Shown here piece after piece: positions 1 through 64,000 of a DNA stretch of 64,000 bases (its first letter is position 1; each line of letters begins with the position of its first letter). This stretch comes from Pseudomonadota bacterium (GTDB taxonomy: Bacteria > Pseudomonadota > Alphaproteobacteria > UBA2136 > JAPKEQ01). A program made the position numbers and the translations under genes. The notes beneath the pieces were generated by a model that ran no database searches, was not told the DNA's origin, and saw only the letters and a program-made list of their open reading frames with translations. The stretch is from the NCBI GenBank assembly GCA_036141575.1, contig JAYZXF010000008.1, positions 1-64,000 of the forward strand, written 5' to 3'.

Positions 1-1511
1 GTAATACCGTTTTCAGTACCTGCTACTTTGAAGTCCATGTCACCAAGGTGGTCTTCATCACCAAGGATATCAGAAAGAACAACGTAATCGTCGCCTTCTT
101 TAACAAGACCCATAGCAATACCAGCTACTGGACGCGCCATAGGAACACCTGAGGCCATAAGAGCCATAGATGTACCACATACTGTCGCCATAGAAGATGA
201 ACCGTTAGATTCAGTGATCTCACTTACCACACGCATTGTGTAGTTGAAGTCCTCTTTGCTAGGAAGCATTGGCTCAATCGCACGACGTGCAAGTTTACCG
301 TGACCCGTTTCGCGGCGGCTAGTACCACCCATACGGCCGACTTCACCAACACTGAATGGAGGGAAGTTGTAGTGAAGCATGAAGCGGTCGAAGTATTCGC
401 CGTCCATTGCGTCAATCATTTGCTCATCTTTACCTGTACCAAGTGTAGAAACAACAATGGCCTGTGTTTCACCACGTGTGAATAGGGCACTACCGTGTGC
501 GCGAGGAAGAATATCTACTTCACAAACGATAGGGCGGATATCAGTTGTACCACGGCCATCGATACGTACTTTCTTCTCAAGAACGTCACCGCGTAGAACG
601 TCAGCTTCAAGGTCTTTCACCATACCGGCGATACGTACAGCAGTACCTTCGTCAGTGTCTTCAGTGATGTGCTTCTCTTTAACGGCTGTTTTAATTTCGT
701 CTAGTTTTGCACGGCGGTCTTGCTTTTCTTTCATGCCGTAAGCTTCGATGATGCTTCCGCCAAACTCACCTTTAATGTCATCAGCGATTGATGATAGGTC
801 AGTTTGCTCAGGCATTTCGTAAGGTGCTTTTGCAGCAACTTCAGCAAGTTCAATAATTGCATCAACAACATCTTTACATGCGTTGTGACCTGCAACAACA
901 GCACCAAGCATAACGTCTTCGCTAAGCTCTTTAGCTTCAGACTCAACCATGAGTACACCTTCTTGTGTACCAGCAACTGAAAGTTCCATAGCAGATTCAG
1001 CTTGTTGCTCAGGTGTTGGGTTAATGATGTATTCGCCATCAACGTAACCAACGCGTACGCCACCGATTGGGCCCATGAATGGAGCGCCAGAAAGTGTAAG
1101 GGCAGCAGAGGCAGCGATCATCGCTGGAGATTCTGTACCGTTTACGCCGTCAGATGAAAGAACGGTGACAACAACTTGTGTTTCGTTCTTGAACTCTTTC
1201 GGGAATAGAGGACGAATTGGGCGGTCAATCAGACGAGAAGTTAGTGTTTCAACTTCTGTTGGACGGCCTTCACGACGGAAGAAACCACCAGGGATACGGC
1301 CTGCCGCATAGAATTTTTCTTGATAGTTAACTGTAAGTGGGAAGAAATCCACACCAGCTTTAGGAGCTTTAGCAAAACATGCTGTCGCCATAACAACGGT
1401 ATCACCGTATGTTACTGTCACAGCACCGTCTGCTTGACGGGCAATTTTACCCGTTTCGATGGTCATAGTACGACCGCCGAGATCAAACTCTTTTTTGTAA
1501 ACTGTAAACAT
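1..1511 (-). CDS. pnp: Polyribonucleotide nucleotidyltransferase (PNPase), 3' part outside window
   Basis: Processive 3'-5' phosphorolytic exoribonuclease of mRNA decay. About 503 N-terminal residues lie in the window, read from ATG at 1511 with an AAGGAT ribosome-binding site. Visible landmarks are [14 protein letters not shown] at the start, [11 protein letters not shown] and the [14 protein letters not shown] stretch of the first RNase PH domain, the all-helical linker, and the RGETQAIV and FPPFSVGE blocks of the second RNase PH domain. The KH and S1 domains lie beyond the left edge. rpsO, the usual upstream neighbour, is not present between this start and the next gene. Confidence 0.98.
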
Positions 1512-1664
1512 GAACTGTTTATCCTTGTTTTGTGCGCTCAGACCCCTTTCGTCTGCGTCATCCTTTGATATTCAGGTGCCTCATCGTCCAAGCACCGAGC
1601 GCGGGGTTATATTTCTGTCTTTTATATTCCATTTGGTTATACCCTGTTTTAGGGGTGTGTACAA

Positions 1665-1695
1665 TAAAAAACAAGCCCCTGGAAGGGCTTGCTTT
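1665..1695 (-). terminator. Rho-independent terminator of the 1709-2152 gene
   Basis: On the minus strand a stem AAGCAAGCCC / GGGGCTTGTTTT with a short loop is followed by T residues, immediately downstream of the membrane-protein gene and before pnp. Confidence 0.8.
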
Positions 1696-1708
1696 AACAT
1701 TTTTTCGA

Positions 1709-2152
1709 TTAGCCATTGATGGGTGTTTTGCTCAGCCAGCGCGGGACCTGTACACCAAAGGAATAGAGGGCAGTGACGAGCCAAACAGTTCCTGTGGTCA
1801 TCCAGCCCATTTGCAGAACTGTTTGCAAGCCTTCACTGAAAGCTAGAAACGTGCAGATGCCAAGCACCATGGTGATAAGTGCTTGCAGCGCCAGGAGGTA
1901 GTTCCATGGATTGAAATCTGTGCCACCACCAATCTTGGTGAGTTCACCGAGGGTATTTCTATCCTTCAGGCCTTGCGCAATATTGCAGACAAAGGCAAGA
2001 AAAATCAGTACGACCCATGCTGTGAACTGCAAAGCTTCAACGGCTTTGACAGGGAAACAGACCGCGGTGATCAGAAAAATGCTGGCCGCAATAGCTGTGG
2101 CGCTCACAGCAATTTTCTGGTTCAAGGTGAGAGAGTTCAGCTGAGACAGCAT
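1709..2152 (-). CDS. Hypothetical four-helix integral membrane protein
   Basis: 147 residues, family not recognised. Four hydrophobic segments can be seen at about residues 13-33, 39-61, 84-107 and 114-133, joined by short polar loops; the loop around residues 64-80 (LKDRNTLGELTKIGGG) is the longest. There is no signal peptide and no Cys/His cluster. It is a single gene with its own downstream terminator, separated from the SdhB-like gene by another terminator, so it is probably monocistronic. Its real status is supported by length, hydrophobic pattern and the flanking terminators; function is unknown. Confidence 0.65.
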   Translation of the reverse strand: MLSQLNSLTLNQKIAVSATAIAASIFLITAVCFPVKAVEALQFTAWVVLIFLAFVCNIAQGLKDRNTLGELTKIGGGTDFNPWNYLLALQALITMVLGICTFLAFSEGLQTVLQMGWMTTGTVWLVTALYSFGVQVPRWLSKTPING

Positions 2153-2219
2153 GATAGTGCTCCGGTATATGGGAAAGTTTCAGATTGTTTGTACATTAAG
2201 GTATGGGGGTGAATATATT

Positions 2220-2250
2220 AAAAAACAAGCCCCGTGAGGGCTTGTTTTTA
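2220..2250 (-). terminator. Rho-independent terminator of the SdhB-like gene
   Basis: Minus-strand AAACAAGCCCTCA / GGGGCTTGTTTTT hairpin with T tail, 17 bases downstream of the stop codon at 2267. It closely resembles the terminator at 1665-1695. Confidence 0.8.
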
Positions 2251-2266
2251 AGGTTTTATCTATGGT

Positions 2267-3616
2267 TTAACCTGCGCCTGGTCCTGTATCTTCTGCGCGT
2301 GTTTCCACATCAATTGGGTTTTTCTCAAGCTCTTTGAAGATGTCACGTACTTCATTTAGACCTTCTGTTTTGTGGTCAAATGGAAGCGGGTTAGGGATTT
2401 TACCTTTACGAACAAGGTTCAATGCATTTCCTGCTTGTTTAATGACGTTATGACGCAGTGTTTTTAGAAGCATAATTGGCTCATTAAGAACGCCCCATGT
2501 TGCAATGTCTTTTTTGAAGGCCATTGCGTGACGTGCACCTGGGTTATTGGTTACACCAGAGCCCATAGCACGTGTTCTAAGTTTTACAATGGCTTCCATT
2601 GGGGCAACGCCTTTCGGGCAGGCATCAACACACATACCGCAGCGCGTGCAATCCCAAATACCATTCTTTTCAGAAAGCTCTTTCAGGCGATCTGTTTTTT
2701 GCCCTTCACGAGGATCAGAAACAAAACGGAAAGCTTTTGCAAGAGCAGCAGGGCCGAGGAAGTCTGGGTTCTCAACCATCGCAGTACAGTCACTGTAGCA
2801 AGCACCACACATGATACAGTTACTCACCATGTTCACTTGCTCAAATGATGTTTTATCAACGTCTGCATTTGTTTCAGAACCTTCTTGAACGAAAGGTGTG
2901 ATGTTGTTTACTTTTTTGTAAAATGGCTGAATATCAACAACGAGATCTTTAAGAACAGGTTGGTTTTTCTGTGCTTCAATTTCAATGACAGCACCGCTTG
3001 CTGGAACGTTCATGTTGCCATCAACGCCGTTTACCATGTCTTTTACTTTTGTCTTACAAGCGAGGCGAGAACGGTTGTTGACGAACATACCACAGCTTCC
3101 GCAAATAGATGCGCGACAAGAACGACGGAATGTGAGAGAGCCATCTTGCTCCCCTTTAATTTTTTCAAGGCCTTGTAGGATTGTTGTTGAGTCATCGTAC
3201 TCAACTTTAAACTCTTCATGGCGTGCTTCAAATACGCCATCAACCTGCTCACCACGCTTAATGCGGAATGTTACAGATTTTGCTTTAGAAGCTTTAGGAG
3301 CAGCCTTTTTCGTGGCAGCTGCCTTCTTAGCTGGGGCTTTTTTCGGTGCAGCTTTTTTAGTTGAAGTTGTTTTCTTAGTCGTAGTTTTAGCTGCTGTCTT
3401 TTTAGGAGCTGCTTTAGTTGCTGTTTTCTTAGCAGGAGTCGCTTTTTTGGCAGGTGCCTTTTTAGCAGCAGGTTTTGCTGCAGGCTTTTTGGCTGCTGTC
3501 GTCTTCTTCGCGGCAGTTGTTTTAGCTGAAGTTGTTTTCTTTGCTACCGTTTTTTTAGCAGTTGTTGTCTTCTTTGCTGCTGTTTTGGTCGCTGTTTTTT
3601 TTGTTTCAGTCGCCAT
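2267..3616 (-). CDS. Succinate dehydrogenase/fumarate reductase iron-sulfur subunit with an N-terminal histone-H1-like tail
   Basis: 449 residues. Residues 1-113 are almost only Lys, Ala, Thr and Pro (repeats such as PAKK, TAAKK), like the C-terminal tail of histone H1 or bacterial AlgP/Hc1 proteins. Residues 114 to about 230 are a [2Fe-2S] ferredoxin domain with Cys167, 172, 175 and 187. Residues 260 to about 345 hold two four-Cys motifs: Cys267/270/273/277 and Cys323/326/329/333. Ordinary SdhB has only three Cys for the last, [3Fe-4S], cluster; the fourth Cys here matches type-E enzymes with HdrB-like membrane subunits. A C-terminal extension of about 100 residues follows. No Met codon exists between residue 1 and about 177, so the tail is part of the gene, although the ribosome-binding site (GGTAG) is weak. 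No sdhA is in the window; a fitting HdrB-type partner is at 14772-15674. Confidence 0.9.
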   Translation of the reverse strand: MATETKKTATKTAAKKTTTAKKTVAKKTTSAKTTAAKKTTAAKKPAAKPAAKKAPAKKATPAKKTATKAAPKKTAAKTTTKKTTSTKKAAPKKAPAKKAAATKKAAPKASKAKSVTFRIKRGEQVDGVFEARHEEFKVEYDDSTTILQGLEKIKGEQDGSLTFRRSCRASICGSCGMFVNNRSRLACKTKVKDMVNGVDGNMNVPASGAVIEIEAQKNQPVLKDLVVDIQPFYKKVNNITPFVQEGSETNADVDKTSFEQVNMVSNCIMCGACYSDCTAMVENPDFLGPAALAKAFRFVSDPREGQKTDRLKELSEKNGIWDCTRCGMCVDACPKGVAPMEAIVKLRTRAMGSGVTNNPGARHAMAFKKDIATWGVLNEPIMLLKTLRHNVIKQAGNALNLVRKGKIPNPLPFDHKTEGLNEVRDIFKELEKNPIDVETRAEDTGPGAG

Positions 3617-3792
3617 ATTTCTACCAGTTTCACTACGTTATTATTATCAAGCTGGATATATCCTAATCTAAAAAAGGGGGCGTGACTAGCATGGTGATTT
3701 CTTTTGCGGGGTGCCTATGGCACAGTTGCACCATTTTTTATTTGAAATGAAACCAAAGTGGTTCTATATTAAGTTTATATCAAGCCTCAAAC

Positions 3793-3823
3793 AAAAAACT
3801 CACCGTGTTGGTGAGTTTTTTGT
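3793..3823 (-). terminator. Terminator of the DUF481 gene
   Basis: ACAAAAAACTCACC / GGTGAGTTTTTTG hairpin with T runs on both strands, between the SdhB-like and DUF481 genes; it lies 20 bases beyond the DUF481 stop codon. Confidence 0.8.
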
Positions 3824-3845
3824 CATTTAAATCCAGTGATTTAAA

Positions 3846-4766
3846 TTAGAAATCGTAAACAACGTTTAGGGTTGTTACGGTATCTAGCTTTTTCGTGCCA
3901 GCAGGAACTTTGTTTGTGTGTTCTGCATGTAGGCTTGCACGTAGAGAAAGCTTTTCTGTCATTTTGTTTGTGAGGGATGTGAGTGATTCTGTCACCACAA
4001 GCTCGTCACCAATTGTGCTTGAAAGGTCTTCACTTAAAGTCAGTGCATCATTGATCTTCCATTTAAATGCAAGAGATGGCTTTGCAACAAGTTCATCTTC
4101 GCGATCTGCACCATTTTGGTTTGGCTGAGAATGGCGTCCACCGACCGCCATTTTACCCTCAAGTGTCATGTCTTCTTCTTTAATGAAGTAACGACCGTAA
4201 CCGACAACTTCGTCAAGGCGCCAGTCATAGCTTGAGAACGGATCGATCACGTAGCTTGCTTGACCAAATACATAGTCAATCTCGCTTAGCTTGCGGCCAA
4301 TTTCACCTTTAAAGCGGTATTCTTCTTCAGTACGCACATCGTCTTCGTGTGTTGTGCGTGCTTCTACACTCCCTTTTTGGAACCATTTTTCACCTTCGCG
4401 GTTACCAGAGATTTTTGCATTCAGGTTACGCTTTTCTGTGTTACCAGATGAAAGTGAAAAACCACCCTCAACACTTCCAGACCAGCCGTCCATAAGTGAG
4501 TTCGGGTAAACTTTTTCTGGGCCTGCAGCAGGTTCGATATCTGCAACAACTTCTGTTTCCACAGCTACTGGCTTTGCCAGTGTTGTGATGAATGCTTCAA
4601 CATCAGAAATGTTTGTTTCAGTTGTAATGCTGTTTTTAACTGTTTCAAAAACGTAGCTGTCGCCTGTGTTGTAAGCAGCTGTTAGGCTGTTTTTGAATGT
4701 ATCAGAAAGTTCTGCTTGCGCCACAGGAGCAATAAGAAGGCTTCCAAGAATGAGTGTTTTTTTCAT
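3846..4766 (-). CDS. DUF481 (YdiY-like) outer-membrane beta-barrel protein
   Basis: 306 residues. Residues 1-18 are a signal peptide ending AQA. Residues 20-90 are a polar, helix-prone periplasmic part; from about residue 95 (WSGSVEGGFSLSSGNTEKRN) alternating strands typical of DUF481 follow, including the family's GNTE block near the first strand, and the chain ends in Tyr-Asp-Phe, the usual barrel-assembly C-terminus. Relatives are called salt-induced outer-membrane proteins, but the substrate is not known. Transcribed alone: a terminator follows, and 102 bases separate it from ggt. Confidence 0.85.
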   Translation of the reverse strand: MKKTLILGSLLIAPVAQAELSDTFKNSLTAAYNTGDSYVFETVKNSITTETNISDVEAFITTLAKPVAVETEVVADIEPAAGPEKVYPNSLMDGWSGSVEGGFSLSSGNTEKRNLNAKISGNREGEKWFQKGSVEARTTHEDDVRTEEEYRFKGEIGRKLSEIDYVFGQASYVIDPFSSYDWRLDEVVGYGRYFIKEEDMTLEGKMAVGGRHSQPNQNGADREDELVAKPSLAFKWKINDALTLSEDLSSTIGDELVVTESLTSLTNKMTEKLSLRASLHAEHTNKVPAGTKKLDTVTTLNVVYDF

Positions 4767-4868
4767 GGGGTTTCCTAAGTTATTTCTTAACGCTCTTCAC
4801 ACATAATAAAGGTATGAGAGTCTTTCACTTTGTTTGAGTGCCAGCGTTTTAAAAAACAAAGCTAGCTT

Positions 4869-6590
4869 TTAATATCCCGCCGCATAGGCATCACCGCGAC
4901 GTGAATCGGCGTAACCATATACGCCAAGAGAGCTTTTTGCAAGTGTCATCGCTGCACCGAAAGGTGGTTTAAGAGCAATGGTATAGCCAAGCTTTCTTAG
5001 AAGGTTTTGTGTGTCTGGGCTAATGCCTTGTTCAATACGCAGTTCATCAGGCATCCATTGGTGGTGGATACGTGGTGCTGCTGTAGCATCTGCGATGTTC
5101 ATGCCATGCTCAAGTACATTCACGAGAACATGAAGAACCGTTGTAATGATACGTGCACCGCCCGGGCTACCTGTTGCCAAAACGGCTTCACCATTTTTGA
5201 AAACAATGACAGGTGTCATTGATGAGAGAGGGCGTTTGCCGGCTTCAATTTTGTTGGCTTCACCACCAATAAGGCCATAAGCATTCGGCACGCCAGCGCG
5301 AGCGCTGAAATCATCCATTTCATTGTTCATAAGGATACCAGTACCTGTAATTACGTGGGCATTTCCGTATGAAAGGTTCAGGGTGTAGGTGTTTGATACA
5401 ATAGAGCCATCTTCATCCATAATGGTGAAGTGTGTGGTTTGTGGACTTTCTTCTGGAACACTAAACAGATCACCAGGAGAGATATTACGTGACGGTGTTG
5501 CGCTGTTTGGTGAGATAGATTCTGCAATACGGCGGCCGTAAATTTTAGCTGTGATTTTATCAATTGGCATGCTTACAAAATCAGGGTCTCCAAGGTATTT
5601 ACTTCTATCTGCGTAAGCGCGCTTCATGGCTTCAGCCATAATGTGGATAGTTGCGGCACTATTATGCCCTTTGGTTTTGAGGTCAAAGTTTTCAAGGGTG
5701 TTGAGCATTTGAATAATATGTACACCGCCACTACTTGGAGGAGGCATAGCAGCAATTTGGTAACCGCGGTAACGACCCACAAGAGGGTCTCTGTAAACTG
5801 GTTTGTAGTTCTGCAGGTCTTCTCTGGTAATGATGCCGCCATGGGTATGCATATCATTTACAATAGATTCTGCAATAGGGCCTGTATAGAAAGCGTCTTT
5901 ACCGTAAATTGAAATAAGTTTTAGACTGTTGGCCAAATCGAGCTGAACAAGCGTTTCACCTGGTGCATATGGGCGCCCACCTGTCTTAAAGAATGTACGA
6001 GCTGTCTCTGGATTTTTTTGCAGGCGCTTACGGTGATCCCAAAGAGAGAGGGCGAGAGATTCAGAAACAGGGAAGCCTTCTTCTGCAAGTTTAATGGCAG
6101 GTGCCATGACCTCTTCACGGGTCAGGCGGCCGTATTTTTCTTGTAAGTTAAGTAGACCTGAAACCGTTCCTGGAACTCCTGTGCCAAGGAGGCTATGAAG
6201 AGATTTTTTGGAGTCAACTGTACCGTCTCTGCGTTGGTACATATTTTCAGTTGAGCGAGACGGCGCCACTTCACGGTAGTCGAGGGCTTTAATGTCTTTT
6301 GCCTGTGCGTCATAATAAAGGGCAAAACCTCCACCGCCAAGATTACCTGCACGTGGTAGTGTTACGGCAAGGGCAAACCCAACTGCGGCAGCAGCATCTG
6401 CGGCATTACCGCCTTGCTTTAAAATCTGCACCCCAACTTCAGAAGCGTTTTTCTCAGCAGTCACCACCATGGCCTTGTGGCCAAAGGTTGGTTTTTGAAT
6501 CGACATGTCGTCATTAAAAGAAACACCTTGCGCAAGGCTAGATTCAATAAGCATAACGACAGCTAGAAGTGTAAAAAATAAATGTCTCAT
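4869..6590 (-). CDS. ggt: Gamma-glutamyltransferase (glutathione hydrolase) precursor
   Basis: 573 residues, full length for the family. An N-terminal signal peptide (about 1-20, ending LAQG) predicts periplasmic location. The proenzyme cleaves itself before Thr386 in QTTHFT, the catalytic nucleophile of the small subunit; Arg106 in DYREVAP matches the gamma-glutamate-binding Arg, and MNNEMDDFS and GSPGGARII are the expected substrate-pocket motifs. It hydrolyses glutathione and other gamma-glutamyl peptides to supply Glu and Cys-Gly. Its nearest neighbour upstream is the peptide-transporter gene yejA, but the terminator at 6619-6649 separates them. Confidence 0.97.
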   Translation of the reverse strand: MRHLFFTLLAVVMLIESSLAQGVSFNDDMSIQKPTFGHKAMVVTAEKNASEVGVQILKQGGNAADAAAAVGFALAVTLPRAGNLGGGGFALYYDAQAKDIKALDYREVAPSRSTENMYQRRDGTVDSKKSLHSLLGTGVPGTVSGLLNLQEKYGRLTREEVMAPAIKLAEEGFPVSESLALSLWDHRKRLQKNPETARTFFKTGGRPYAPGETLVQLDLANSLKLISIYGKDAFYTGPIAESIVNDMHTHGGIITREDLQNYKPVYRDPLVGRYRGYQIAAMPPPSSGGVHIIQMLNTLENFDLKTKGHNSAATIHIMAEAMKRAYADRSKYLGDPDFVSMPIDKITAKIYGRRIAESISPNSATPSRNISPGDLFSVPEESPQTTHFTIMDEDGSIVSNTYTLNLSYGNAHVITGTGILMNNEMDDFSARAGVPNAYGLIGGEANKIEAGKRPLSSMTPVIVFKNGEAVLATGSPGGARIITTVLHVLVNVLEHGMNIADATAAPRIHHQWMPDELRIEQGISPDTQNLLRKLGYTIALKPPFGAAMTLAKSSLGVYGYADSRRGDAYAAGY

Positions 6591-6618
6591 GAGGTCATCA
6601 TACCCTGAAAAGCGAGAA

Positions 6619-6649
6619 GAAAAAAGGCCACCTTTCGGCAGCCTTTTTA
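6619..6649 (-). terminator. Terminator downstream of yejA
   Basis: Minus-strand stem AAGGCTGCC-gaaa-GGTGGCCTT (nine pairs including two G-U) followed by TTTTTT, seven bases after the yejA stop. Confidence 0.85.
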
Positions 6650-6655
6650 AATCGT

Positions 6656-8761
6656 TTATTCTTCAATACGTGTCCAACTACGAACCGTGAAGAAGAGGGC
6701 AAGCATAATGCCTGAGAACGCTAGCCAGAATGTCCAGCTAAACTCCACAGGGGCAATCAGCTGAATCTCTTGAGATGTGTCATTCCCCAGATAAGGGAAC
6801 GTTTCAAGAGGGCTGCTTTGCATAGCTTCAGCAACATTTTTAGCACGATCTTCATCATGCCACCATGTCATGTAGCTTGAACCACCAACCACATACGGAC
6901 GCTCACCAGTTTCTGTTAGGGGATAACCAAACTTATTCCAGAAAGCGATGCGGTCAACCGTAATTCCCCACTGCGGGATGGCGTAGGAGCCACTTTGCAG
7001 GAGACGGTCGAGCATGCGGACATTTGCCGTTAGCTCTTCGCGAGTTTGTGAGGCCACAACACGGTCCAGCATTTCATCAATAGCAGGGTTTTGAACCGCC
7101 ATGAAGTTGCCGCTGTTTTCAGTATTTGCTGCACGGGTAGACCAAGAGTTATACTGCTCAGGGCCAGGGTTGCTTGAGGCACGGTAGCTCATGACGATCA
7201 TGTCAAATTCGCCACCATACACACGACGGCCATATTGCGCAGAGTCAATTTGAGTGACGTGAAGTTCAATACCGACAGCTTCCATAAGGTTTTGAACATG
7301 AAGTCCAATACGGACAAATGCAGGACTTACAATCAGCAGTTCAATGCTAAGTTGCTCGCCGTTTGCATCACGCAGAGCGCCGTCCGAGTATGTGTAGCCA
7401 GCTTCTTCAAGCAGGGCAAAAACCACCTCTTGGCGTTCAGCTTCACTCATTGTATCGATGTTGACCGGGTTGCAAAGTTCCCCGTAAGCCGCATCGTTCA
7501 CAGCGTCAGATCCGTGTGCTTCACGCAGTTCATCCAGCAGCAGCTTTTCAGCATCTGAAGGTGCGCCTTCGGCCATCATTGGCGAGTTGCCAAAGTAAGA
7601 GCACTTACGCTCGTACTGGCCGTAGAAGAAGCTGCGGTTCATCTGGTCAAAGTTCATCATGTACTGCATGGCCTGACGAAGCTTCAAATTTTGGAAGCGT
7701 TCTTGGCGCAGGTTAAAGATGAACCCTTGCATGCCTTCAACCTGATAGGTCTCAATGCGTTCCTTGAGGATTTGCAAGTTGTCAAAGCGTTCGCCTTCGT
7801 ACTTTTCAGCCCAGTTCTGTGCTTTGTTCTCAAGGCGAACATCGTACACACCATTCATAAACATGGCTTGCAGGATGTCAGCATCTGAGAAGTAGTCAAA
7901 GCGCAGAGCATCAAAGTTGAACATGCCGCGGTTGACGGGCAGGTTTTGACCCCAGTAGTCACGGACACGCTCATAGGTCACATAGTTCCCCATGGCGAAA
8001 TCATAAACAACATCACCCGTATTGGCGTTGGTGCCTTTCACGCGAACGCGATAGGGGCCGCTACCAATGGGAGGGGTAGAAACAGGTCGAGACAGATCAC
8101 GTCCGTCACAGGCCTCTTCATAATCCTCTGCGTTGGGGTCACCTTTAGCAACGCACGCTTCCCAATAGTGAGAAGGCAGAATGCCTTGGGTACCAACGCT
8201 GATTGGCATTTCACGAGCCGAGCCTTCTTTGAAGGTGAACTTGACGGTGCGTTCATCAATCTCTTCGATCGAATCAATGGCGCCGTAGTAGCTCGCATAT
8301 CCCGGAGGGGCATGGCTTGAAAGCAGGTAGTTGAACGTAAACACAACGTCATGTGCGGTTACGGGTTCGCCATCATGCCAGCGGGCTTCTTCGCGAATCT
8401 CATAGATCACGAAAGAGCGGTCTTCTGCAATCTTCATACGTGACGCCAGAAGGCCGTAACCTGTCATGGATTCGTCGCTTGAGGTGCGCAGGAGGCTGTC
8501 ATAAAGCAGGCCAATACCAGCAGCTGCACTGTCACGGGTGTTTGAAAACGAGTTAAACGTTTCAAATGTACCTTGCACACCTTGGCGCAAAATACCACCG
8601 CGTGGTGCGTTGGGGTTTACGTAATCAAAGTGGGTGAAACCCTCTTCGTATTTGATATCGCCATACAGAGAGAGGGCGTGTTGCCATGGCAAAGTCTCAT
8701 CAGCAGCTGCACTGAGTGCAGTGACTGAGAGGGCCAAGGCCGTAAGAGTCGTTTTGAGCAT
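6656..8761 (-). CDS. yejA: Periplasmic oligopeptide-binding protein, YejA type, with C-terminal membrane helix
   Basis: Family 5 extracellular solute-binding protein of a peptide ABC transporter. The start at 8761 is chosen because AGGAG lies seven bases before it and the protein then opens with a signal peptide (MLKTTLTALALSVTALSAAA); an in-frame ATG at 8893 would add 44 residues without signal character. The 701-residue product shows the SBP_bac_5 blocks WHDGEPVTAHDVVFTFNYL and the typical YejA HFDYVNPNAPRGG opening. Unusually it ends in a hydrophobic segment (about residues 676-695) and a short basic tail, so it may stay membrane-tethered at both maturation stages. The coding sequence is visibly richer in G+C than ggt or leuC. 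It is last of the yej genes and has its own promoter. Confidence 0.93.
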   Translation of the reverse strand: MLKTTLTALALSVTALSAAADETLPWQHALSLYGDIKYEEGFTHFDYVNPNAPRGGILRQGVQGTFETFNSFSNTRDSAAAGIGLLYDSLLRTSSDESMTGYGLLASRMKIAEDRSFVIYEIREEARWHDGEPVTAHDVVFTFNYLLSSHAPPGYASYYGAIDSIEEIDERTVKFTFKEGSAREMPISVGTQGILPSHYWEACVAKGDPNAEDYEEACDGRDLSRPVSTPPIGSGPYRVRVKGTNANTGDVVYDFAMGNYVTYERVRDYWGQNLPVNRGMFNFDALRFDYFSDADILQAMFMNGVYDVRLENKAQNWAEKYEGERFDNLQILKERIETYQVEGMQGFIFNLRQERFQNLKLRQAMQYMMNFDQMNRSFFYGQYERKCSYFGNSPMMAEGAPSDAEKLLLDELREAHGSDAVNDAAYGELCNPVNIDTMSEAERQEVVFALLEEAGYTYSDGALRDANGEQLSIELLIVSPAFVRIGLHVQNLMEAVGIELHVTQIDSAQYGRRVYGGEFDMIVMSYRASSNPGPEQYNSWSTRAANTENSGNFMAVQNPAIDEMLDRVVASQTREELTANVRMLDRLLQSGSYAIPQWGITVDRIAFWNKFGYPLTETGERPYVVGGSSYMTWWHDEDRAKNVAEAMQSSPLETFPYLGNDTSQEIQLIAPVEFSWTFWLAFSGIMLALFFTVRSWTRIEE

Positions 8762-8811
8762 AGGAATAGCTCCTAGAGAAAAACGGTGAAACAGAGTTCT
8801 ATAATTCATCA

Positions 8812-8841
8812 ATTCTACCATGGTTGTATACCGTATGTAAA
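8812..8841 (-). promoter_or_regulatory. Predicted yejA promoter with GTATAC in the spacer
   Basis: Minus strand: -35 TTTACA (8836-8841), 18-base spacer, -10 TAGAAT (8812-8817). The spacer contains GTATAC (8826-8831), the core word of the palindromes at 12908-12927 and 18023-18053, so a repressor could bind across the promoter. Confidence 0.5.
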
Positions 8842-8855
8842 CATTTCTTTCATAA

Positions 8856-8890
8856 ACAAAAAATCCTCCCCCCGTATGCGGGGAGAGGAT
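8856..8890 (-). terminator. Strong terminator between yejB and yejA
   Basis: Minus strand: 12-pair stem (ATCCTC, a G-U pair, CCCCG) with tetraloop CATA, then TTTTTTG. It follows the yejB stop codon by seven bases and separates yejFEB from yejA. Confidence 0.85.
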
Positions 8891-8896
8891 CATTTT

Positions 8897-10015
8897 TTAG
8901 TTCGATTCAAAGTCGATGCGCGGGTCAAGCACAGCGTACATCATGTCACTCACAAGGGAGAGAACCAACCCGATAAGGGTAAAGATGTATAGCGTTGCAA
9001 ACATGACCGGATAGTCACGGTTCAGCGCGGCTTCGTAGCCAAGCTTGCCCAGACCATCAATGGAGAACACAACCTCGATCAGGAGTGAACCTGTGAAGAG
9101 TGCGCCCACGAATGCGGCCGGCAGACCGGCAATGATCACGATCATTGCGTTGCGGAACACGTGTCCATAAAGAACGCCACGTTCGCTCAGGCCTTTTGCA
9201 CGCGCTGTGATGCTGTACTGCTTGGTCATTTCCTCAAGGAAATAGTTACGGGTCAGCTGAGTAACACTTGTGAAAGCGCCAATCATCATCGCCAGTACCG
9301 GCAGTGCAATATGCATAATGGCGTCTTGCCACCATGCAAGGCTTGTAATGCGGCCCCAAATACCAAAACCGTCCCAGCCGTTGCTTTCAATGCCACGAAC
9401 AGGGAAGATCTCAAACGGGCTACCTGCTGCAAGAGTTTGAAGCAAAACAACCGCGAAGAGGAAGCTTGGAACAGCGTACATCACAATCAGCACAACGCCT
9501 GACCATGTATCAAAGCGGCTGCCAGCTCTCACTGCTTTTGCAATGCCGAGGGGCACTGAAATCGCATAGGTAAGAAGCAGCATGCTCATACCGAGCAGGA
9601 TACTGATCGGCAGTCTTTCAACCACCAAGTCAACAACCGAGCGCTTTTTGAAGTAGCTCTCACCAAAGTTGAAGGTGAGGTAGTCACGCACCATGGTGAA
9701 GAAGCGTTCATGGGCAGGCTTATCAAAGCCAAACTGCTTTTCAAGCTGCTTTCTGAACTCTTCATCAATCCCTTGGCTGCCTTGGTAGCCGCCAGAGTTT
9801 GAACCATTTTGATTTGCGCCGCCTGTGCCCGCTCCTGCATCACCACCGGCGCCTGTAAAGCGGTCGGTCGCGCCTTCACCAAAGCCGCGCTGTTCAGCAA
9901 TGATTTGCTCAACAGGGCCACCTGGCGCAAACTGCACCACGGTAAAGGTAATGGCAAGAATCACCAGAAGGGTGACAGGGATAAGCAGCAATCTGCGGAT
10001 AATATATGCCAGCAT
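8897..10015 (-). CDS. yejB: Peptide ABC transporter permease, YejB type
   Basis: 372 residues. Inner-membrane permease of the YejABEF peptide importer. The first helix (about 10-30) starts IRRLLLIPVTLLVILAITF; a periplasmic loop then carries a Gly/Asn/Ser-rich stretch (about 50-85), a feature seen in many YejB proteins. The binding-protein-dependent permease domain with five further helices follows; the EAA-type loop that contacts the ATPase is around ITARAKGLSERGVLYGHVFRN. The gene starts three bases after the yejE stop and is followed by a strong terminator. E. coli YejABEF is known to import microcin C and other peptides; the natural substrate here is not evident. Confidence 0.94.
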   Translation of the reverse strand: MLAYIIRRLLLIPVTLLVILAITFTVVQFAPGGPVEQIIAEQRGFGEGATDRFTGAGGDAGAGTGGANQNGSNSGGYQGSQGIDEEFRKQLEKQFGFDKPAHERFFTMVRDYLTFNFGESYFKKRSVVDLVVERLPISILLGMSMLLLTYAISVPLGIAKAVRAGSRFDTWSGVVLIVMYAVPSFLFAVVLLQTLAAGSPFEIFPVRGIESNGWDGFGIWGRITSLAWWQDAIMHIALPVLAMMIGAFTSVTQLTRNYFLEEMTKQYSITARAKGLSERGVLYGHVFRNAMIVIIAGLPAAFVGALFTGSLLIEVVFSIDGLGKLGYEAALNRDYPVMFATLYIFTLIGLVLSLVSDMMYAVLDPRIDFESN

Positions 10016-10018
10016 GAT

Positions 10019-11095
10019 TTATGCTCCTTTCCCAAGCGTTTTGCGCGGGTCAAATGCATCACGTACAGCTTCACCCATAAACATGAGCAGGCTGAGCAGA
10101 AGCATCAGTGCGACAAAGCTTGTCAGCCAGAGCCAAATGGCGTCTGGATTGTTTTTACCCTGTAGCATCAATTCACCCAGAGACGGCGAGCCCGGAGGCA
10201 AACCAAATCCAAGAAAATCAAGGCTAGTCAGAGCGGTGACAGAACCTGCAATACTGAAAGGCAAGAAGGTGATGGTTGCCACAAGAGCATTTGGCAGAAC
10301 GTGGCGGAACATAATCCGCTTTTCGCTCATACCCATCACACGCGCCGCTTGGACATAGTCCATTTTGCGGGTGCGCAGAACTTCTGCACGTACAGCGCCA
10401 ACAGCACCTGTCCAGCTAAACGCCAGCAGGATCAGTAGCAATGTTGCAAGTGTTGCGAAGTTAAAGCCTTGCAGACCAATACTCGCAGAGACAATGATCA
10501 GCACATAGAGGCTCGGCATGCTGGACCAAATCTCAATCAGGCGTTGCCCAATAAGATCAATCCACCCACCATAGAAGCCTTGAATTGCACCAATCACTAC
10601 ACCGATGCTCATAGAGGCGACCGCAAGAGCGAGACCAAAGAGCACACTGACACGGAAGGCATAAATCACCACAGCGGCGACGTCATACCCTTTATCCGTT
10701 GTGCCGAGCAAATGTTCGCTCGACGGTGCAGCGGGATTGTTACCGCTTAGGTCTTGAGTGCTGAAGTGCCAACGAATCGGCGGCCAGATGACCGTCGCGT
10801 TCTCGTCTGAACCAACCACACGATCAAAGATTTCTTTGTTGGTATAGTCAACAGTGACGCTAGAGCGCGGCCCGTCATCAACACCAAAATCACCGACAGT
10901 GTAGTCATTATAGACAGGAACAAACACACCCTCTTCATGAAGAATCAGGATGGGTTTGTCATTGGCAATCACTTCCGCGAAAAGCGAAAGGAACAGCGCA
11001 AGGAAGAACACCCAAGCGGAGAAGTATCCCCGCTTGTGTGCCTTAAAGGCTGCCCATCTGCGCTTAGCAATGGGCGAGAAGTTTAACAGTGCCAT
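10019..11095 (-). CDS. yejE: Peptide ABC transporter permease, YejE type
   Basis: 358 residues. Second permease of the peptide importer. After a short basic N-terminus (RRWAAFKAHKRGYFSAW) there is one helix, then a large periplasmic loop (about 45-135) including the typical IRWHFSTQDLSGNNPAAPSSEHLLGTD-like region, and five helices carrying the permease domain; its EAA loop is around QAARVMGMSEKRIMFRHVLPN. Encoded between yejF and yejB with gaps of 12 and 3 bases, so co-transcribed and probably translationally coupled. Confidence 0.94.
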   Translation of the reverse strand: MALLNFSPIAKRRWAAFKAHKRGYFSAWVFFLALFLSLFAEVIANDKPILILHEEGVFVPVYNDYTVGDFGVDDGPRSSVTVDYTNKEIFDRVVGSDENATVIWPPIRWHFSTQDLSGNNPAAPSSEHLLGTTDKGYDVAAVVIYAFRVSVLFGLALAVASMSIGVVIGAIQGFYGGWIDLIGQRLIEIWSSMPSLYVLIIVSASIGLQGFNFATLATLLLILLAFSWTGAVGAVRAEVLRTRKMDYVQAARVMGMSEKRIMFRHVLPNALVATITFLPFSIAGSVTALTSLDFLGFGLPPGSPSLGELMLQGKNNPDAIWLWLTSFVALMLLLSLLMFMGEAVRDAFDPRKTLGKGA

Positions 11096-11107
11096 GGGAT
11101 GTACTCC

Positions 11108-12805
11108 TTAAGCTGGCAATGTGACATTACCAAAAGCAGCTCCGAGAAGCGCCTTTGTGTAGTCATGTTGTGGAGAGGCAAACACATCCTCAACAGTGCC
11201 CTGTTCAACAACCTGTCCATCTTTCATCACGATCACCTTATGACAAAGCGCCTTGACCAGTTTAAGGTCATGGGTAATGAAAAGATAGCCAAGGCCTTCA
11301 CGTTCTTGAATCTCCCGAAGGAGCTCAATCACTTGGCCTTGAATGGTCATATCAAGAGCTGAGGTTGGTTCGTCGAGTACCACAACATCCGGTTCAAGGA
11401 CCATGGTACGAGCGATGGCAATGCGTTGTTTTTGTCCGCCTGAAAACTCATGCGGATAGCGGTCAGCCACTTGCGCTGGCATGCCCACACGTTTAAGAAC
11501 TGCTTTCACCTGTGCTTCCATGTCGGCTTTGTTTGCTTTGCCATGAACTGCGAGGCCTTCCATAATAATGTCGAGGACACTCATCCGCGGGCTTAGTGCC
11601 GCATCAGGGTCTTGGAACACTTTTTGGAATTTGGTTCTAAACGGACGCATTTGTTTGCCGAACAGTGGGGTAATGTCAGTACCTTGCAGCACAACCTTAC
11701 CGTCCAGTTCAGCATCCTTACCATCCTTGAAGAGGCGCAGAAGCGCGTTTCCAAGTGTGGATTTCCCAGATCCAGATTCACCAACAACGGCAATAGTTTC
11801 GCCACGGTGCAGGGTAAGACTGATGCCATTTACTGCCTCAATCGCACCAACTTTGCGACGCAACACACCTTTGCGAATCGGGAAGTGCACCTTGATATCC
11901 GTTGCCTCCAAAAGCACTTCCGCATCATCTGCGATAGGCTTTGCCGTTCCTTTCGGAACAGCGTTGAGAAGCTTTTTGGTGTACGGGTGCTGGGGAGAGG
12001 CGAAGACAGTAGCTGTATCACCTTGTTCCACAATCTCACCACCAGTGGGCATACCAGAATCAGCAAATTGTGCCTGCATAACGTAGACACGGTCACTGAT
12101 GCTTTTAACCACACCGAGGTCATGGGTAATGAACAGGATCGCCATACCAGTTTCCTCTTGTAGCTCTTTCATGAGCTTCAAGATTTCAGCCTGTACTGTT
12201 ACGTCCAAAGCCGTGGTCGGCTCGTCTGCAATCAGAAGGTCAGGCTTATTGGCCATGGCCATAGCAATCATCACACGTTGAAGTTGGCCACCAGAAAGTT
12301 CGCCCGGGTACATGGAGTACCGGCTTTCAGGATCAGGCAACTGAACTTTGTCAAACAGACGAATGACTTCCGCACGGTTTTGCGAGCGGCTCAGTTCAGG
12401 CTGGTGGATGTTCAGGATCTCTGAAACTTGTTTACCGACTGTTTGCACAGGGTTAAACGAGCCTAGAGGCTGTTGAAAGATGATAGACATGTGGTTGCCG
12501 CGAATCGAGCGAAGCTGCTGCTTGCTGATGCGAGAAACTTTGCCATTTTCATCGGTTGAGACCATTTTTTCCCCGTTAAGGGTAATCTCTCCACCGACAA
12601 TGCGTGTGACACCTGGCAGCAGGTTCAGTGCAGCAGTGGCGCTGACTGATTTACCAGAACCAGATTCACCCACAAGGGCAACGGTTTCACCTTTGTTCAC
12701 TTCCAGCGATACACCATTGACAGCAATAAGCGTCTTTGATGCATCTGCAGGGTGAGCAAAGCCAACCTGAAGGTCTTTGATTTCAAAAACAGGATGGTTA
12801 GACAT
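11108..12805 (-). CDS. yejF: Peptide ABC transporter ATP-binding protein, YejF type (two fused ATPase domains)
   Basis: 565 residues, two complete ABC ATPase domains in one chain: Walker A GESGSGKS, signature LSGGQLQR and Walker B LLIADEP in the first half; [16 protein letters not shown] and VVVLDEP in the second. This fused form provides both motor domains of YejABEF. It is the first gene of yejF-yejE-yejB, the reverse of the common A-B-E-F order. An extended -10-like TGCTATACT (rc of 12838-12846) lies about 30 bases before the start, and AGGAGAA precedes ATG. The palindrome at 12908-12927 is upstream of that promoter. Confidence 0.96.
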
Positions 12806-12907
12806 CTTGTTCTCCTATTGTGTTTTTTGCGTGGGGCAGTATAGCATTTCTGACCACGCTTGAATGCGCAAAAGCGCAAAACATGAAGAAAGATAGATTG
12901 ATATAAC

Positions 12908-12927
12908 TGTATACTTTATCGTATACA
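12908..12927. promoter_or_regulatory. Operator-like palindrome TGTATAC-N6-GTATACA
   Basis: Perfect seven-base inverted repeat with a six-base spacer, about 100 bases upstream of yejF. It shares its arms with the longer palindrome at 18023-18053 ahead of the 2OG oxygenase gene. A dimeric regulator of the GntR or TetR kind would fit, but none is identified. Confidence 0.45.
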
Positions 12928-12980
12928 CCAGTGTGAGTAAAGGAAGTTTTTGTATTTTCTCGATTTCTTTTCTACACTAA

Positions 12981-13009
12981 TAGCAAGTAAGTGAAACGCA
13001 CACTTGCTA
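12981..13009 (+). promoter_or_regulatory. Hairpin in the leuC leader
   Basis: TAGCAAGT pairs perfectly with ACTTGCTA, and GTG with CAC inside it, leaving a five-base loop. It has no T tail, so it is not a terminator; it could be an operator or part of a leader structure. Confidence 0.3.
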
Positions 13010-13123
13010 TGCAGAAGCATGTATTGCGACTGCCGCGCGCGAAAGCTAAGAAAAGCCACGCCTTTATGAAAGGCTGAGCGCAGCGTTAAAGTATATAGTT
13101 TGCTTAAAAACAGGAGAATAAGA

Positions 13124-14509
13124 ATGAGCGGATGGACCCTTTACGATAAAGTCTTTGCTGAGCACGTAGTCGATACCCTTCCAGATGGAACGCCGCTTAT
13201 TTATATTGATCGCCACTTGGTGCATGAAGTGACCAGCCCACAAGCCTTTGAGGGGTTAAGAATAGCTGGTAGGCAGGTGAGAAATCCAAAAGCAACGCTC
13301 GCTGTGGTGGACCATAATGTGCCAACAACACCTGATCGCCATCAAGGTATTAAAGATGAAACCTCTCGTATTCAAGTTGAAACTCTCGAAGAAAATGTAG
13401 AAGAGTTTGGTGTTGAATATTACGGCATGGATGATTTACGCCAAGGGATTGTGCATGTGGTCGGTCCTGAACAAGGGTTTACACTTCCAGCCACAACAAT
13501 TGTCTGTGGAGATAGCCATACCTCAACCCATGGTGCTTTTGGTGCACTTGCTTTTGGTATTGGAACCAGTGAGGTTGAGCATGTTTTAGCAACACAGACA
13601 CTCCCTCAAAAGAAGCTGAAAAACATGCGCATTACGTTTACAGGTGCTCCGCCTAAAGGCGTTTATGCCAAAGATATGGCGCTAGCAATGATTCGTGAAA
13701 TTGGGACTGCGGGTGGAACGGGTTATGTGATGGAATTTGCCGGTGAGGCGGTTGAGGCGCTTTCAATGGAAGGCCGTATGACGCTATGTAACATGAGTAT
13801 TGAGGCTGGTGCCAAAGCAGGCCTTATTGCGCCAGATGAAACGACTTATAATTATATTAAAAATACGCCTAAAGCTCCTAAGGGTGAGCAGTTTGAAGAT
13901 GCTGTACAGGTTTGGAAAGGCTTTAAAACAGATGTGGATGCCACTTTTGATAAAGAGGTACAAATTGATGTTTCAAAACTCAAACCCCTCACAACATGGG
14001 GTACAAGCCCAGAAAAAGTGATTGATATTGATGGGACTGTACCTGCACCGCAGGATGCTTCAGAAGAGCGTGCGCTTGAATATATGGGGCTCACTGTTGG
14101 GCAAAAGATTACAGATGCTAAGATTGAAAAAGTCTTTATTGGGAGCTGTACCAATGCCCGTATTGAAGATCTGCGCGAAGCGGCAAAGGTTGCAGCAAGT
14201 GGCCATGTGGCAGAAGGCGTTCAAGCGCTTGTTGTTGCTGGTTCTGGTCTTGTAAAAAAACAGGCAGAAGATGAAGGGTTGGATAAAATTTTCATTAAGG
14301 CTGGTTTTGAGTGGCGTGAACCTGGATGCAGCATGTGCCTGGCAATGAATGCGGATAAGCTTGGTGAAGGGGAGCGTTGTGCCTCTACCAGTAACCGTAA
14401 CTTTGAAGGTAGGCAAGGAAAGGGTGGGCGAACTCACTTGATGAGCCCTGCGATGGCTGCAGCCTCAGCCCTTGAAGGTTATATTGCGGATGCAAGTAAA
14501 TATCTATAA
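13124..14509 (+). CDS. leuC: 3-isopropylmalate dehydratase large subunit
   Basis: Catalyses isomerisation of 2- to 3-isopropylmalate in leucine synthesis together with LeuD. Start at 13124 follows AGGAGAA by five bases; upstream in-frame codons lack a site. The 461 residues show the aconitase-fold hallmarks: [40 protein letters not shown], and the [4Fe-4S] ligands in [14 protein letters not shown] and [11 protein letters not shown]. leuD, leuB and the rest of the pathway are not adjacent: a terminator follows directly, so leuC is a single-gene unit here. Confidence 0.98.
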
Positions 14510-14511
14510 AT

Positions 14512-14545
14512 AAAAAGCCCCGCAACTTGCGGGGCTTTTTATTTA
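14512..14545. terminator. Bidirectional terminator between leuC and the small exported protein
   Basis: AAAAAGCCCCGCAA / TTGCGGGGCTTTTT hairpin with T runs on both strands, between converging genes. Confidence 0.9.
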
Positions 14546-14551
14546 TATGGA

Positions 14552-14764
14552 TTAGTTTCTGCCAAGAATACTTGCGACAGTTTCACCAACAAGTGTAAGG
14601 AACTCTCCTAAGAATCCAATAATCATATTGAGGGCGCGTTCTACAAAGGTTGTAATCTCACCATCAATCTCAATGTGTTTTTCAGCTTCGTCTGCTGCAG
14701 ACGCGATCTCTGGGAAGAGTGCGATAACCGTGCATAGAAAAGTGAGTATTAGTAGTTGTTTCAT
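14552..14764 (-). CDS. Small exported protein of unknown function
   Basis: 70 residues from the ATG at 14764, chosen because the protein then starts with a good signal peptide (MKQLLILTFLCTVIALF ... ASA); the ATG at 14794 would overlap the upstream gene. The mature part is about 47 residues: an acidic stretch, then a hydrophobic helix (about 46-66, NMIIGFLGEFLTLVGETVA). The gene is the last of a run with the SdhE-like subunit, seven bases away. It could be a small membrane or surface helix; no family recognised. Confidence 0.6.
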   Translation of the reverse strand: MKQLLILTFLCTVIALFPEIASAADEAEKHIEIDGEITTFVERALNMIIGFLGEFLTLVGETVASILGRN

Positions 14765-14771
14765 GGAATTA

Positions 14772-15674
14772 TTACCTATCTTTATGTACACCATAGCTTG
14801 CCATCATTGCACGTGGATCTTGGTGCAAACGATGTAACCCTAGTTCCTTATGGTCTAGACCCATAGAAACACCGATCAATTGCTGAATGCTCATTTCTGG
14901 CAAGTTAATATTTACGCCCATCGCCTTCTCGCTACGAGACTGGTAAGCCCCAACAGCCATATCACAAAGCGTACATGGAGAAACCATGACATCAGCGCCT
15001 TTTTCTTTAGCCTCAAGGCTATGGCCACCTGACATGCGAAGGAATTCTTTTTCATTCAGGAGCATGTAGTGGAACCCGCAGCATTTATCCTTACCGTTAT
15101 AGTCGAGCACTTCACCACCAATGGCTTCAATAAGTGTATCAAGGTATTGAGGTTTTTGGCCACCTTTACCATCAAATACATCACGTGGACGTAGAGAGTG
15201 GCAGCCGTAAAATGGCGCAACTTTCATGCCATTGAGAGGGTTTGAAATATGTTTCTTAAGCTTATCAGCACCAAGCTCTTCAACAAGAACCCAGATGAGG
15301 TGTTTTGGCTCAATCTTGTTTTCAAAGGGCTTAACGCCAGCTTTTTTAAGAACGTTATTAATTTTTTCGCGAATCTCTTCATCTTGAAGGCGCGCATATG
15401 CATAGCGGAATGTTTGCAGGCATGTGTTGCAAATGGTTACGATGTCCATACCCATTTCTTCTGCTTGAGAAAAGATACGTGCGTTAATGGCAAGGGCAGC
15501 AGCAGGGTCATGTTCTTGTAGGTTACCAGCACCACAGCATGTTGCTGCATGCATTTCGTGCAGTTCAATGCCGAGCTCTTCAGAAATTTTACGAGCAGAC
15601 CAATCAGCTTCTTTTTGGATTTGCTTGGCTGCGCATCCTGGGTAGTAAGCGTATTTGAGCTTTTTAGCAGGCAT
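14772..15674 (-). CDS. HdrB-type iron-sulfur protein, SdhE/MfrE-like subunit of a type-E succinate/fumarate oxidoreductase
   Basis: 300 residues, two CCG domains. First: Cys14, Cys46-Cys47, Cys82 and Cys85. Second: Cys158, Cys198-Cys199, Cys234 and Cys237. This is the double CX(n)CCX(n)CXXC pattern that binds noncubane [4Fe-4S] clusters in heterodisulfide reductase HdrB and in the SdhE subunit of archaeal, cyanobacterial and Campylobacter (methylmenaquinol:fumarate reductase) complexes. The length fits SdhE. It has no membrane helix. Other CCG proteins (LutA, GlpC) are alternatives, but those have different lengths or ferredoxin domains, and an SdhB with the matching four-Cys third cluster is encoded at 2267-3616. 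It lies 12 bases after a small winged-helix-like gene. Confidence 0.82.
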   Translation of the reverse strand: MPAKKLKYAYYPGCAAKQIQKEADWSARKISEELGIELHEMHAATCCGAGNLQEHDPAAALAINARIFSQAEEMGMDIVTICNTCLQTFRYAYARLQDEEIREKINNVLKKAGVKPFENKIEPKHLIWVLVEELGADKLKKHISNPLNGMKVAPFYGCHSLRPRDVFDGKGGQKPQYLDTLIEAIGGEVLDYNGKDKCCGFHYMLLNEKEFLRMSGGHSLEAKEKGADVMVSPCTLCDMAVGAYQSRSEKAMGVNINLPEMSIQQLIGVSMGLDHKELGLHRLHQDPRAMMASYGVHKDR

Positions 15675-15686
15675 GGGGTCTTTTCC

Positions 15687-16070
15687 TTATTTTTCTTGTT
15701 TTAGGGCTTTAATCGCGCTTCGTACTGCCTCTGTGACATCTTTCGCAAGAGAGTGTTCTCTTGGAAGGTCTTTTGTGTAGAGTTTTCTAAACTCTTGGTA
15801 CGTGAGCTCTTCTAGGGCAAAGCTTCTTGCATGACGGTGTTTCATAAGTAAGTGCCATTTACGGTCACTGGCTTTTTTTGCGATTTGCTGTTGGGCATCT
15901 GTCGCGTGGTAAACACGTTCACCACTTTTAAACGTTGTGTTTTGATGCTCAATCAAAATAAGCGTTTTAAGTTCTTGCGAAATTTGAGGTTTATTAACGC
16001 TAAACTCATCAGTCAGAGGTTCCTCTTCCATGAGTTGCTTAATTGTCAAAATGTTTTCGCCACCAGTCAT
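15687..16070 (-). CDS. Small protein resembling a winged-helix regulator, unknown function
   Basis: About 127 residues from the ATG at 16070 (an earlier ATG at 16100 would add ten residues; neither has a clear ribosome-binding site). The N-terminal half (MTGGENILTIKQLM ... VNKPQISQELKTL ... FKSGERVYHAT) has the helix-helix-recognition helix-wing order of MarR/ArsR-like domains; the C-terminal half is basic, with EELTYQEFRKLY and a helical end. It is placed directly upstream of the SdhE-like gene, probably in one transcript, so it might regulate it. The fold assignment is inference from pattern only. Confidence 0.5.
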   Translation of the reverse strand: MTGGENILTIKQLMEEEPLTDEFSVNKPQISQELKTLILIEHQNTTFKSGERVYHATDAQQQIAKKASDRKWHLLMKHRHARSFALEELTYQEFRKLYTKDLPREHSLAKDVTEAVRSAIKALKQEK

Positions 16071-16125
16071 AGCATTTATTATGACGCAAAGAAGCGCCAA
16101 ATCAAGAGTTCATATAACGTTCATA

Positions 16126-16154
16126 GAAAAAGCCACAGGAGTCTGTGGCTTTTC
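16126..16154 (-). terminator. Terminator of the rutE-like gene
   Basis: AAAAAGCCACAG / CTGTGGCTTTT hairpin; on the minus strand the T tail follows the stem 20 bases beyond the stop of the nitroreductase gene. Confidence 0.8.
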
Positions 16155-16173
16155 ATAAAGGAGGAAGTGGCGT

Positions 16174-16785
16174 TTATACCACTTGGCAGTAGTCTCCAAA
16201 GTCAGGTTTAGGGCTTCTTGGGTGAAGCACACTAGCATCACCGTAACCAAGGTTGACGAGCATTGTTGCTTTGTAGTTTGGTTTATCTTTAAAGAAGGTT
16301 TCATTCACTTTATCTGCTGAAAAACCAGTCATAGGACCACAGTCTAGGCCAAGGCTGCGTGCAGCCATAATCATGTAGCCTGCTTGAAGCGTACCGTTAA
16401 ACAGGGCTGTCTTTTCTGCAAATTTTGGTTTGCCTTCATACCAGCTCTTCGTATCTGCGTGCGGGTAAAGTTTAGACGCATCTTCAAAAAATTCTGTATC
16501 GTAAGCCACAATTGCAGTAACAGGAGCCGTCATTGTTTTTTCAATGTTACCTTCCATGAGTGATTCTTTCAGCATCTCTTTACCTTCAGGTGTTTTTACA
16601 AACACAAGGCGCAGAGGAAGGCAGTTTGCACTTGTTGGACCCATTTTCACCAGTTCAAAAAGTTCCTCAAGTAGGCTTTCTGGAACGTCTTTTTCTTGCC
16701 ATTTGAAGTGTGTGCGCGCTTCTTTAAAAAGCTTGTTCAGCCAAGCGTCTTGGCTTGCATCTGTTGAAACGGGTTGTGCTGTCAT
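16174..16785 (-). CDS. rutE: RutE-like nitroreductase family flavoprotein (malonic semialdehyde reductase type)
   Basis: 203 residues. Clear similarity along its length to E. coli RutE: the FMN-site block MGPTSANC-PLRLVFVKTPEGKE, TMTAPVTAIVAYDTEFFE, the LGLDCGPMTGF block and the closing NLGYGD. RutE reduces malonic semialdehyde to 3-hydroxypropionate in pyrimidine degradation, but no other rut gene is nearby, so this is more safely read as an NAD(P)H-dependent nitroreductase or enal reductase. AAGGAG precedes the start. It is a single gene with its own terminator. Confidence 0.85.
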   Translation of the reverse strand: MTAQPVSTDASQDAWLNKLFKEARTHFKWQEKDVPESLLEELFELVKMGPTSANCLPLRLVFVKTPEGKEMLKESLMEGNIEKTMTAPVTAIVAYDTEFFEDASKLYPHADTKSWYEGKPKFAEKTALFNGTLQAGYMIMAARSLGLDCGPMTGFSADKVNETFFKDKPNYKATMLVNLGYGDASVLHPRSPKPDFGDYCQVV

Positions 16786-16890
16786 GGTTTATCTCCTTTG
16801 TTCGAAATGTTGGAACAATTGTAACAAAAATAAAAAGAGCTGCAAGCAAAAAAGAAGATCGCCCCAAAGAGGGCGATCTTCAAAATCGAT

Positions 16891-17955
16891 TTACGACAGC
16901 TCTAGCGCTTTGCCAGTACCGTGACGAGCCAAGCGGTTCCAAACCAGAACGCCAGCCAGAAGCCAGCCGTCATGGTCACGGCAAACCTGCACAGCTTTCA
17001 GGATGGTCTCTTTGTGTTTTGCAAAAAGAGGATCCTTCAAGCGCGGGTCAGAAGCGACGCTATTCAGCTGTTCATCTGAGATGCGAACCAGCTGTGTGCC
17101 AGGTTTCAGGTGCATGAACATCGGAATGGAAATCCGAGCAGCAGAAGCATTGGAGCGCTTCAGTTTGTCAACGCCGTGCCATGTTGCAGGCAGGTAGCCA
17201 TCAGGCACAACTTGTCCAGTGATGAAGTCATACTGGCCGCCTGTGAACAGGCTGCAGACTTCACCAATGTTGGTGACAAAGAAGTGCTCGTCAGTGCCCG
17301 GGTTGAAAGCCGGCACATACATGTGGTTTTCTTCTTTCAGAGCGCTTTCGCGATCATGAGTCCGATCACATGCCCACAGGCCTTTTTCACGTGCCGGTGA
17401 CAGGATGGTCAAGAAACCAAGGTCACGGTGGCCCGCTGCCGGTACCGCACCATCGTCATCTTCTTCCTTGTAAGCAGGGAAATAGTTGACGCGTTGGGTG
17501 GTGGGGCTGCTGTCACGCAGGCTGTTCGCAATATCTTTAAATTGCGGCGCATGCTGTGAGACCACAGGCTCAATACGGCTGACAATCTCAAGGCCAACAC
17601 GCTGTTGTTCGGCAGCATATTGATTGAGAATGGACAAATCAAAGCTCGGGTCAGTCGGCAGTTGTACGCCGGGCATGAATGGACGGTTGACCATGAATTC
17701 TTTCAGGTCGACCTTTTTGCCGAGTGTGCTGCCAGACTGGCCAACCCAGCCGACCTCTGTGACAGGGTCAGCAGGGAACTGGGCCTTGAAGGCTTGGTCC
17801 ATTTCAAAAAATTTACGTACCATTTCTTCGGTATCGTAAATCAGTTCGTAAGGAACGCCATGATCAGTGACGGCACCAAAACCAATGCGGTGAAAGGATT
17901 CGGTATAGTCTGCACCAAAGGTGCGAGAGCTTAGGGAGAGAAGTGGGAGGGTCAT
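16891..17955 (-). CDS. 2-oxoglutarate/Fe(II)-dependent oxygenase of the isopenicillin N synthase family
   Basis: 354 residues. N-terminal DIOX_N-like part (FGADYTESFHRIGFGAVTDHGV), then a jelly-roll domain with Fe(II) ligands His176 and Asp178 (AGHRDLGFLT), His260 (ATWHGV) and the 2-oxoglutarate-binding Arg274-X-Ser276 (ARISIPMF). Substrate cannot be told; relatives oxidise small metabolites, hormones or peptide-derived compounds. The C-terminus ends in a weakly hydrophobic tail after residue 325. Base composition is visibly more G+C-rich than neighbours, as in the yej genes. Two palindromes precede it: GCGGAT-AA-ATCCGC (17980-17993) in the leader and the 31-base GTATAC palindrome at 18023-18053. 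Confidence 0.85.
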   Translation of the reverse strand: MTLPLLSLSSRTFGADYTESFHRIGFGAVTDHGVPYELIYDTEEMVRKFFEMDQAFKAQFPADPVTEVGWVGQSGSTLGKKVDLKEFMVNRPFMPGVQLPTDPSFDLSILNQYAAEQQRVGLEIVSRIEPVVSQHAPQFKDIANSLRDSSPTTQRVNYFPAYKEEDDDGAVPAAGHRDLGFLTILSPAREKGLWACDRTHDRESALKEENHMYVPAFNPGTDEHFFVTNIGEVCSLFTGGQYDFITGQVVPDGYLPATWHGVDKLKRSNASAARISIPMFMHLKPGTQLVRISDEQLNSVASDPRLKDPLFAKHKETILKAVQVCRDHDGWLLAGVLVWNRLARHGTGKALELS

Positions 17956-18022
17956 TGGAAGACTCCATTACAGAGAGGAGCGGATAAATCCGCAGTAAAA
18001 GAGAGGCAGATTTAAAAATTAA

Positions 18023-18053
18023 ACACACTGTATACGCTCGGTATACAGTGTGT
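18023..18053. promoter_or_regulatory. 31-base perfect palindrome containing two GTATAC words
   Basis: Arms of 13 bases (ACACACTGTATAC and its complement) around GCTCG. It lies between the asd-like gene and the oxygenase gene. Its core TGTATAC-N5-GTATACA matches the palindrome upstream of yejF. On the minus strand a T-rich stretch follows, so it could also end transcription of the asd-like gene; operator and terminator are both possible. Confidence 0.55.
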
Positions 18054-18085
18054 CAATAGATAGATATAAAATGAAAAAGAAAAGT

Positions 18086-19084
18086 TTAAGCGGCAATGGC
18101 TTCTGCAATTTGCAGAGCGTTGAGGGCGCTTCCTTTTCTAAGAGTATCACTACTGATCCAGAGTTGGATGTAGTCTTTACCTGTACGGATGCGGCTGATG
18201 TAGATTGGATCTGTTTCAGCTGAGCCGAATGGTGTAGAGACTTCACCTTTCTCAAGATCATCAATCACACGCAGGCTTGGATTGCCTTCAAGGATGTTAC
18301 GCACATCCCCAGGCATCAGGTGTTTATCTGTTTTGATGACAACAGACTGAGAGCAGCCAACAAAGCTTGGAATTGTGATACCTGTGACAATCGGCTCTAC
18401 GCCTGCAAAGGCAAGAACATCATGCTTAACAGCTTCTTCAATAGACGTTTGCACACCATCCGCAGTTTTACCGACCATTGGAATGCAGTTAAAAGCGATT
18501 TGTGCAGGGAAGAGTTCACCCATCATACCTTCAGCGCCAGCGCCTCCAACAAGGCCAATACTTTGTTGATAAAGTTCGTCCATAGCTTTTGTACCGCTTC
18601 GGCCTGTACCGTAAAGCACAGTTGTTTGAATATCTTTTGTGTGAACAGAGCTTTTGAGTGCGTTAAGAACAAGGGCTAACTGGATAGCAGCTGGTTCTGG
18701 TGAGTACACGGCACCGCTTGATGTCGCTACTTTTTGTAGGGCAGAAGCGTTGAGCTCAGGAATAATTGGTAGTGCACCTGTTTTGCGTGTAATACCGCTT
18801 AGGTCAATCACTTTACAGCCAGCTTTTACTGCATCTTCAATCGCTGTTACGGCAGCGTCTTCTGGTAGAGCGCAGAACACAAGTTCTACACCAGAGAAGT
18901 CAAACCCTTGTACGGCTTGTACTGGAACGTCATCATTTTTGAATGGAAGCTGTTCCCCTTCGCTGAGTGTGCTTGCTAGAAAGATTGGGTCACCAGCACA
19001 CAGTGTGTGGTCTTCTAGAAGGCGGATAATTTCGCGGCCAACAAGGCCTGTTGCACCAAGGATAGCAGTTTTCATGCGCGCCAT
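18086..19084 (-). CDS. Aspartate-semialdehyde dehydrogenase homologue lacking catalytic residues (USG-1-like)
   Basis: 332 residues with the Asd fold: nucleotide-binding GATGLVGREI (10-19), FCALPEDAA, an AFN-IP block and IPSFVG. The catalytic loop that normally reads NPNCST is SPEPAA here, so the Cys is Pro131; the substrate-binding Arg of the RVPVFVGH motif is Thr237 and the catalytic His is Cys244. All three key positions are lost, as in the USG-1 proteins that accompany true Asd in some proteobacteria. It should not be annotated as a working enzyme of the lysine/threonine pathway. AAGGA precedes the start at 19084. pth lies 27 bases upstream, with rplY beyond it. Confidence 0.85.
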   Translation of the reverse strand: MARMKTAILGATGLVGREIIRLLEDHTLCAGDPIFLASTLSEGEQLPFKNDDVPVQAVQGFDFSGVELVFCALPEDAAVTAIEDAVKAGCKVIDLSGITRKTGALPIIPELNASALQKVATSSGAVYSPEPAAIQLALVLNALKSSVHTKDIQTTVLYGTGRSGTKAMDELYQQSIGLVGGAGAEGMMGELFPAQIAFNCIPMVGKTADGVQTSIEEAVKHDVLAFAGVEPIVTGITIPSFVGCSQSVVIKTDKHLMPGDVRNILEGNPSLRVIDDLEKGEVSTPFGSAETDPIYISRIRTGKDYIQLWISSDTLRKGSALNALQIAEAIAA

Positions 19085-19111
19085 AGGGGATTCCTTTATT
19101 TAATAAATGAA

Positions 19112-19675
19112 CTATAGAGGTTCGTTAGGGTTTAAAAACTTTGCGCCATCACCAGACAGAAGAGCTGGCAAACGAGGCATGTATGTTTCAATCACTTTTT
19201 CAGTTTGGGTAAATTCATCAGCAGGGGCTTTACGTAGCACATACCCGCTTACTTCATGTTTGTTGCCAGGGTGGCCGATACCAATACGCATTTTGTGGTA
19301 GTTCTTGCCACTTAAGTGCTGGTCAAGAGACTTAATGCCATTGTGGCCGGCGGCACCACCGCCTTGCTTGAGTTTGATCTGGTTAGGTTTCAGATCAAGT
19401 TCATCGTAAATGACATAAACGTTTTCAGGCTTAATTTTGAAAAATTTACAGGCAGCGCCGACACTTTCACCGCTCAGGTTCATGAATGTGTAAGGCTTAA
19501 GAAGGATGGTGTCTTCACCATCAATGCTGCCTTTCACAAACTCACCTTTAAACTTTTCTTTCCAAGCACCAAAGGCAAAATGGCGATGGATAAAATCCAC
19601 CGCCATAAAGCCGACATTGTGTCTCGTATCTGAGTACTTTTCGCCAGGATTACCAAGTCCAACAATGAGTTTCAT
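19112..19675 (-). CDS. pth: Peptidyl-tRNA hydrolase
   Basis: 187 residues from ATG at 19675 with GGAGAG upstream; an in-frame ATG at 19840 would place 55 unrelated Lys/Leu-rich residues, read out of frame through rplY, before the domain. Cleaves peptidyl-tRNA released from stalled ribosomes. Seen: LIVGLGNPGEKY with Asn9, catalytic His19 in TRHNVGF, the KPYTFMNLSGESV block, YDELDLKPNQIKLKQGGGAAGHNGIKSL and RIGIGHPG. The rplY-pth order, with 28 bases between, is a common operon in proteobacteria. Confidence 0.97.
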   Translation of the reverse strand: MKLIVGLGNPGEKYSDTRHNVGFMAVDFIHRHFAFGAWKEKFKGEFVKGSIDGEDTILLKPYTFMNLSGESVGAACKFFKIKPENVYVIYDELDLKPNQIKLKQGGGAAGHNGIKSLDQHLSGKNYHKMRIGIGHPGNKHEVSGYVLRKAPADEFTQTEKVIETYMPRLPALLSGDGAKFLNPNEPL

Positions 19676-19703
19676 GTTAGATATGCTCTCCTGTCTGCGA
19701 AAG

Positions 19704-20360
19704 TTAAGCTTCAGAGCTTTCGTCAGCGCCTTCAGTTGCTTCTTCAGCACCTTCAGCTCCTTCTTCGCCTTCAACTTCTTCTTCAGCGTCTGCACCCTTA
19801 GTTGTACGAGTTGCAAGAACGTTAAGTACAGTGAATTCACGGTCTTCAGTTAGACGTACACCTTCAGGAAGGTCGTCACCAGATACTTTCGCGCTTTCAC
19901 CAACTTTAAGGTCAGCAACAGAAACTTCGATGAAGTCAGGAATACTGTCCGCACGGCAAATAAGTTCGATATCGTTACGTAGGTAAGAAAGTACACCACC
20001 CATCTTGATACCTGGAGACTGCTCTTCGTTGATCGCTTTAATGCGTACAGCAACACGTACTTCACGTGCAGGATCGAAGTCAGAAAAGTCGATGTGGATC
20101 ACTTGCTCGCTTACTGGGTGGCGTTGTACGTCACGTGGTAGAACTTGCATGTCTTTACCATCAAGCTTTAGGCTTTGTGGAGTTGTGAAGAACTTACCAG
20201 CTTTCATAGCCATCATAAGGTCGTAAGATTTAACTTCAATGTTGAGTGTGTCCATTGATGGGCCGTAAACAACAGCAGGAACCATGCCTGTGTTACGTGC
20301 AGCGCGTGCGCTACCTGTGCCCAATACTTTGCGAGAGTTCGCAGTAATTGTGTGTGTCAT
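19704..20360 (-). CDS. rplY: 50S ribosomal protein L25 / general stress protein Ctc
   Basis: 218 residues, the long (Ctc) form: an N-terminal L25 domain that binds 5S rRNA (residues about 1-95, with VPAVVYGPSMDT) and a C-terminal TL5-type beta domain (about 98-185), followed by a tail of about 30 residues made nearly only of Glu, Gly and Ala. The acidic tail is frequent in alphaproteobacterial L25. First gene of rplY-pth; it diverges from guaC across 275 bases that must hold both promoters. Confidence 0.95.
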   Translation of the reverse strand: MTHTITANSRKVLGTGSARAARNTGMVPAVVYGPSMDTLNIEVKSYDLMMAMKAGKFFTTPQSLKLDGKDMQVLPRDVQRHPVSEQVIHIDFSDFDPAREVRVAVRIKAINEEQSPGIKMGGVLSYLRNDIELICRADSIPDFIEVSVADLKVGESAKVSGDDLPEGVRLTEDREFTVLNVLATRTTKGADAEEEVEGEEGAEGAEEATEGADESSEA

Positions 20361-20635
20361 TAGGTTTTTTCCTTTCCTTGACGCAGTTACTCATCAATTC
20401 CTGAAGGCAGGTTTTGCCTCCCCAATTGCGCATTTCTACGCAAAAGTGCTTTCTATGTAGAGAGTTGTATGCGGTTTGTCAAGGTTATCTTCATTATTTG
20501 TCTGAGGTTTATGATCTTTTTACGTGACAAATATTTTCAGCTCTGTACCATCTATAAGGAAGAAGTGCTTTGTTTCTTGAAGCGATTTTTCCACCAGACC
20601 CAGACTGTAAATAGGAAAAGAAGGAAAACGCTGAG

Positions 20636-21679
20636 ATGCGTATTGAAACAGAGGTAAAACTGGACTTTAAAGATGTGTTGATTCGTCCAAAGCGCTCAAC
20701 ACTTAACTCAAGAAGAGATGTGGAAATTGAGCGCGAGTTCAAAATGAAGCATTCAAACCGTACATGGAGTGGCGTACCGATTATCGCTGCGAACATGGAT
20801 CATACCGGTACATTCGACATGGCAAAATCACTGGCACAATTTGGTGTGCTCACGGCAATTCATAAATTTTATAGCGTAGATGAGTGGAAAGCTTTTGCTG
20901 AGGAAAACCCAGATGTTCTTGAGCGTGTCTTTGTTTCAAGCGGTACATCTGATGCGGACTTTGAAAGAATGTCTGAAATTATGAAAGTAGCGGATTGCCC
21001 GAATATCTGTATTGATATTGCCAATGGCTACAGCCAGCACTTGGTAGATTTTGTGCGCCGTGTACGTGAAGCATACCCAGATAAGATCATTATGGCCGGT
21101 AATGTAGTCACAGGTGAAATGGTTGAAGAACTGATTATTTCAGGTGCGGATATTGTTAAAGTGGGTATTGGTCCAGGGAGTGTATGTACAACGCGTCGTC
21201 AAACGGGGTGTGGCTATCCTCAACTTAGCGCCATTATTGAATGTGCAGATGCAGCACATGGTCTAAAAGGCCTTGTGTGTGGTGATGGGGGTTGTACCGT
21301 GCCGGGTGATGTCGCTAAAGCGTTTGCTGCCGGTTCTGATTTTGTCATGCTTGGCGGTATGTTGGCTGGCCATGATGAATCAAGTGGTGAAATCTTTGAA
21401 CATGAAGGCCGTAAGGTGAAGCGTTACTACGGTATGAGTAGTGAAGAAGCGATGAAGAAGCACATGGGTGGCGTCGCATCTTACCGTTCATCTGAAGGGA
21501 AAAGTGTGAACGTTCCTTATAGAGGTCCTGTATCAGGCACAATGCAAGATATCCTTGGCGGTGTGCGTAGTACATGTACGTATGTAGGGGCTGAACGTTT
21601 GAAAGAACTTACAAAACGTACGACTTTTGTGCGCGTAACGCAGCAAATTAACGATATTTTCACGCCTTACAATATCTAA
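20636..21679 (+). CDS. guaC: GMP reductase
   Basis: 347 residues, close to the GuaC1 type. Reduces GMP to IMP with NADPH, recycling purines. Seen: IMPDH-like barrel, [11 protein letters not shown], catalytic Cys184 in [17 protein letters not shown] for phosphate binding, and the flap [33 protein letters not shown] lies about 11 bases before ATG. Transcribed alone: a terminator follows at 21809-21844. Confidence 0.97.
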
Positions 21680-21808
21680 ACACTGCTGCAAATGCGCTTT
21701 TGCCTGCTGGATTCGGCTTATGTATGCTTTATACACTGCGCCTGCATGCATTGGTAAAATCACATTTTCGCAGGCGTTTAGAGGATTGTAATTTCAGAAT
21801 AATATCAA

Positions 21809-21844
21809 AAAATACCCCGTGTCTCTTGACATGGGGTGTTTTTA
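21809..21844 (+). terminator. Terminator after guaC
   Basis: ACCCCGTG / CATGGGGT stem of eight pairs with an eight-base loop followed by GTTTTTA, about 130 bases beyond the guaC stop. Confidence 0.7.
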
Positions 21845-21880
21845 TCCTACATTGTTGTATGCAAACGAAAGGGTATAACC

Positions 21881-22135
21881 GTGCGCATTCTATTTACACT
21901 GAGTTTTCTAATGGCTTCTACAGCCGCTTTTGCTATGGATCCTATTGAAGGTCGCTCAATTGATTCTTTTGAGCCAGCAACATCTGACCCAATCATGGAT
22001 ATCATGAACCTAAATGAAATTTCTCCTGCGGCAGGCCTAGGGAACAGTATTATCCCTAGCCGTCCACGAGACAAAGACGATGCTCGTTCTCTATACTTTG
22101 ACCTGAAATCAGTTTCTGGTGAGGGTGAGTTTTAA
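21881..22135 (+). CDS. Small secreted protein of unknown function
   Basis: 84 residues from a GTG start at 21881, chosen because AAAGGG precedes it and a signal peptide follows directly (VRILFTLSFLMASTAAFA). The mature part of about 66 residues is acidic, with a Pro/Ser-rich middle (NSIIPSRPRDKDDARS) and no Cys. Its stop overlaps the start of the lipoprotein gene that follows (TAATG), so the two are translationally coupled and probably act together in the envelope. Confidence 0.7.
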   Translation: MRILFTLSFLMASTAAFAMDPIEGRSIDSFEPATSDPIMDIMNLNEISPAAGLGNSIIPSRPRDKDDARSLYFDLKSVSGEGEF

Positions 22136-22251
22136 TGAAGCATCTTTTGGTTCTTGCTTTTATAGCGCTTGTGTTCACAGTAACAGCTTGCGGTAAGCGT
22201 GCTGATGTTCAACCACCAGCAGATTACATTCAGCCTGAGCGCTCATACTAA
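22135..22251 (+). CDS. Small lipoprotein, LptM (YifL)-like
   Basis: 38 residues: signal peptide of 18 residues with lipobox TACG, lipidated Cys19, then a short tail CGKRADVQPPADYIQPERSY. The CG-K-R-PP pattern resembles the LptM/YifL small lipoproteins (CGxKGPLxxP) that help LptD maturation in other proteobacteria; there, lysA often follows, which it does not here. ATG overlaps the upstream stop. The similarity is short, so the assignment is tentative, but the lipoprotein signal is clear. Confidence 0.7.
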   Translation: MKHLLVLAFIALVFTVTACGKRADVQPPADYIQPERSY

Positions 22252-22368
22252 GTTCGTGTGGTTCTAACTTCTCTATCTTTCATCTGTGCTTCGCTCATGT
22301 ATTACTTAATACACATCGCTCATTCAGTTAAAATTTAGAAAAGTTATTCCTCACACTTTACGTTCTAT

Positions 22369-22398
22369 GAAAAAGCCTCCCAGTTGGGAGGCTTTTTC
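22369..22398. terminator. Bidirectional terminator
   Basis: AAAAAGCCTCCCA / TGGGAGGCTTTTT hairpin between the lipoprotein gene and the converging HTH-like gene. Confidence 0.85.
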
Positions 22399-22406
22399 AA
22401 TGTCGT

Positions 22407-22673
22407 TTAGCGGGCGATGTGGTGACGCATGAAAATGCACACATCTTTTGCCGCGTCATAATCAGGGGTGGCTTCGCCGTTTACCCATTTGGTGACGCTT
22501 TCACTGGCAATGCCGCAGTTTTGGCTGATCAGCTGTGCGCCTTTCTCGATGTTGCCTGCAAACATTTTTACAGCAGCTTTGAAGTGCTCGGAAAATGTTT
22601 CGGGACGTTCTTCAACATAAAGGCAGTGTCCTTCAATGGTTGCATGAATAGCGCCTTGAGAGAGAGTTGTCAT
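22407..22673 (-). CDS. Small HTH-like protein, unknown function
   Basis: 88 residues. The C-terminal half (about 45-75, LISQNCGIASESVTKWVNGE) has the pattern of a Cro/C1-type helix-turn-helix: a turn Gly followed by SxxxVTKWxNGE, then P and a closing helix. The N-terminal 35 residues are not recognised. AAGGAAC precedes the start. Composition is richer in G+C than the flanking genes. It stands alone with its own terminator; a DNA-binding role is plausible but inferred from pattern. Confidence 0.55.
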   Translation of the reverse strand: MTTLSQGAIHATIEGHCLYVEERPETFSEHFKAAVKMFAGNIEKGAQLISQNCGIASESVTKWVNGEATPDYDAAKDVCIFMRHHIAR

Positions 22674-22760
22674 GATAATGTTCCTTTTGGGAGCTAGAGA
22701 AACGTAAAGAGAGAGTAGGTTTAGGGGCTATATAGAAGTAAGGAGTATGAATGTCAAGGG

Positions 22761-23492
22761 TTACGGTCTGAATTGAACCGTGTACGCATCAATATCTTCT
22801 AGGTTTGGATTAAAGAAGCGGCAGACCCAAGATGTACTTTCACCTGCACCAAGTGGGCTTTTTTCAACCTGAGCCACCCATTCATCGATGGCAACACCAG
22901 ATGCATTAAAGAGTGTGACGCTAAGCTTTGGTACTGTAAGGGACATGTCTTTACGGTTGGTCACTTTACCTTGGAAAGTCAGGACAGTGAGCTCACCATC
23001 TTTAGAAACAGTACGCTCAACCGCACCAATCTGGAAGACGTCTGATTGAACCACTTTATTTTTTTCAGACACACTAAAGCCAAACGTTTTGTAGAAGGCA
23101 GTTGTTTGAGGAACCATCTTTGTAAGAGGGCCTTTGAGTGCGAATAGAATCGCAAACATAATTAGGATAGCTCCCAAAATGGCACCAGTTGATTTCAGGA
23201 TTGCTTTTTTCTTCATGCGAACACGACGATCATGAGCCGATTCAATTGGTTCATCAACCAGAGGATTTGATGGTGGAAGAGGAGCTTGCGGGAATGGTGC
23301 ACGCTCTGGCACAGCCGGTGCAGCCGTTTCTTCTGGTGCATCTGTATCTGGTTCAGGAAGGACATCTTCAGGCTCGCTTACCGCAAACCATTGGTGTTTA
23401 CATTTGCCACAACGTACATCACGCCCTTCAGCAGGGAATGTGTCAGGGTTCACTTTAAAGCGAGAACTACAGTTGGGGCACGTAATAATCAT
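22761..23492 (-). CDS. MJ0042 zinc-ribbon / DUF3426 membrane protein
   Basis: 243 residues. Residues 1-36 are an MJ0042 zinc ribbon with Cys5, Cys8, Cys28 and Cys31; a Pro/Glu/Ala-rich linker follows (about 40-90), then one transmembrane helix (about 98-120) and a periplasmic DUF3426 beta domain (about 145-243). Genes of this type are found divergent from ftsE in many alphaproteobacteria, as here. The layout, a cytoplasmic metal ribbon joined to an extracytoplasmic domain, suggests transmembrane sensing or assembly, but no function is established. Confidence 0.88.
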   Translation of the reverse strand: MIITCPNCSSRFKVNPDTFPAEGRDVRCGKCKHQWFAVSEPEDVLPEPDTDAPEETAAPAVPERAPFPQAPLPPSNPLVDEPIESAHDRRVRMKKKAILKSTGAILGAILIMFAILFALKGPLTKMVPQTTAFYKTFGFSVSEKNKVVQSDVFQIGAVERTVSKDGELTVLTFQGKVTNRKDMSLTVPKLSVTLFNASGVAIDEWVAQVEKSPLGAGESTSWVCRFFNPNLEDIDAYTVQFRP

Positions 23493-23810
23493 GATCTTTA
23501 TGATACATGATTTTTGGCTTAATGGGATGCCTTTGAGAAAATTTTTTGCGATTCCTTAAGATGGGTGTTGCACTTTACACAAACTGGAACAAAAACGGGT
23601 TTGTCTCTATAATTTGTTGAAACGCTCTTGCACTTTTAGGTATCATTAAATACACTGCGATGAATGGGGCATCCTTGTATTCTCAAATAATGAAAACACG
23701 GCAAAAGCAACCTCGAAATAAGTGATTTAGAAGCAGTCATGAATACATTGAAATGAATTCTTGCAGGCTAAAGATACTTGTGAGCGGTTTAAAAATAACG
23801 GGATATATAA
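23493..23810. other. Divergent intergenic region, zinc-ribbon gene / ftsE
   Basis: 318 A+T-rich bases with no gene. A plausible ftsE promoter is TTGCAC (23628-23633), 17-base spacer, TACACT (23651-23656), which leaves a leader of about 150 bases before ftsE. No strong hairpin or riboswitch-like element was recognised in that leader. Confidence 0.45.
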
Positions 23811-24497
23811 ATGATTCAGCTGGATAACGTGACGCTTGAATATGGTAAGAGTACACGCGTACTCAACAATGTGTCGTTTCAGCTTGAGTCTGGTTCATTC
23901 CATTTTCTAACAGGCCCCTCAGGTGCGGGTAAAACCAGTATTTTTAAACTGATGTACATGGACCTTTTGCCAACAGCTGGCAACATCACTCTGTTTGGCC
24001 GTAACACGAAGACGTTAGACCGTGATGAAGTGTCTATGATGCGCCGTAAGATGGGGCTTGTGTTTCAGGATGATAACCTTCTGCCACATTTAACGGTACG
24101 TGAAAACGTTGCTCTGCCACTGAGTCTTCATGGGCCTCTTAAGCCGGAGCAAACAAAGTGTGTTGATGAAATTCTTGATTGGGTGGGCTTGTCTCATCGC
24201 CTTGATGCATATCCAGGAACGCTTTCAGGTGGTGAAAAACAGCGTGCCTCTATTGCGCGTGCTGTTGTTGCGCGTCCAAAATTCCTGATTGCGGATGAGC
24301 CAACTGGTAACGTAGATGATGAAATGGCGCGTCGTATTATGTACCTATTTGCGGAGCTGAATAAGCATGGAACAACAGTGCTGATTGCAACGCACGATGC
24401 AGCGATTCTTAAAGCCTTCCCATATCCACGTTTGTACTTGCGTGGTGGCAACATTATTAAAAAAGTACCTGAACAAACTGTAAAAAGAACAGCCTAA
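23811..24497 (+). CDS. ftsE: Cell division ATP-binding protein FtsE
   Basis: 228 residues. ABC ATPase of the FtsEX complex, which couples Z-ring constriction to activation of peptidoglycan hydrolases. Seen: Walker A GPSGAGKT (35-42), the Q-loop in LVFQDDNLLPHLTVRENVALPL, signature LSGGEKQR, Walker B FLIADEPTGNVD, and the H-loop in ATHDAAIL. Length and order ftsE-ftsX are canonical; the genes are 15 bases apart. Confidence 0.97.
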   Translation: MIQLDNVTLEYGKSTRVLNNVSFQLESGSFHFLTGPSGAGKTSIFKLMYMDLLPTAGNITLFGRNTKTLDRDEVSMMRRKMGLVFQDDNLLPHLTVRENVALPLSLHGPLKPEQTKCVDEILDWVGLSHRLDAYPGTLSGGEKQRASIARAVVARPKFLIADEPTGNVDDEMARRIMYLFAELNKHGTTVLIATHDAAILKAFPYPRLYLRGGNIIKKVPEQTVKRTA

Positions 24498-24512
24498 GGC
24501 AAAGCAGATTTT

Positions 24513-25364
24513 ATGATTTTTGGAACCTTTGACGCTTCTGCGAGAAAAGCACTTTCGCTCAATAAAGACCGCGTGTTTCGTGCGTTTACAATTCTTATTG
24601 TTATCCTTGGATGGGTGTGCGGTATTGGTACGGCTGGTTTGGTTACGCTTGAAAATGTATATGGGGCTTGGCAGCTTAAACAGCGTAGCCAACTGACGCT
24701 TTACCTTTCAACAGATGTGACAGGAAAAGAAATCGAAGAACACCTTACAGTGCTCAATACGTATGATGGCGTCGATTCATCAAAAGTTCTCACAGATGAA
24801 GAAACGCGTGCGCTTCTTGAGCCTTACTTTGATAATGCGCAAAGCTTCCCTGTACCTAAAGTGGTTGAATTTAACGTGACGCAAGAGCTAAACCGCTTGC
24901 AGTTTGATGGCAAGGTTCTTGAACTTTTCCCAACGGCTGAAATTGACGATGCACGCTCAGTGCTTGAGAGTGTGGCGCGTGCAGTTCGTGCGACTCAAGG
25001 GGTAACACTTGCGCTTTCATTGGTTGTGTTTGCTGTGGTTGCGTTTGTTGTGTCACTTGTGGTGCGTGCAGGTGTACGTGGCCAATCTAAGAGCCTTAAA
25101 ATGATGCAATACATGGGGGCAAGTGATAGCTTTTTGACGCGTTTGATTCTAAACCAAGTCTTTTTGCGCGCGTCTCTCGGGTGGCTATTTTCAACAGCGA
25201 TTATTGTTCTTACATTGCTTATGACAATGATTGGTCTTCCTGAGCTTGTCACCTACATGCAGCCATCGGTTTGGATTGCAGCTGCGCTAGTACCTGTTGG
25301 ACTTATTGTTGTGGCACTATTCATGACCTATCACACAATGAAACAGATGGTAAAATCGTTTTGA
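24513..25364 (+). CDS. ftsX: Cell division protein FtsX
   Basis: 283 residues. Inner-membrane partner of FtsE: basic N-terminus, helix 1 (about 27-50), a periplasmic loop of about 110 residues that in relatives contacts hydrolase activators, then three helices (about 158-182, 215-240, 250-272) with a short cytoplasmic loop containing GQSKSLKMMQYMGAS. Its TGA overlaps the TTG start of the next gene by four bases. Confidence 0.95.
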   Translation: MIFGTFDASARKALSLNKDRVFRAFTILIVILGWVCGIGTAGLVTLENVYGAWQLKQRSQLTLYLSTDVTGKEIEEHLTVLNTYDGVDSSKVLTDEETRALLEPYFDNAQSFPVPKVVEFNVTQELNRLQFDGKVLELFPTAEIDDARSVLESVARAVRATQGVTLALSLVVFAVVAFVVSLVVRAGVRGQSKSLKMMQYMGASDSFLTRLILNQVFLRASLGWLFSTAIIVLTLLMTMIGLPELVTYMQPSVWIAAALVPVGLIVVALFMTYHTMKQMVKSF

Positions 25365-25948
25365 AACTGAGATCTAAGTGTCTCATTTTCTGCGCAGTGG
25401 CGTTGCTCTCTTTTTACGCCATATCAGGGATTATTTTCCTCAGTCAGGTGTTTTTAACACCAGAATTGACAGCAAATTCAGTTAAAAATGAAAAACAATT
25501 GGTTTTATTTACAGGTCAGCCTGAGCGCATTTATGCACTGAGGGAAATTTTGGCTTATGGCTATGCTGGTACTGTGTTTTTAAGCGGGGTAAACCCACAG
25601 GTCTCTATAGAAGATGTGCTGCCTGATGGGACTGGTCTTGCGGACATTGATATGGATTATGCTTCACAAACAACCAAGGAAAACGCCGTAAATACGGCAC
25701 TTTGGCTTGGATATGAAGAAGAGGCGCAGCCATTTGTCTTTATTACAAACCGCTATCATATGCCACGGAGTTTACTTTTGCTGAAAGCGGAAGGCCTAGA
25801 AGATTTTGCTATCCCATACCCTGTTTCTGGTGGCTTCAAACCTGTGAGATGGTGGCGTGAATATCACAAATGGTTGTGGGTCAATATGGATTTTTATGCT
25901 CATTTGTCTGAAATGATAGGCAAAATCGGCTTGGATCGTGCATCATAA
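25361..25948 (+). CDS. YdcF-family (DUF218) membrane protein
   Basis: 195 residues from a TTG start at 25361 that overlaps the ftsX stop (TTGA), the only start that avoids a long out-of-frame overlap with ftsX. N-terminal helix (about 7-29), then a DUF218 domain: LVLFTGQPERIYALREIL, SGVNP, the Asp/Ser-Thr turn YASQTTKENAV and VFITNRYHMPRSLLLLKAEG. Relatives include ElyC and SanA, which affect cell-envelope integrity and peptidoglycan synthesis at low temperature. Coupling to ftsEX fits an envelope role. Confidence 0.85.
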   Translation: MKLRSKCLIFCAVALLSFYAISGIIFLSQVFLTPELTANSVKNEKQLVLFTGQPERIYALREILAYGYAGTVFLSGVNPQVSIEDVLPDGTGLADIDMDYASQTTKENAVNTALWLGYEEEAQPFVFITNRYHMPRSLLLLKAEGLEDFAIPYPVSGGFKPVRWWREYHKWLWVNMDFYAHLSEMIGKIGLDRAS

Positions 25949-25977
25949 GAACTTAAGAACTCAAAATAGGTAGTGAT

Positions 25978-27735
25978 ATGAAAGGAATCGTCAAAGTGAG
26001 CTTGCGTTTAGCAATTCTTGGAAGTGCAGCAGGGCTTATTGTTTTTACTGCGTGCACGCTAACTAAAGAGCATGATGCGCTGTCCTTTGGATATTCAAAG
26101 GATGCTGTTGATATTCCTGCACCGAGGGAGCCGGGCATTGCTGCGGCTGGTGCTTACCTAAAAGCACGTATTGCTGAGTCTCGTGGTGACCTAGAGGCTG
26201 CTGCTCAGTTTTATAAAGAAAGTGCGAGTGTTTCTGAAGGAGACCTTGCTCTTAACGAGGCCGCTTTTACAACACTTCTTGCTAACGGTGATATTGAAGA
26301 TGCTCTGTTTATTCTGAATAAAATGGACGGTGTGCAAGAGATACCGCCACTCGGTCATATTCTACTGGCCAGCGAAGCTGTGAAGCTTGGTAACACGACA
26401 AAAGCGCGTTTGCATGTCGATAAAGCGACAGAAACTTCACCGCGTCTCTTGCACTTTAAGCTCATGAGTTCTTATCTTGATTACGCAGATGGTACATCTG
26501 TTTCTGATATTCAGGTAGACCTTGCTGGCTTTAAACAGCATGAAGTGCTTCTACCGCAAAAGCTTTTCCATATGGGGCGTATTTATGAGCGTGCTGGTGA
26601 ACTAGAAAATGCACGTGAAGCATACATTGCTTCTCTTGCACAAGATGCTTCATCTCTGTTTACAGTGCTACGCCTTGGCTCAGTACTTGAGCGTACAGGC
26701 GATAAAGAAACTGCTGTTGAAATGTACAACCAGTTCAACATGAATAACCCTGATAGTGTGCTGCTAGACCAAACAATGCAGCGTCTTGGTCAAGGCAGTG
26801 GCCCTGATCTTGTGGATGCGCAACTTGCTGCAGATATGGCAGATGTTCTCTTTAGTTTTGCAACGCTTATGGTGTCTCAAGGTATGGACCTTGCGGGTCG
26901 TCAACTAATGCATATGGCGGATTATCTAGATCCGAGCTACCCATTTACAAACTTCTATCTTGGTATTGTTGAGGAGCAATCAGGTCGTCCTGAAAAGGCG
27001 ATTGCTTACTACAGCAAAATCCAAAAAGGTGACCGTGCTTACCTAGCAGCTCAAGTCCGTATTGCAGAATCTAAATTCTCGCGAGAAGAGAAAACAGATG
27101 CTGTGGAAATGTTGCAAACACTTACACAGGAACGCCCAGAGCTTCCTCTTGTGACACGTGCACTTGCTGAAATGTATTACGACATGAGTGATTATCCGAA
27201 AGCAATTGAGCAGTTTGCAAAACTCCTCAGTGACCTTGAAGAACCTGAGCGCCACCATGCCGTTCTTTTCTTTGCACGTGGTGCAAGCCTTGAGCGTCTT
27301 GGTAAATATGATGAAGCCGCAGTAGATCTGCAAAAAGCAATTTCATTGGAGCCTAACAACCCAATGGCTCTGAACTATCTTGGTTACATGTGGGTGAATC
27401 AGAACAAGAATATTGATGAAGCGTTTGATTACATCAAGAAGGCTGTTCTCTTGAAGCCTAATGATGGTTCGATTATTGATAGCCTAGGTTGGGCGTACTA
27501 CCGCATGGGTGAGTATGACAAAGCAGTAGGCTTCCTAGAACGCGCTGTTGAGCTTGAGCCAACAGATCCGACAATTAATGCCCACCTTGGTGATGTGTAT
27601 GAAAAGCTTGGTCGTGACTCTGAAGCGATGCTGCAGTGGGAAAGAGCACTTGGCTTTGACCCTGAGTCAGCAGAAGAGCGTCTGCGTTTGCGTGGTAAGA
27701 TCAACGGTACAGAAACGGCTGATTCTCTACACTAA
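25978..27735 (+). CDS. TPR-repeat lipoprotein
   Basis: 585 residues. Signal peptide with lipobox FTAC gives lipidated Cys26. The rest is helical tetratricopeptide-like repeats along the whole chain; the most regular ones are near the C-terminus (DEAAVDLQKAISLEPNNPMALNYLGYMWVNQ, then GSIIDSLGWAYYRMGEYDKAV and HLGDVYEKLGRDSEAM), with the recurring A-L-x-L-x-P-x-x pattern. Such large TPR lipoproteins are typical of alphaproteobacteria and usually act as envelope scaffolds. Likely start at 25978 after TAGGTAGTG. Confidence 0.9.
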   Translation: MKGIVKVSLRLAILGSAAGLIVFTACTLTKEHDALSFGYSKDAVDIPAPREPGIAAAGAYLKARIAESRGDLEAAAQFYKESASVSEGDLALNEAAFTTLLANGDIEDALFILNKMDGVQEIPPLGHILLASEAVKLGNTTKARLHVDKATETSPRLLHFKLMSSYLDYADGTSVSDIQVDLAGFKQHEVLLPQKLFHMGRIYERAGELENAREAYIASLAQDASSLFTVLRLGSVLERTGDKETAVEMYNQFNMNNPDSVLLDQTMQRLGQGSGPDLVDAQLAADMADVLFSFATLMVSQGMDLAGRQLMHMADYLDPSYPFTNFYLGIVEEQSGRPEKAIAYYSKIQKGDRAYLAAQVRIAESKFSREEKTDAVEMLQTLTQERPELPLVTRALAEMYYDMSDYPKAIEQFAKLLSDLEEPERHHAVLFFARGASLERLGKYDEAAVDLQKAISLEPNNPMALNYLGYMWVNQNKNIDEAFDYIKKAVLLKPNDGSIIDSLGWAYYRMGEYDKAVGFLERAVELEPTDPTINAHLGDVYEKLGRDSEAMLQWERALGFDPESAEERLRLRGKINGTETADSLH

Positions 27736-27764
27736 GTTTAAACGATACAAAAAATGTACTATTT

Positions 27765-27792
27765 AAAGGGTCAATCAATTGACCCTTTTTTA
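27765..27792 (+). terminator. Terminator of the TPR lipoprotein gene
   Basis: AAAGGGTCA-atcaat-TGACCCTTTTTT: a nine-pair stem with T tail, 30 bases after the stop. Confidence 0.85.
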
Positions 27793-27846
27793 ATTGTCCC
27801 TCATACTCTGGTGTGCAAATTAAGATTTAAAAAGAGGATGCCAACT

Positions 27847-28461
27847 ATGAGCACATTTACGCTACCAAGCCTTCCATATGCTTACGACGCGCTAGACGCC
27901 GTGATTGATGCAAAAACAATGGAAACACACCACTCTAAGCACCACCAAGCTTACGTAGATAAACTGAATGGTGAGGTAGATGCAAATGCTGAGCTTCAAG
28001 GTAAAGGCCTTGATGATATCGTAAAGAACATCTCTAACTACAGCACAGGCACACGTAACAACGGTGGCGGTCACTGGAACCACTCATTCTTCTGGAACCT
28101 GATGACGGCTCCAGGTACTGGTGGTGCACCTTCAGCTGCTCTTGCTGACGCTATTAACGATGCTTTTGGTAGCTTTGATGCTATGAAAGAAAAATTTAAC
28201 GCTGCTGGTGTTGGTCAGTTTGGTTCTGGCTGGGCATGGATCATTGTAAAAGATGGCAAGCTAGAAATTACAAGCACACCAAACCAAGATAACCCACTTA
28301 TGGATGTGGCGCCTGTCAAAGGAACACCAATCCTTGGGAACGACGTATGGGAACATGCGTACTACTTGAAGTATCAGAACCGTCGTCCTGACTACCTGAA
28401 CGCATGGTGGGACGTTGTGAACTGGGACGTTGTGTCTAAGCACTTTGAAGCAGCTCTATAA
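27847..28461 (+). CDS. sod: Superoxide dismutase (Fe/Mn family, Mn-type signatures)
   Basis: 204 residues from ATG at 27847, after AGAGG. Converts superoxide to oxygen and hydrogen peroxide. Metal ligands are the His of [18 protein letters not shown], the His of NHSFFW and Asp/His of [19 protein letters not shown]. The NNGGGHWNH loop with Gly at the position that is Gln in Fe enzymes, and Gln-Asp in TPNQDNPLM, point to Mn or cambialistic use. No signal peptide, so cytoplasmic. Monocistronic: terminators lie on both sides. Confidence 0.95.
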
Positions 28462-28472
28462 GAGTCGAATTA

Positions 28473-28504
28473 AGAAAAGCCCCTCAAGTGAGGGGCTTTT
28501 TTAG
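28473..28504. terminator. Bidirectional terminator between sod and the metal operon
   Basis: AAAAGCCCCTCA / TGAGGGGCTTTTTT hairpin with T runs on both strands between converging genes. Confidence 0.85.
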
Positions 28505-28511
28505 GGCTTGA

Positions 28512-28895
28512 TTACAGGAGAATCTTTGCAGCAAGGAAGGCAAAGAAGAACCCGGTGCTATACACAACCCAAGAGAAGATCAGTATGGCAATACTGATCT
28601 TTCTAAGTCTTGCGCAGGCTTTAGCTTGTTTTGGGTCTGCAGGACAAGGTGCATTGCGCGCTTTGTACTGCATGAGGCTTGCAAGGCAGAGCATCACAAA
28701 CGCACCTCCAAAAACGGCACCTTTATATTTACTCAAAGCAATCAACCATGGAAATGTGCTAACGAGCCCTGCAAGAGTTGCTCCCATTCCAAGTGTCACC
28801 ATCAGGGCAGGGAGTGCGCAGCACACCAAGGTTCCTGTAGAGGTGAACAAACTAAGAGTGGGTAACCCTAAGCTTTTTAGGTTAATGGGTTTCAT
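28512..28895 (-). CDS. MerT-like small membrane protein, putative metal importer
   Basis: 127 residues from ATG at 28895 (GGAGAG upstream; overlaps the end of the HMA gene by 14 bases). Three hydrophobic segments: about 20-45, 58-77 and 98-122. The first has a vicinal Cys25-Cys26 pair and the cytoplasmic loop has Cys84 and Cys94, the same layout by which MerT passes Hg(II) across the membrane. Together with the exported HMA protein just upstream (MerP-like) it forms a MerP/MerT-like pair. There is no merA or merR nearby, so the metal may be copper or another thiophilic ion. Confidence 0.65.
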   Translation of the reverse strand: MKPINLKSLGLPTLSLFTSTGTLVCCALPALMVTLGMGATLAGLVSTFPWLIALSKYKGAVFGGAFVMLCLASLMQYKARNAPCPADPKQAKACARLRKISIAILIFSWVVYSTGFFFAFLAAKILL

Positions 28896-29190
28896 TGCAC
28901 TCTCCAGTCTCTTTACGGATGGCTGTCGCTGTGTAGCCTGCATCAGTCATTTCTTGTGTGAGGCGCTCATCGGACATAATTTCAATGCCATCAGCAAAGC
29001 AAAGCTCTACAACGCCGTTATCAAGGTCTACCTTTGCGTGGTGAGCACCGTTTTCTTCTACAAAGACTTTTTCAACGGCTTGGGCGCAGAAGTCGCAAAC
29101 CAGTCCATTGACATCAATTGTAATTTTAGTATCTGCAAATGAAGCCATAGGCAGGAGAGCTGTTGTCATAATAAGTGTTTTAAGTTTCAT
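28882..29190 (-). CDS. Exported heavy-metal-associated (HMA) domain protein, MerP-like
   Basis: 102 residues: signal peptide (1-19, ending SFA), then an HMA domain with the metal-binding loop NGLVCDFCAQAV (Cys32, Cys35) in place of GMTCxxC, followed by the expected beta-alpha-beta-beta-alpha-beta pattern, ending DAGYTATAI. A short tail carries one further Cys and His (GECNETH). It is likely a periplasmic metal carrier that feeds the MerT-like protein whose gene overlaps its end. Confidence 0.85.
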   Translation of the reverse strand: MKLKTLIMTTALLPMASFADTKITIDVNGLVCDFCAQAVEKVFVEENGAHHAKVDLDNGVVELCFADGIEIMSDERLTQEMTDAGYTATAIRKETGECNETH

Positions 29191-29205
29191 GAGTATTTAT
29201 CCTTT

Positions 29206-29844
29206 TTAAAATCTGTGAATGTAGTTCAGCATGGCTTTGCCGGTATCAAGCTGTACGCCAGCTTCAAGCATGTCTCTGCCTTTAAAGAAACGCACCAGTG
29301 GCGTTGCCGTAAAGGTTTCGTCTATGTCATCTGGGCGGTGGTCTACTTGCAGCATCAGCCATGTATGTAGGTCACCGTAGTCACCAATGTATGGCGCAAT
29401 ACCAATGCGGCCTGTTTGGTGAAAACTGCTGCCTTTTGTGGCCACAGCTTCAACGTGAGCTTCATAAGAGACAAAGTGACGTCTGGTTTCCCAATCCGTG
29501 GCAAAGGCAAGGCTACCTGCTGGATCAATATCGGCTTCTTTAGAAGAAATGCCTGCAAAGGTTTTCAGGTAAAAATTGGCCTGAGATCCTTTTTTATTGA
29601 TGCGCTTGAGCAGGTGATTCACTTGGATACCGCCAAGGTGTGTGTTGTCATCTTGTTGATTTTCGTAACGTACACCAATGCTCTTTTTAAACGTTGGTGA
29701 GTAATGCACATGAAGTGATGTGCGATCAGCGTCATGCATTTGCATGACAGTCCAGCCGCCAGGGTATGAGACTGGGCGAGCATATGCGCTAAGGCTTACA
29801 ACACTTGCAAGAAGCGCATAGGTACATAGTTTTGTTTTATTCAT
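29206..29844 (-). CDS. Putative outer-membrane beta-barrel protein of the metal operon
   Basis: 212 residues. Signal peptide (1-22, ending AYA), then alternating amphipathic strands (HVHYSPTFKKSIGVRYE, LHTWLMLQVDHRP, MLEAGVQLDTGKAMLNYIHRF) and a C-terminal Phe, all typical of small barrels. It carries several His residues but no Cys. No named family recognised. The gene sits between the Cys-containing exported protein and the HMA gene, 15 bases before the latter, and may provide an outer-membrane route or sensor for the same metal. Confidence 0.65.
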   Translation of the reverse strand: MNKTKLCTYALLASVVSLSAYARPVSYPGGWTVMQMHDADRTSLHVHYSPTFKKSIGVRYENQQDDNTHLGGIQVNHLLKRINKKGSQANFYLKTFAGISSKEADIDPAGSLAFATDWETRRHFVSYEAHVEAVATKGSSFHQTGRIGIAPYIGDYGDLHTWLMLQVDHRPDDIDETFTATPLVRFFKGRDMLEAGVQLDTGKAMLNYIHRF

Positions 29845-29894
29845 AGGTTTAAATCCTGTTTAAGTTTGTTTTAAAAGACTAAAAACAGGGGAGG

Positions 29895-30281
29895 CTAGAT
29901 ACGGAATCTCTGTGTTGTGAGATAAATTGGAGGGGCGTGAATATCAATGCTATCTGCAGCAAGAACAAGTTTTGCACCCTTAGAGGATGTATGTTCACCC
30001 CATTGTTGTGGAGCATGCATAATTGCTTGTGGCAGATCTGGCAGTTCAAGAGTTTGAAGCGTACCGTCACTTAGGCCTTTTTCTGCAAGGGATTGAATAT
30101 TACACAATGTTTGTGCATGGCTGATTTGTTCATCTGTTGCTACCTGATGGCAATCTGGCATATCAGCCGCAACTGTTGCTTCAGTTGCAATGCGTGCTTC
30201 AGAGCATGGTTGAGCAAAGCTTAACGTATTGCTAAGTAGCAATACAAAGAGTGTTAATACGTTGATCCATGTCTTATACAT
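29895..30281 (-). CDS. Small exported Cys/His protein, first gene of the metal operon
   Basis: 128 residues. Signal peptide (about 1-23, ending SFAQ); the mature part has three Cys (Cys26, Cys44 and Cys60) and His residues near them (MPDCHQV, SHAQTLC), so metal or disulfide binding is plausible. It resembles the short DUF2946-like proteins that accompany copper genes, but the match is weak. The ATG at 30281 lies only six bases from a good -10 element, so its mRNA may be leaderless. Confidence 0.55.
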   Translation of the reverse strand: MYKTWINVLTLFVLLLSNTLSFAQPCSEARIATEATVAADMPDCHQVATDEQISHAQTLCNIQSLAEKGLSDGTLQTLELPDLPQAIMHAPQQWGEHTSSKGAKLVLAADSIDIHAPPIYLTTQRFRI

Positions 30282-30285
30282 ATTT

Positions 30286-30316
30286 AAAGTATGGTACTTT
30301 TTTACTACTTTTTCAA
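30286..30316 (-). promoter_or_regulatory. Metal-operon promoter with overlapping palindrome
   Basis: Minus strand: -35 TTGAAA (30311-30316), 17-base spacer, -10 CATACT (30288-30293). AAAGT-ACCAT-ACTTT (30286-30300) is a perfect inverted repeat covering the -10. The predicted start point coincides with the ATG at 30281. Confidence 0.55.
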
Positions 30317-32023
30317 GCTTGTTGCGACAGGGGTGAATTTAGACTCATCCACTCTAAGCAGGTACACATGCTCTTGCGGAAGGGCTGTTTTAAGCAGTTT
30401 ACTAATGGTTTTGTCAGGTGTGGTGATGAGTAGGTGGTCCACATTTTTTTGTTGTAGATAGGCTCTAAATTGGGCACGGGGAGCTTCTCTGGCCCAGTCT
30501 CTTGCATCAATATAGTTGATACTGCCATCGCTTTTCATCATCAGCCAACGGCCATAGTTATTCACTTCGGTTTTGTCCCAGATTGCAATTTTCTGCACAG
30601 GAGATTTGTTGAGCGTGCTGAGAATATGGTTCTCCTTAGGAAGGTGTGTGTGTTGCGTGTATGGCAGATAAAGAACCTGCGCAATAAAGGCAAGGCCCAT
30701 CATGGCGCCGCCCCATGCCCATGGGCTGTTATACGTAGTGCGTGCATAAGAGGACGTACTGTATAAGTGCACAGCTGTTTGCCAAAACGGAACCAATAGA
30801 ACAAAGCCAAGGACAGCTTCTGTTACAGGCTTTCCGCTAATAAAGAGAAGAAGCCATACAATACTTAACGCGAGTGTAAGAAGAAGGCTTGCAGGTTTAT
30901 ATGCGCGACCAAGAAGGCTAAGCACAAACCAAACCAACATAAGTGTCATAGTGATGAGAATAATGCTTAAGACTTCTACAGAAGGTGTCATAAAGCTTTG
31001 CCATTCCCAAGGCCAGTACCCTGAAACAAATTGACGGTTCATGCTCATACCTAAAACACCAGCAACTAAAATAAAGATGCCGCCACGGATGCAGCCTGCA
31101 CGTTTCATCTTTGTTTCTTTCATGGAACGTAGAATCCAAACAAGGCTGATTACACCAACGTAAAAGATGCCTTCTGGCGCAGCAAGGGTAAGGAGTGTCG
31201 CTGCAAAAGCTGTCAGGCCAGCTTGTCCTCTAAAAGGCAGTTCACCATGTTTAAGGAGTGGGGCGCATAGCGCGAGGAGGGCGCAGGCCGCAATAATGCT
31301 TGGCTGAAATTCTAGAATTTTTCCTGTTGAGATCATTGGGCTTAAAAGTACAAAGCTGAGCGCAAGCCCACCAGTGACAACAGCAACATTACTCCATCTA
31401 ACGCGCAGATCGCAGAGTCTGACCATGCTAATAAGGGCGAGTATACAGAGAATAAGGTTAAGAGAGAGCGCGAACTGACTTGCTTTAAAGCGTCCAAACA
31501 TATCATCTAATACTGGTACGCTATACCAAGCTGGAGGGTGCTGGAGAACAGTGCTTTGCCACGCAGGAATATCATAAGCGGCAGGGAGGGTGCTGTACTC
31601 AGTTTGAATAAGGTTGGGGATAAGCCAGTATTGCCATTCATTGGCAGAAGTCACAGCGTCCTGAGATATAATCGCTAATGTTGGGAAGAGGGTGAGAGCC
31701 AGTAAAATAAAGAGAACACGGTTCATTTCTTTGGCTTCTGGAACAGCTTTTAAACCGCGCCTGCATGTAATCAGTAAAACAAGCGCGAGAAAGATAAAGC
31801 TAGAAAAACTATGGGCAATTGGTAGTCCACTGTAAATCATAGGAGTGGCAATAAGGAGATATACGCCCATGCCAGCAACAATGGTGGATAGTGGGGTTGT
31901 GAGTGCAACATCTACGGTGCGGCCACGTTTTAAAATGGCGAGCCCCATCAGGTGATAGCCATAACAAACAAGAATCATCAGGCCAAATAGGCTGAGAGAG
32001 TCAATGGTATATGTATCTAACAT
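30305..32023 (-). CDS. Large multi-spanning membrane protein, possibly a GT-C-type glycosyltransferase
   Basis: 572 residues from ATG at 32023; an in-frame start at 32161 would add 46 residues of no clear character. About twelve hydrophobic segments cover residues 1-460, with one larger loop around 110-180 (ISQDAVTSANEWQYWL and AYDIPAWQSTVLQHPPAWYSV). A soluble domain of about 110 residues ends the chain (NYGRWLMMKSDGSINYIDARDW ... VDHLLITTP). This layout, with acidic/aromatic residues in the first periplasmic loop, is like GT-C lipid-linked sugar transferases, but no motif proves it. The next gene starts 24 bases downstream from its own promoter. Confidence 0.6.
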   Translation of the reverse strand: MLDTYTIDSLSLFGLMILVCYGYHLMGLAILKRGRTVDVALTTPLSTIVAGMGVYLLIATPMIYSGLPIAHSFSSFIFLALVLLITCRRGLKAVPEAKEMNRVLFILLALTLFPTLAIISQDAVTSANEWQYWLIPNLIQTEYSTLPAAYDIPAWQSTVLQHPPAWYSVPVLDDMFGRFKASQFALSLNLILCILALISMVRLCDLRVRWSNVAVVTGGLALSFVLLSPMISTGKILEFQPSIIAACALLALCAPLLKHGELPFRGQAGLTAFAATLLTLAAPEGIFYVGVISLVWILRSMKETKMKRAGCIRGGIFILVAGVLGMSMNRQFVSGYWPWEWQSFMTPSVEVLSIILITMTLMLVWFVLSLLGRAYKPASLLLTLALSIVWLLLFISGKPVTEAVLGFVLLVPFWQTAVHLYSTSSYARTTYNSPWAWGGAMMGLAFIAQVLYLPYTQHTHLPKENHILSTLNKSPVQKIAIWDKTEVNNYGRWLMMKSDGSINYIDARDWAREAPRAQFRAYLQQKNVDHLLITTPDKTISKLLKTALPQEHVYLLRVDESKFTPVATSLKK

Positions 32024-32267
32024 GCTTCCATTATATCCTTGTATGCAAAAATTGTCAGTTTTATGAGGGGCTGTTTTGTTGGGAGGCCTATAAATCTTTA
32101 CGAGGCCATGTGGCGGACTTATCAAAGTTTGCTTTTGGCAAACCAAGTATTCCGTTTTCACGTGGTCTCAATCGAAGACCCTTCTGCCTCTGGGGAGAGG
32201 CTTTTTACATGATGCGTTCCCTCATTGATTTGTCGCATCTATTTCTATGGCTAAGGAGGATCCTGCC

Positions 32268-32873
32268 ATGACTACCAAGACCAACACCACTGCCCGCGAA
32301 GCTCTGGATGCACAGCTGGTTGCTGAGCGTAAAGCTCAGGCCGCCATTGGCAACTCTGCCGAGGCGCGTATCGCAAAGGCGCAAGCCAAGCGTGATCGCC
32401 AAGCCAATCGCAAGCCGCAGCAGAAAAAGCAGGAGCGTCGTCCGACGCACTTCGCAACTCGCTATCAGAAACGGGCCTGTCAGGTTCTGGTTCATGGTAG
32501 CGCGAAAGCGGTTTCGGAAATGGCGAAGTTCATCGCTGAACGTGCGCAACAGCGTGGCGCTGAAGTGGTTGTCGTTCCGGCCCAGGTGCTGGAAAACGAA
32601 GCTGCGCAGGCCGCACTGAAGGACGCTGGCATCTGGCCGCCGAAGTCGGGTTCGTATCCGCAATGGTCGGCTGACCCGAACTTCACTGCTGAAGAGCCCG
32701 AGCGCAAAGCCCCGAAAAAGGGCAAGCGCGATGGCAATGGGCAGCGCCCGCAGCGCAAATCTGGCTATGTTCAGCCTGGTACTGGCCGTACAAAAAACCC
32801 CTATGCGGGGATGAGCACGGCAGAAGCCAAGGAAGCGCTGGCAAAAGGCAAAATCAAGCCTGCTGGTAAATAA
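32268..32873 (+). CDS. Basic hypothetical protein with foreign-looking composition
   Basis: 201 residues from ATG at 32268 after an excellent AAGGAGG. Residues 1-60 are an Ala/Gln/Lys/Arg-rich probable helix (AKAQAKRDRQANRKPQQ); a middle part (about 63-125) looks folded (YQKRACQVLVHGSAKAVSEMAKFIAERA ... GIWPPKSGSYPQW); the last 60 residues are again Lys/Arg/Pro/Gly-rich. The net charge is strongly positive, so nucleic-acid binding is possible. The codons (CTG, CCG, CGC) make it much richer in G+C than its neighbours, suggesting transfer. No family recognised. Confidence 0.65.
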   Translation: MTTKTNTTAREALDAQLVAERKAQAAIGNSAEARIAKAQAKRDRQANRKPQQKKQERRPTHFATRYQKRACQVLVHGSAKAVSEMAKFIAERAQQRGAEVVVVPAQVLENEAAQAALKDAGIWPPKSGSYPQWSADPNFTAEEPERKAPKKGKRDGNGQRPQRKSGYVQPGTGRTKNPYAGMSTAEAKEALAKGKIKPAGK

Positions 32874-32886
32874 ATCGGAGTAGGAG

Positions 32887-32920
32887 TGGGCGTTGCATTA
32901 GCAGCGCCCATTTCATTTTT
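32887..32920 (+). terminator. Terminator of the basic hypothetical gene
   Basis: GGGCGTTGC-atta-GCAGCGCCC stem (one G-U) followed by ATTTCATTTTTT. Confidence 0.75.
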
Positions 32921-32928
32921 TGTATAGC

Positions 32929-32960
32929 AAAAGCCGCCTCAAAATTGAGACGGCTTTTTT
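32929..32960. terminator. Terminator shared by converging genes
   Basis: AAAAGCCGCCTCAA / TTGAGACGGCTTTTTT stem with one mismatch; T runs on both strands. It lies nine bases before the end of the small minus-strand gene. Confidence 0.8.
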
Positions 32961-32968
32961 AAATCGGT

Positions 32969-33154
32969 TTAGCCAAGCTTGGCTTTTTCAGCATTGATCC
33001 ATGCGCGCAGGTTGTTCATGCGTTCGCGCATTTCAGGTGTAACCAGCTCGGTTGGGGATGTGATGCCGTTTTGACGGAAATTACGTTCACGTGCCCGAAC
33101 ACGCGTTTCGAATTCAGCTTGCTGTGCGGCAGGGTCAAAAGGTTTGTTGCTCAT
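32969..33154 (-). CDS. Small hypothetical protein
   Basis: 61 residues from ATG at 33154, chosen for AAGGAG seven bases upstream; longer forms would start in A+T-rich spacer. The product is charged and helical (AEFETRVRARERNFRQNG, EMRERMNNLRAWINAEKAKLG) without Cys, signal peptide or membrane segment. G+C-rich composition, like the converging gene at 32268. Function unknown. Confidence 0.55.
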   Translation of the reverse strand: MSNKPFDPAAQQAEFETRVRARERNFRQNGITSPTELVTPEMRERMNNLRAWINAEKAKLG

Positions 33155-33260
33155 GGGATGCTCCTTAAAGCTTGAGAAAAAGAGAAAAAAGATGTAAATA
33201 TCGAGAACATAAGTACAGTGAGTTACTGAGATTGTCAATCAAGAGTAGATAGATTAGAAA

Positions 33261-33827
33261 ATGCCTGTTTTAGATATTGTTATTGCCCCGCACCCTGTTT
33301 TGAAAACAATGTGCACCCCTGTTGAAACCATCACAGATGAGATGCGTGAGTTGATGGATAACATGATGGAAACGATGTACCATGCGGGTGGTGTAGGTCT
33401 TGCTGCCCCTCAAGTGGGTGAAACGATGCGTATTTTTGTGGCGGATGTTGGTGAACTGGACGACGAAGGCAAGATTAAGCAAGGTAAGCCTTATAAGTTT
33501 GTGAACCCTGAGATTATTGAAATGAGCGACGACTTGTTTGTATATGATGAAGGGTGTCTGAGCATTCCAGGTTTCTTTGAAGAGCGTGAGCGTCCAAATA
33601 CAATTAAGCTGAAGTATCTAGACGAAACAGGTAAAGAGCATGTGGAAGAGTTTGATGGTCTTATGAGCTTTTGCATTCAGCACGAAATTGAGCACCTTGA
33701 TGGCGTGCTGTTTACAGATCACGTGTCTCGCCTGAAGCGTGAGCGTGTGATGAAGAAGCTGACGAAAGAGAAAAAGCAAGGCATCCAGTATTACAAGAAG
33801 CACGGCGAAGACTGCAGCTGCTGTTAA
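33261..33827 (+). CDS. def: Peptide deformylase
   Basis: 188 residues. Removes the formyl group from new N-terminal Met. All three motifs are present: GVGLAAPQVG (about 44-53), EGCLSIPG with the metal-binding Cys, and QHEIEHLDG with the two metal-binding His and catalytic Glu. The C-terminus is an unusual Cys cluster (DCSCC). def-fmt order is conserved in bacteria; here 110 bases separate them, then truA overlaps fmt. Confidence 0.98.
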   Translation: MPVLDIVIAPHPVLKTMCTPVETITDEMRELMDNMMETMYHAGGVGLAAPQVGETMRIFVADVGELDDEGKIKQGKPYKFVNPEIIEMSDDLFVYDEGCLSIPGFFEERERPNTIKLKYLDETGKEHVEEFDGLMSFCIQHEIEHLDGVLFTDHVSRLKRERVMKKLTKEKKQGIQYYKKHGEDCSCC

Positions 33828-33937
33828 AGCGACTTTTTATGATTTTTTCAGGCTAAAAGGCGTTTTGCCTTCTGTGCCTTTAAAATAATAAAAATTCATC
33901 TTTAATTATATTTTTGAACCGGTAGGGAATAAAGTTT

Positions 33938-34873
33938 ATGGGAAATAAAAGAATTGTCTTTATGGGCTCTCCTGCGTTTGCAGTACCTGCTCTTGAAACA
34001 TTGATTGCAGCATCAGATGTTGATGTTGTTGGTGTGTTTAGCCAACCCCCTAAGCCAGCAGGTCGTGGCCATAAGGAAATGCCGACGCCTGTGCATGCGT
34101 TAGCTGAAAAACACGGTATTCCTGTATTTACGCCAAAGCGTTTTCGTGAAGAGGCGCAAGCAACCCTTAAAGAGTTAAACCCTGATGTTGTGTGTGTGGC
34201 GGCGTATGGCCTCTTACTTCCTGAGGTCGTTGTAAACAGTTACACATGTTTGAATATTCACCCTTCTGATTTGCCACGTTGGCGTGGGGCGAATCCACTA
34301 GGCTTTACAGTTCTTGAAGGGGATACCAAAACAGCTTGCTGCATTATGCATATGGATAAAGGTATGGACACAGGTGCAGTGTACTTGCGTGAATACTATG
34401 ACCTACCAGCAGATATTACGACAGGTAAGCTCCATGACTGGATGGCTGAAGAAGGAGCAAGACATCTTCTGACTGTTGTGCGTGACTTAGAAAATTTAGA
34501 GGCTGTTCCACAAATGGAAGAAGGTGAAACTTATGCCAGCAAGTGGAGCCGTGAAGATATCAATACCATTCGTGAGCTTAACATTGCTGAAATGACAGCA
34601 AATGAGTTTTGCCAGCGTGTTCGAGGCCTTTCACCTTGGCCGTCTGCACAGATGAGCCTAAAGGGCGAAACAGTAAAAGTGCTTATGGCGGAACCCGTAG
34701 AGGGGGCTGGTGAAGCAGGTACAGTTCTTTATGCAAATAAAGCAGATGGTTTTATAATTGCAGCAAAAGAAGGTGCTGTTCGTATGGTAACGCTTCAGCG
34801 TGCAGGTAAAAAGGCTGTGAGTGCCGCGGACTTTCTGAATGGTTTTGCAATTGAGGCGGGAGAGAGCGTGTGA
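33938..34873 (+). CDS. fmt: Methionyl-tRNA formyltransferase
   Basis: 311 residues. Transfers formyl from 10-formyltetrahydrofolate to Met-tRNAfMet. Seen: FMGSPAFAVPALETL, the folate/catalytic loop LNIHPSDLPRWRGANP (Asn and His of the Asn-His-Asp triad), HMDKGMDTG with the Asp, and the C-terminal tRNA-binding domain starting near FCQRVRGLSPWP. Its stop overlaps the truA start by four bases (GTGA). Confidence 0.97.
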   Translation: MGNKRIVFMGSPAFAVPALETLIAASDVDVVGVFSQPPKPAGRGHKEMPTPVHALAEKHGIPVFTPKRFREEAQATLKELNPDVVCVAAYGLLLPEVVVNSYTCLNIHPSDLPRWRGANPLGFTVLEGDTKTACCIMHMDKGMDTGAVYLREYYDLPADITTGKLHDWMAEEGARHLLTVVRDLENLEAVPQMEEGETYASKWSREDINTIRELNIAEMTANEFCQRVRGLSPWPSAQMSLKGETVKVLMAEPVEGAGEAGTVLYANKADGFIIAAKEGAVRMVTLQRAGKKAVSAADFLNGFAIEAGESV

Positions 34874-35616
34874 AACGCCTAAAACTCACACTTGAATATG
34901 ACGGCACAGCTTTTTACGGCTATCAACGTCAAACAGATCCACCTTTAAGGACCGTTCAAGGTACGCTTGAAGATGGTCTGAAAACCATTCTTTCACTGGA
35001 TGAACTGAAAACATCTGTGTGTGGTCGTACGGATCGTGGTGTGCATTCACTTGGGAATGTTGTGCACTTTGATGTGGAAGAGGATGTGGACACGTATAAG
35101 CTGATGGGTGGGCTCAATCATCTCTGTCGCCCAGGCCTTGCTGTTGTGCGTATTGATGAAACAGATGAAAGCTTCCATGCGCGAAGGGCATGTTACGAGC
35201 GTGAGTATATTTACAAAATTTATACAAGGCGCCAGCCTTCTCCTGTACGTGAAGGGCGTGTAGCACATGTGCTCTATAAGCTTGATTTCTCAAAAATGGA
35301 ACAGGCGGCTAAGTGCCTCATTGGTGAGAAAGATTTTAGTGCCTTCCGTGCAGCAGGGTGCCAATCATCTACGCCAATGTGCAATCTTACAAAACTTGAG
35401 CTGACTCAGCATGATGATGAAATTCATGTTCGTATCGCAGGCAATCACTTCCTGTACAATATGGTGCGTATCATATGTGGAACACTGGTTGATATTGGCC
35501 GTGGTAAACTTCCAGAAAACTCTATGCAAACAATTCTAGACGGCAAAGACCGAACAAAAGCCGGCATAACAATGCCGGCTGAGGGGCTTTACTTTGTAGA
35601 AGCAAAATATAAGTAG
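34870..35616 (+). CDS. truA: tRNA pseudouridine synthase A
   Basis: 248 residues from a GTG start that overlaps fmt. Makes pseudouridine at positions 38-40 of tRNA anticodon stems. Seen: LTLEYDGTAFYGYQRQ, the catalytic Asp in CGRTDRGVHSLGNVVHF, and the C-terminal FLYNMVRIICGTLVDIGRGK. A perfect nine-base hairpin (35559-35580, tetraloop AACA) lies within its last codons. Confidence 0.97.
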   Translation: MKRLKLTLEYDGTAFYGYQRQTDPPLRTVQGTLEDGLKTILSLDELKTSVCGRTDRGVHSLGNVVHFDVEEDVDTYKLMGGLNHLCRPGLAVVRIDETDESFHARRACYEREYIYKIYTRRQPSPVREGRVAHVLYKLDFSKMEQAAKCLIGEKDFSAFRAAGCQSSTPMCNLTKLELTQHDDEIHVRIAGNHFLYNMVRIICGTLVDIGRGKLPENSMQTILDGKDRTKAGITMPAEGLYFVEAKYK

Positions 35617-35630
35617 TGTATGAAAAGCAA

Positions 35631-35663
35631 ACGCGAGGACAGAATCCTCGCGTCGCTTTTTTT
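35631..35663 (+). terminator. Terminator of def-fmt-truA
   Basis: ACGCGAGGA-cagaa-TCCTCGCGT stem, with an extended AAAAGC/GCTTTT pairing outside it, followed by a T-rich run; 15 bases after the truA stop. Confidence 0.88.
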
Positions 35664-36046
35664 CGATTAGGCTTTCGCCTTTAAAATGCAGAGTTTGGAC
35701 CCCTGCTAAATCTTGAAAAGGAATGACCTCTCCAAGTTATGGTGGTTCTGAGGTGTGAAGCCTCTCTGCACCGGTAGTTTTTTAACCTCCAGACCTTCCA
35801 TGAAAATACATGGTGCCAAGTTTGGTGGTTTTTTGCGACTTTTGATCGCCTTGAAAATAAATGCAGGATGGGTTGGCTTCCCGCCAATGTGGTAGGACAT
35901 TCTACCGCAATGGTTTCCTGGCATTTGTCAAAAGTTGCCCTTCACGTGTGATACTCAATGCCTAGTAGCACGGGCTGTGTTTGTAATATAAGTATGGGAA
36001 GGGCTGAATGCATTTTCAACCCCTAGGAGAATAAAAAATGAAAAAA
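35664..36046. other. Intergenic region between truA and rbfA with possible orphan minus-strand frames
   Basis: About 380 bases without a recognised gene. On the minus strand two overlapping frames (35706-35924, 72 codons; 35681-35887, 68 codons) are both open; the longer reads SYHIGGKPTHPAFIFKAIKS and contains several His/Lys/Pro but has no ribosome-binding site. The plus strand has GGAG followed by an A-rich ATG near 36038, which gives only a few codons. It may be a decayed gene or an unrecognised RNA. Confidence 0.35.
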
Positions 36047-36409
36047 TTAGCTTTCAAGTCCCGAAAGGTTGCGGATACGCTCACTTGCTTCTTGTGCCAT
36101 AATGTAGCTTTCATCAAAGGCAAATTTTAGTTTAGGAATATATTTAATACGTAGGCGACCAAGTGCCTTTTGGTACAGGTAAGCATCGCTGTTGAGTGCT
36201 TTTACAAGATCTTGTTTGTCTACTGACGGGTCCAGGGCACTCACGTAAACAGTGGCTGTTCTAAGGTTTGGTGCCACATCCATATCTGTGACTGAGACCA
36301 TTGCCTGTGTCACAATAGGGTTGCCTGAATCATTACGCGTTAGAGCCGTTGCAATTTCGGCTTTCATCAGTTCATTCACGCGGACTTGGCGATCTGTTTG
36401 TGGTTTCAT
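36047..36409 (-). CDS. rbfA: Ribosome-binding factor A
   Basis: 120 residues. Needed for 16S rRNA 5' end processing and 30S maturation in the cold. Single KH-like domain with RQVRVNELMKAEIATAL, VTDMDVAPNLRTATVYVS and the closing RIKYIPKLKFAFDES. Preceded by AAAGGA. It normally lies directly after infB; here it is on the opposite strand, diverging from rimP-nusA-infB. Confidence 0.95.
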   Translation of the reverse strand: MKPQTDRQVRVNELMKAEIATALTRNDSGNPIVTQAMVSVTDMDVAPNLRTATVYVSALDPSVDKQDLVKALNSDAYLYQKALGRLRIKYIPKLKFAFDESYIMAQEASERIRNLSGLES

Positions 36410-36508
36410 TGTTTAAATCCTTTAACTATTTCCGTTCTATATATAGTGAAATGTATACGCCTTGCAAGGGGGAGCTGCATTATTTTGCTGAAAAGTTCGC
36501 CTTTCCCC

Positions 36509-36537
36509 TTGCATTTAAAAGAAAACCCTCCTATATT
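36509..36537 (+). promoter_or_regulatory. Promoter of the rimP-nusA-infB operon
   Basis: -35 TTGCAT (36509-36514), exactly 17 bases, -10 TATATT (36532-36537). It predicts transcription start near 36544, just before the leader hairpins. Confidence 0.7.
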
Positions 36538-36539
36538 CC

Positions 36540-36640
36540 CAACCAGTGATGGAGAGTTACTCTCCTCAGCCGCCTTCCGCGGCACACAAATCCGACAGTG
36601 TTGGTGGAAAGATGGGAAGGCGCGAGGCCTTATTTTTTTA
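36540..36640 (+). ncRNA. rimP leader: candidate attenuator RNA
   Basis: The leader has a perfect hairpin GGAGAG-tta-CTCTCC (36551-36565), a GCCGC/GCGGC stem around 36569-36583, and ends in a terminator (AAGGC-GCGAG-GCCTT then ATTTTTTTA, 36617-36640). CGCCTTCC (36571-36578) is exactly complementary to GGAAGGCG (36615-36622), which holds the terminator's left arm, so the two structures exclude each other. A rimP-leader RNA family is known from alphaproteobacteria; position and layout agree. Confidence 0.7.
36617..36640 (+). terminator. Attenuator terminator of the rimP leader
   Basis: Five-pair stem AAGGC/GCCTT with T run, 28 bases before the rimP ATG; competing pairing is described under the leader RNA. 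Confidence 0.7.
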
Positions 36641-36667
36641 TATGAATTTAGGTAAGACAAAGTAGAT

Positions 36668-37201
36668 ATGACATTAAAACCAGTTGAGCAAAAAATTTGG
36701 GATATGATCGCCCCTGATATTGAGGCGATGGACCTACGTTTGGTACGTGTTCAGTTAAGCGGTGGCGATAAATCAAACAAGCTACAAATTATGATTGAAC
36801 CTTTAGAATGCACGGCACAAAACCGTGTATCTGTGGATGTGGATGAATGTGCAGCAGTATCGCGCACAGTTTCTGTGATTCTAGATGTAGAAGACCCAAT
36901 TAGCACAGCTTACGAACTTGAAGTGAGCAGCACAGGCGTGGAACGCCCACTTGTGCTGTCACATGATTTTGATTGGTACAAAGGTGACCGTATTAAGGTG
37001 TCTCTTGTAGACGCTGTTGACGGCCACAAAACATTTTTTGGCATTTTGGACGGCATTGATGGTGACACTATCACTGTGACGGAAGAATCAAAAGGCGAGA
37101 CAGTTTCTTTTGATTACACCAACGTGCATAAAGCGCAAGTTGCTCTTTCTAAAGAGCAGTTTGCTGAGTTGATGAAACCCTTAACCGAAAAAGGAAACTA
37201 A
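36668..37201 (+). CDS. rimP: Ribosome maturation factor RimP
   Basis: 177 residues. Assists 30S assembly. Seen: LVRVQLSGG, the VDVDECAAVSRTVSVILDVEDPI helix and the YELEVSSTGVERPL signature at the end of the N-terminal domain, followed by the Sm-like C-terminal domain (about 100-165). First gene of rimP-nusA-ylxR-infB, four bases before nusA. Confidence 0.96.
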   Translation: MTLKPVEQKIWDMIAPDIEAMDLRLVRVQLSGGDKSNKLQIMIEPLECTAQNRVSVDVDECAAVSRTVSVILDVEDPISTAYELEVSSTGVERPLVLSHDFDWYKGDRIKVSLVDAVDGHKTFFGILDGIDGDTITVTEESKGETVSFDYTNVHKAQVALSKEQFAELMKPLTEKGN

Positions 37202-37205
37202 GGAC

Positions 37206-39032
37206 ATGGCGCTAGAGCTTATCCAAGTTGCGGACGCAGTTGCCCGCGAGAAAAACATCGATAAACAAATGATTTTGGACGCAATGCAAGACGCGATTCA
37301 AATGGCTGCTCGCCGTAAATACGGTCAGCACCTTGATATCCGTGCAAAGCTAGATCCTGTAACAGGTGATGTGGCCCTACGTAAAGTACGTACGGTTGTT
37401 CAGCGTGTGATGGAATACGTAAGCGAGGATGAAGTTCGTCTTGCAATCCGTGAAAACCGCGAGCCAGAAATGCGCCTTGCGATTGATCGTAAATCAGGCA
37501 AGCCACTTGATGAGAACGATATTCAAGTGACTGAAGCTGCTGCACAAGCGCACAAAAAAGGCGCCGTGATTGGTGATGAGCTTTCAGAAGATATGCCTCC
37601 AATGGACTTTGGTCGTATTGCTGCACAAGTTGCGAAGCAAGTGATCTTCCAGAAGGTACGTGACGCTGAGCGCGAAAAGCAGTACGAAGAGTTTAAAGAC
37701 CGTCAAGGTGAGATTATCAGTGGTATCGTTAAGCGTACAGATCACCGTGGTATTCTTGTAGACCTTGGCCGTGGTGAAGCGTTCCTTCCACGTGAAGAAA
37801 TGATCCCACGTGAGTCATTCCGTCAGAACGACCGTGTACGTGCGTACATCTACAAAGTAGAGCAAAACCCACGTGGCGCGCAGGTATTTATTTCTCGTTC
37901 ACACCCAATGTTCATGAAGGCTCTTTTCAATGAGGAAGTGCCTGAGATTACAAACGGTATGATTGAAGTTGTAAACGTTGCACGTGACCCAGGTTTCCGC
38001 GCGAAAATCGCTGTAAAATCACATGACCACAACATGGACCCAGTTGGTGCATGTGTAGGTATCCGTGGTGTACGTGTACAAGCTGTAACAAACGAACTTC
38101 AAGGTGAGCGCATTGATATTATTCAGTGGAGCCCAGACCCAGCACAGTTCCTTGTACAGTCTCTTTCTCCTGCGGAAGTGAGCAAGGTCGTCCTTGATGA
38201 AGATGAAAACCGCATTGAAGTGGTTGTGCCAGAAGACAAGCTAAGCCTTGCAATTGGTCGTCGTGGTCAGAACGTACGTCTAGCCTCTATCCTAACAGGT
38301 TGGGACATCGATATTATGACTGAGCAAGAAGAGTCTGAGCGTCGTGAGAAAGAAACAAAATCTATTACTGAGGGCTTTATTAAGCGTCTTGATGTAGATG
38401 AGAACATTTCTCAAATCCTTATGTCTGAAGGCTTCCGTAGCGCTGATGAACTTCTCCTTGTTTCTGTAGATGAAATTGCTGCGATTGAAGGCTTTGATGA
38501 AGGTATTGCGAGCGAACTTCAACGTCGTGCGCAGGCATCTGTAGATGCTCTGAAAGAAGAAATGGAGAAAAAAGGTGTTGAGTCTGAGCTTTCAGAACTT
38601 AAAGGCATGTCTCCAGATATTCTACAGGCGCTTGTTGAAGGGAACATCACAACACGTGATGACTTCGCTGAGCTTGCAACAGATGAGCTTATGGAAATGA
38701 TTCCATCAGGTATGCTGTCTACATCTCAAGCTGAAGCGCTAATTATGGAAGCGCGTAAGCACTGGTTTGAAGGCGAAGAAGAAGCTGAAACTGAGCTTAA
38801 GACATCTGAAGAAACTCTTGAAAGCCTAGAAGGCATGACGCAGGAGCTTCTTGCAGTGCTGACTGAAAAGGAAATCACAACACGTGACGACCTTGGTGAG
38901 CTTGCGACAGATGAGCTTCTTGAGATGCTTCCTGCGAAAATGCTAACAGAGAAAAAAGCTGAAGGCATGATCATGGAAGCACGCAAACACTGGTTTGCGG
39001 ATGAAGCATCAACAACAGCGGCGCACGCGTAA
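37206..39032 (+). CDS. nusA: Transcription termination/antitermination factor NusA
   Basis: 608 residues. N-terminal RNA-polymerase-binding domain (1 to about 130), S1 domain (ISGIVKRTDHRGILVDLGRGEAFLPREE), two KH domains (including DPVGACVGIRGVRVQAV and LAIGRRGQNVRLAS), then a C-terminal region with helix-hairpin-helix acidic repeats. The last two repeats are clearly tandem: both contain ITTRDD-ELATDEL-EM-P-ML and end EARKHWF. As in E. coli NusA, these AR repeats likely bind the alpha subunit C-terminal domain or regulators. Confidence 0.97.
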   Translation: MALELIQVADAVAREKNIDKQMILDAMQDAIQMAARRKYGQHLDIRAKLDPVTGDVALRKVRTVVQRVMEYVSEDEVRLAIRENREPEMRLAIDRKSGKPLDENDIQVTEAAAQAHKKGAVIGDELSEDMPPMDFGRIAAQVAKQVIFQKVRDAEREKQYEEFKDRQGEIISGIVKRTDHRGILVDLGRGEAFLPREEMIPRESFRQNDRVRAYIYKVEQNPRGAQVFISRSHPMFMKALFNEEVPEITNGMIEVVNVARDPGFRAKIAVKSHDHNMDPVGACVGIRGVRVQAVTNELQGERIDIIQWSPDPAQFLVQSLSPAEVSKVVLDEDENRIEVVVPEDKLSLAIGRRGQNVRLASILTGWDIDIMTEQEESERREKETKSITEGFIKRLDVDENISQILMSEGFRSADELLLVSVDEIAAIEGFDEGIASELQRRAQASVDALKEEMEKKGVESELSELKGMSPDILQALVEGNITTRDDFAELATDELMEMIPSGMLSTSQAEALIMEARKHWFEGEEEAETELKTSEETLESLEGMTQELLAVLTEKEITTRDDLGELATDELLEMLPAKMLTEKKAEGMIMEARKHWFADEASTTAAHA

Positions 39033-39068
39033 GCGTCCCCTGTAACGATGTAGATAAGGACTCACAAG

Positions 39069-39590
39069 TTGGTGCCCCGTACAATCGCTCAAAACTGCGC
39101 GGTGTGCGGGGCATCTGCTTTTATAGAGCTTATCAAAGATCCTGCTGGCACGTATTGGCCAGCACATAGTGGACACGGTTTTGAGGGGGTACATGTGTGC
39201 TTGAACAGGGCGTGTTTAGAGAGCCTTGAAAAAGGAGAGTCTCTCCCCCATAAAGTGGATGGCTTTCTGTTAGGGAAAGTGAAGAAGTCCATTAGTATGG
39301 CCCGTAAATCAGGTCATATTATTGTGGGGCAGGATGAAGTTGATCTTGCATTTAAATCTGGCAGGGGTGTGGCTCTTGTCATAATTGCAGAAAATGCAGG
39401 GAATAGCGTACAGCGCCTTTCCCAAAAATGGGCGGAAAAACTTGACGTTTTCCACCTTCTAGATAAAGATGCACTTGGCGAATGCCTAGGCTTTGGGGAG
39501 TGCAGTGTACTCGGCCTTAGCTTTAAAGCAAAAAGTGCACGCACTGAAATTCGCCGCTACGTAAAGTGGCAACAGACACAAAAGAGGTGA
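39069..39590 (+). CDS. ylxR: YlxR (DUF448) protein fused to an L7Ae-like RNA-binding domain
   Basis: 173 residues from TTG at 39069 (or GTG at 39072), with AAGGA about ten bases upstream. The N-terminal 75 residues are a diverged DUF448 domain (CAVCGAS ... VHVCLNRACLESLEKG) with four Cys that could bind zinc, although the usual GRGxYV signature is poorly kept. From about residue 80 an L7Ae/L30e-like domain follows (KKSISMARKSGHIIVGQDEVDLAFKSG, VALVIIAENAGNS). This fusion between nusA and infB is characteristic of alphaproteobacteria. Relatives have been linked to RNase P and nucleoid functions. Confidence 0.82.
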   Translation: MVPRTIAQNCAVCGASAFIELIKDPAGTYWPAHSGHGFEGVHVCLNRACLESLEKGESLPHKVDGFLLGKVKKSISMARKSGHIIVGQDEVDLAFKSGRGVALVIIAENAGNSVQRLSQKWAEKLDVFHLLDKDALGECLGFGECSVLGLSFKAKSARTEIRRYVKWQQTQKR

Positions 39591-39593
39591 CAT

Positions 39594-42053
39594 ATGAGCG
39601 ATAAAGACAACACGAACGATAAACCAAAGACATCAGGAACGCTAAGCCTGGGAGGAACTCTCAGTGTGGGTGGTGGTCAATCACGACCAAAGAGCGGGAT
39701 TGCTGTAGAGGTACGTCGTCGTCGTTTTAACACACCTGCAGAAGGGTCTGATGCTGCGGCACAGATTGATACGTCAGAAGATAGCGAACTTGCGCGTCGT
39801 GCTCAGGCACTTGAAGAAGCGAAGAAAAACGCTGCTGAAGAAGAGAAGCGTCGCGAAGAAGAGCGTAAGCAAGCTGAGCAGCTTTCTCAAATGAAAGCGG
39901 ACCAAGCTGAAGAAGCGAAGCGTCGTGAAGAGGAAGAGGCAAAACGCCTTGAGGCAGATCGCCTTGCTAAGGAAGAAGCTGAGCGTATTGCGAAAGAAGA
40001 AGCGGCTCTTGAAGCTGTGCGCCAAGAGAAAGCGCAAAAAGAGCGTGAAACGAAGCGTGAAGATACACGTAAATCTTCAGGTAAACCAAAGCAATCTGAA
40101 AAGCGTGCAGGCCGTGCAGCTTACACAGGTGGTCTAGGCCAGCGTTTCCGTACAATCCCTAATTCAAAACGTCGCGGTAAAAAGAACGCTGGCCCTGTGG
40201 TTCAGGAAGAGCGTGAAAAGGTAATCCGTGATGTAGAAATTCCAGAAAATATTACAGTGCAAGAGCTGGCTTCTCGTATGAGTGAGAAAGTTGGTGAAGT
40301 GGTGAAGAAGCTTATGATGATGGGTCAGATGGTGACGCAGAACCAAAGCATTGACCAAGATACAGCTGTGATTATTGTTGAAGAATTTGGTCACCGTTAC
40401 ACAACTGTAAGCGATGACGCTCTTGAAGAAGAAGTAACAACATTTGAAGATGATGCGAAGAGCCTAAAAGGTCGCCCACCAGTGGTGACAGTTATGGGTC
40501 ACGTTGACCACGGTAAAACAACGCTTCTTGATGCGTTACGTACAACAGATGTTGTAGGTGGTGAAGCCGGTGGTATTACACAGCATATTGGTGCCTACCA
40601 GGTGAAAACAAAAGCTGGTAAGCACGTCACATTCCTAGATACACCAGGACACGAAGCCTTTACTGCTATGCGTGCGCGTGGTGCATCTGTAACGGACGTT
40701 GTTATTCTCGTTGTATCGGCAGACGATAGTATTATGCCTCAAACGATTGAAGCGATTAACCACGCAAAGAGTGCAGAAGTGCCAATCATTGTTGCGATTA
40801 ACAAGATTGATAAGCCTGATGCAAACGTTGACCGTGTCAAGCAAGACCTTCTCAGCCATGACCTTATTCCTGAGGACTTTGGTGGTGACATCGTATGTGT
40901 GCCAATTAGTGCCAAGCAACGTACAAACCTTGATGAACTGATTGAAATGGTTCTTCTACAAGCTGATATGCTTGACCTGAAAGCCAACCCAAGCCGCCGT
41001 GCAAACGGTATTGTGATTGAATCTCGCCTTGATAAAGGTCGTGGTCCAGTGGCAACGGTGATTGTTGAAGGTGGTACGCTGAAGAAGGGTGACATCTTTG
41101 TCATGGGTACGGTACAAGGTCGTGTACGTATGATGCTTGATGATAAAGGTAACGCTGTTAAAGAAGCTGAGCCTGCAAGACCTGTAGAGCTTGTTGGTCT
41201 TCAAGCGGCAGCTGAAGCTGGTGATGAGTTTGTGGTTGTTGAGAATGAGCGTAAAGCCCGTGAAATTATTGACTTCCGTGAAGAAAAACGCCGCGAAGCG
41301 ATTGCTGCAGCTGGCCCATCTGCAACGGATCTTCTGTTTGGCCGTATTAAGGAGGGTGAAGATACAATTCTTAACGTTGTTCTTAAGGGTGACGTACAGG
41401 GTTCTGTAGAAGCCATTAAAGATGCGCTGAACAAGCTTGAAACAGCAGACTCTAAAGTGAAAGTGGTTCACAGTGGCGTTGGTATTATTACTGAGACGGA
41501 TATTACTCTGGCACAGACGGCTGGCGCTGCGGTTGTTGGTTTCAACGTTCGCGCAAACCCACAAGCGCGTACTCTTGCAGAGCGTGAAAAGATTGATATC
41601 CGTTACTACAACGTGATCTACAACCTTATTGATGACATTAAAGCCGCTATGGCAGGTCTTCTCTCTCCAGATGAAATGGAGAACGTGATTGGTCAGGCTG
41701 AAGTCCGTCAGATCTTCAAAGCTGGTAAGACGAAGATTGCTGGTTGTATGGTAACGTCTGGTGTGATGCGCCGTGACGGTAAGGTTCGCCTGATCCGTGA
41801 TGGTAAAGTGATTCTAGATGGTCAGATTGATGGCCTGAAGCGCTTTAAGGATGATGCTAAGGAAGTTGCTGAGAACTACGAGTGTGGTATTACACTTGCG
41901 AAGTTTGATGACGTACATGAAGGTGATATCATTGAAGCTTACGAAATTGTTGAGATTGAAAAATCTGTTGCTGACCTTGAGCGTGCAGCAAAAGACAAAC
42001 GTGAGAAAGATGAGCTGGACGAGCTTGAAAAAGCTACAAATCCAGACGCATAA
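39594..42053 (+). CDS. infB: Translation initiation factor IF-2
   Basis: 819 residues. N-terminal 200 residues are low-complexity, mostly Lys/Glu/Arg/Ala helix (typical species-specific IF-2 extension), then the IF2_N helical domain ([23 protein letters not shown]). GTPase motifs: GHVDHGKT (302-309), [13 protein letters not shown]; domains II, III and IV follow to the C-terminus ([18 protein letters not shown]-like [11 protein letters not shown]2 domain with the fMet-tRNA site). Last gene of the operon, followed by a terminator; rbfA and truB, which usually follow, are absent. Confidence 0.97.
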
Positions 42054-42071
42054 GCGCACAATTCCATAAAT

Positions 42072-42101
42072 GAAAAGCCCCGCAACTGCGGGGCTTTTTA
42101 A
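42072..42101. terminator. Terminator of the rimP-infB operon
   Basis: AAAAGCCCCGCA / TGCGGGGCTTTTT hairpin with T runs on both sides, also serving the converging membrane-protein genes. Confidence 0.9.
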
Positions 42102-42129
42102 TGTCGATTTTTCGGCGGCAAGATCAGGG

Positions 42130-42393
42130 TTAGCTTTTGCTTCTGAACAAGCCAAGGATCAGGTTTACAGCCACAACGGCAACCCCAGGGCCAAAAACAA
42201 ACAACCACCATGCAGAGCTTGAAAAGAAGAACATCACAATGATGCCAACAATCATACTCATGATAAAGGTTCCAAGAGGTTTAAAACCCTCTACGCCGGT
42301 ATCGTGTTCATCAATCATGGCGAATGATGCAATAACGGTTACGGCAAGGCTGAACAGAACCATGAGAAAGAAAATGAAGCCAGTTGCTTCCAT
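42130..42393 (-). CDS. Small three-helix membrane protein, paralogue 1
   Basis: 87 residues with hydrophobic segments at about 4-26, 40-58 and 61-80. The last contains WWLFVFGPGVAVVAVNLI, strikingly like WWVIVFGPCAAALTTHAWI in the neighbouring 42424-42672 gene, so the two are tandem paralogues. The loop EHDTGVEGFKP joins the first two helices. No family recognised; no signal peptide. Confidence 0.6.
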   Translation of the reverse strand: MEATGFIFFLMVLFSLAVTVIASFAMIDEHDTGVEGFKPLGTFIMSMIVGIIVMFFFSSSAWWLFVFGPGVAVVAVNLILGLFRSKS

Positions 42394-42423
42394 GGGAAAA
42401 ACTCCTAGAGGTTAAGGGGGAAG

Positions 42424-42672
42424 TTAGCGCAAGGAAATCCATATCCATGCGTGAGTGGTGAGAGCGGCCGCACACGGGCCAAAGACAATAACCCACCAAG
42501 GGAGGGTGGTCAATGTGCTCAGTACAAGAAGGCCTAAAAAGGCTATACCTGCAATGGCAATGCATAGCAACATGATTTGATTATGCACAAAATGGCTGCC
42601 TCCCATTAAAGGTAAGGCTGCGCCAATAACGACACCAGTTGCGCTCAAAATAAACAGAAAGACTGTTAGCAT
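42424..42672 (-). CDS. Small three-helix membrane protein, paralogue 2
   Basis: 82 residues; hydrophobic segments at about 2-23, 33-54 and 57-78. It shares the closing WW-(V/L)xVFGP motif and helix spacing with the gene just downstream and is 30 bases before it. A possible heteromeric pair; function unknown. Confidence 0.55.
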   Translation of the reverse strand: MLTVFLFILSATGVVIGAALPLMGGSHFVHNQIMLLCIAIAGIAFLGLLVLSTLTTLPWWVIVFGPCAAALTTHAWIWISLR

Positions 42673-42740
42673 TTAGAGGCCTTATGCAAAGAAGAGGAAA
42701 GAAAGGTATGATTTCAAAAGAAATTAACCTGCGCTGTATA

Positions 42741-43118
42741 CTAAGTCAATAAGAAACGCAGAATCCAAAGCCCTGATACAAAAGAGGTGAGTGTTCCAAA
42801 AATGGAAAAGCTAACATAAATAAGACTGAGAGTATAATCCCCGCGTTCTAGAAGTAGGAATGTTTCCATTGTAAATGTTGAAAAAGTAGTAAAGGCACCA
42901 AGGCACCCAACCACAAGGAAGGCTTTCATAGGTAGGGAGGTATAGCCTTTAAGGGCAAGGTATTCAACCAGGCAAGCAAGTAGAAAGGCGCCAAGTACAT
43001 TTACAAGGAAGGTAGCAAGGGGAAAGCCTGAAGCAGGTGTTGGAATAATGGTATTAAGGCTATGGCGCCCAAGAGCACCAATGGCACCACCTAGCATGAC
43101 AGCAAGCCAAATCGGCAT
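42741..43118 (-). CDS. crcB: Fluoride ion channel CrcB/Fluc
   Basis: 125 residues, four membrane helices. Signature residues are seen: GGAIGALGRHSL (usually GR-Y/F), the Asn of FLVNVLGAFLL that lines the pore, and GCLGAFTTFSTFTMET with the Na+-binding turn and the Phe-box. Dual-topology dimers export fluoride. No fluoride riboswitch motif was found upstream. Confidence 0.93.
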   Translation of the reverse strand: MPIWLAVMLGGAIGALGRHSLNTIIPTPASGFPLATFLVNVLGAFLLACLVEYLALKGYTSLPMKAFLVVGCLGAFTTFSTFTMETFLLLERGDYTLSLIYVSFSIFGTLTSFVSGLWILRFLLT

Positions 43119-43150
43119 AGCTTAAACTTTCTCATTGTTATGCAGCTAGT

Positions 43151-43681
43151 TTAGCGTGAATGATCGAGCTCGTCACCTAATGCATCTATAATATCTTCTG
43201 CTATGGCTTCACGAGCTTCTTCAGGGTCACCAATGACATCTTTGTAGGCTTCCATCATAGGACCTCCAGTAATAAGTCCGTCAGGGTATTCGTATTCATC
43301 ACTGTCAATGACATACACGCCGCAATAATCCATGGCTCTTTGCAGAGTTGCTGTCGTATTTTTAATGGCATATTGGCCTGCTTCTAAAAGCTCTGAATCA
43401 AGGAGCCTTTGTACTTCTGGAGAATTTAAGGCTTGTGTGACACGCTCTTTTTGCTGAGGGTCTTGAACAAGGCGGGAAACATCTTCCTCTGTGAGCGGCA
43501 TTTCGCCTGCGCCAGAGTCTTTATCATAGCCTGCCGTGAGGAGATCACTAACAACAGCTTGTTTCAGTTCTTCATCATCCATATGTTCAACAGAGTAAAC
43601 ATCGGTTTGAACAACATCCCAACCATATGAATCATGAAAGCGTTTTGTTCGTTGTGGCTGTGTGAATTGTGAAATATCCAT
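43151..43681 (-). CDS. Acidic hypothetical protein under a start-site hairpin
   Basis: 176 residues from ATG at 43681; an earlier in-frame ATG at 43768 would run back into trmB. Strongly acidic, mostly helical, with no signal peptide or membrane segment; recognisable stretches are MDISQFTQPQRTKRFHD, YGWDVVQTDVYS and CGVYVIDSDEYEYPDG. No family recognised. Its ribosome-binding site GGGGAG is the distal arm of the perfect hairpin at 43682-43721, which abuts the start codon, so expression is probably controlled by opening of that stem or by readthrough from metK-trmB. Confidence 0.7.
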   Translation of the reverse strand: MDISQFTQPQRTKRFHDSYGWDVVQTDVYSVEHMDDEELKQAVVSDLLTAGYDKDSGAGEMPLTEEDVSRLVQDPQQKERVTQALNSPEVQRLLDSELLEAGQYAIKNTTATLQRAMDYCGVYVIDSDEYEYPDGLITGGPMMEAYKDVIGDPEEAREAIAEDIIDALGDELDHSR

Positions 43682-43721
43682 AAAAAACTCCCCTTGTTTA
43701 TTTATATATGGGGAGTTTTTT
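43682..43721 (-). terminator. Terminator-like hairpin that also contains the next gene's ribosome-binding site
   Basis: Perfect 12-base arms (43682-43693 and 43710-43721: AAAAAACTCCCC with GGGGAGTTTTTT) around a 16-base A/T loop. Transcribed from metK-trmB it looks like a terminator ending in TTTTTT; the T run is directly followed by the ATG at 43681 and GGGGAG is its Shine-Dalgarno sequence. Confidence 0.75.
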
Positions 43722-43728
43722 ATGATCT

Positions 43729-44412
43729 TCAAGAGGTGATCTCTCGTTTGTGGAACGTGAGGTACCATGGGAAGCGACCTTCTTTATAAGCTTTTTGCTC
43801 ATACTTAGTGCTGATCCACCATTTTGGTGGTGTGGCCCAGTCCTGTGGCTTCACTGCTGGCGCTTCCAAGAGATCAAATGTATGAACGTGAGCAATCATG
43901 TGGTGCAGGTATGATGGAATATCTGTTGCCATGAAGTATTCTCCATCCTCTTTCATGACACGGTAAACCGCTTTGAGGAAATCTTGGTTGACGATGCGAC
44001 GCTTATGTTGGCGGCGCTTTGGCCATGGGTCTGGGTAAAGCAGGCAAACTTGGTCAACACTGCCTGTAGGCAGCTCGTCTAGAATCTCACGTGCATCCTG
44101 GTTTGAAATTTTAAGATTGGTTACGCCTTCTTTTTCACATTTGGAAACAAGAGAACGCAGACCGTTCTTATAGACTTCAATACCAAGGAAAAGTTCATTT
44201 GGATTAGCTTTTGCGCGCTCAAATAGAAGCATGCCATTCCCCATGCCAATTTCAAGTGTGACACGTTCAGCTTTAGGAAGCTTCTTTGGGTCGAACAGGA
44301 AAGGCTCAATACGCTTTTCTAGCTTTTCTTGAGCTTCTACACTCATGCGGCTTGCAACGCGCCCAAATGAGCGCGCGCTACCGTCTTTAACGAGACGTTT
44401 ATCTGATGTCAT
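43729..44412 (-). CDS. trmB: tRNA (guanine-N7-)-methyltransferase
   Basis: 227 residues. Forms m7G46 in tRNA variable loops. Seen: SAM-binding VTLEIGMGNGMLLFERA, the FLGIEVYKNGLRSL strand, and the family motif LLYPDPWPKRRQHKRRIVNQDFL. ATG overlaps the metK stop (TAATG), so it is translated from the same mRNA; its product uses the SAM that MetK makes. Confidence 0.96.
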   Translation of the reverse strand: MTSDKRLVKDGSARSFGRVASRMSVEAQEKLEKRIEPFLFDPKKLPKAERVTLEIGMGNGMLLFERAKANPNELFLGIEVYKNGLRSLVSKCEKEGVTNLKISNQDAREILDELPTGSVDQVCLLYPDPWPKRRQHKRRIVNQDFLKAVYRVMKEDGEYFMATDIPSYLHHMIAHVHTFDLLEAPAVKPQDWATPPKWWISTKYEQKAYKEGRFPWYLTFHKREITS

Positions 44413-45590
44413 TAAGCGGCAACCTTTACAGCAGCTTTAAGTTTTTCTGCAAGGTCTGTGCGCTCCCAGCTGAAGTGTCCTGCTTCAGTAGGTGTGCGGC
44501 CAAAGTGACCGTAAGAAGAACTTTGTGTGTAAATTGGGCGGTTAAGGTCTAGGTGTGTACGGATCCCTTTTGGTGTAAGAGAAACCGTTTCACGGATCGC
44601 CTTAATGAGTTCGTCATGTGAAAGGCCGGCTTTCATTGTATCGAATGTATCAAGGTAGATTGCGAGAGGCTCTGCAACACCAATAGCGTAGCAAAGCTGG
44701 ATTTCACAGCAGTCAGCAAAGCCAGCAGCAACGATGTTTTTAGCAAGGTAACGTGCCATGTAAGCAGCGCTACGGTCTACTTTAGTAGGGTCTTTACCAC
44801 TAAAGGCACCCCCACCGTGACGGCTCATACCACCGTATGTATCAACGATGATCTTACGGCCTGTCAGACCTGTATCTGCACCTGGGCCACCGTAGTTGAA
44901 TGAACCTGTTGGGTTCACAAAGATTTGTGCTTCACGTGGATTAAATTTCGCAGGGATGACTTCATCAATCGTTTCAAGAACAATTGATTTTACATCGGCC
45001 TGAGTGACGCCATCCATGTGCTGGTGAGAGATAAGGATTGTATCAACAGCAACAGGTTTGCCATCTTCGTAAACAAATGTCACTTGAGATTTGGCATCAG
45101 GGCCAAGGCGCTTTTCGCCGTTCTTGCGCTTTTCAGCCATGCGGCGAATCAGTTTGTGGGCATAGTAAATTGGCGCGGGCATAAGGTCTTCTGTATCGTT
45201 TGATGCGTAACCAAACATAAGGCCTTGGTCACCAGCCCCTTCTTCTTTCTCTTCGCCTTCATCTACACCTTGTGCAATTTCAGCAGATTGAGAGTGGATG
45301 CGGTTGATGATTTCAACGGTGTCAGCGTTAAAGTCACTGTTATCTTTACCAACATAGCCGATTTCACGAATCGCATTACGAATAACAGTGTCATAATCTG
45401 GCGTTTTGGTTGCACGAACTTCACCGGCAACTACAACAAGATCTTTTGTTACAAGAGTTTCAACAGCAACACGAGCTTCTGGCTCGTTTTCAAGAAATGC
45501 ATCTAGGATGCTGTCGCTAATGCGGTCACATACTTTATCTGGGTGTCCTTCTGAAACGGATTCACTTGTGAAGTAGTAGCGCTTCGGCAT
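44412..45590 (-). CDS. metK: S-adenosylmethionine synthetase
   Basis: 392 residues. Makes SAM from Met and ATP. Seen: FTSESVSEGHPDKVCDRISDSILD at the N-terminus, the loop GDQGLMFGYA, KSQVTF, GPGADTGLTGRKIIVDTYGG and GGGAFSGKDPTKVDRSAAY. The leader between 45591 and 45758 has a TGCTC/GAGCA hairpin but no SAM riboswitch that could be recognised. Operon metK-trmB. Confidence 0.98.
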   Translation of the reverse strand: MPKRYYFTSESVSEGHPDKVCDRISDSILDAFLENEPEARVAVETLVTKDLVVVAGEVRATKTPDYDTVIRNAIREIGYVGKDNSDFNADTVEIINRIHSQSAEIAQGVDEGEEKEEGAGDQGLMFGYASNDTEDLMPAPIYYAHKLIRRMAEKRKNGEKRLGPDAKSQVTFVYEDGKPVAVDTILISHQHMDGVTQADVKSIVLETIDEVIPAKFNPREAQIFVNPTGSFNYGGPGADTGLTGRKIIVDTYGGMSRHGGGAFSGKDPTKVDRSAAYMARYLAKNIVAAGFADCCEIQLCYAIGVAEPLAIYLDTFDTMKAGLSHDELIKAIRETVSLTPKGIRTHLDLNRPIYTQSSSYGHFGRTPTEAGHFSWERTDLAEKLKAAVKVAA

Positions 45591-45758
45591 GAGTTTTTTC
45601 CTTATCTTTTATCTGCTCACAAATTGGAGCACTAACAATGCCACGCTGGCCCCAAAAAGTCTATGGGAATATAGGGAGATAACATGAATTTGCTTGCAAT
45701 TTTGTGCACAAGTTCATAATACTTTAAATTACATGTAATAACGAAACCTAGGAATGCA

Positions 45759-46277
45759 ATGACAGACGTTTATTCATCTGACGATATTGACCCGCTGAGT
45801 CGAAGGCGCGGGTTCTTCGCGCTAGACCTTCTTTTAGAAACAGAAACAGAAATTGAAGTCGAGGCTTGTGCTGATGCAGCATTGGCTGCCCTTGATGGCT
45901 ACTTTGGTTCAGAGATCTTTTATAAAGCCGCTCTTAAGTTTGTGGATGATGAAGTCATTCAGGAAGCAAACGCTGAGTTTCGTGGCAAGGACACACCAAC
46001 CAACGTGCTCTCATTCCCGGATGGGGAGAGTGACGGTGAAGAGCTTTACTTGGGGGACATTATGATGTCTATCCCAACCATGATGCGTGAAGCAAAAGAG
46101 CAGCTTAAGCCAGTGGAAGAGCACATGGTGCACCTTATGCTACATGGTTACCTTCACCTGATGGGCTATGACCATGAGGAAGAGGAAGAAGCAGTTGAAA
46201 TGGAAACACTTGAAATTGAACTTCTACAAACATTAGGGATTAAAAACCCTTACGAAGAAAAGGATACGGGAGCATGA
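45759..46277 (+). CDS. ybeY: Endoribonuclease YbeY
   Basis: 172 residues. Single-strand RNase of 16S rRNA 3' end maturation and ribosome quality control. Zinc site His129, His133 and His139 in HGYLHLMGYDH; also FRGKDTPTNVLSFP and YLGDIMMS, the other family motifs. A C-terminal acidic helix follows. Overlaps corC by four bases (ATGA). phoH/ybeZ, the usual upstream gene, is absent. Confidence 0.96.
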   Translation: MTDVYSSDDIDPLSRRRGFFALDLLLETETEIEVEACADAALAALDGYFGSEIFYKAALKFVDDEVIQEANAEFRGKDTPTNVLSFPDGESDGEELYLGDIMMSIPTMMREAKEQLKPVEEHMVHLMLHGYLHLMGYDHEEEEEAVEMETLEIELLQTLGIKNPYEEKDTGA

Positions 46278-47152
46278 TTAATCGTATGGTGACTAAGTTT
46301 TCGGATTGGGCGATGTCTCGCTTTAGCCGTGGGCTTCATAAGGAGCTAAACGATATTGCGGTAAACCATGATGATGGTGAGCCTTTGACAGATGAAGAAA
46401 AGGCGCTTGTTGCTGCTGCACTTCGCTTTGATGAAATTGAAGCGGAGAGCATTTGCGTACCGCGTTCTGATATTGTGACGGTTGATAAGTCTGATGACTT
46501 TAAAACAGTCCTTAAAGTGTTTATGGAGTGCAACCACTCTCGTCTGCCTGTAATTGAAGGTAACAAGGACGACATGCTTGGCTTTGTAACCATTAAAGAC
46601 ATTCTGCCGTTTATTGAAAAGCAAGATGAATTCTCACTTGAGAAGGTGCTTCATATGACAACATTTGTACCAGAAGGTATGGATATTGCCATGGTGCTTG
46701 GCCTGATGAAGAAGAACCATGTACAGATGGCTGTTGTGGTTGATGAGTACGGTGGAACAACAGGTATTATTACGCTGAAGGATATTGTAGAGGAACTTGT
46801 AGGTGAAGTGCATGACGAACATGAGACGCCTGAGCCTGTTATGATTATGCCAATGGGCGGTGGGATCTATAAAGTGGATCCTAAGCTTGAGATCGCTCTG
46901 CTAGAAGAAAAGTTGGGTGTAAACCTAACGCCTGATCTGGAAAGTGATGACCGTGACTTTGATACAGTGGGTGGCCTGATCTTCCATATGGCTGGTAAAG
47001 TGCCTGATAAAGGAGATAGTTTTGATCTTGAAGGTGGTAGTAAGCTGACAGTAACCGATGCTGATAACCGTCGTGTACTGATGGCTGAGCTGAAATCTGA
47101 GCATAAACTTAACTACGCTGTAAATGCCGATCTTAAGAAGGCTGCTGGATAA
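46274..47152 (+). CDS. corC: CBS-domain protein CorC/YbeX
   Basis: 292 residues. N-terminal helical part, two CBS domains (about 67-125: ICVPRSDIVTVDKSDDFKTV ... HSRLPV ... GFVTIKDIL; and about 132-190: HVQMAVVVDEYGGTTGIITLKDIVEELVGE) and a C-terminal CorC_HlyC domain (about 200-285). No membrane region, so the soluble YbeX form, linked to Mg/Co efflux and to ribosome metabolism. Coupled to ybeY; lnt is not downstream. Confidence 0.93.
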   Translation: MINRMVTKFSDWAMSRFSRGLHKELNDIAVNHDDGEPLTDEEKALVAAALRFDEIEAESICVPRSDIVTVDKSDDFKTVLKVFMECNHSRLPVIEGNKDDMLGFVTIKDILPFIEKQDEFSLEKVLHMTTFVPEGMDIAMVLGLMKKNHVQMAVVVDEYGGTTGIITLKDIVEELVGEVHDEHETPEPVMIMPMGGGIYKVDPKLEIALLEEKLGVNLTPDLESDDRDFDTVGGLIFHMAGKVPDKGDSFDLEGGSKLTVTDADNRRVLMAELKSEHKLNYAVNADLKKAAG

Positions 47153-47167
47153 GCCGTCTTATTTATA

Positions 47168-47193
47168 AAGGCGCCCCATGAGGGGCGCTTTTG
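47168..47193 (+). terminator. Terminator of ybeY-corC
   Basis: AAGGCGCCCC-atga-GGGGCGCTTTTG hairpin, 15 bases after the corC stop. Confidence 0.85.
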
Positions 47194-47211
47194 TGTGGGC
47201 TATGTATGGAT

Positions 47212-47242
47212 AAAAGAAAACCAGCCCGAAGGCTGGCTATCT
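47212..47242 (-). terminator. Terminator of dnaA-dnaN
   Basis: Minus strand AGCCAGCC-ttcg-GGCTGGTTTTCTTTT: a UUCG tetraloop and a T-rich tail, 14 bases after the dnaN stop. Confidence 0.85.
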
Positions 47243-47255
47243 TAAATAGGTCTCG

Positions 47256-48368
47256 TTAGATACGCATTGGCATAACAACGAACAGTGCTGAAGGATCTGC
47301 AGGATCTTTCACCATAACTGGAGATGTACCATCTTTGAAGAAGAATGATACGTCATCACTTTCGATGTGGTTACCAATTTCGCTTACGTATTTCGCGTTG
47401 AAACCGATGCTTACTTCGTCAGCGCTGTACTCAACCTTCAGGTCTTCAACCGCATTCTCTTGGTCTGGGTTGTTTGCTGTAATCATAAGGTTGTTTGGCT
47501 TTACGCTAAACTTGATTGAGCGTGATTTCTCGTGAGAAAGAATCGCAACACGGTCAACGGCTTGCATAAGCATTTGACGAGAGATATCCATCTCTTTCTC
47601 GTTACCGTAAGGAATCACACGGTCGTAATCTGGGAATGCGCCGTCAATCACTTTAGATGTGAGTGTTACAACTTCAGTTTCACACTGGATCTTCTTGTCG
47701 CTTACGCGAAGTGTTACTTCTTTCGCTTCATCACAAAGCTTGCGAAGTTCACCCACAGTTTTGCGAGGAAGGATTGTTGCGTTCATTTCTTTAGCACCTT
47801 CAGGAAGGTCCATTTCAACACGTGATAGACGGTGACCATCTGTTGCGACAAAGCGTAGCTTTGGCTCTTCGTCATCAGTCACGTGCATGTAAACACCGTT
47901 GAGGTACTGACGTGTTTCATCAGTTGATGCAGCGAAGATCGCTTTACCAAGTGTCTTTTTGAAAGCTGCAGAAGGGATGCTAAATGTTACACCGTCTGCA
48001 AGTGTGTCAGTGTCTGGGAAAGCTTCAGGGCTGAGGCAAGCAAGTGAGAACTTTGCTTTGCCAGCAGTGATCGCTAGGCGGCCACCGTTGTCCTTAAGTT
48101 CCATGTTCACCATAACACCTTCAGGAATCTTAGAAATAATTTCGTAAAGCTTGTGAGCGCTTACAGTTGTTGCGCCTTCTGTCTCAACAAATGCTTCTGC
48201 GCCACCTTTAACGGTCATGTCGTTATCAGTTGCAGTTGTCATCAGACGGTTGTTCTCAGCTTTAATAAGAACGTTAGAAAGAATTGGAATACTGGTGCGT
48301 TTTTCCACAACAGATTGCATGTGCTTTAGGTTTTTAAGCAGCGTCTCGCGTGAAATTGAAAGCTTCAT
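47256..48368 (-). CDS. dnaN: DNA polymerase III sliding clamp (beta subunit)
   Basis: 370 residues, three clamp-fold domains. Seen: MKLSISRETLLKNLKHMQSVVEKRTSIPILSN-type opening, FVATDGHRLSRVE at the end of domain 2, and the closing VMPMRI that forms part of the partner-binding pocket. 132 bases downstream of dnaA in the usual dnaA-dnaN order. recF does not follow; a terminator does. Confidence 0.97.
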   Translation of the reverse strand: MKLSISRETLLKNLKHMQSVVEKRTSIPILSNVLIKAENNRLMTTATDNDMTVKGGAEAFVETEGATTVSAHKLYEIISKIPEGVMVNMELKDNGGRLAITAGKAKFSLACLSPEAFPDTDTLADGVTFSIPSAAFKKTLGKAIFAASTDETRQYLNGVYMHVTDDEEPKLRFVATDGHRLSRVEMDLPEGAKEMNATILPRKTVGELRKLCDEAKEVTLRVSDKKIQCETEVVTLTSKVIDGAFPDYDRVIPYGNEKEMDISRQMLMQAVDRVAILSHEKSRSIKFSVKPNNLMITANNPDQENAVEDLKVEYSADEVSIGFNAKYVSEIGNHIESDDVSFFFKDGTSPVMVKDPADPSALFVVMPMRI

Positions 48369-48500
48369 TAATGTTCACCCTTCTCTAAGAGTTGTTTTTC
48401 TATTGTTGTAACAAAAACACACTACCACAAAATGAGCGAAATGCGAAAGACCTAAACGCAATATTTAGTGATTTTGAATGATTTTTTTTGAGAGTGAAAT

Positions 48501-49898
48501 TTACGCTGAAGTTGTCAGGATTTTTTCAAGGAGTTTCACGTCTTCTTTGACTGCTGGGTCTGTATCAATGAGTTTCTCAACTGTTTTAACGGCGTGCATA
48601 ACTGTTGTGTGATCACGCCCACCAAATGCGCGGCCAATATCTGGGTAAGATTTGGTTGTGCAGTTTTTAGCAAGGAACATGGCAATTTGACGCGGGCGTG
48701 CAACGGCGCGGCTACGACGCGTACCAAGAAGCTCAGACATCTTAATGTTGAAATGATCTGTCACTTTGCGCTGGATATCATCAATTGTGACCGTCTTCTC
48801 GTATGACTTGAAAATGTCATGCAGAATTTCTTGTGTGGTTTCAATTGTAATATCTTTTTGAACCAGTTGTGTATGTGCAATCAGGCGGTTGAGGGCGCCT
48901 TCAAGCTCACGGACGTTACTGTCAATTTTCTCAGCAAGGAAGTGTGCGACATCACGTTTAAGATCAACGCTTAGGCTTTGTGCCTTCTCTTCAAGAATCG
49001 CAATGCGTGTTTCAAGTGATGGCTTGTGAATGGCTGTTGTGAGGCCCCATGCAAAACGAGAGCGCAAACGGTCTTCAATGCCATCAAGCTCTGCAGGTGG
49101 TTTATCTGCCGTAAATACAATTTGCTTACGGCTATCCATTAGTGAATTGAATGTATGGAAGAACTTTTCTTGGCTTTGCTCTTTACCAGCGATGAATTGG
49201 ATATCATCAACCATGAGTAGGTCTGCATCACGGAACATTTTTTCAAAGGGTTCCATGTTCTTCTTGTTACGAAGGGCGCTTACAAACATGTTTACAAACT
49301 TCTCAGCAGAAACATAAACAATGTTGATGTTTGGGTTGAGGCGCTTCTTCTCCCATGCAATGGCTTGCATGAGGTGTGTTTTACCAAGGCCGACGCCTCC
49401 GTAAAGAATAAATGGGTTGTACTGCGTATCATCTGTTTCGCTAATACGCTTGGCTGCTGCAAAGGCAAACTCGTTTGATTTTCCTGTTACGTAGCGGTCA
49501 AATGTAAAGCGAGGGTCAAGAGGGGTGCCTTGGTGCATGCTATCTTTTTGGCCAGCAAGTGACGTTGGGGCTGCAACATTAGCAAGAGCACCAGTTGCTT
49601 GAGCAGCAGAGGGTGTGCTTGTTGCTTGTGCTTGTGGAGCTGTGTTCAGCTCTCCTTTAAGAACATATGTAATTTCTACATCTGTACCGGCAGTGCTTTT
49701 AAAAGCAGAGGAAATAGTGTCGGCGTAGTGACGCTCAACCCAGTTACGCATAAAGCCACTTGGAACAACAAGTGTTGCGCTGTTAGGTGTGGAATGTTCT
49801 GGAGAGAAAGAAAGAGGGGCGATCCAACTATTGAAGCTCTGTTCACCGACATCTGTTTTAAGAGTATCGCAGACAGAATTCCAGAGGGTGTTGGTCAT
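48501..49898 (-). CDS. dnaA: Chromosomal replication initiator protein DnaA
   Basis: 465 residues. Domain I (1-80), a Thr/Ala/Gln-rich linker domain II (about 82-125), AAA+ domain III with Walker A GGVGLGKT (167-174) and Walker B LLMVDDIQF, and a C-terminal HTH domain with the DnaA-box motif GGRDHTTVMHAV. Starts at 49898 after AAGGAGC. It lies between rpsT and dnaN, a common alphaproteobacterial order. The 199-base leader contains the imperfect palindrome AGTAC-GGTGC-GGTACT near 49957-49971. Confidence 0.98.
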   Translation of the reverse strand: MTNTLWNSVCDTLKTDVGEQSFNSWIAPLSFSPEHSTPNSATLVVPSGFMRNWVERHYADTISSAFKSTAGTDVEITYVLKGELNTAPQAQATSTPSAAQATGALANVAAPTSLAGQKDSMHQGTPLDPRFTFDRYVTGKSNEFAFAAAKRISETDDTQYNPFILYGGVGLGKTHLMQAIAWEKKRLNPNINIVYVSAEKFVNMFVSALRNKKNMEPFEKMFRDADLLMVDDIQFIAGKEQSQEKFFHTFNSLMDSRKQIVFTADKPPAELDGIEDRLRSRFAWGLTTAIHKPSLETRIAILEEKAQSLSVDLKRDVAHFLAEKIDSNVRELEGALNRLIAHTQLVQKDITIETTQEILHDIFKSYEKTVTIDDIQRKVTDHFNIKMSELLGTRRSRAVARPRQIAMFLAKNCTTKSYPDIGRAFGGRDHTTVMHAVKTVEKLIDTDPAVKEDVKLLEKILTTSA

Positions 49899-50047
49899 GT
49901 TCGCTCCTTGTTATATGTTTTGTTTAAAGCAAATCGATTTTATTTCTTATCGCTCAAGTACGGTGCGGTACTCAGCGCTCTTCAAAATAAAATTCTTTAC
50001 TCTAAACAAAAAATACTCGTTTTTTTGTCTAGAGAGCGTCTAGGTAA

Positions 50048-50076
50048 AAGGTAGGGGGTATTACGCCACCCCCTAG
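50048..50076 (-). terminator. Probable terminator of rpsT
   Basis: Minus strand TAGGGGGT / ACCCCCTA stem (50068-50075 with 50052-50059) followed by CCTTTTACC; the T tail is weak, so some readthrough into dnaA is possible. Confidence 0.5.
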
Positions 50077-50097
50077 GGCGTTTGCAATAACTAAAAG

Positions 50098-50376
50098 TTA
50101 TTTGCCAGCATTCATTGTGCGAACACGTGCAGCAAGACGAGAGATCTTACGGCTCGCTGTGTTCTTTTTAAGGATGCCGTTGCTTACAGATTTGTGAAGC
50201 TCAGACATAACCTTAGTGAAGCCTTGGCCAACTTCTTCTTTCTTAGCAGAGCCTGAGTCTAGAAGTTTTTCAAATCTTTTCACTTCAGAGCGCATGCGGC
50301 TACGAAGCATTTTGTTGCGTTCAGTACGTTTTTCAGTTTGGCGGATACGTTTACGCGCCTGTGGGCTGTTTGCCAT
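50098..50376 (-). CDS. rpsT: 30S ribosomal protein S20
   Basis: 92 residues, all helical and basic: MANSPQARKRIRQTEKRTERNKMLRSR at the start and KKNTASRKISRLAARV near the end. Binds 16S rRNA early in assembly. Transcribed towards dnaA. Confidence 0.97.
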   Translation of the reverse strand: MANSPQARKRIRQTEKRTERNKMLRSRMRSEVKRFEKLLDSGSAKKEEVGQGFTKVMSELHKSVSNGILKKNTASRKISRLAARVRTMNAGK

Positions 50377-50618
50377 CTTGTGTCATCCTTTATTTAGGTT
50401 GGTTCATATCATTTGAGCGTGTTTAAGGCTCGGTACCATCACTTGAGTCTGTGGTCTTTCAGTGACCCGGGGGTACAAATGTAGCCCTTTTGAGTGAGGT
50501 GTTTCCAGTTATCCACATGTTGTGAACGCTGGTAAGCACTGAAAATAGGTGTTTTTGGCGTGAGCGTCAAGGTCTAATGATAAAAATAATTAGATTTATC
50601 CACAGGGTGAAATAGGGG
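50377..50618. other. Candidate replication origin / DnaA-binding region
   Basis: 242 bases upstream of rpsT. Two perfect DnaA boxes TTATCCACA in the same orientation, at 50509-50517 and 50596-50604, with an A+T-rich stretch (ATGATAAAAATAATTAGA) next to the second. Only two exact boxes are seen, few for a full origin, so this may instead be a DnaA-controlled promoter of rpsT-dnaA. Confidence 0.4.
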
Positions 50619-51875
50619 CTATTTAGTCTCTTTTAAAGGGGTGAAGATTTCATGGATATAGTGCATGTCAGCGCTTTGCATGAGGTTTGCAATGTCGTGA
50701 GTGTAAGAGGGGGTGTTAAAGCTATGTGCAACACTTGTGATACCAGGGGTGCTGCAAAGCGCATTAATACAAGCAATATGGAAGGTTGTTTCTGCGTCAA
50801 AACTGTTCAGGTGAGCTTGCAGAGGTTTTGTTTTTTGGTTGTTGATGTTTTGAAGTGTGCGCTCTAGAGAGGTTTGCTCTTCTTCTGAGAGGTGACCTGC
50901 AAGGTGCTCTTTAATTTGAGCGTAGTGTGCAAGACCTTGCATTTGATTTGCTAGGTTTGAAATGTGTTCAGGTGTTTCAGTTGTGCTCTCTGGAAACTCA
51001 ACGAGGCGAATTGCGCCGAGGTGTGGGTGTAAAACGTTTAGAGGGCGTTGGCTAATAACGCCAATGTTCATGCGAGAGGCAAGATCGAGTGTTGAGCACT
51101 CTTTCTTTTCGCCTGTTTTATCAAATTCCCAGGTGCTTTTTTCTGTGAGGAGTTCTGTTTCAAGCAAGTTAAATGGCGCCGAGATAAGTTTAAAGCTACT
51201 GCGCTTTTTGCGCCCCCATGCGTTTTGTGCTGCTGTGCGGGCAAGCTCTGCATATGTAGCAAGGCATGTATGCGCCTGCATATCTGTAGGAGCGCCAAAG
51301 GTTTGGCTTGAAAGGCCGTACCCTTGAATGTCCCCTTTGATCACGAGTGTCTCTAGCCATTCAAAAAGAGTAAGGGCAATGTTTTGTGTGTCCTCTTGTG
51401 AGAGGCCTTGCAAAATAAGAAGTTCAGGCTCTTGAATGAGAACGTAATCTGTCTTTTCAATGTTCAAGGCTTGGAGGTGCTCCGTATAGAAAGCTTGAAA
51501 GGTTTCAAGAGGAGCCATTTGAATTTTACTGAGAACAACACACTGGTCGCGTTGAGCTTGTCCGTCTTTTATGCATTTTGAAAACGCATTTCCAAAGGCT
51601 TTAAGATCAGCTTTTTCAGAAAAGTTGAGAGAGCAATCAAAGGTGTTGCAGCCAGAGGTGATGGCTTGAAGAATTGTTTTTTCAGGAGATGTGTTTTTAT
51701 GAAACCCAAGAGTGCCAAATGTGATTTTACTAATAGTGTGTCCATCCAGAATGCGCCAAGCATCAGGGCTAGTTTGTGTGTGGTTTTGCCATGTGGTATC
51801 TGCGAATGCTTTTGTTGCCTCGGCTGTTGCGTGGCCAGAAGTCAGTGTAGGAACGTTTAAGGGTTGTGTGTTCAT
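50619..51875 (-). CDS. Aldo/keto reductase-like protein without the catalytic Tyr
   Basis: 418 residues. The AKR barrel can be followed: ISKITFGTLGFHKN, AITSGCNTFDCSLNFSEKAD (Asp80), VVLSKIQM (Lys117), YVLIQEPELL, IQGYGLSSQTFG, LISAPFNLLETELL and MNIGVISQRPLN. The position of the catalytic Tyr, five after Asp80, is Phe85. The first 45 residues and the long C-terminal part (about 290-418, with many Gln/His/Thr) are additions. Similar diverged AKRs occur in proteobacteria and plants. Enzyme activity is doubtful. Confidence 0.75.
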   Translation of the reverse strand: MNTQPLNVPTLTSGHATAEATKAFADTTWQNHTQTSPDAWRILDGHTISKITFGTLGFHKNTSPEKTILQAITSGCNTFDCSLNFSEKADLKAFGNAFSKCIKDGQAQRDQCVVLSKIQMAPLETFQAFYTEHLQALNIEKTDYVLIQEPELLILQGLSQEDTQNIALTLFEWLETLVIKGDIQGYGLSSQTFGAPTDMQAHTCLATYAELARTAAQNAWGRKKRSSFKLISAPFNLLETELLTEKSTWEFDKTGEKKECSTLDLASRMNIGVISQRPLNVLHPHLGAIRLVEFPESTTETPEHISNLANQMQGLAHYAQIKEHLAGHLSEEEQTSLERTLQNINNQKTKPLQAHLNSFDAETTFHIACINALCSTPGITSVAHSFNTPSYTHDIANLMQSADMHYIHEIFTPLKETK

Positions 51876-51963
51876 TCGCTTTATCCATTGAATTTTTTGC
51901 AGGGGTATGTAAGCATATGCACAATATTATACGAATTATTAAATAACAAGAAAGAGTGATTCT

Positions 51964-52677
51964 ATGAAAGCTTGGCTTTGGAGCGCAGCGATTGTTGGTG
52001 GTCTTGGTGCTTATGCACTAACACAAGGTGCACCTGTTACGTCTGCGCATGCTGAAACAGATATGGATGCAGCAATTGAAAACTTTATTAAAAATAACCC
52101 AGAGCTACTTGCAAATACGCTCCAACGTTACACAATGAAAAAAGGTCTAGAGGATGCACATAAAGCTGCAGCTGTTGACCCTTCAATTGGCCCTAAAGAT
52201 GCCAAAGTTGTGATGATTGAGTTTGGTGATTACCGTTGTGGGTACTGCCGTCGTGTTCAAGATACTCTAAAAGAGCTTCGTGCGGAGTACAAAGACCGTG
52301 TTCTATTTACATACAAAGCATTCCCGATTTTGAGTGAAGAATCTTACAATGCAGCGCTTGCAGTAAGTGCAGCACATCTGCAAGGTAAGTTCTGGGAATA
52401 CAATAGCAAGATTTGGGATGGCCAGAGCCGTCTAGGGGAAGAGCTTTACATAGAAGCTGCTGAAGCTGTAGGCCTTTATATTGAAAATTTAAAAAAAGAT
52501 CGTGAGTCTGATTAAATTAAACAGCGTATCGATTATTCTTCTGCGCTGGCCCACAAACACGGCGGTAGTGGAACACCATTCTTCCTGATTAATGGTGTAG
52601 GTGTTTCAGGGGCGCAGCCAATTGACTCATTTAAATCAATGTTAGATGAGATGCTAGAAAAGTATAGTGATATATAA
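51964..52677 (+). pseudogene. DsbA-family thiol oxidoreductase interrupted by an in-frame TAA
   Basis: The first open part (51964-52515, 183 codons) gives an N-terminal helix/signal, a short helical region and a thioredoxin fold with active site Cys92-Gly-Tyr-Cys95 (FGDYRCGYCRRV). The stop TAA at 52513-52515 is followed in the same frame by 53 codons that complete the fold: IKQRIDYSSALAHKHGGSG, then TPFFLINGVGVSGAQP with the essential cis-Pro, and a final helix, ending at 52677. So one codon separates a full Com1/DsbA-like protein of about 237 residues from a truncated one lacking the cis-Pro loop. Nonsense mutation, sequencing error or readthrough are all possible; no frameshift is involved. 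Confidence 0.8.
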
Positions 52678-52713
52678 ATTGCTCCAGCATACATTTAAGG
52701 AAAGGAAGGTTCT

Positions 52714-53535
52714 ATGAGACCTTCCTTTCCTTTGTTTTTACTTGCGGGTGTTTTGCTTGTTGTGATGGCTGCCATGCAGATCGCAACAATGCTGAACCCA
52801 GGCTGGAATGTTCCAACACCTGAGATTGGGCCTTTAGGGTTTGATCGTATGGTGGAAACACATCCTATTACTGTGCGTAAAAATAAAGAGCAGGCCATGC
52901 TTGCCCAGCAGAAATTGGGTGTAACACCTGATGTTGAGCACTCTATGAAAGAGTATGATCCTGCAGCGGTTTCTGCAGCTGTTGAACCACGTTATTTGAC
53001 GGAACGTGTCAATCTCACTGTTGAGAGTTTTAACCCACTTGTAGGCCGTGGCGGAAGTGCTGCACAAATTGTCATTTTCACAGATGTGGATTGTTTGGAT
53101 TGTAGGTTGCGTTTAAAGCAGTTTATGGAACAAGTTGATATTTATCGTGATGCCTCAAGGTTTGTATTGAAATTCTTACCTCAAGAAACAGATGAGTTTC
53201 GAGGGGGAATCTTTATGCAAATGGCATGGAATGGTGGCGTGTTTCAGCGCTTCTTCCCTATGATTCTAAACCATAAAGGTGATCTTCTTCCTGGGGATTA
53301 CGTCAAGTACCTTGAAGAGGCTGGGCTGGACCTTGCAGCACAGCGCGTGATGATGTCTGAGCGTATGAGTCTAATGATTCGTGATTTGCAAAAGGATATT
53401 CATTTGGCTGAAGCTGTGAAAGTGCGCCGCCCGAATGCGTACTTTTTGAATGGTCGTCGTTTAGGTACACAAACTTACCCGCTTAAAGATGCGGATAAGT
53501 TTATTTTATCAGTACTATCTGGAAATTCTTTTTAA
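52714..53535 (+). CDS. Membrane-anchored thioredoxin-fold protein (DsbA/DsbG-like) with CLDC active site
   Basis: 273 residues. N-terminal membrane anchor (about 5-27), a linker region to about residue 115, then a thioredoxin-like domain with Cys127-Leu-Asp-Cys130 (IFTDVDCLDCRLRLKQFM), a helical insertion, and a probable cis-Pro in RRPNAYFLNGRRLG. It follows the interrupted DsbA-like gene by 36 bases, so both probably served disulfide formation or repair in the periplasm. AAGGAAGG precedes the start. Confidence 0.75.
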   Translation: MRPSFPLFLLAGVLLVVMAAMQIATMLNPGWNVPTPEIGPLGFDRMVETHPITVRKNKEQAMLAQQKLGVTPDVEHSMKEYDPAAVSAAVEPRYLTERVNLTVESFNPLVGRGGSAAQIVIFTDVDCLDCRLRLKQFMEQVDIYRDASRFVLKFLPQETDEFRGGIFMQMAWNGGVFQRFFPMILNHKGDLLPGDYVKYLEEAGLDLAAQRVMMSERMSLMIRDLQKDIHLAEAVKVRRPNAYFLNGRRLGTQTYPLKDADKFILSVLSGNSF

Positions 53536-53538
53536 GAT

Positions 53539-53709
53539 CTACTTTTTAAGTTTGAATACGTGACTGCAGTAAGGGCAGACAACAGTGTTTTCGTCACCCA
53601 TGTTGAGGTAAACACGAGGGTGCTTGCTAAATTCAGGACCGTCACAGTGAACTTTTTTTGTTGTTACTTCAGTTACGTCTTTATTTGTTGCTTTAATTGG
53701 TTCAGCCAT
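53539..53709 (-). CDS. Zinc-finger protein of the NDUFS6/zf-CHCC type
   Basis: 56 residues from ATG at 53709, with AGGAAT upstream. Zinc ligands Cys22, His30, Cys45 and Cys48 in VHCDGPEFSKHPRVYLNM and VVCPYCSHVF. This small protein is widespread in alphaproteobacteria and related to the mitochondrial complex I accessory subunit NDUFS6. Converges with the thioredoxin-fold gene, three bases apart. Confidence 0.9.
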   Translation of the reverse strand: MAEPIKATNKDVTEVTTKKVHCDGPEFSKHPRVYLNMGDENTVVCPYCSHVFKLKK

Positions 53710-53730
53710 ATCTTTATTCCTCATTATTGG

Positions 53731-53807
53731 TGGTGCGCCCTAAGGGAGTCGAACCCATGACCTCAGGCACCGGAAGCCTACGCTCTATCCAGCTGAGCTA
53801 AGGGCGC
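53731..53807 (-). tRNA. tRNA-Arg (anticodon CCG)
   Basis: 77 bases with encoded CCA. On the minus strand: acceptor GCGCCCT/AGGGCGC, D stem GCTC/GAGC, anticodon stem TAGGC/GCCTG with loop TTCCGGT (anticodon CCG, reads CGG), T arm ending GGGTTCGACTCCC. All stems pair. Confidence 0.96.
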
Positions 53808-53817
53808 GCACGGTTTC

Positions 53818-53846
53818 AATATGCCGAATCAGATTCTTTTACTCAA
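53818..53846 (-). promoter_or_regulatory. Probable tRNA-Arg promoter
   Basis: Minus strand: -35 TTGAGT (53841-53846), 17-base spacer, -10 CATATT (53818-53823), ten bases before the tRNA 5' end. Confidence 0.5.
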
Positions 53847-53897
53847 GTTTTTTGTGTCCTGTGCTATCCTGCTAGCCGCAGCTTAAGGAGAAGAAAA

Positions 53898-54872
53898 ATG
53901 ATGAGAGACTTTGCGACAGGACTATACCCACTTTCTGAACCATTTAAGGTTGGGTATTTAGATGTAGGTGAGGGGCATAAAATCTATTACACCCAGTCAG
54001 GCAATAAAGATGGTCTTCCTGTTATTGTGTTCCATGGTGGCCCTGGTAGTCAGAGCAAGCCTAAGCATGCGCAAATTTTTAATCCTGAAAAGTATCATGT
54101 TATTCAGTTTGATCAGCGTGGCTGTGGGGAGAGCTTGCCATCTGGTGAGTTGGAGAATAACTCAACAGATCGTCTGCTTGCTGATGCAGAAAAGCTTCGT
54201 GAACATCTTGGCTTTGATAAGTGGCATGTATATGGCAGTAGTTGGGGCAGTACACTTGCGCTCCTTTATGCGCAAACATATACAAGTGTGAGCGATTCTC
54301 TTGTGATTTCTGCTGTCTTTTTAGCAGATAAGTTTTCAAGCAAATGGATGAACGGCGAAGGGCAAAACTATATTTACCCTGCGGAGTATGAAGAATTTCG
54401 ATCTGTTGTACTAAAGGGTGGTGAAGGGTGCACAAGGCAGGCTGTCATTGATGGTCTCTTAAATGGGGGGCAGGCCCGTCAGGTTGAGGTGAGTAATGCG
54501 TTTAGTAAATGGCACCTTTGTGGTATGAACATGGAAGCTAGTGACTTTGATCCTGAAATGATGGAAGAGGAAGATGTGCTTGCGGGTGTGACAATGAACC
54601 GTTTGTTTGCGCATTATGATCAGAACGACTTCTTTATTGAAGAAGGCCAAATTCTGCGTGATATGGATAAGCTGAAAAATGTACAAGGTTTTGTGGTTCA
54701 GGGTCGCTTTGACATGTGCTGCCCACCAAAGGCTGCTTTTGATGTTTCAAAGGCTTGGCATGGGGGCACGTTAGTAGAAGTTCAAGCGGCATCTCATAGC
54801 ACGGGGGCGCCGCACTTTAGCCAAGCTATTGTAAATGCAACAGATATTATTGCAGATAGGTTCTCAAAGTAA
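53898..54872 (+). CDS. pip: Prolyl aminopeptidase (proline iminopeptidase)
   Basis: 324 residues, alpha/beta hydrolase. Releases N-terminal Pro from peptides. Oxyanion motif HGGPGSQSKP, FDQRGCGES, nucleophile Ser115 in GSSWGSTLAL, acid Asp in VQGRFDMCCPP, and the C-terminal His in ASHSTGAPHF. AAGGAG lies before ATGATG; start at the first is assumed. Cytoplasmic (no signal). Single gene between tRNA-Arg and dksA. Confidence 0.95.
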   Translation: MMRDFATGLYPLSEPFKVGYLDVGEGHKIYYTQSGNKDGLPVIVFHGGPGSQSKPKHAQIFNPEKYHVIQFDQRGCGESLPSGELENNSTDRLLADAEKLREHLGFDKWHVYGSSWGSTLALLYAQTYTSVSDSLVISAVFLADKFSSKWMNGEGQNYIYPAEYEEFRSVVLKGGEGCTRQAVIDGLLNGGQARQVEVSNAFSKWHLCGMNMEASDFDPEMMEEEDVLAGVTMNRLFAHYDQNDFFIEEGQILRDMDKLKNVQGFVVQGRFDMCCPPKAAFDVSKAWHGGTLVEVQAASHSTGAPHFSQAIVNATDIIADRFSK

Positions 54873-54962
54873 AATCACTCTTTATACTCGCCTAAGGTAA
54901 AGAGTTGCGCTAAAATAGCGCCACTAATAATAAGAAGCCCGAACTTTAAGAAAGGGAAACAC

Positions 54963-55400
54963 ATGGCTGAAGCCGCAGCAAAAGCAACTGAAAAAGAATA
55001 CCCAGAAGGTTACACGCCAACTGAAGACGAGGAGTACATGGGTGCTCGTCAGTCGGCATTTTTTAGAGATATGCTCCTAAAGTGGCGTGAAGAGCTTTTG
55101 AAAGAGTCTGAAGAGACAATGAAAGAGCTTCAAAATAACAGCACGATTGAGTCTGATCTTAACGACCAAGCTTCTCTTGAATACGAGCAAACCCTTGAAC
55201 TACGTACACGTGATCGTGAGCGTAAGCTCATCAACAAGATTGATGAAGCGCTTGAGCGTATTGAGGATGGTGAATTTGGCTACTGCGAAGAAACGGGTGA
55301 TCCAATTGGTATTGGTCGTTTGATGGCGCGTCCGATTGCGACACTTTGCATTGAGGCAAAACGCCGCCAAGAGAAAAAAGAGAGCGGGTATGCCGGTTAA
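54963..55400 (+). CDS. dksA: RNA polymerase-binding factor DksA with a reduced zinc finger
   Basis: 145 residues. Coiled-coil domain (about 32-105) whose tip keeps Asp68-X-Ala70, needed to act in the polymerase secondary channel with ppGpp. The globular finger, normally four Cys, has Cys108, Thr111, Cys129 and Ala132 ([11 protein letters not shown] ... [12 protein letters not shown]), so zinc cannot be bound in the usual way. First of a run of overlapping genes reaching the phosphomannomutase-like gene. Confidence 0.95.
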
Positions 55401-55602
55401 GTCTTCCTCTCGGAAGGTTCACGGTGTCGACGGGAAGCTTCTTGAGCTCCTTGTTTGTCCGCAAACAGGAGGTAGGCTTCAATATGACTCAAAAAACAAT
55501 CGTCTTATAAGTCCTTCAGCAGGTTGCGCTTATCCTATAAGGGATGGCGTGCCTGTTATGTTGATTGAAGAATCTGAACCTTGGCAAAAAGGGAAAAAGT
55601 AA
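55390..55602 (+). CDS. Trm112-family (UPF0434/YcaR) protein
   Basis: 70 residues from ATG at 55390, overlapping dksA by 11 bases. Seen: [17 protein letters not shown], the short zinc-ribbon-like module of this family (here only one Cys in the first knuckle and one in [15 protein letters not shown]). Trm112 relatives activate methyltransferases. The next gene starts on its stop (TAATG). Confidence 0.88.
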
Positions 55603-55982
55603 TGATGGCACCAACAAGTTTGACAGTGACAGCTGATAAGAAAACATTGAGGGTCGGTTTTGATGGTATGGGAGAGGTTGCTCTCCCTTCTGAGCTTTTA
55701 CGGGTGGAAAGTCCATCTGCAGAAGTGCGTGGCCATGGCGTTGGCCAAAAGCGCCTTGTTTACGGGAAGAAGAACGTGAAAATTTTGAATGTTTTGCCTG
55801 TTGGTCAATATGCGGTGAAACTCGTGTTTGACGACGGTCATGATACTGGGATTTACACATGGGATTTTCTGCATGAGATGGCAGAAAACAATGTTGCGAT
55901 GATGGATACGTATCTGGCAAACCTTAAAGAGCACAAGTTGCCACGTGTGCAAGGATGTGGGGAGGGTTGCGGATGCGTTTAA
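55602..55982 (+). CDS. DUF971 (gamma-butyrobetaine hydroxylase N-terminal-like) protein
   Basis: 126 residues. Single DUF971 domain: LRVGFDGMGEVALPSELLRVESPSAEV, VLPVGQYAVKLVFDDGHDTGIYTWDFL. The tail CGEGCGC gives three Cys in six residues. Such proteins are common in alphaproteobacteria and have been connected to iron-sulfur cluster carriers. Overlaps both neighbours (TAATG at the start; ten bases at the end). Confidence 0.88.
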   Translation: MMAPTSLTVTADKKTLRVGFDGMGEVALPSELLRVESPSAEVRGHGVGQKRLVYGKKNVKILNVLPVGQYAVKLVFDDGHDTGIYTWDFLHEMAENNVAMMDTYLANLKEHKLPRVQGCGEGCGCV

Positions 55983-56404
55983 TTCTTGCTCTTTCTTTGT
56001 TTGTATCGGTACCTGCATTTGCAGAAATTGATGTACGTGCTGCATGGTTGAAGCCATCAGAACATGGTTTGAGCGGTGTGGTTTCAATGGATCTCCTTAA
56101 TATGGGTGATAAAGATTTAACGCTTGTTGGGGCGTCTATTCCTGCGGGGAGAGAAGCAAGCCTTCAAAGAACAGAGCTTGGCGCATTTGGGCGCCGTATG
56201 CTTGAGCCTGTTTCTGAGGTGAAAATTCCAACGAATTCTTTTGTGAGCATGAATGAGAATGGTTTACATATTATGCTTCAAGGTGTAAAAGACGCCTTAA
56301 CAATTGGTGCAGAAGTGCCTGTGACACTTGAGTTTAAAAATGCACCAGCACAAACAGTGCGCATTCCAATTCTTGGACGCGCGCCTGATGAAAGGGACAT
56401 GTAA
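55973..56404 (+). CDS. PCuAC-like periplasmic copper chaperone
   Basis: 143 residues from ATG at 55973. Signal peptide (about 1-17, ending AFA), then the PCuAC (DUF461) domain: VRAAWLKPSEHGLSG, a Gly/Asp turn MGDKDLTLVGASIPAG and LHIMLQGVKDALTIG with the typical His-X-Met-like HIM. The first copper motif (H-X-M upstream) is not evident, so copper affinity may differ. PCuAC delivers copper to the CuA site of cytochrome oxidase in relatives. Confidence 0.78.
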   Translation: MRLILALSLFVSVPAFAEIDVRAAWLKPSEHGLSGVVSMDLLNMGDKDLTLVGASIPAGREASLQRTELGAFGRRMLEPVSEVKIPTNSFVSMNENGLHIMLQGVKDALTIGAEVPVTLEFKNAPAQTVRIPILGRAPDERDM

Positions 56405-57123
56405 TGATGTACGTATTTGATGTGGACAACACGCTTGTTCAGTCTAGCTTTACAATGACAGATGAAATGGCGGCTCTTTTTAAAGAGTATGTGGGCGATA
56501 ACCCATACGTATTTGCATCTGGAAGTGATTTGAAGAAGATGAAAACGCAAATTCCTGCTGATCTTTTAGAGGGCGCTTATGCGCTTTTTCCTGTTATGGG
56601 TGGTGAAATGTGGGTGAATGGTGAAATGAAATACCAGCGCACATTTACATGGCCTGAAGGTTTGAAATCTATGCTGGAAAGCCAGCTTGAAGCGAGTAAG
56701 TATGAAGTACGTACGGGAGATCACATTCAAGACCGCACAACAATGGTGTGTTTTTCAACGGTTGGTAAGAACGCCAACCCAGAAGAGCGTGCAGCTTATG
56801 TAGAATTTGAAGATATAGCACAAGAACGTACACATATTGCAGATGAATTGCGCCGTGCGTTCCCAGAGCTTTCAATTACAATCGGTGGCCAGATTTCTAT
56901 CGATATTTCTGAAGAGGGGAATGATAAAGGCCAGATCTTAAACGTGCTACGTAAAGAATACCAAGGCCCTATTACATTCTTTGGTGATAAAATTTATGAA
57001 GGCGGAAATGACTTTCCATTTGCTGTTGAACTTGAAAAAGAAACGGGGAACACAGTTGTAAAAGTAAATAGCTGGCTAGATACACGTGATCTGTTTTCAA
57101 GTGCAATGGTTAAGGTAGCTTAA
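56404..57123 (+). CDS. HAD-family phosphatase like eukaryotic-type phosphomannomutase
   Basis: 239 residues. HAD catalytic motif FDVDNTLV (Asp6, Asp8), cap region with MVCFSTVGKNANPEERAAYVEFE and IGGQISIDISEEGNDKGQIL, and the closing FFGDKIYEGGNDFPFA. These correspond to the mannose-phosphate-binding blocks of alpha-PMM (PMM1/PMM2), rarely found in bacteria; the usual FDVFPxGWDK reads ISIDISEEGNDK, so phosphatase or mutase action on another sugar phosphate is possible. TAATG overlap with the upstream gene. Confidence 0.8.
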   Translation: MMYVFDVDNTLVQSSFTMTDEMAALFKEYVGDNPYVFASGSDLKKMKTQIPADLLEGAYALFPVMGGEMWVNGEMKYQRTFTWPEGLKSMLESQLEASKYEVRTGDHIQDRTTMVCFSTVGKNANPEERAAYVEFEDIAQERTHIADELRRAFPELSITIGGQISIDISEEGNDKGQILNVLRKEYQGPITFFGDKIYEGGNDFPFAVELEKETGNTVVKVNSWLDTRDLFSSAMVKVA

Positions 57124-57131
57124 GGAGCTTT

Positions 57132-58034
57132 ATGGCAGAAACAATTATCTCAGCAAAGGGCCTGCAAAAATCATTCGGTGATTTTAAAGCTGTGCGCGGT
57201 ATCGACTTTGAAATTGAGTCGGGTACATGTGTTGGGTTGCTTGGGCCAAACGGTGCAGGTAAAACAACCACGATGCGTATGCTTATGGGGCTGTCTGGTG
57301 TTTCTGGTGGTGAACTATCTGTGCTGGGTAAAAAGCCTGAAGACTTAAACCGTGAAGAGAAGTCTCGTATTGGCCTTGTGCCACAAATGGATAATTTGGA
57401 TACGGATGTTTCTGTAACTGAAAACTTAGAAATTTACGGTCGCTTTTATGGTGTAGAGTGGGAAGAGTTGAATAAGCGCGTACCGCAACTTCTTAAATTT
57501 ATGCAACTCTCAGATAAATCGCATGCTCGTGTAAACCAATTGTCTGGTGGTATGAAGCGTCGTTTGGTCATTGCGCGCGCTCTGATTTCTAACCCTGAAA
57601 TTGTTTACTTGGATGAGCCAACAACAGGCCTTGACCCTCAAGTGCGTGTTCTCATTTGGAAACAAATTCTATCGCTGAAATCTCAGGGTAAAACACTGCT
57701 GCTTACAACGCACTACATGGATGAAGCACAGCGTTTGTGTGACCGCATCATTATTATTGATGAAGGTAAAGTGCTTGATGATGACACGCCAAAGAACCTG
57801 ATTAAAAAGCATGTGAGTACGCATGTGGTTGAAGTGCCAAAAGCAGAGCTAAGTACATTTAAAACGTATGACGCTGACCAAGAAGATATTGGTGATGCTG
57901 TTCTTCTTTATGTGGATAAAATTGAGCCGTATGTGGCGCAAATTAAAAACCATCCGGGTGTCTTTTACCGTCCGGCAAACCTAGAGGATGTCTTCTTGCG
58001 TCTTACAGGCCGTTCATTAAGGGAGGGTGCATAA
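57132..58034 (+). CDS. ABC-2 exporter ATP-binding protein (NodI-like)
   Basis: 300 residues. Walker A GPNGAGKT, Q-loop in LVPQMDNLDTDVSVTENL, signature QLSGGMKRRL, Walker B IVYLDEPTTGLDP, H-loop in LTTHYMDEAQRL, then a C-terminal DUF4162-like domain. The LDTDVSVTENL and HYMDEA blocks are typical of NodI/daunorubicin-type exporters. AAGGAGC before ATG. Overlaps the permease gene (TAATG). Confidence 0.93.
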   Translation: MAETIISAKGLQKSFGDFKAVRGIDFEIESGTCVGLLGPNGAGKTTTMRMLMGLSGVSGGELSVLGKKPEDLNREEKSRIGLVPQMDNLDTDVSVTENLEIYGRFYGVEWEELNKRVPQLLKFMQLSDKSHARVNQLSGGMKRRLVIARALISNPEIVYLDEPTTGLDPQVRVLIWKQILSLKSQGKTLLLTTHYMDEAQRLCDRIIIIDEGKVLDDDTPKNLIKKHVSTHVVEVPKAELSTFKTYDADQEDIGDAVLLYVDKIEPYVAQIKNHPGVFYRPANLEDVFLRLTGRSLREGA

Positions 58035-58807
58035 TGCGAGACTTTATGTTGGTAGCAAAGACGCTTCTGCGTCGTAACTTCCTTGTCAATTACAGTACAA
58101 AGTGGACAACGCTTGCCAATAACCTTGGTAACCCGATTTTGTTCCTGTTTGCATTTGGTTATGGCCTTGGCGCGGTGATTGATGAAATGGGTGATGTGCC
58201 ATACATTGCCTTTGTTGTGCCGGGAATGATTGCTTATGCAACGATGTTTACAGCCTCTTTTGAGGCAACAATTGGTGCGTTTAGCCGTTTTCAGTTCCTT
58301 AAAACATGGGATGCGATTCTGGCAACGCCTGTGCGTTTGAATCAGCTTCTTATGGCTGAGATTCTTTGGGGCGCACTTAAGGGTGTGTTTGCGGGAGCAT
58401 GTGTATTTATTGTCGGTCTCGCTGTGGGCGGTGTGATCGATTTTGCTCAAGTTTGGCTTCTACTACCTATCTGTCTTTTGGCAAGTGCCTGCTTTATGAC
58501 ATGTGGTTTGGTGGCGACAGCCTATGCGCGTTGGTATGATTCGTTTAGCTATTTCTTTACGTTTTGGGTGTCACCAATGTTTATGTTCTGTGGCGTGTTC
58601 TTTAGTGTGGACCGCTTCCCTGAGTGGTTGCAGTGGTTTAGTTTCTTTCTGCCAATGACACCGTTTATTAATATGATTCGCCCGCTCACAACAGGCCTTC
58701 CAATTGATTGGGTGGAAATGGCGCTTAATGGTTTGTACCTTGTTGCGCTTACACTGTTTGCCTTCTGGGTGGCACACCGTAAAATTAAAAAACGTCTATT
58801 TGATTAA
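58034..58807 (+). CDS. ABC-2 exporter permease (NodJ-like)
   Basis: 257 residues, six hydrophobic segments. Seen: the N-terminal RNFLVNYSTKWTTLANNLGNP, FVVPGMIAYATMFTASFE, WDAILATPVRLNQLLMAEILWG and the GVFFSVDRFPEWLQWFSFFLPMTPFINMIRP block typical of NodJ/ABC-2 permeases. It forms an exporter with the preceding ATPase; the cargo (lipid, polysaccharide or drug) is not indicated. Confidence 0.92.
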   Translation: MRDFMLVAKTLLRRNFLVNYSTKWTTLANNLGNPILFLFAFGYGLGAVIDEMGDVPYIAFVVPGMIAYATMFTASFEATIGAFSRFQFLKTWDAILATPVRLNQLLMAEILWGALKGVFAGACVFIVGLAVGGVIDFAQVWLLLPICLLASACFMTCGLVATAYARWYDSFSYFFTFWVSPMFMFCGVFFSVDRFPEWLQWFSFFLPMTPFINMIRPLTTGLPIDWVEMALNGLYLVALTLFAFWVAHRKIKKRLFD

Positions 58808-58819
58808 GGCCATTTTGCA

Positions 58820-59530
58820 ATGAGAGAGATTATCTTCGATACGGAAACAACTGGAATGAGCCCGCAGGACGGCCACCGTATGGTGGAAATTGGTGCGATT
58901 GAGCTTATTGGTCGTGTGCCGTCTGGCAGAACCTATCACCAGTATATTAATCCTGAACGTGAAATTGATGCTGGTGCGATTCGTGTCCACGGGATTACCA
59001 ATGAGCGTGTTAAGGATGAGCCAACGTTTAAAGAAATCGCAGATGACTTTCTAGAGTTTATTGGTGACGCGGCACTTGTTGCCCATAATGCACCTTTCGA
59101 TATGAACTTTATGAACTTCCAGTATCAGGATATTGGTTACCCAGCACTTTCAAATGAAGTGATTGATACCATTCCAATGGCACGTAAGAAGTTCCCTGGT
59201 GCGCGTGTGAACTTGGATGCTTTGTGTAAACGTTTGGATGTTGATAACTCTGGCCGTACATTTCACGGAGCCCTTCTCGATAGTGAGCTTCTTGCGGAAG
59301 TGTACGTTCACCTAACGGGTGGTCTTCAAACGGGCCTTACATTTGAAGATGAAGGTTCTGATGAGGAAGAGGTGATTGATTTCGCGAATAAGGAAATCCT
59401 TAAAGCTTCATTTCAGGAACTTCGTACGTTTGCTGTGCCAGAGGCGGAGCAAAAAGCCCATGATGAGTTTGTAGAAAAATTTAAAGACTCTCTTTGGCAG
59501 CAAATCAAAGCGGGCAGTTCAGCCTCTTAA
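58820..59530 (+). CDS. dnaQ: DNA polymerase III epsilon subunit
   Basis: 236 residues. Proofreading 3'-5' exonuclease: Exo I FDTETTGMSP, Exo II AHNAPFDMNFMNFQ, Exo III HGALLDSELLAEVY. A C-terminal tail of about 50 residues would hold the polymerase-binding segment. Twelve bases after the ABC permease; followed by the CIRCE operators of hrcA. Confidence 0.96.
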   Translation: MREIIFDTETTGMSPQDGHRMVEIGAIELIGRVPSGRTYHQYINPEREIDAGAIRVHGITNERVKDEPTFKEIADDFLEFIGDAALVAHNAPFDMNFMNFQYQDIGYPALSNEVIDTIPMARKKFPGARVNLDALCKRLDVDNSGRTFHGALLDSELLAEVYVHLTGGLQTGLTFEDEGSDEEEVIDFANKEILKASFQELRTFAVPEAEQKAHDEFVEKFKDSLWQQIKAGSSAS

Positions 59531-59539
59531 GATACTGTT

Positions 59540-59566
59540 TTAGCAGTCCTTAAAAAAGAGTGCTAA
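59540..59566. promoter_or_regulatory. CIRCE operator 1 (HrcA-binding)
   Basis: TTAGCAGTC-N9-GAGTGCTAA: one mismatch to the consensus TTAGCACTC-N9-GAGTGCTAA. Lies 45 bases before the hrcA start. Confidence 0.9.
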
Positions 59567-59573
59567 AAACATC

Positions 59574-59600
59574 TTGGCAAACTCATATAAAGAGTGCTAA
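59574..59600. promoter_or_regulatory. CIRCE operator 2 (degenerate)
   Basis: TTGGCAAAC-N9-GAGTGCTAA: perfect right arm, six of nine in the left arm. Ends ten bases before the hrcA ATG, covering the translation-initiation region. Confidence 0.7.
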
Positions 59601-59610
59601 TATCCCTTCC

Positions 59611-60669
59611 ATGGTTAAGGAATTAAATCAATTGAACGAGCGCTCTCAGGATATTCTGGGGGAAATTGTTGATATTTACACCCAAACAGGTACGCCTGTT
59701 GGGTCTAAAGCTATTGCTGAAAATCTGCCACAAAAAATCTCATCTGCGACGATTCGTAATGTGATGGCTGAGCTTGAGGCAAAGGGTTATTTGAAGAGTC
59801 CTCATACTTCTGCTGGGCGTGTACCAACAGATGATGCGTTTCGTTTCTATGCGCAGGGCCTTGTGCAAGCAAATGCCATTGATAAAGATATTGAAAAGCA
59901 AATTTCTGAATACTTTGCGGAGGACCGTGAAGTAAAAGAGATTATGGATAACATGTCAGGGCTTCTTTCAAGTCTGACCTCTTGCGCTAGTGTTGTGGTT
60001 GCACCACGTTTAGAGCGTGAAGAGCTTAAGCAAATGGAATTTGTGCGTTTACAAAATGATCAAGTTTTAGCTGTTCTTGTTGGTCACAATGGTTCAATTG
60101 AAAATCGCATGATACATGTGCCAGATAATATTGATGAAGATACACTCAATCAGGCAGCCCTTCGCCTTAAAGAGCATATTGATGGCATGACGCTTGCTGA
60201 TGCGCGTGTTGAGATGATGGAAGGCCTTATGGAGCAGAAGAACCGTGTGGATCAGTTGATGAACAGCATGATGGGTGCAGCTGAAACATGGGGACAGGCG
60301 CCTGATACAGATAGTGCGCTTGTGGTTGCAGGTAGTCAAAACCTATTCCAGTACCCTGAGCTTGTACGCGATCAACTGAAAAACGTATTTAGCGCCTTTG
60401 AAGAAAAGCGCATGTTGATGGCTCTGATGAACGAAGTTCAGAAGGGTGAAGGCGTTCAATTATTTATTGGTAAAGATTGCCCAATTGATAGCGCAGAAGA
60501 GTTTTCTATGGTCACAACAACATACGGAAGTGACGATAAATCAATTATGGGGACGCTTGGGGTAATTGGACCTGTGCGTATGGACTATAAAAAAACCATT
60601 CAAGTTGTCGATTATACGGGCAAAATGCTTTCACGTGTGATAAATGAAAGACGCCTAGCGGCAAAGTAA
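59611..60669 (+). CDS. hrcA: Heat-inducible transcription repressor HrcA
   Basis: 352 residues from ATG at 59611; the in-frame ATG-like codon further upstream would run through CIRCE 1, so it is rejected. Winged-helix DNA-binding N-terminus (LGEIVDIYTQTGTPVGSKAIAENL ... SSATIRNVMAELEAKGYLKSPHTSAGRVPT) and the GAF-like sensor domain to the C-terminus (GKDCPIDSAEEFSMVTTTYG, GVIGPVRMDYKK). No good Shine-Dalgarno sequence. It binds the two CIRCE sites just upstream, so the operon hrcA-grpE is autoregulated. Confidence 0.96.
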   Translation: MVKELNQLNERSQDILGEIVDIYTQTGTPVGSKAIAENLPQKISSATIRNVMAELEAKGYLKSPHTSAGRVPTDDAFRFYAQGLVQANAIDKDIEKQISEYFAEDREVKEIMDNMSGLLSSLTSCASVVVAPRLEREELKQMEFVRLQNDQVLAVLVGHNGSIENRMIHVPDNIDEDTLNQAALRLKEHIDGMTLADARVEMMEGLMEQKNRVDQLMNSMMGAAETWGQAPDTDSALVVAGSQNLFQYPELVRDQLKNVFSAFEEKRMLMALMNEVQKGEGVQLFIGKDCPIDSAEEFSMVTTTYGSDDKSIMGTLGVIGPVRMDYKKTIQVVDYTGKMLSRVINERRLAAK

Positions 60670-60697
60670 GATTTAAGAGGGATTAAGGTTTAGTAAA

Positions 60698-61243
60698 ATG
60701 ACAGAGCAAAAAGCTGAAAACTTTGAACAAGACGTAGCTATGGAAACAGAAGCTGAAGCGGCAGTAGAAGGAGCTGAAAACACAGCTGAAACTGAGCTTG
60801 CTGAGTGGAAGGATAAAGCCTACCGTCTTGCAGCTGAAATGGAAAACCTGAAGAAGCGTACGCAAAAAGAAGTGACAGATGCACGCCAGTTTGCGGTATC
60901 TAGCTTTGCACGTGAAATGCTTGGTGTTCAGGATAACTTCCTTCGCGCCCTTGATGAAATGAACAAGACAGAAGAAACACCTGAAATTAAAACATTGAAA
61001 GAAGGTGTGGCTATGGTTGCGCATCAGATGGATAAAGCGATGGAAAAGTTTGAGGTTAAGGCAGTGAAGACTGTGGGTGAGAAATTTAACCCAGACCAAC
61101 ACCAAGCGATGTTTGAAGTGCCAACGGATGAACATGAAGAAGGCACGGTTGTACAGGAAGTTTTAAAAGGTTACATGATCGGGGAAAGACTGCTACGCCC
61201 AGCTATGGTTGGAGTTGCTAAAGCAGGTTCAGGGGAGAAGTAA
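60698..61243 (+). CDS. grpE: Nucleotide exchange factor GrpE
   Basis: 181 residues. Acidic N-terminus (Glu/Ala-rich), long helix with YRLAAEMENLKKRTQKEV, and the C-terminal signature EKFNPDQHQAMFEVPTDEHEEGTVVQEVLKGYMIGERLLRPAMVGVAK-type block. Releases ADP from DnaK. 28 bases after hrcA. Confidence 0.97.
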   Translation: MTEQKAENFEQDVAMETEAEAAVEGAENTAETELAEWKDKAYRLAAEMENLKKRTQKEVTDARQFAVSSFAREMLGVQDNFLRALDEMNKTEETPEIKTLKEGVAMVAHQMDKAMEKFEVKAVKTVGEKFNPDQHQAMFEVPTDEHEEGTVVQEVLKGYMIGERLLRPAMVGVAKAGSGEK

Positions 61244-61459
61244 GTGAGAAAAAACCAAGTTTTAAATAAGGAAGCTCCAAGGCCAACACCAGATGAACTT
61301 TCAGGTGTCGTAAAAGAAGCCGAGAAGAATGAGGAGTTTTCAAAAGGGGTATGGCCAGGGCCAAAAAAAGCAACGGGAGCACAAAGCTTCATGATGTTTG
61401 ACCCCAACAAGCGCATGGTCCACGTGGTGTGGGACACGCAAAAAGTAATTAAACACTAA
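61244..61459 (+). CDS. Small hypothetical protein between grpE and dnaK
   Basis: 71 residues from a GTG directly after the grpE stop, with GGGGAG inside the end of grpE as ribosome-binding site. Charged N-terminus (DELSGVVKEAEKNEEFSKG), then SFMMFDPNKRMVHVVWDTQKV, which looks like a short beta hairpin. No family recognised. Its tight position between two chaperone genes suggests a chaperone-related or stress role. Confidence 0.65.
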   Translation: MRKNQVLNKEAPRPTPDELSGVVKEAEKNEEFSKGVWPGPKKATGAQSFMMFDPNKRMVHVVWDTQKVIKH

Positions 61460-61488
61460 TTTAAAAATTCTATAACTAGGAGAGAAAA

Positions 61489-63420
61489 ATGAGCAAAGTA
61501 ATCGGTATTGACCTAGGAACAACAAACTCATGTGTAGCTGTGATGGACGGCGACACACCTAAAGTGATTGAGAACGCTGAAGGTGCACGCACAACACCAT
61601 CTATCGTTGGTTTCACAAAAGACGGTGAGCGTCTTGTTGGTATGTCTGCAAAGCGCCAAGCTGTGACAAACCCAGACGGTACACTTTACGCAATTAAGCG
61701 TCTGATCGGTCGTCCATTTAACGACGAGAGTGTGAAGAAGGATCAGGAAATTGTTCCTTACAAAATCGTAAAAGCTGACAACGGCGATGCTTGGGTGGAA
61801 GTAGAAGATAAGAAATACTCTCCATCAGAAGTATCAGCAATGATTCTTCAAAAGATGAAGAAAACAGCTGAAGACTTCCTTGGTTCTGACGTAACAGATG
61901 CGGTTGTAACAGTGCCTGCATACTTTAACGATGCACAACGCCAAGCAACAAAAGATGCTGGTAAGATTGCTGGCCTAAACGTTCTGCGTCTTGTGAACGA
62001 GCCAACAGCTGCTGCACTTGCTTACGGTTTTTCTGAAGATGGTGATGACACGAAACACGTAATTGTTTACGACCTTGGTGGTGGTACATTTGATGTCTCT
62101 GTTCTTGAAATTGGTGACGGCGTTGTTGAAGTAAAAGCAACAAATGGTGACACCTTCCTTGGCGGTGAAGACTTTGATAACCGTATCATTGACTTCCTTG
62201 CTGATGAATTTATGAAAACAGATAGCGTAGACCTGCGTAAAGACAAGATGGCTCTTCAGCGTCTTAAAGACGAAGCTGAAAAAGCGAAGAAAGAACTGTC
62301 TTCTTCAACAAGCATTGAAGTGAACCTACCGTTCATTACAGCTGATGCGTCTGGCCCTAAGCACCTGCAAATTAAGCTGACACGTGCGAAGCTTGAAACA
62401 ATTGTTGCTGACCTGATTTCACGCACAATGGAACCTTGCAAAGCCGCTCTTAAAGATGCAGGCCTAGACAAGAGCGAAATCAACGATGTTCTTCTTGTAG
62501 GTGGTATGACACGTATGCCTAAAGTACAGGAAGAAGTTGAGAAGTTCTTCGGTAAGGCGCCAAACAAAGGTGTAAACCCTGATGAAGTTGTTGCCTCTGG
62601 TGCAGCGATTCAAGGTGGTATTCTACGTGGTGACGTTAAAGACGTTCTTCTACTAGATGTAACGCCTCTAAGCCTTGGTATTGAGACGCTTGGTGGTGTG
62701 TTTACGGCTCTGATTGACCGTAACACAACAATTCCAACGAAGAAGTCTCAGGTGTTCTCTACTGCGGAAGACAACCAAAGCGCTGTAACAATTCGTGTGT
62801 TCCAGGGTGAGCGACCAATGGCTGCGGATAACAAAACACTGGGTCAATTTGATCTTGTGGGTATCCCATCAGCGCCACGTGGTGTGCCACAGATTGAAGT
62901 CACATTCGATATTGATGCAAACGGTATCGTTCACGTATCTGCAAAAGATAAGGGGACTGGTAAAGAGCAGTCTATCCGTATCCAAGCATCTGGTGGTCTA
63001 AACGATGACGATATCGAGCGCATGGTGAAAGAAGCTGAGCAAAACGCTGATGCTGATAAAGCACGCCGTGAAGCTGTAGATCTGCGTAACGAGTCTGAAT
63101 CTCTTGTTGACTCTGTTGAGAAGCAACTGAGCGAGAACGGTGACAAAGTTTCTGACGAAGTGAAAACAGACATCGAAGCGAAGATCAAAGAACTGAAAGA
63201 TCTTCTTGAAGATGAAAATGTTGACACTGAGGCCTTGAAAGAGAAGAAAGAAGCTCTTATGAATTCAGCAATGCAAATGGGTCAGGCGATCTATGAGCAA
63301 CAACAAGCTGAAGGTGGTGCTGAAGGCGCAGAAACAGAAGCTAAAGCAGAGGATGACGGTGTGGTTGACGCAGAATTTGAAGACGTTGACGACGCTGACG
63401 GCAAAGAAAAGTCTGCTTAA
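61489..63420 (+). CDS. dnaK: Molecular chaperone DnaK (Hsp70)
   Basis: 643 residues. ATPase domain with [17 protein letters not shown], the DnaJ-linked [33 protein letters not shown] and [10 protein letters not shown]; substrate domain from about 385 ([33 protein letters not shown]) and an acidic tail ending GKEKSA. AGGAG before ATG. Transcribed with hrcA-grpE and controlled by CIRCE if no internal promoter exists. Confidence 0.99.
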
Positions 63421-63481
63421 TTAGAAGCGTTCGAAATGGTGAGGGGGCCTATATGGGCCCCTCAGCCGTGAAAGGAGAGAA

Positions 63482-63820
63482 ATGATGAAATACATGATAG
63501 CAATGGGGTTAGCAGTCTTGGTGGCAGGTTCTGCTCATGCGTATGACTCAGGTAATGTGAGTAACGCTTTAGGTTATAGTAGTTCATCAGCACGAAGTAC
63601 ATCGGGTTACAGGTCTGGTGGTATTCGAGGCTTGAGCTTTTACAAGCGTGGCTCTCATGTTTCTTCTTTTGGTAAGGGCGGTCAGGTGACACCTTGTATT
63701 AACTGCAAAGGTGCTTCTGGCATTAAATATAGAATTATTACGGCTAAGCCGAACCCGCCACTTCCTTCAGGGAACTGGCGATACGGCCATGGCCCAAACT
63801 ACAGGACATCTAGACGATAA
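63482..63820 (+). CDS. Small exported Ser/Gly-rich protein between dnaK and dnaJ
   Basis: 112 residues. Signal peptide (about 1-20, ending AHA), then a Ser/Gly/Arg/Tyr-rich, probably unstructured mature part with one CINC motif ([11 protein letters not shown]) and a Pro/Gly-rich end. AAGGAG precedes ATGATG. Its stop overlaps the dnaJ start (TAATG), so dnaJ translation is coupled to it. No family recognised. Confidence 0.65.
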
Positions 63821-64000
63821 TGGCTGATTATTACCAAGAACTTGGCCTTGCTAAAGGCGCTTCGGATGCTGAAATCAAAAAGGCGTACCGTAAGCTTGCT
63901 ATGAAATACCACCCAGACCGAAACCAGGGTGATGAAGCTGCTGAGAAGAAGTTCAAAACGATCAATGAAGCTTATGACATTCTAAAAGATCCTCAAAAGA
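63820..64000 (+). CDS. dnaJ: Chaperone protein DnaJ, 5' part (cut by window edge)
   Basis: First 60 codons: the J domain [19 protein letters not shown] followed by [20 protein letters not shown] with the essential HPD, and [14 protein letters not shown]. Co-chaperone that stimulates DnaK ATP hydrolysis. The Gly/Phe, zinc and C-terminal domains lie beyond the right edge. Confidence 0.97.

Follow-up and report, generated by a model that had tools for sequence, protein, structure and literature searches.

A four-gene envelope operon headed by a candidate CutF-like copper sensor with a predicted leaderless start in an alphaproteobacterium

Introduction

Among the closest described systems is CutF-CutO-CutG of Rhodobacter capsulatus, in which, according to PMC9973294 and PMC8456105, binding of copper to the nascent CutF protein delays export and opens up a stem that masks the Shine-Dalgarno (SD) sequence of the next gene. 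The operon analysed here lies in a window of 64,000 nucleotides (the whole stretch of DNA under study, contig C8 of the 1.85-Mb genome G000) and shares with the Rhodobacter system a small exported Cys protein encoded first, a C-terminal proline motif and a copper context. A short intergenic stem over the SD of the next gene is also seen in the window, although it is found in 2 of 16 loci only. The downstream gene for a multicopper oxidase is replaced here by genes for a barrel, a heavy-metal-associated (HMA) protein and a MerT-like protein, and the first protein of the window (P1) differs from CutF in lacking a CxxxC motif and in its predicted leaderless start.

CruR-BfrG of Bordetella pertussis likewise involves an exported upstream open reading frame (uORF) that heads a copper operon and carries a RAPP-like motif, whereas CruR (PMC9426467) is a DUF2946 protein with a CXXC motif, a 162-bp intergenic region, Rho termination and repression by copper, opposite to CutF. 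The MerT and MerP proteins of mercury operons have in common with the present set the pairing of a MerP-like HMA protein with a MerT-like protein whose Cys pairs lie in helix 1 and a loop; the window set differs in the lack of merA and merR, in the presence of the barrel and P1, and in that no MerT or MerP family cut-off is reached. Copper efflux operons controlled by CsoR or CueR use the same sensors that adjoin the module in several of its loci, but their output is CopA/CopZ, in contrast to the barrel, HMA and MerT-like proteins of the module. Abstracts, sections and passages from the open part of PMC showed no comparable copper operon that combines MerT with CsoR or with CutF.

Gene set and products

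The ORF list and the sequence place four contiguous genes on the minus strand between 30281 and 28512. The first (30281-29895) encodes P1, an exported protein of 128 aa with three Cys and a C-terminal HAPP motif that is a candidate CutF-like copper-sensing uORF. It is followed by genes for a β-barrel protein of outer-membrane type (29844-29206; 12 strands, 212 aa with signal peptide), a periplasmic, MerP-like HMA protein (29190-28882; PF00403, 102 aa, GLVCDFC motif) and a MerT-like inner-membrane protein (28895-28512; 127 aa). The P1 and barrel genes are separated by 50 nt and the barrel and HMA genes by 15 nt, and the HMA and MerT-like genes overlap by 14 nt. All four ORFs of the original prediction are confirmed and treated as one operon, which itself has no merA, merR or P-type ATPase gene, and inspection by eye of the window's ORFs at 22-37 kb showed neither merA nor merR. 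The proposed spread of the products across outer membrane, periplasm and inner membrane is likewise supported.

Behind the operon, a perfect inverted repeat between A and T runs (28475-28502) is by eye a candidate bidirectional terminator, shared with a convergent gene that we take to be sod; the repeat does not appear in the list of the motif scan that covered the promoter. The gene upstream of P1 (30305-32161) is on the same strand and ends 23 nt before P1, so that read-through into the operon is possible. An Rfam comparison gave no match near a gathering score.

The AlphaFold model of the barrel has 12 strands at a pLDDT of 91.1, and signal peptide and closed barrel fold together place the protein among outer-membrane β-barrels. 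A structure search (VIA) returned autotransporter barrels at Z up to 17.7 (rmsd 2.4 over 180 residues) and KdgM at Z 16.6, with KdgM/NanC-type porins among the neighbours; these neighbours support the fold only and imply no function. For the window barrel, Pfam gives nothing at E ≤ 1 and NCBIfam nothing meaningful, and among 20 aligned barrels weak matches were found to PagL in five and to a generic barrel model in four. A named, solved family was considered for the barrel and rejected, as generic barrels alone were matched, and a missing match of this kind proves nothing.

The HMA protein matches PF00403 at 27.4 bits (gathering score 24.8, E 4.6e-6), with C32 and C35 of its CxxC motif invariant, and scores 29.6 bits against the MerP equivalog TIGR02052, below the cut-off of 92.55. 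MerT proteins have three helices, with a Cys pair in the first and two Cys in the loop between helices 2 and 3. The MerT-like protein shows this architecture: its model has helices at residues 7-44, 58-80 and 88-126 (mean pLDDT 76), and C25 and C26 (CC, helix 1) and C84 and C94 (helix 2-3 loop) are invariant. The window protein is unmatched by the MerT family PF02411, which matches 4 of 20 members (best E 7.8e-5), and reaches 15.8 bits against the MerTP model with its cut-off of 180, scores that suggest at most a distant relative.

Conservation and copper context

The MerT-like protein is present in 10 of 61 relatives, the window's own genome counted, and in 20 of 385 genomes of the class. The barrel profile was found in 19 of the same 385, and 17 of these also carry the MerT-like gene, which makes the set a conserved module; the order barrel, HMA, MerT is kept in nearly all barrel loci fetched. 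A sample of the phylum yielded 4 of 398 genomes, one of them outside the class. At one locus (L083 in G152) barrel and HMA genes stand with a CsoR gene and no adjoining MerT gene, preceded by a gene for a second HMA-like protein, so that the barrel-HMA pair can exist without a neighbouring MerT. As to plasmid spread, the barrel of G252 had no match by tblastn among 72,556 plasmid records.

The CsoR and CueR families answer copper excess. Genes of the CsoR family or resembling CueR stand next to 8 of 25 loci. In G333, G190, G739, G152 and G166 the neighbour of the set is a CsoR-family gene, each time with a CsoR-type box at the promoter, and in G739, G152 and G190 it is the only CsoR found in the genome; a CueR-like gene is adjacent in G207, G322 and G013, the copy of G207 scoring over the CueR family cut-off. 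In G429, a genome outside the class, genes for a TolC-like protein, a multicopper oxidase (PF07732), CusF (PF11604), the barrel, the HMA protein and MerT stand in a row. These regulators and the G429 operon support the copper of the original prediction, and the metal of the module is probably copper. Searches of the window's own genome gave neither a CsoR (threshold 1e-5) nor a CueR match (threshold 1e-8), and copper specificity there is therefore argued by analogy.

Signals for other metals are found near some loci. A perfect box that we take to be Zur-like (TGTTATAATATAACA in L043 of G336, TGTTATATTATAACA in L044 of G025) lies about 84 nt upstream of P1, between P1 and the gene of a divergent TonB-dependent receptor. 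L055 (G207:C33) has a distant paralogue of MerT that lacks a barrel and is divergent from a Fur-family gene.

Promoter and start of the operon

A sigma-70-like promoter, TTGAAA-N17-CATACT (30316-30288, minus strand), leaves 6 nt before the ATG at 30281, and no SD core precedes this start. Taken by itself, the promoter match is no better than chance, as a 2-kb scan gives 3 sites and shuffled sequence a mean of 3.0; it is regarded as more than chance because the same arrangement recurs in diverged relatives. Of 21 first genes whose starts were chosen, 16 have a -10 element 4-9 nt before the start (p < 0.01), a count in which the GTG start of L057 was picked with the promoter in view. When all early starts, that of L057 included, were scanned alike, such an element was found in 11 of the 19 first genes as against 8 of the 122 controls, the controls being further candidate first genes of these loci (Fisher p = 4.8e-7), and in none of 49 later operon genes. 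One sigma-70 matrix was used throughout; L014 and L046 are not part of the set of 19, and L038 is counted there as failing because its true start lies beyond the scanned stretch, while with that start none of 4,000 random positions scores as high. A promoter of this kind is absent in five AT-rich loci (L043, L044, L045, L049 and L013). An SD core at -16 to -5 is lacking in all 21 first genes, while 15 of the 17 barrel genes behind P1 have one. Promoter spacing, the -10 scan and the SD counts agree with the predicted start point on the first ATG, and the predicted leaderless operon message, with its 5′ end at or beside the P1 ATG, is supported by this comparison across loci. Leaderless transcripts are not rare in alphaproteobacteria; in Zymomonas they account for 119 of 2,675 TSS-gene pairs (PMC7566282).

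The palindrome AAAGTACCATACTTT (AAAGT-N5-ACTTT), which had been pointed out as covering the -10 element, is real (30286-30300) and otherwise unremarkable. The pattern has 5 copies in the 1.85-Mb genome versus 15 for a reversed control pattern, was not seen in the relatives' loci, and inverted repeats with 6-bp arms lie near most starts examined, so the palindrome is not special, and the candidate role as an operator was rejected.

The first gene as a candidate copper sensor

Published filters for CutF-like proteins (PMC9973294) are a length of less than 150 aa, a signal peptide, PP in the last 15 residues and a same-strand gene within 1000 nt; a Cys metal motif, CxxxC or a Cys variant of it, also belongs to the profile, and the genes lie directly ahead of copper genes. 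The window copy of P1 passes the four filters with 128 aa, a signal-peptide-like start (judged by eye), PP at 117 and a 50-nt gap to the barrel gene; it ends in DIHAPPIYLTTQRFRI and carries C26, C44-H45 and C60, without CxxC or CxxxC. The description of the first gene product as an exported Cys protein was right, and its match to the published CutF-like profile had been overlooked. Among 16 readable P1 copies, 15 have Pro-Pro in the last 15 residues and 13 have CxxC or CxxxC, with an identity of 12-26% to the window copy. Where present, P1 is always the first gene, heading the set in 17 of 25 loci compared. Pfam gives nothing for the window P1 at E ≤ 1, DUF2946 (PF11162) included; that profile reaches a single one of 15 P1 rows, with no better than E = 0.031. 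From these sequence features P1 is a probable CutF-like copper sensor.

P1 and an adjacent copper regulator are nearly exclusive across the 25 loci, with both at one, P1 only at 16, the regulator only at seven and neither at one (Fisher p = 1.3e-4, or 3.5e-4 once three near-duplicates are collapsed). This comparison counts the G322 locus as L084, omitting L048 at a contig edge of the same genome, and also leaves aside L053-L056 (no barrel) and L085 (a weak barrel match with no HMA or MerT). A concatenated tree indicates about four changes each for P1 and for the regulator, too few independent pairs for significance, and joins L047 and L084, a P1-bearing and a regulator-bearing row, as sisters with strong support.

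At L013 and L049, P1 is preceded by presumed genes for a small membrane protein resembling MerC and for a cation-diffusion-like protein, and at L013 a presumed ABC ATPase gene lies beyond the MerC-like gene, hinting at a wider metal island.

The intergenic region between P1 and the barrel gene can form a stem in which the 5′ arm CCTGTTT (29883-29889, minus strand) pairs with the 3′ arm AAACAGG (29855-29861, minus strand), which includes the barrel SD AACAGG. The unpaired probability of this SD is 0.01 versus a shuffled mean of 0.37 (p = 0.020), and G004 has a 13-pair form of the stem (p = 0.005). These are the two of 16 loci in which an SD-covering stem is significant; it is not so in the other 14, nor over all loci together (combined p = 0.28). 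Family-wide sequestration of the SD, suggested by a cruder comparison of median unpaired probabilities (barrel 0.19, HMA 0.56, MerT 0.42), was rejected on this stricter shuffle test and is retained for the window and G004 alone. At L037 and L042, terminator-like hairpins with short T runs lie right behind the P1 stop, without a stem over the barrel SD, and may be an attenuation variant of the P1 switch.

Mechanism, transport direction and alternatives

The reading that we prefer, to which we would give an even chance as a whole, is a copper-induced envelope detoxification module with a leaderless start and a P1 sensor of the CutF kind. Transcription would begin at or next to the P1 ATG and yield a leaderless message, and P1 would act as an exported sensor whose Cys and His residues bind copper during translation and export. 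Bound copper would slow the ribosome at the C-terminal Pro-Pro motif, and the slowed ribosome would keep the stem open and expose the ribosome-binding site of the barrel gene. Excess copper would thus switch the operon on, a task that CsoR- or CueR-like regulators would perform in relatives without P1. Cu(I) would then pass by thiol exchange among the MerT-like protein, the periplasmic MerP-like carrier and the dedicated outer-membrane barrel, the net effect being most likely removal of copper from the cell.

The outfit of the carrier genomes bears on the direction of transport. At 1e-30 a Cu-ATPase match is missing from 12 of 23 carriers, which makes cytoplasmic import hard to rationalise, and 10 of the 23 lack both such a match and a heavy-metal RND pump over cut-off, among them G152, G190, G739 and G207, where the operon still has a CsoR or CueR-like neighbour; these counts cover Cu-ATPases and heavy-metal RND pumps, and some genomes are incomplete. 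Loss of the Cu-ATPase was rejected as a signature of carriers, since the gene is present in 11 of 23 carriers versus 26 of 54 other genomes. The window's genome has one Cu-type ATPase, CcoI-like, after CcoP-, CcoG- and CcoH-like genes in a cco cluster, and two heavy-metal RND genes over cut-off, so that the operon is not its only candidate. One of the RND genes (G000:C1:59248-62364; TIGR00914, 1553 bits) is interrupted by a single in-frame TAA, which reflects either recent decay into a pseudogene or a mistake in the assembly. Compared with import, a role in outward transport or detoxification would fit the excess sensors better. Against it, known MerT proteins are importers, and no energy source for export is visible. 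A bolder version, ATPase-free export of Cu(I) by a MerT-type protein working outward via the MerP-like carrier and the 12-stranded barrel, driven interchangeably by CsoR, CueR or a leaderless, translation-coupled uORF, is rather unlikely.

Uptake of copper or another thiophilic metal, the route first proposed for the operon, would mean that metal enters through the barrel, travels on P1 and the HMA protein and is imported by the MerT-like protein for cytochrome oxidase assembly via the CcoI-type ATPase, with P1 of the CruR kind and off at high copper. The CcoI-type ATPase in the cco cluster of the window's genome and the TonB receptor divergent from the operon in G025 and G336 are in line with this, as is the import of Hg(II) by known MerT proteins. 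The window HAPP also resembles the RAPP of CruR, which the P1 of G004 has itself, and CruR represses a TonB transporter operon in Bordetella (PMC9426467). Uptake nevertheless appears unlikely, and unsupported, because the adjoining CsoR- and CueR-like regulators respond to excess and not to shortage and because the 12 carriers without a recognised Cu-ATPase have none to use cytoplasmic copper; the stem over the barrel SD, moreover, suits the CutF kind and not the Rho mechanism of CruR.

It is similarly improbable that P1 is an ordinary periplasmic copper-binding protein and no sensor, with control by the promoter palindrome or an unlinked regulator. An exported protein with Cys and His residues, a window copy without CxxC or CxxxC and a stem that is not family-wide would all suit such a role, but P1 is always the first gene, keeps its Pro-Pro end in nearly all copies despite otherwise very poor conservation and is largely missing where CsoR or CueR adjoin, and the palindrome is unremarkable. 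A zinc or mixed-metal system with copper control in some lineages only is very improbable, for although presumed Zur-like boxes lie beside the divergent TonB receptor in G025 and G336 and a Fur-family gene lies near the distant MerT paralogue of G207, all recognised regulators directly adjoining the barrel set are CsoR- or CueR-like, the boxes are closer to the TonB gene than to P1, and the G207 paralogue has no barrel.

Significance

The module brings with it an outer-membrane barrel to which the libraries searched give no family name. The exchange of CsoR or CueR for a CutF-like first gene at its head is a natural experiment in transcriptional versus translational copper sensing, and the predicted leaderless start would make P1 an uncomplicated example of a leader-free sensor ORF. 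For the 10 of 23 carriers without a recognised Cu-ATPase and RND pump, the module may be their means of surviving copper.
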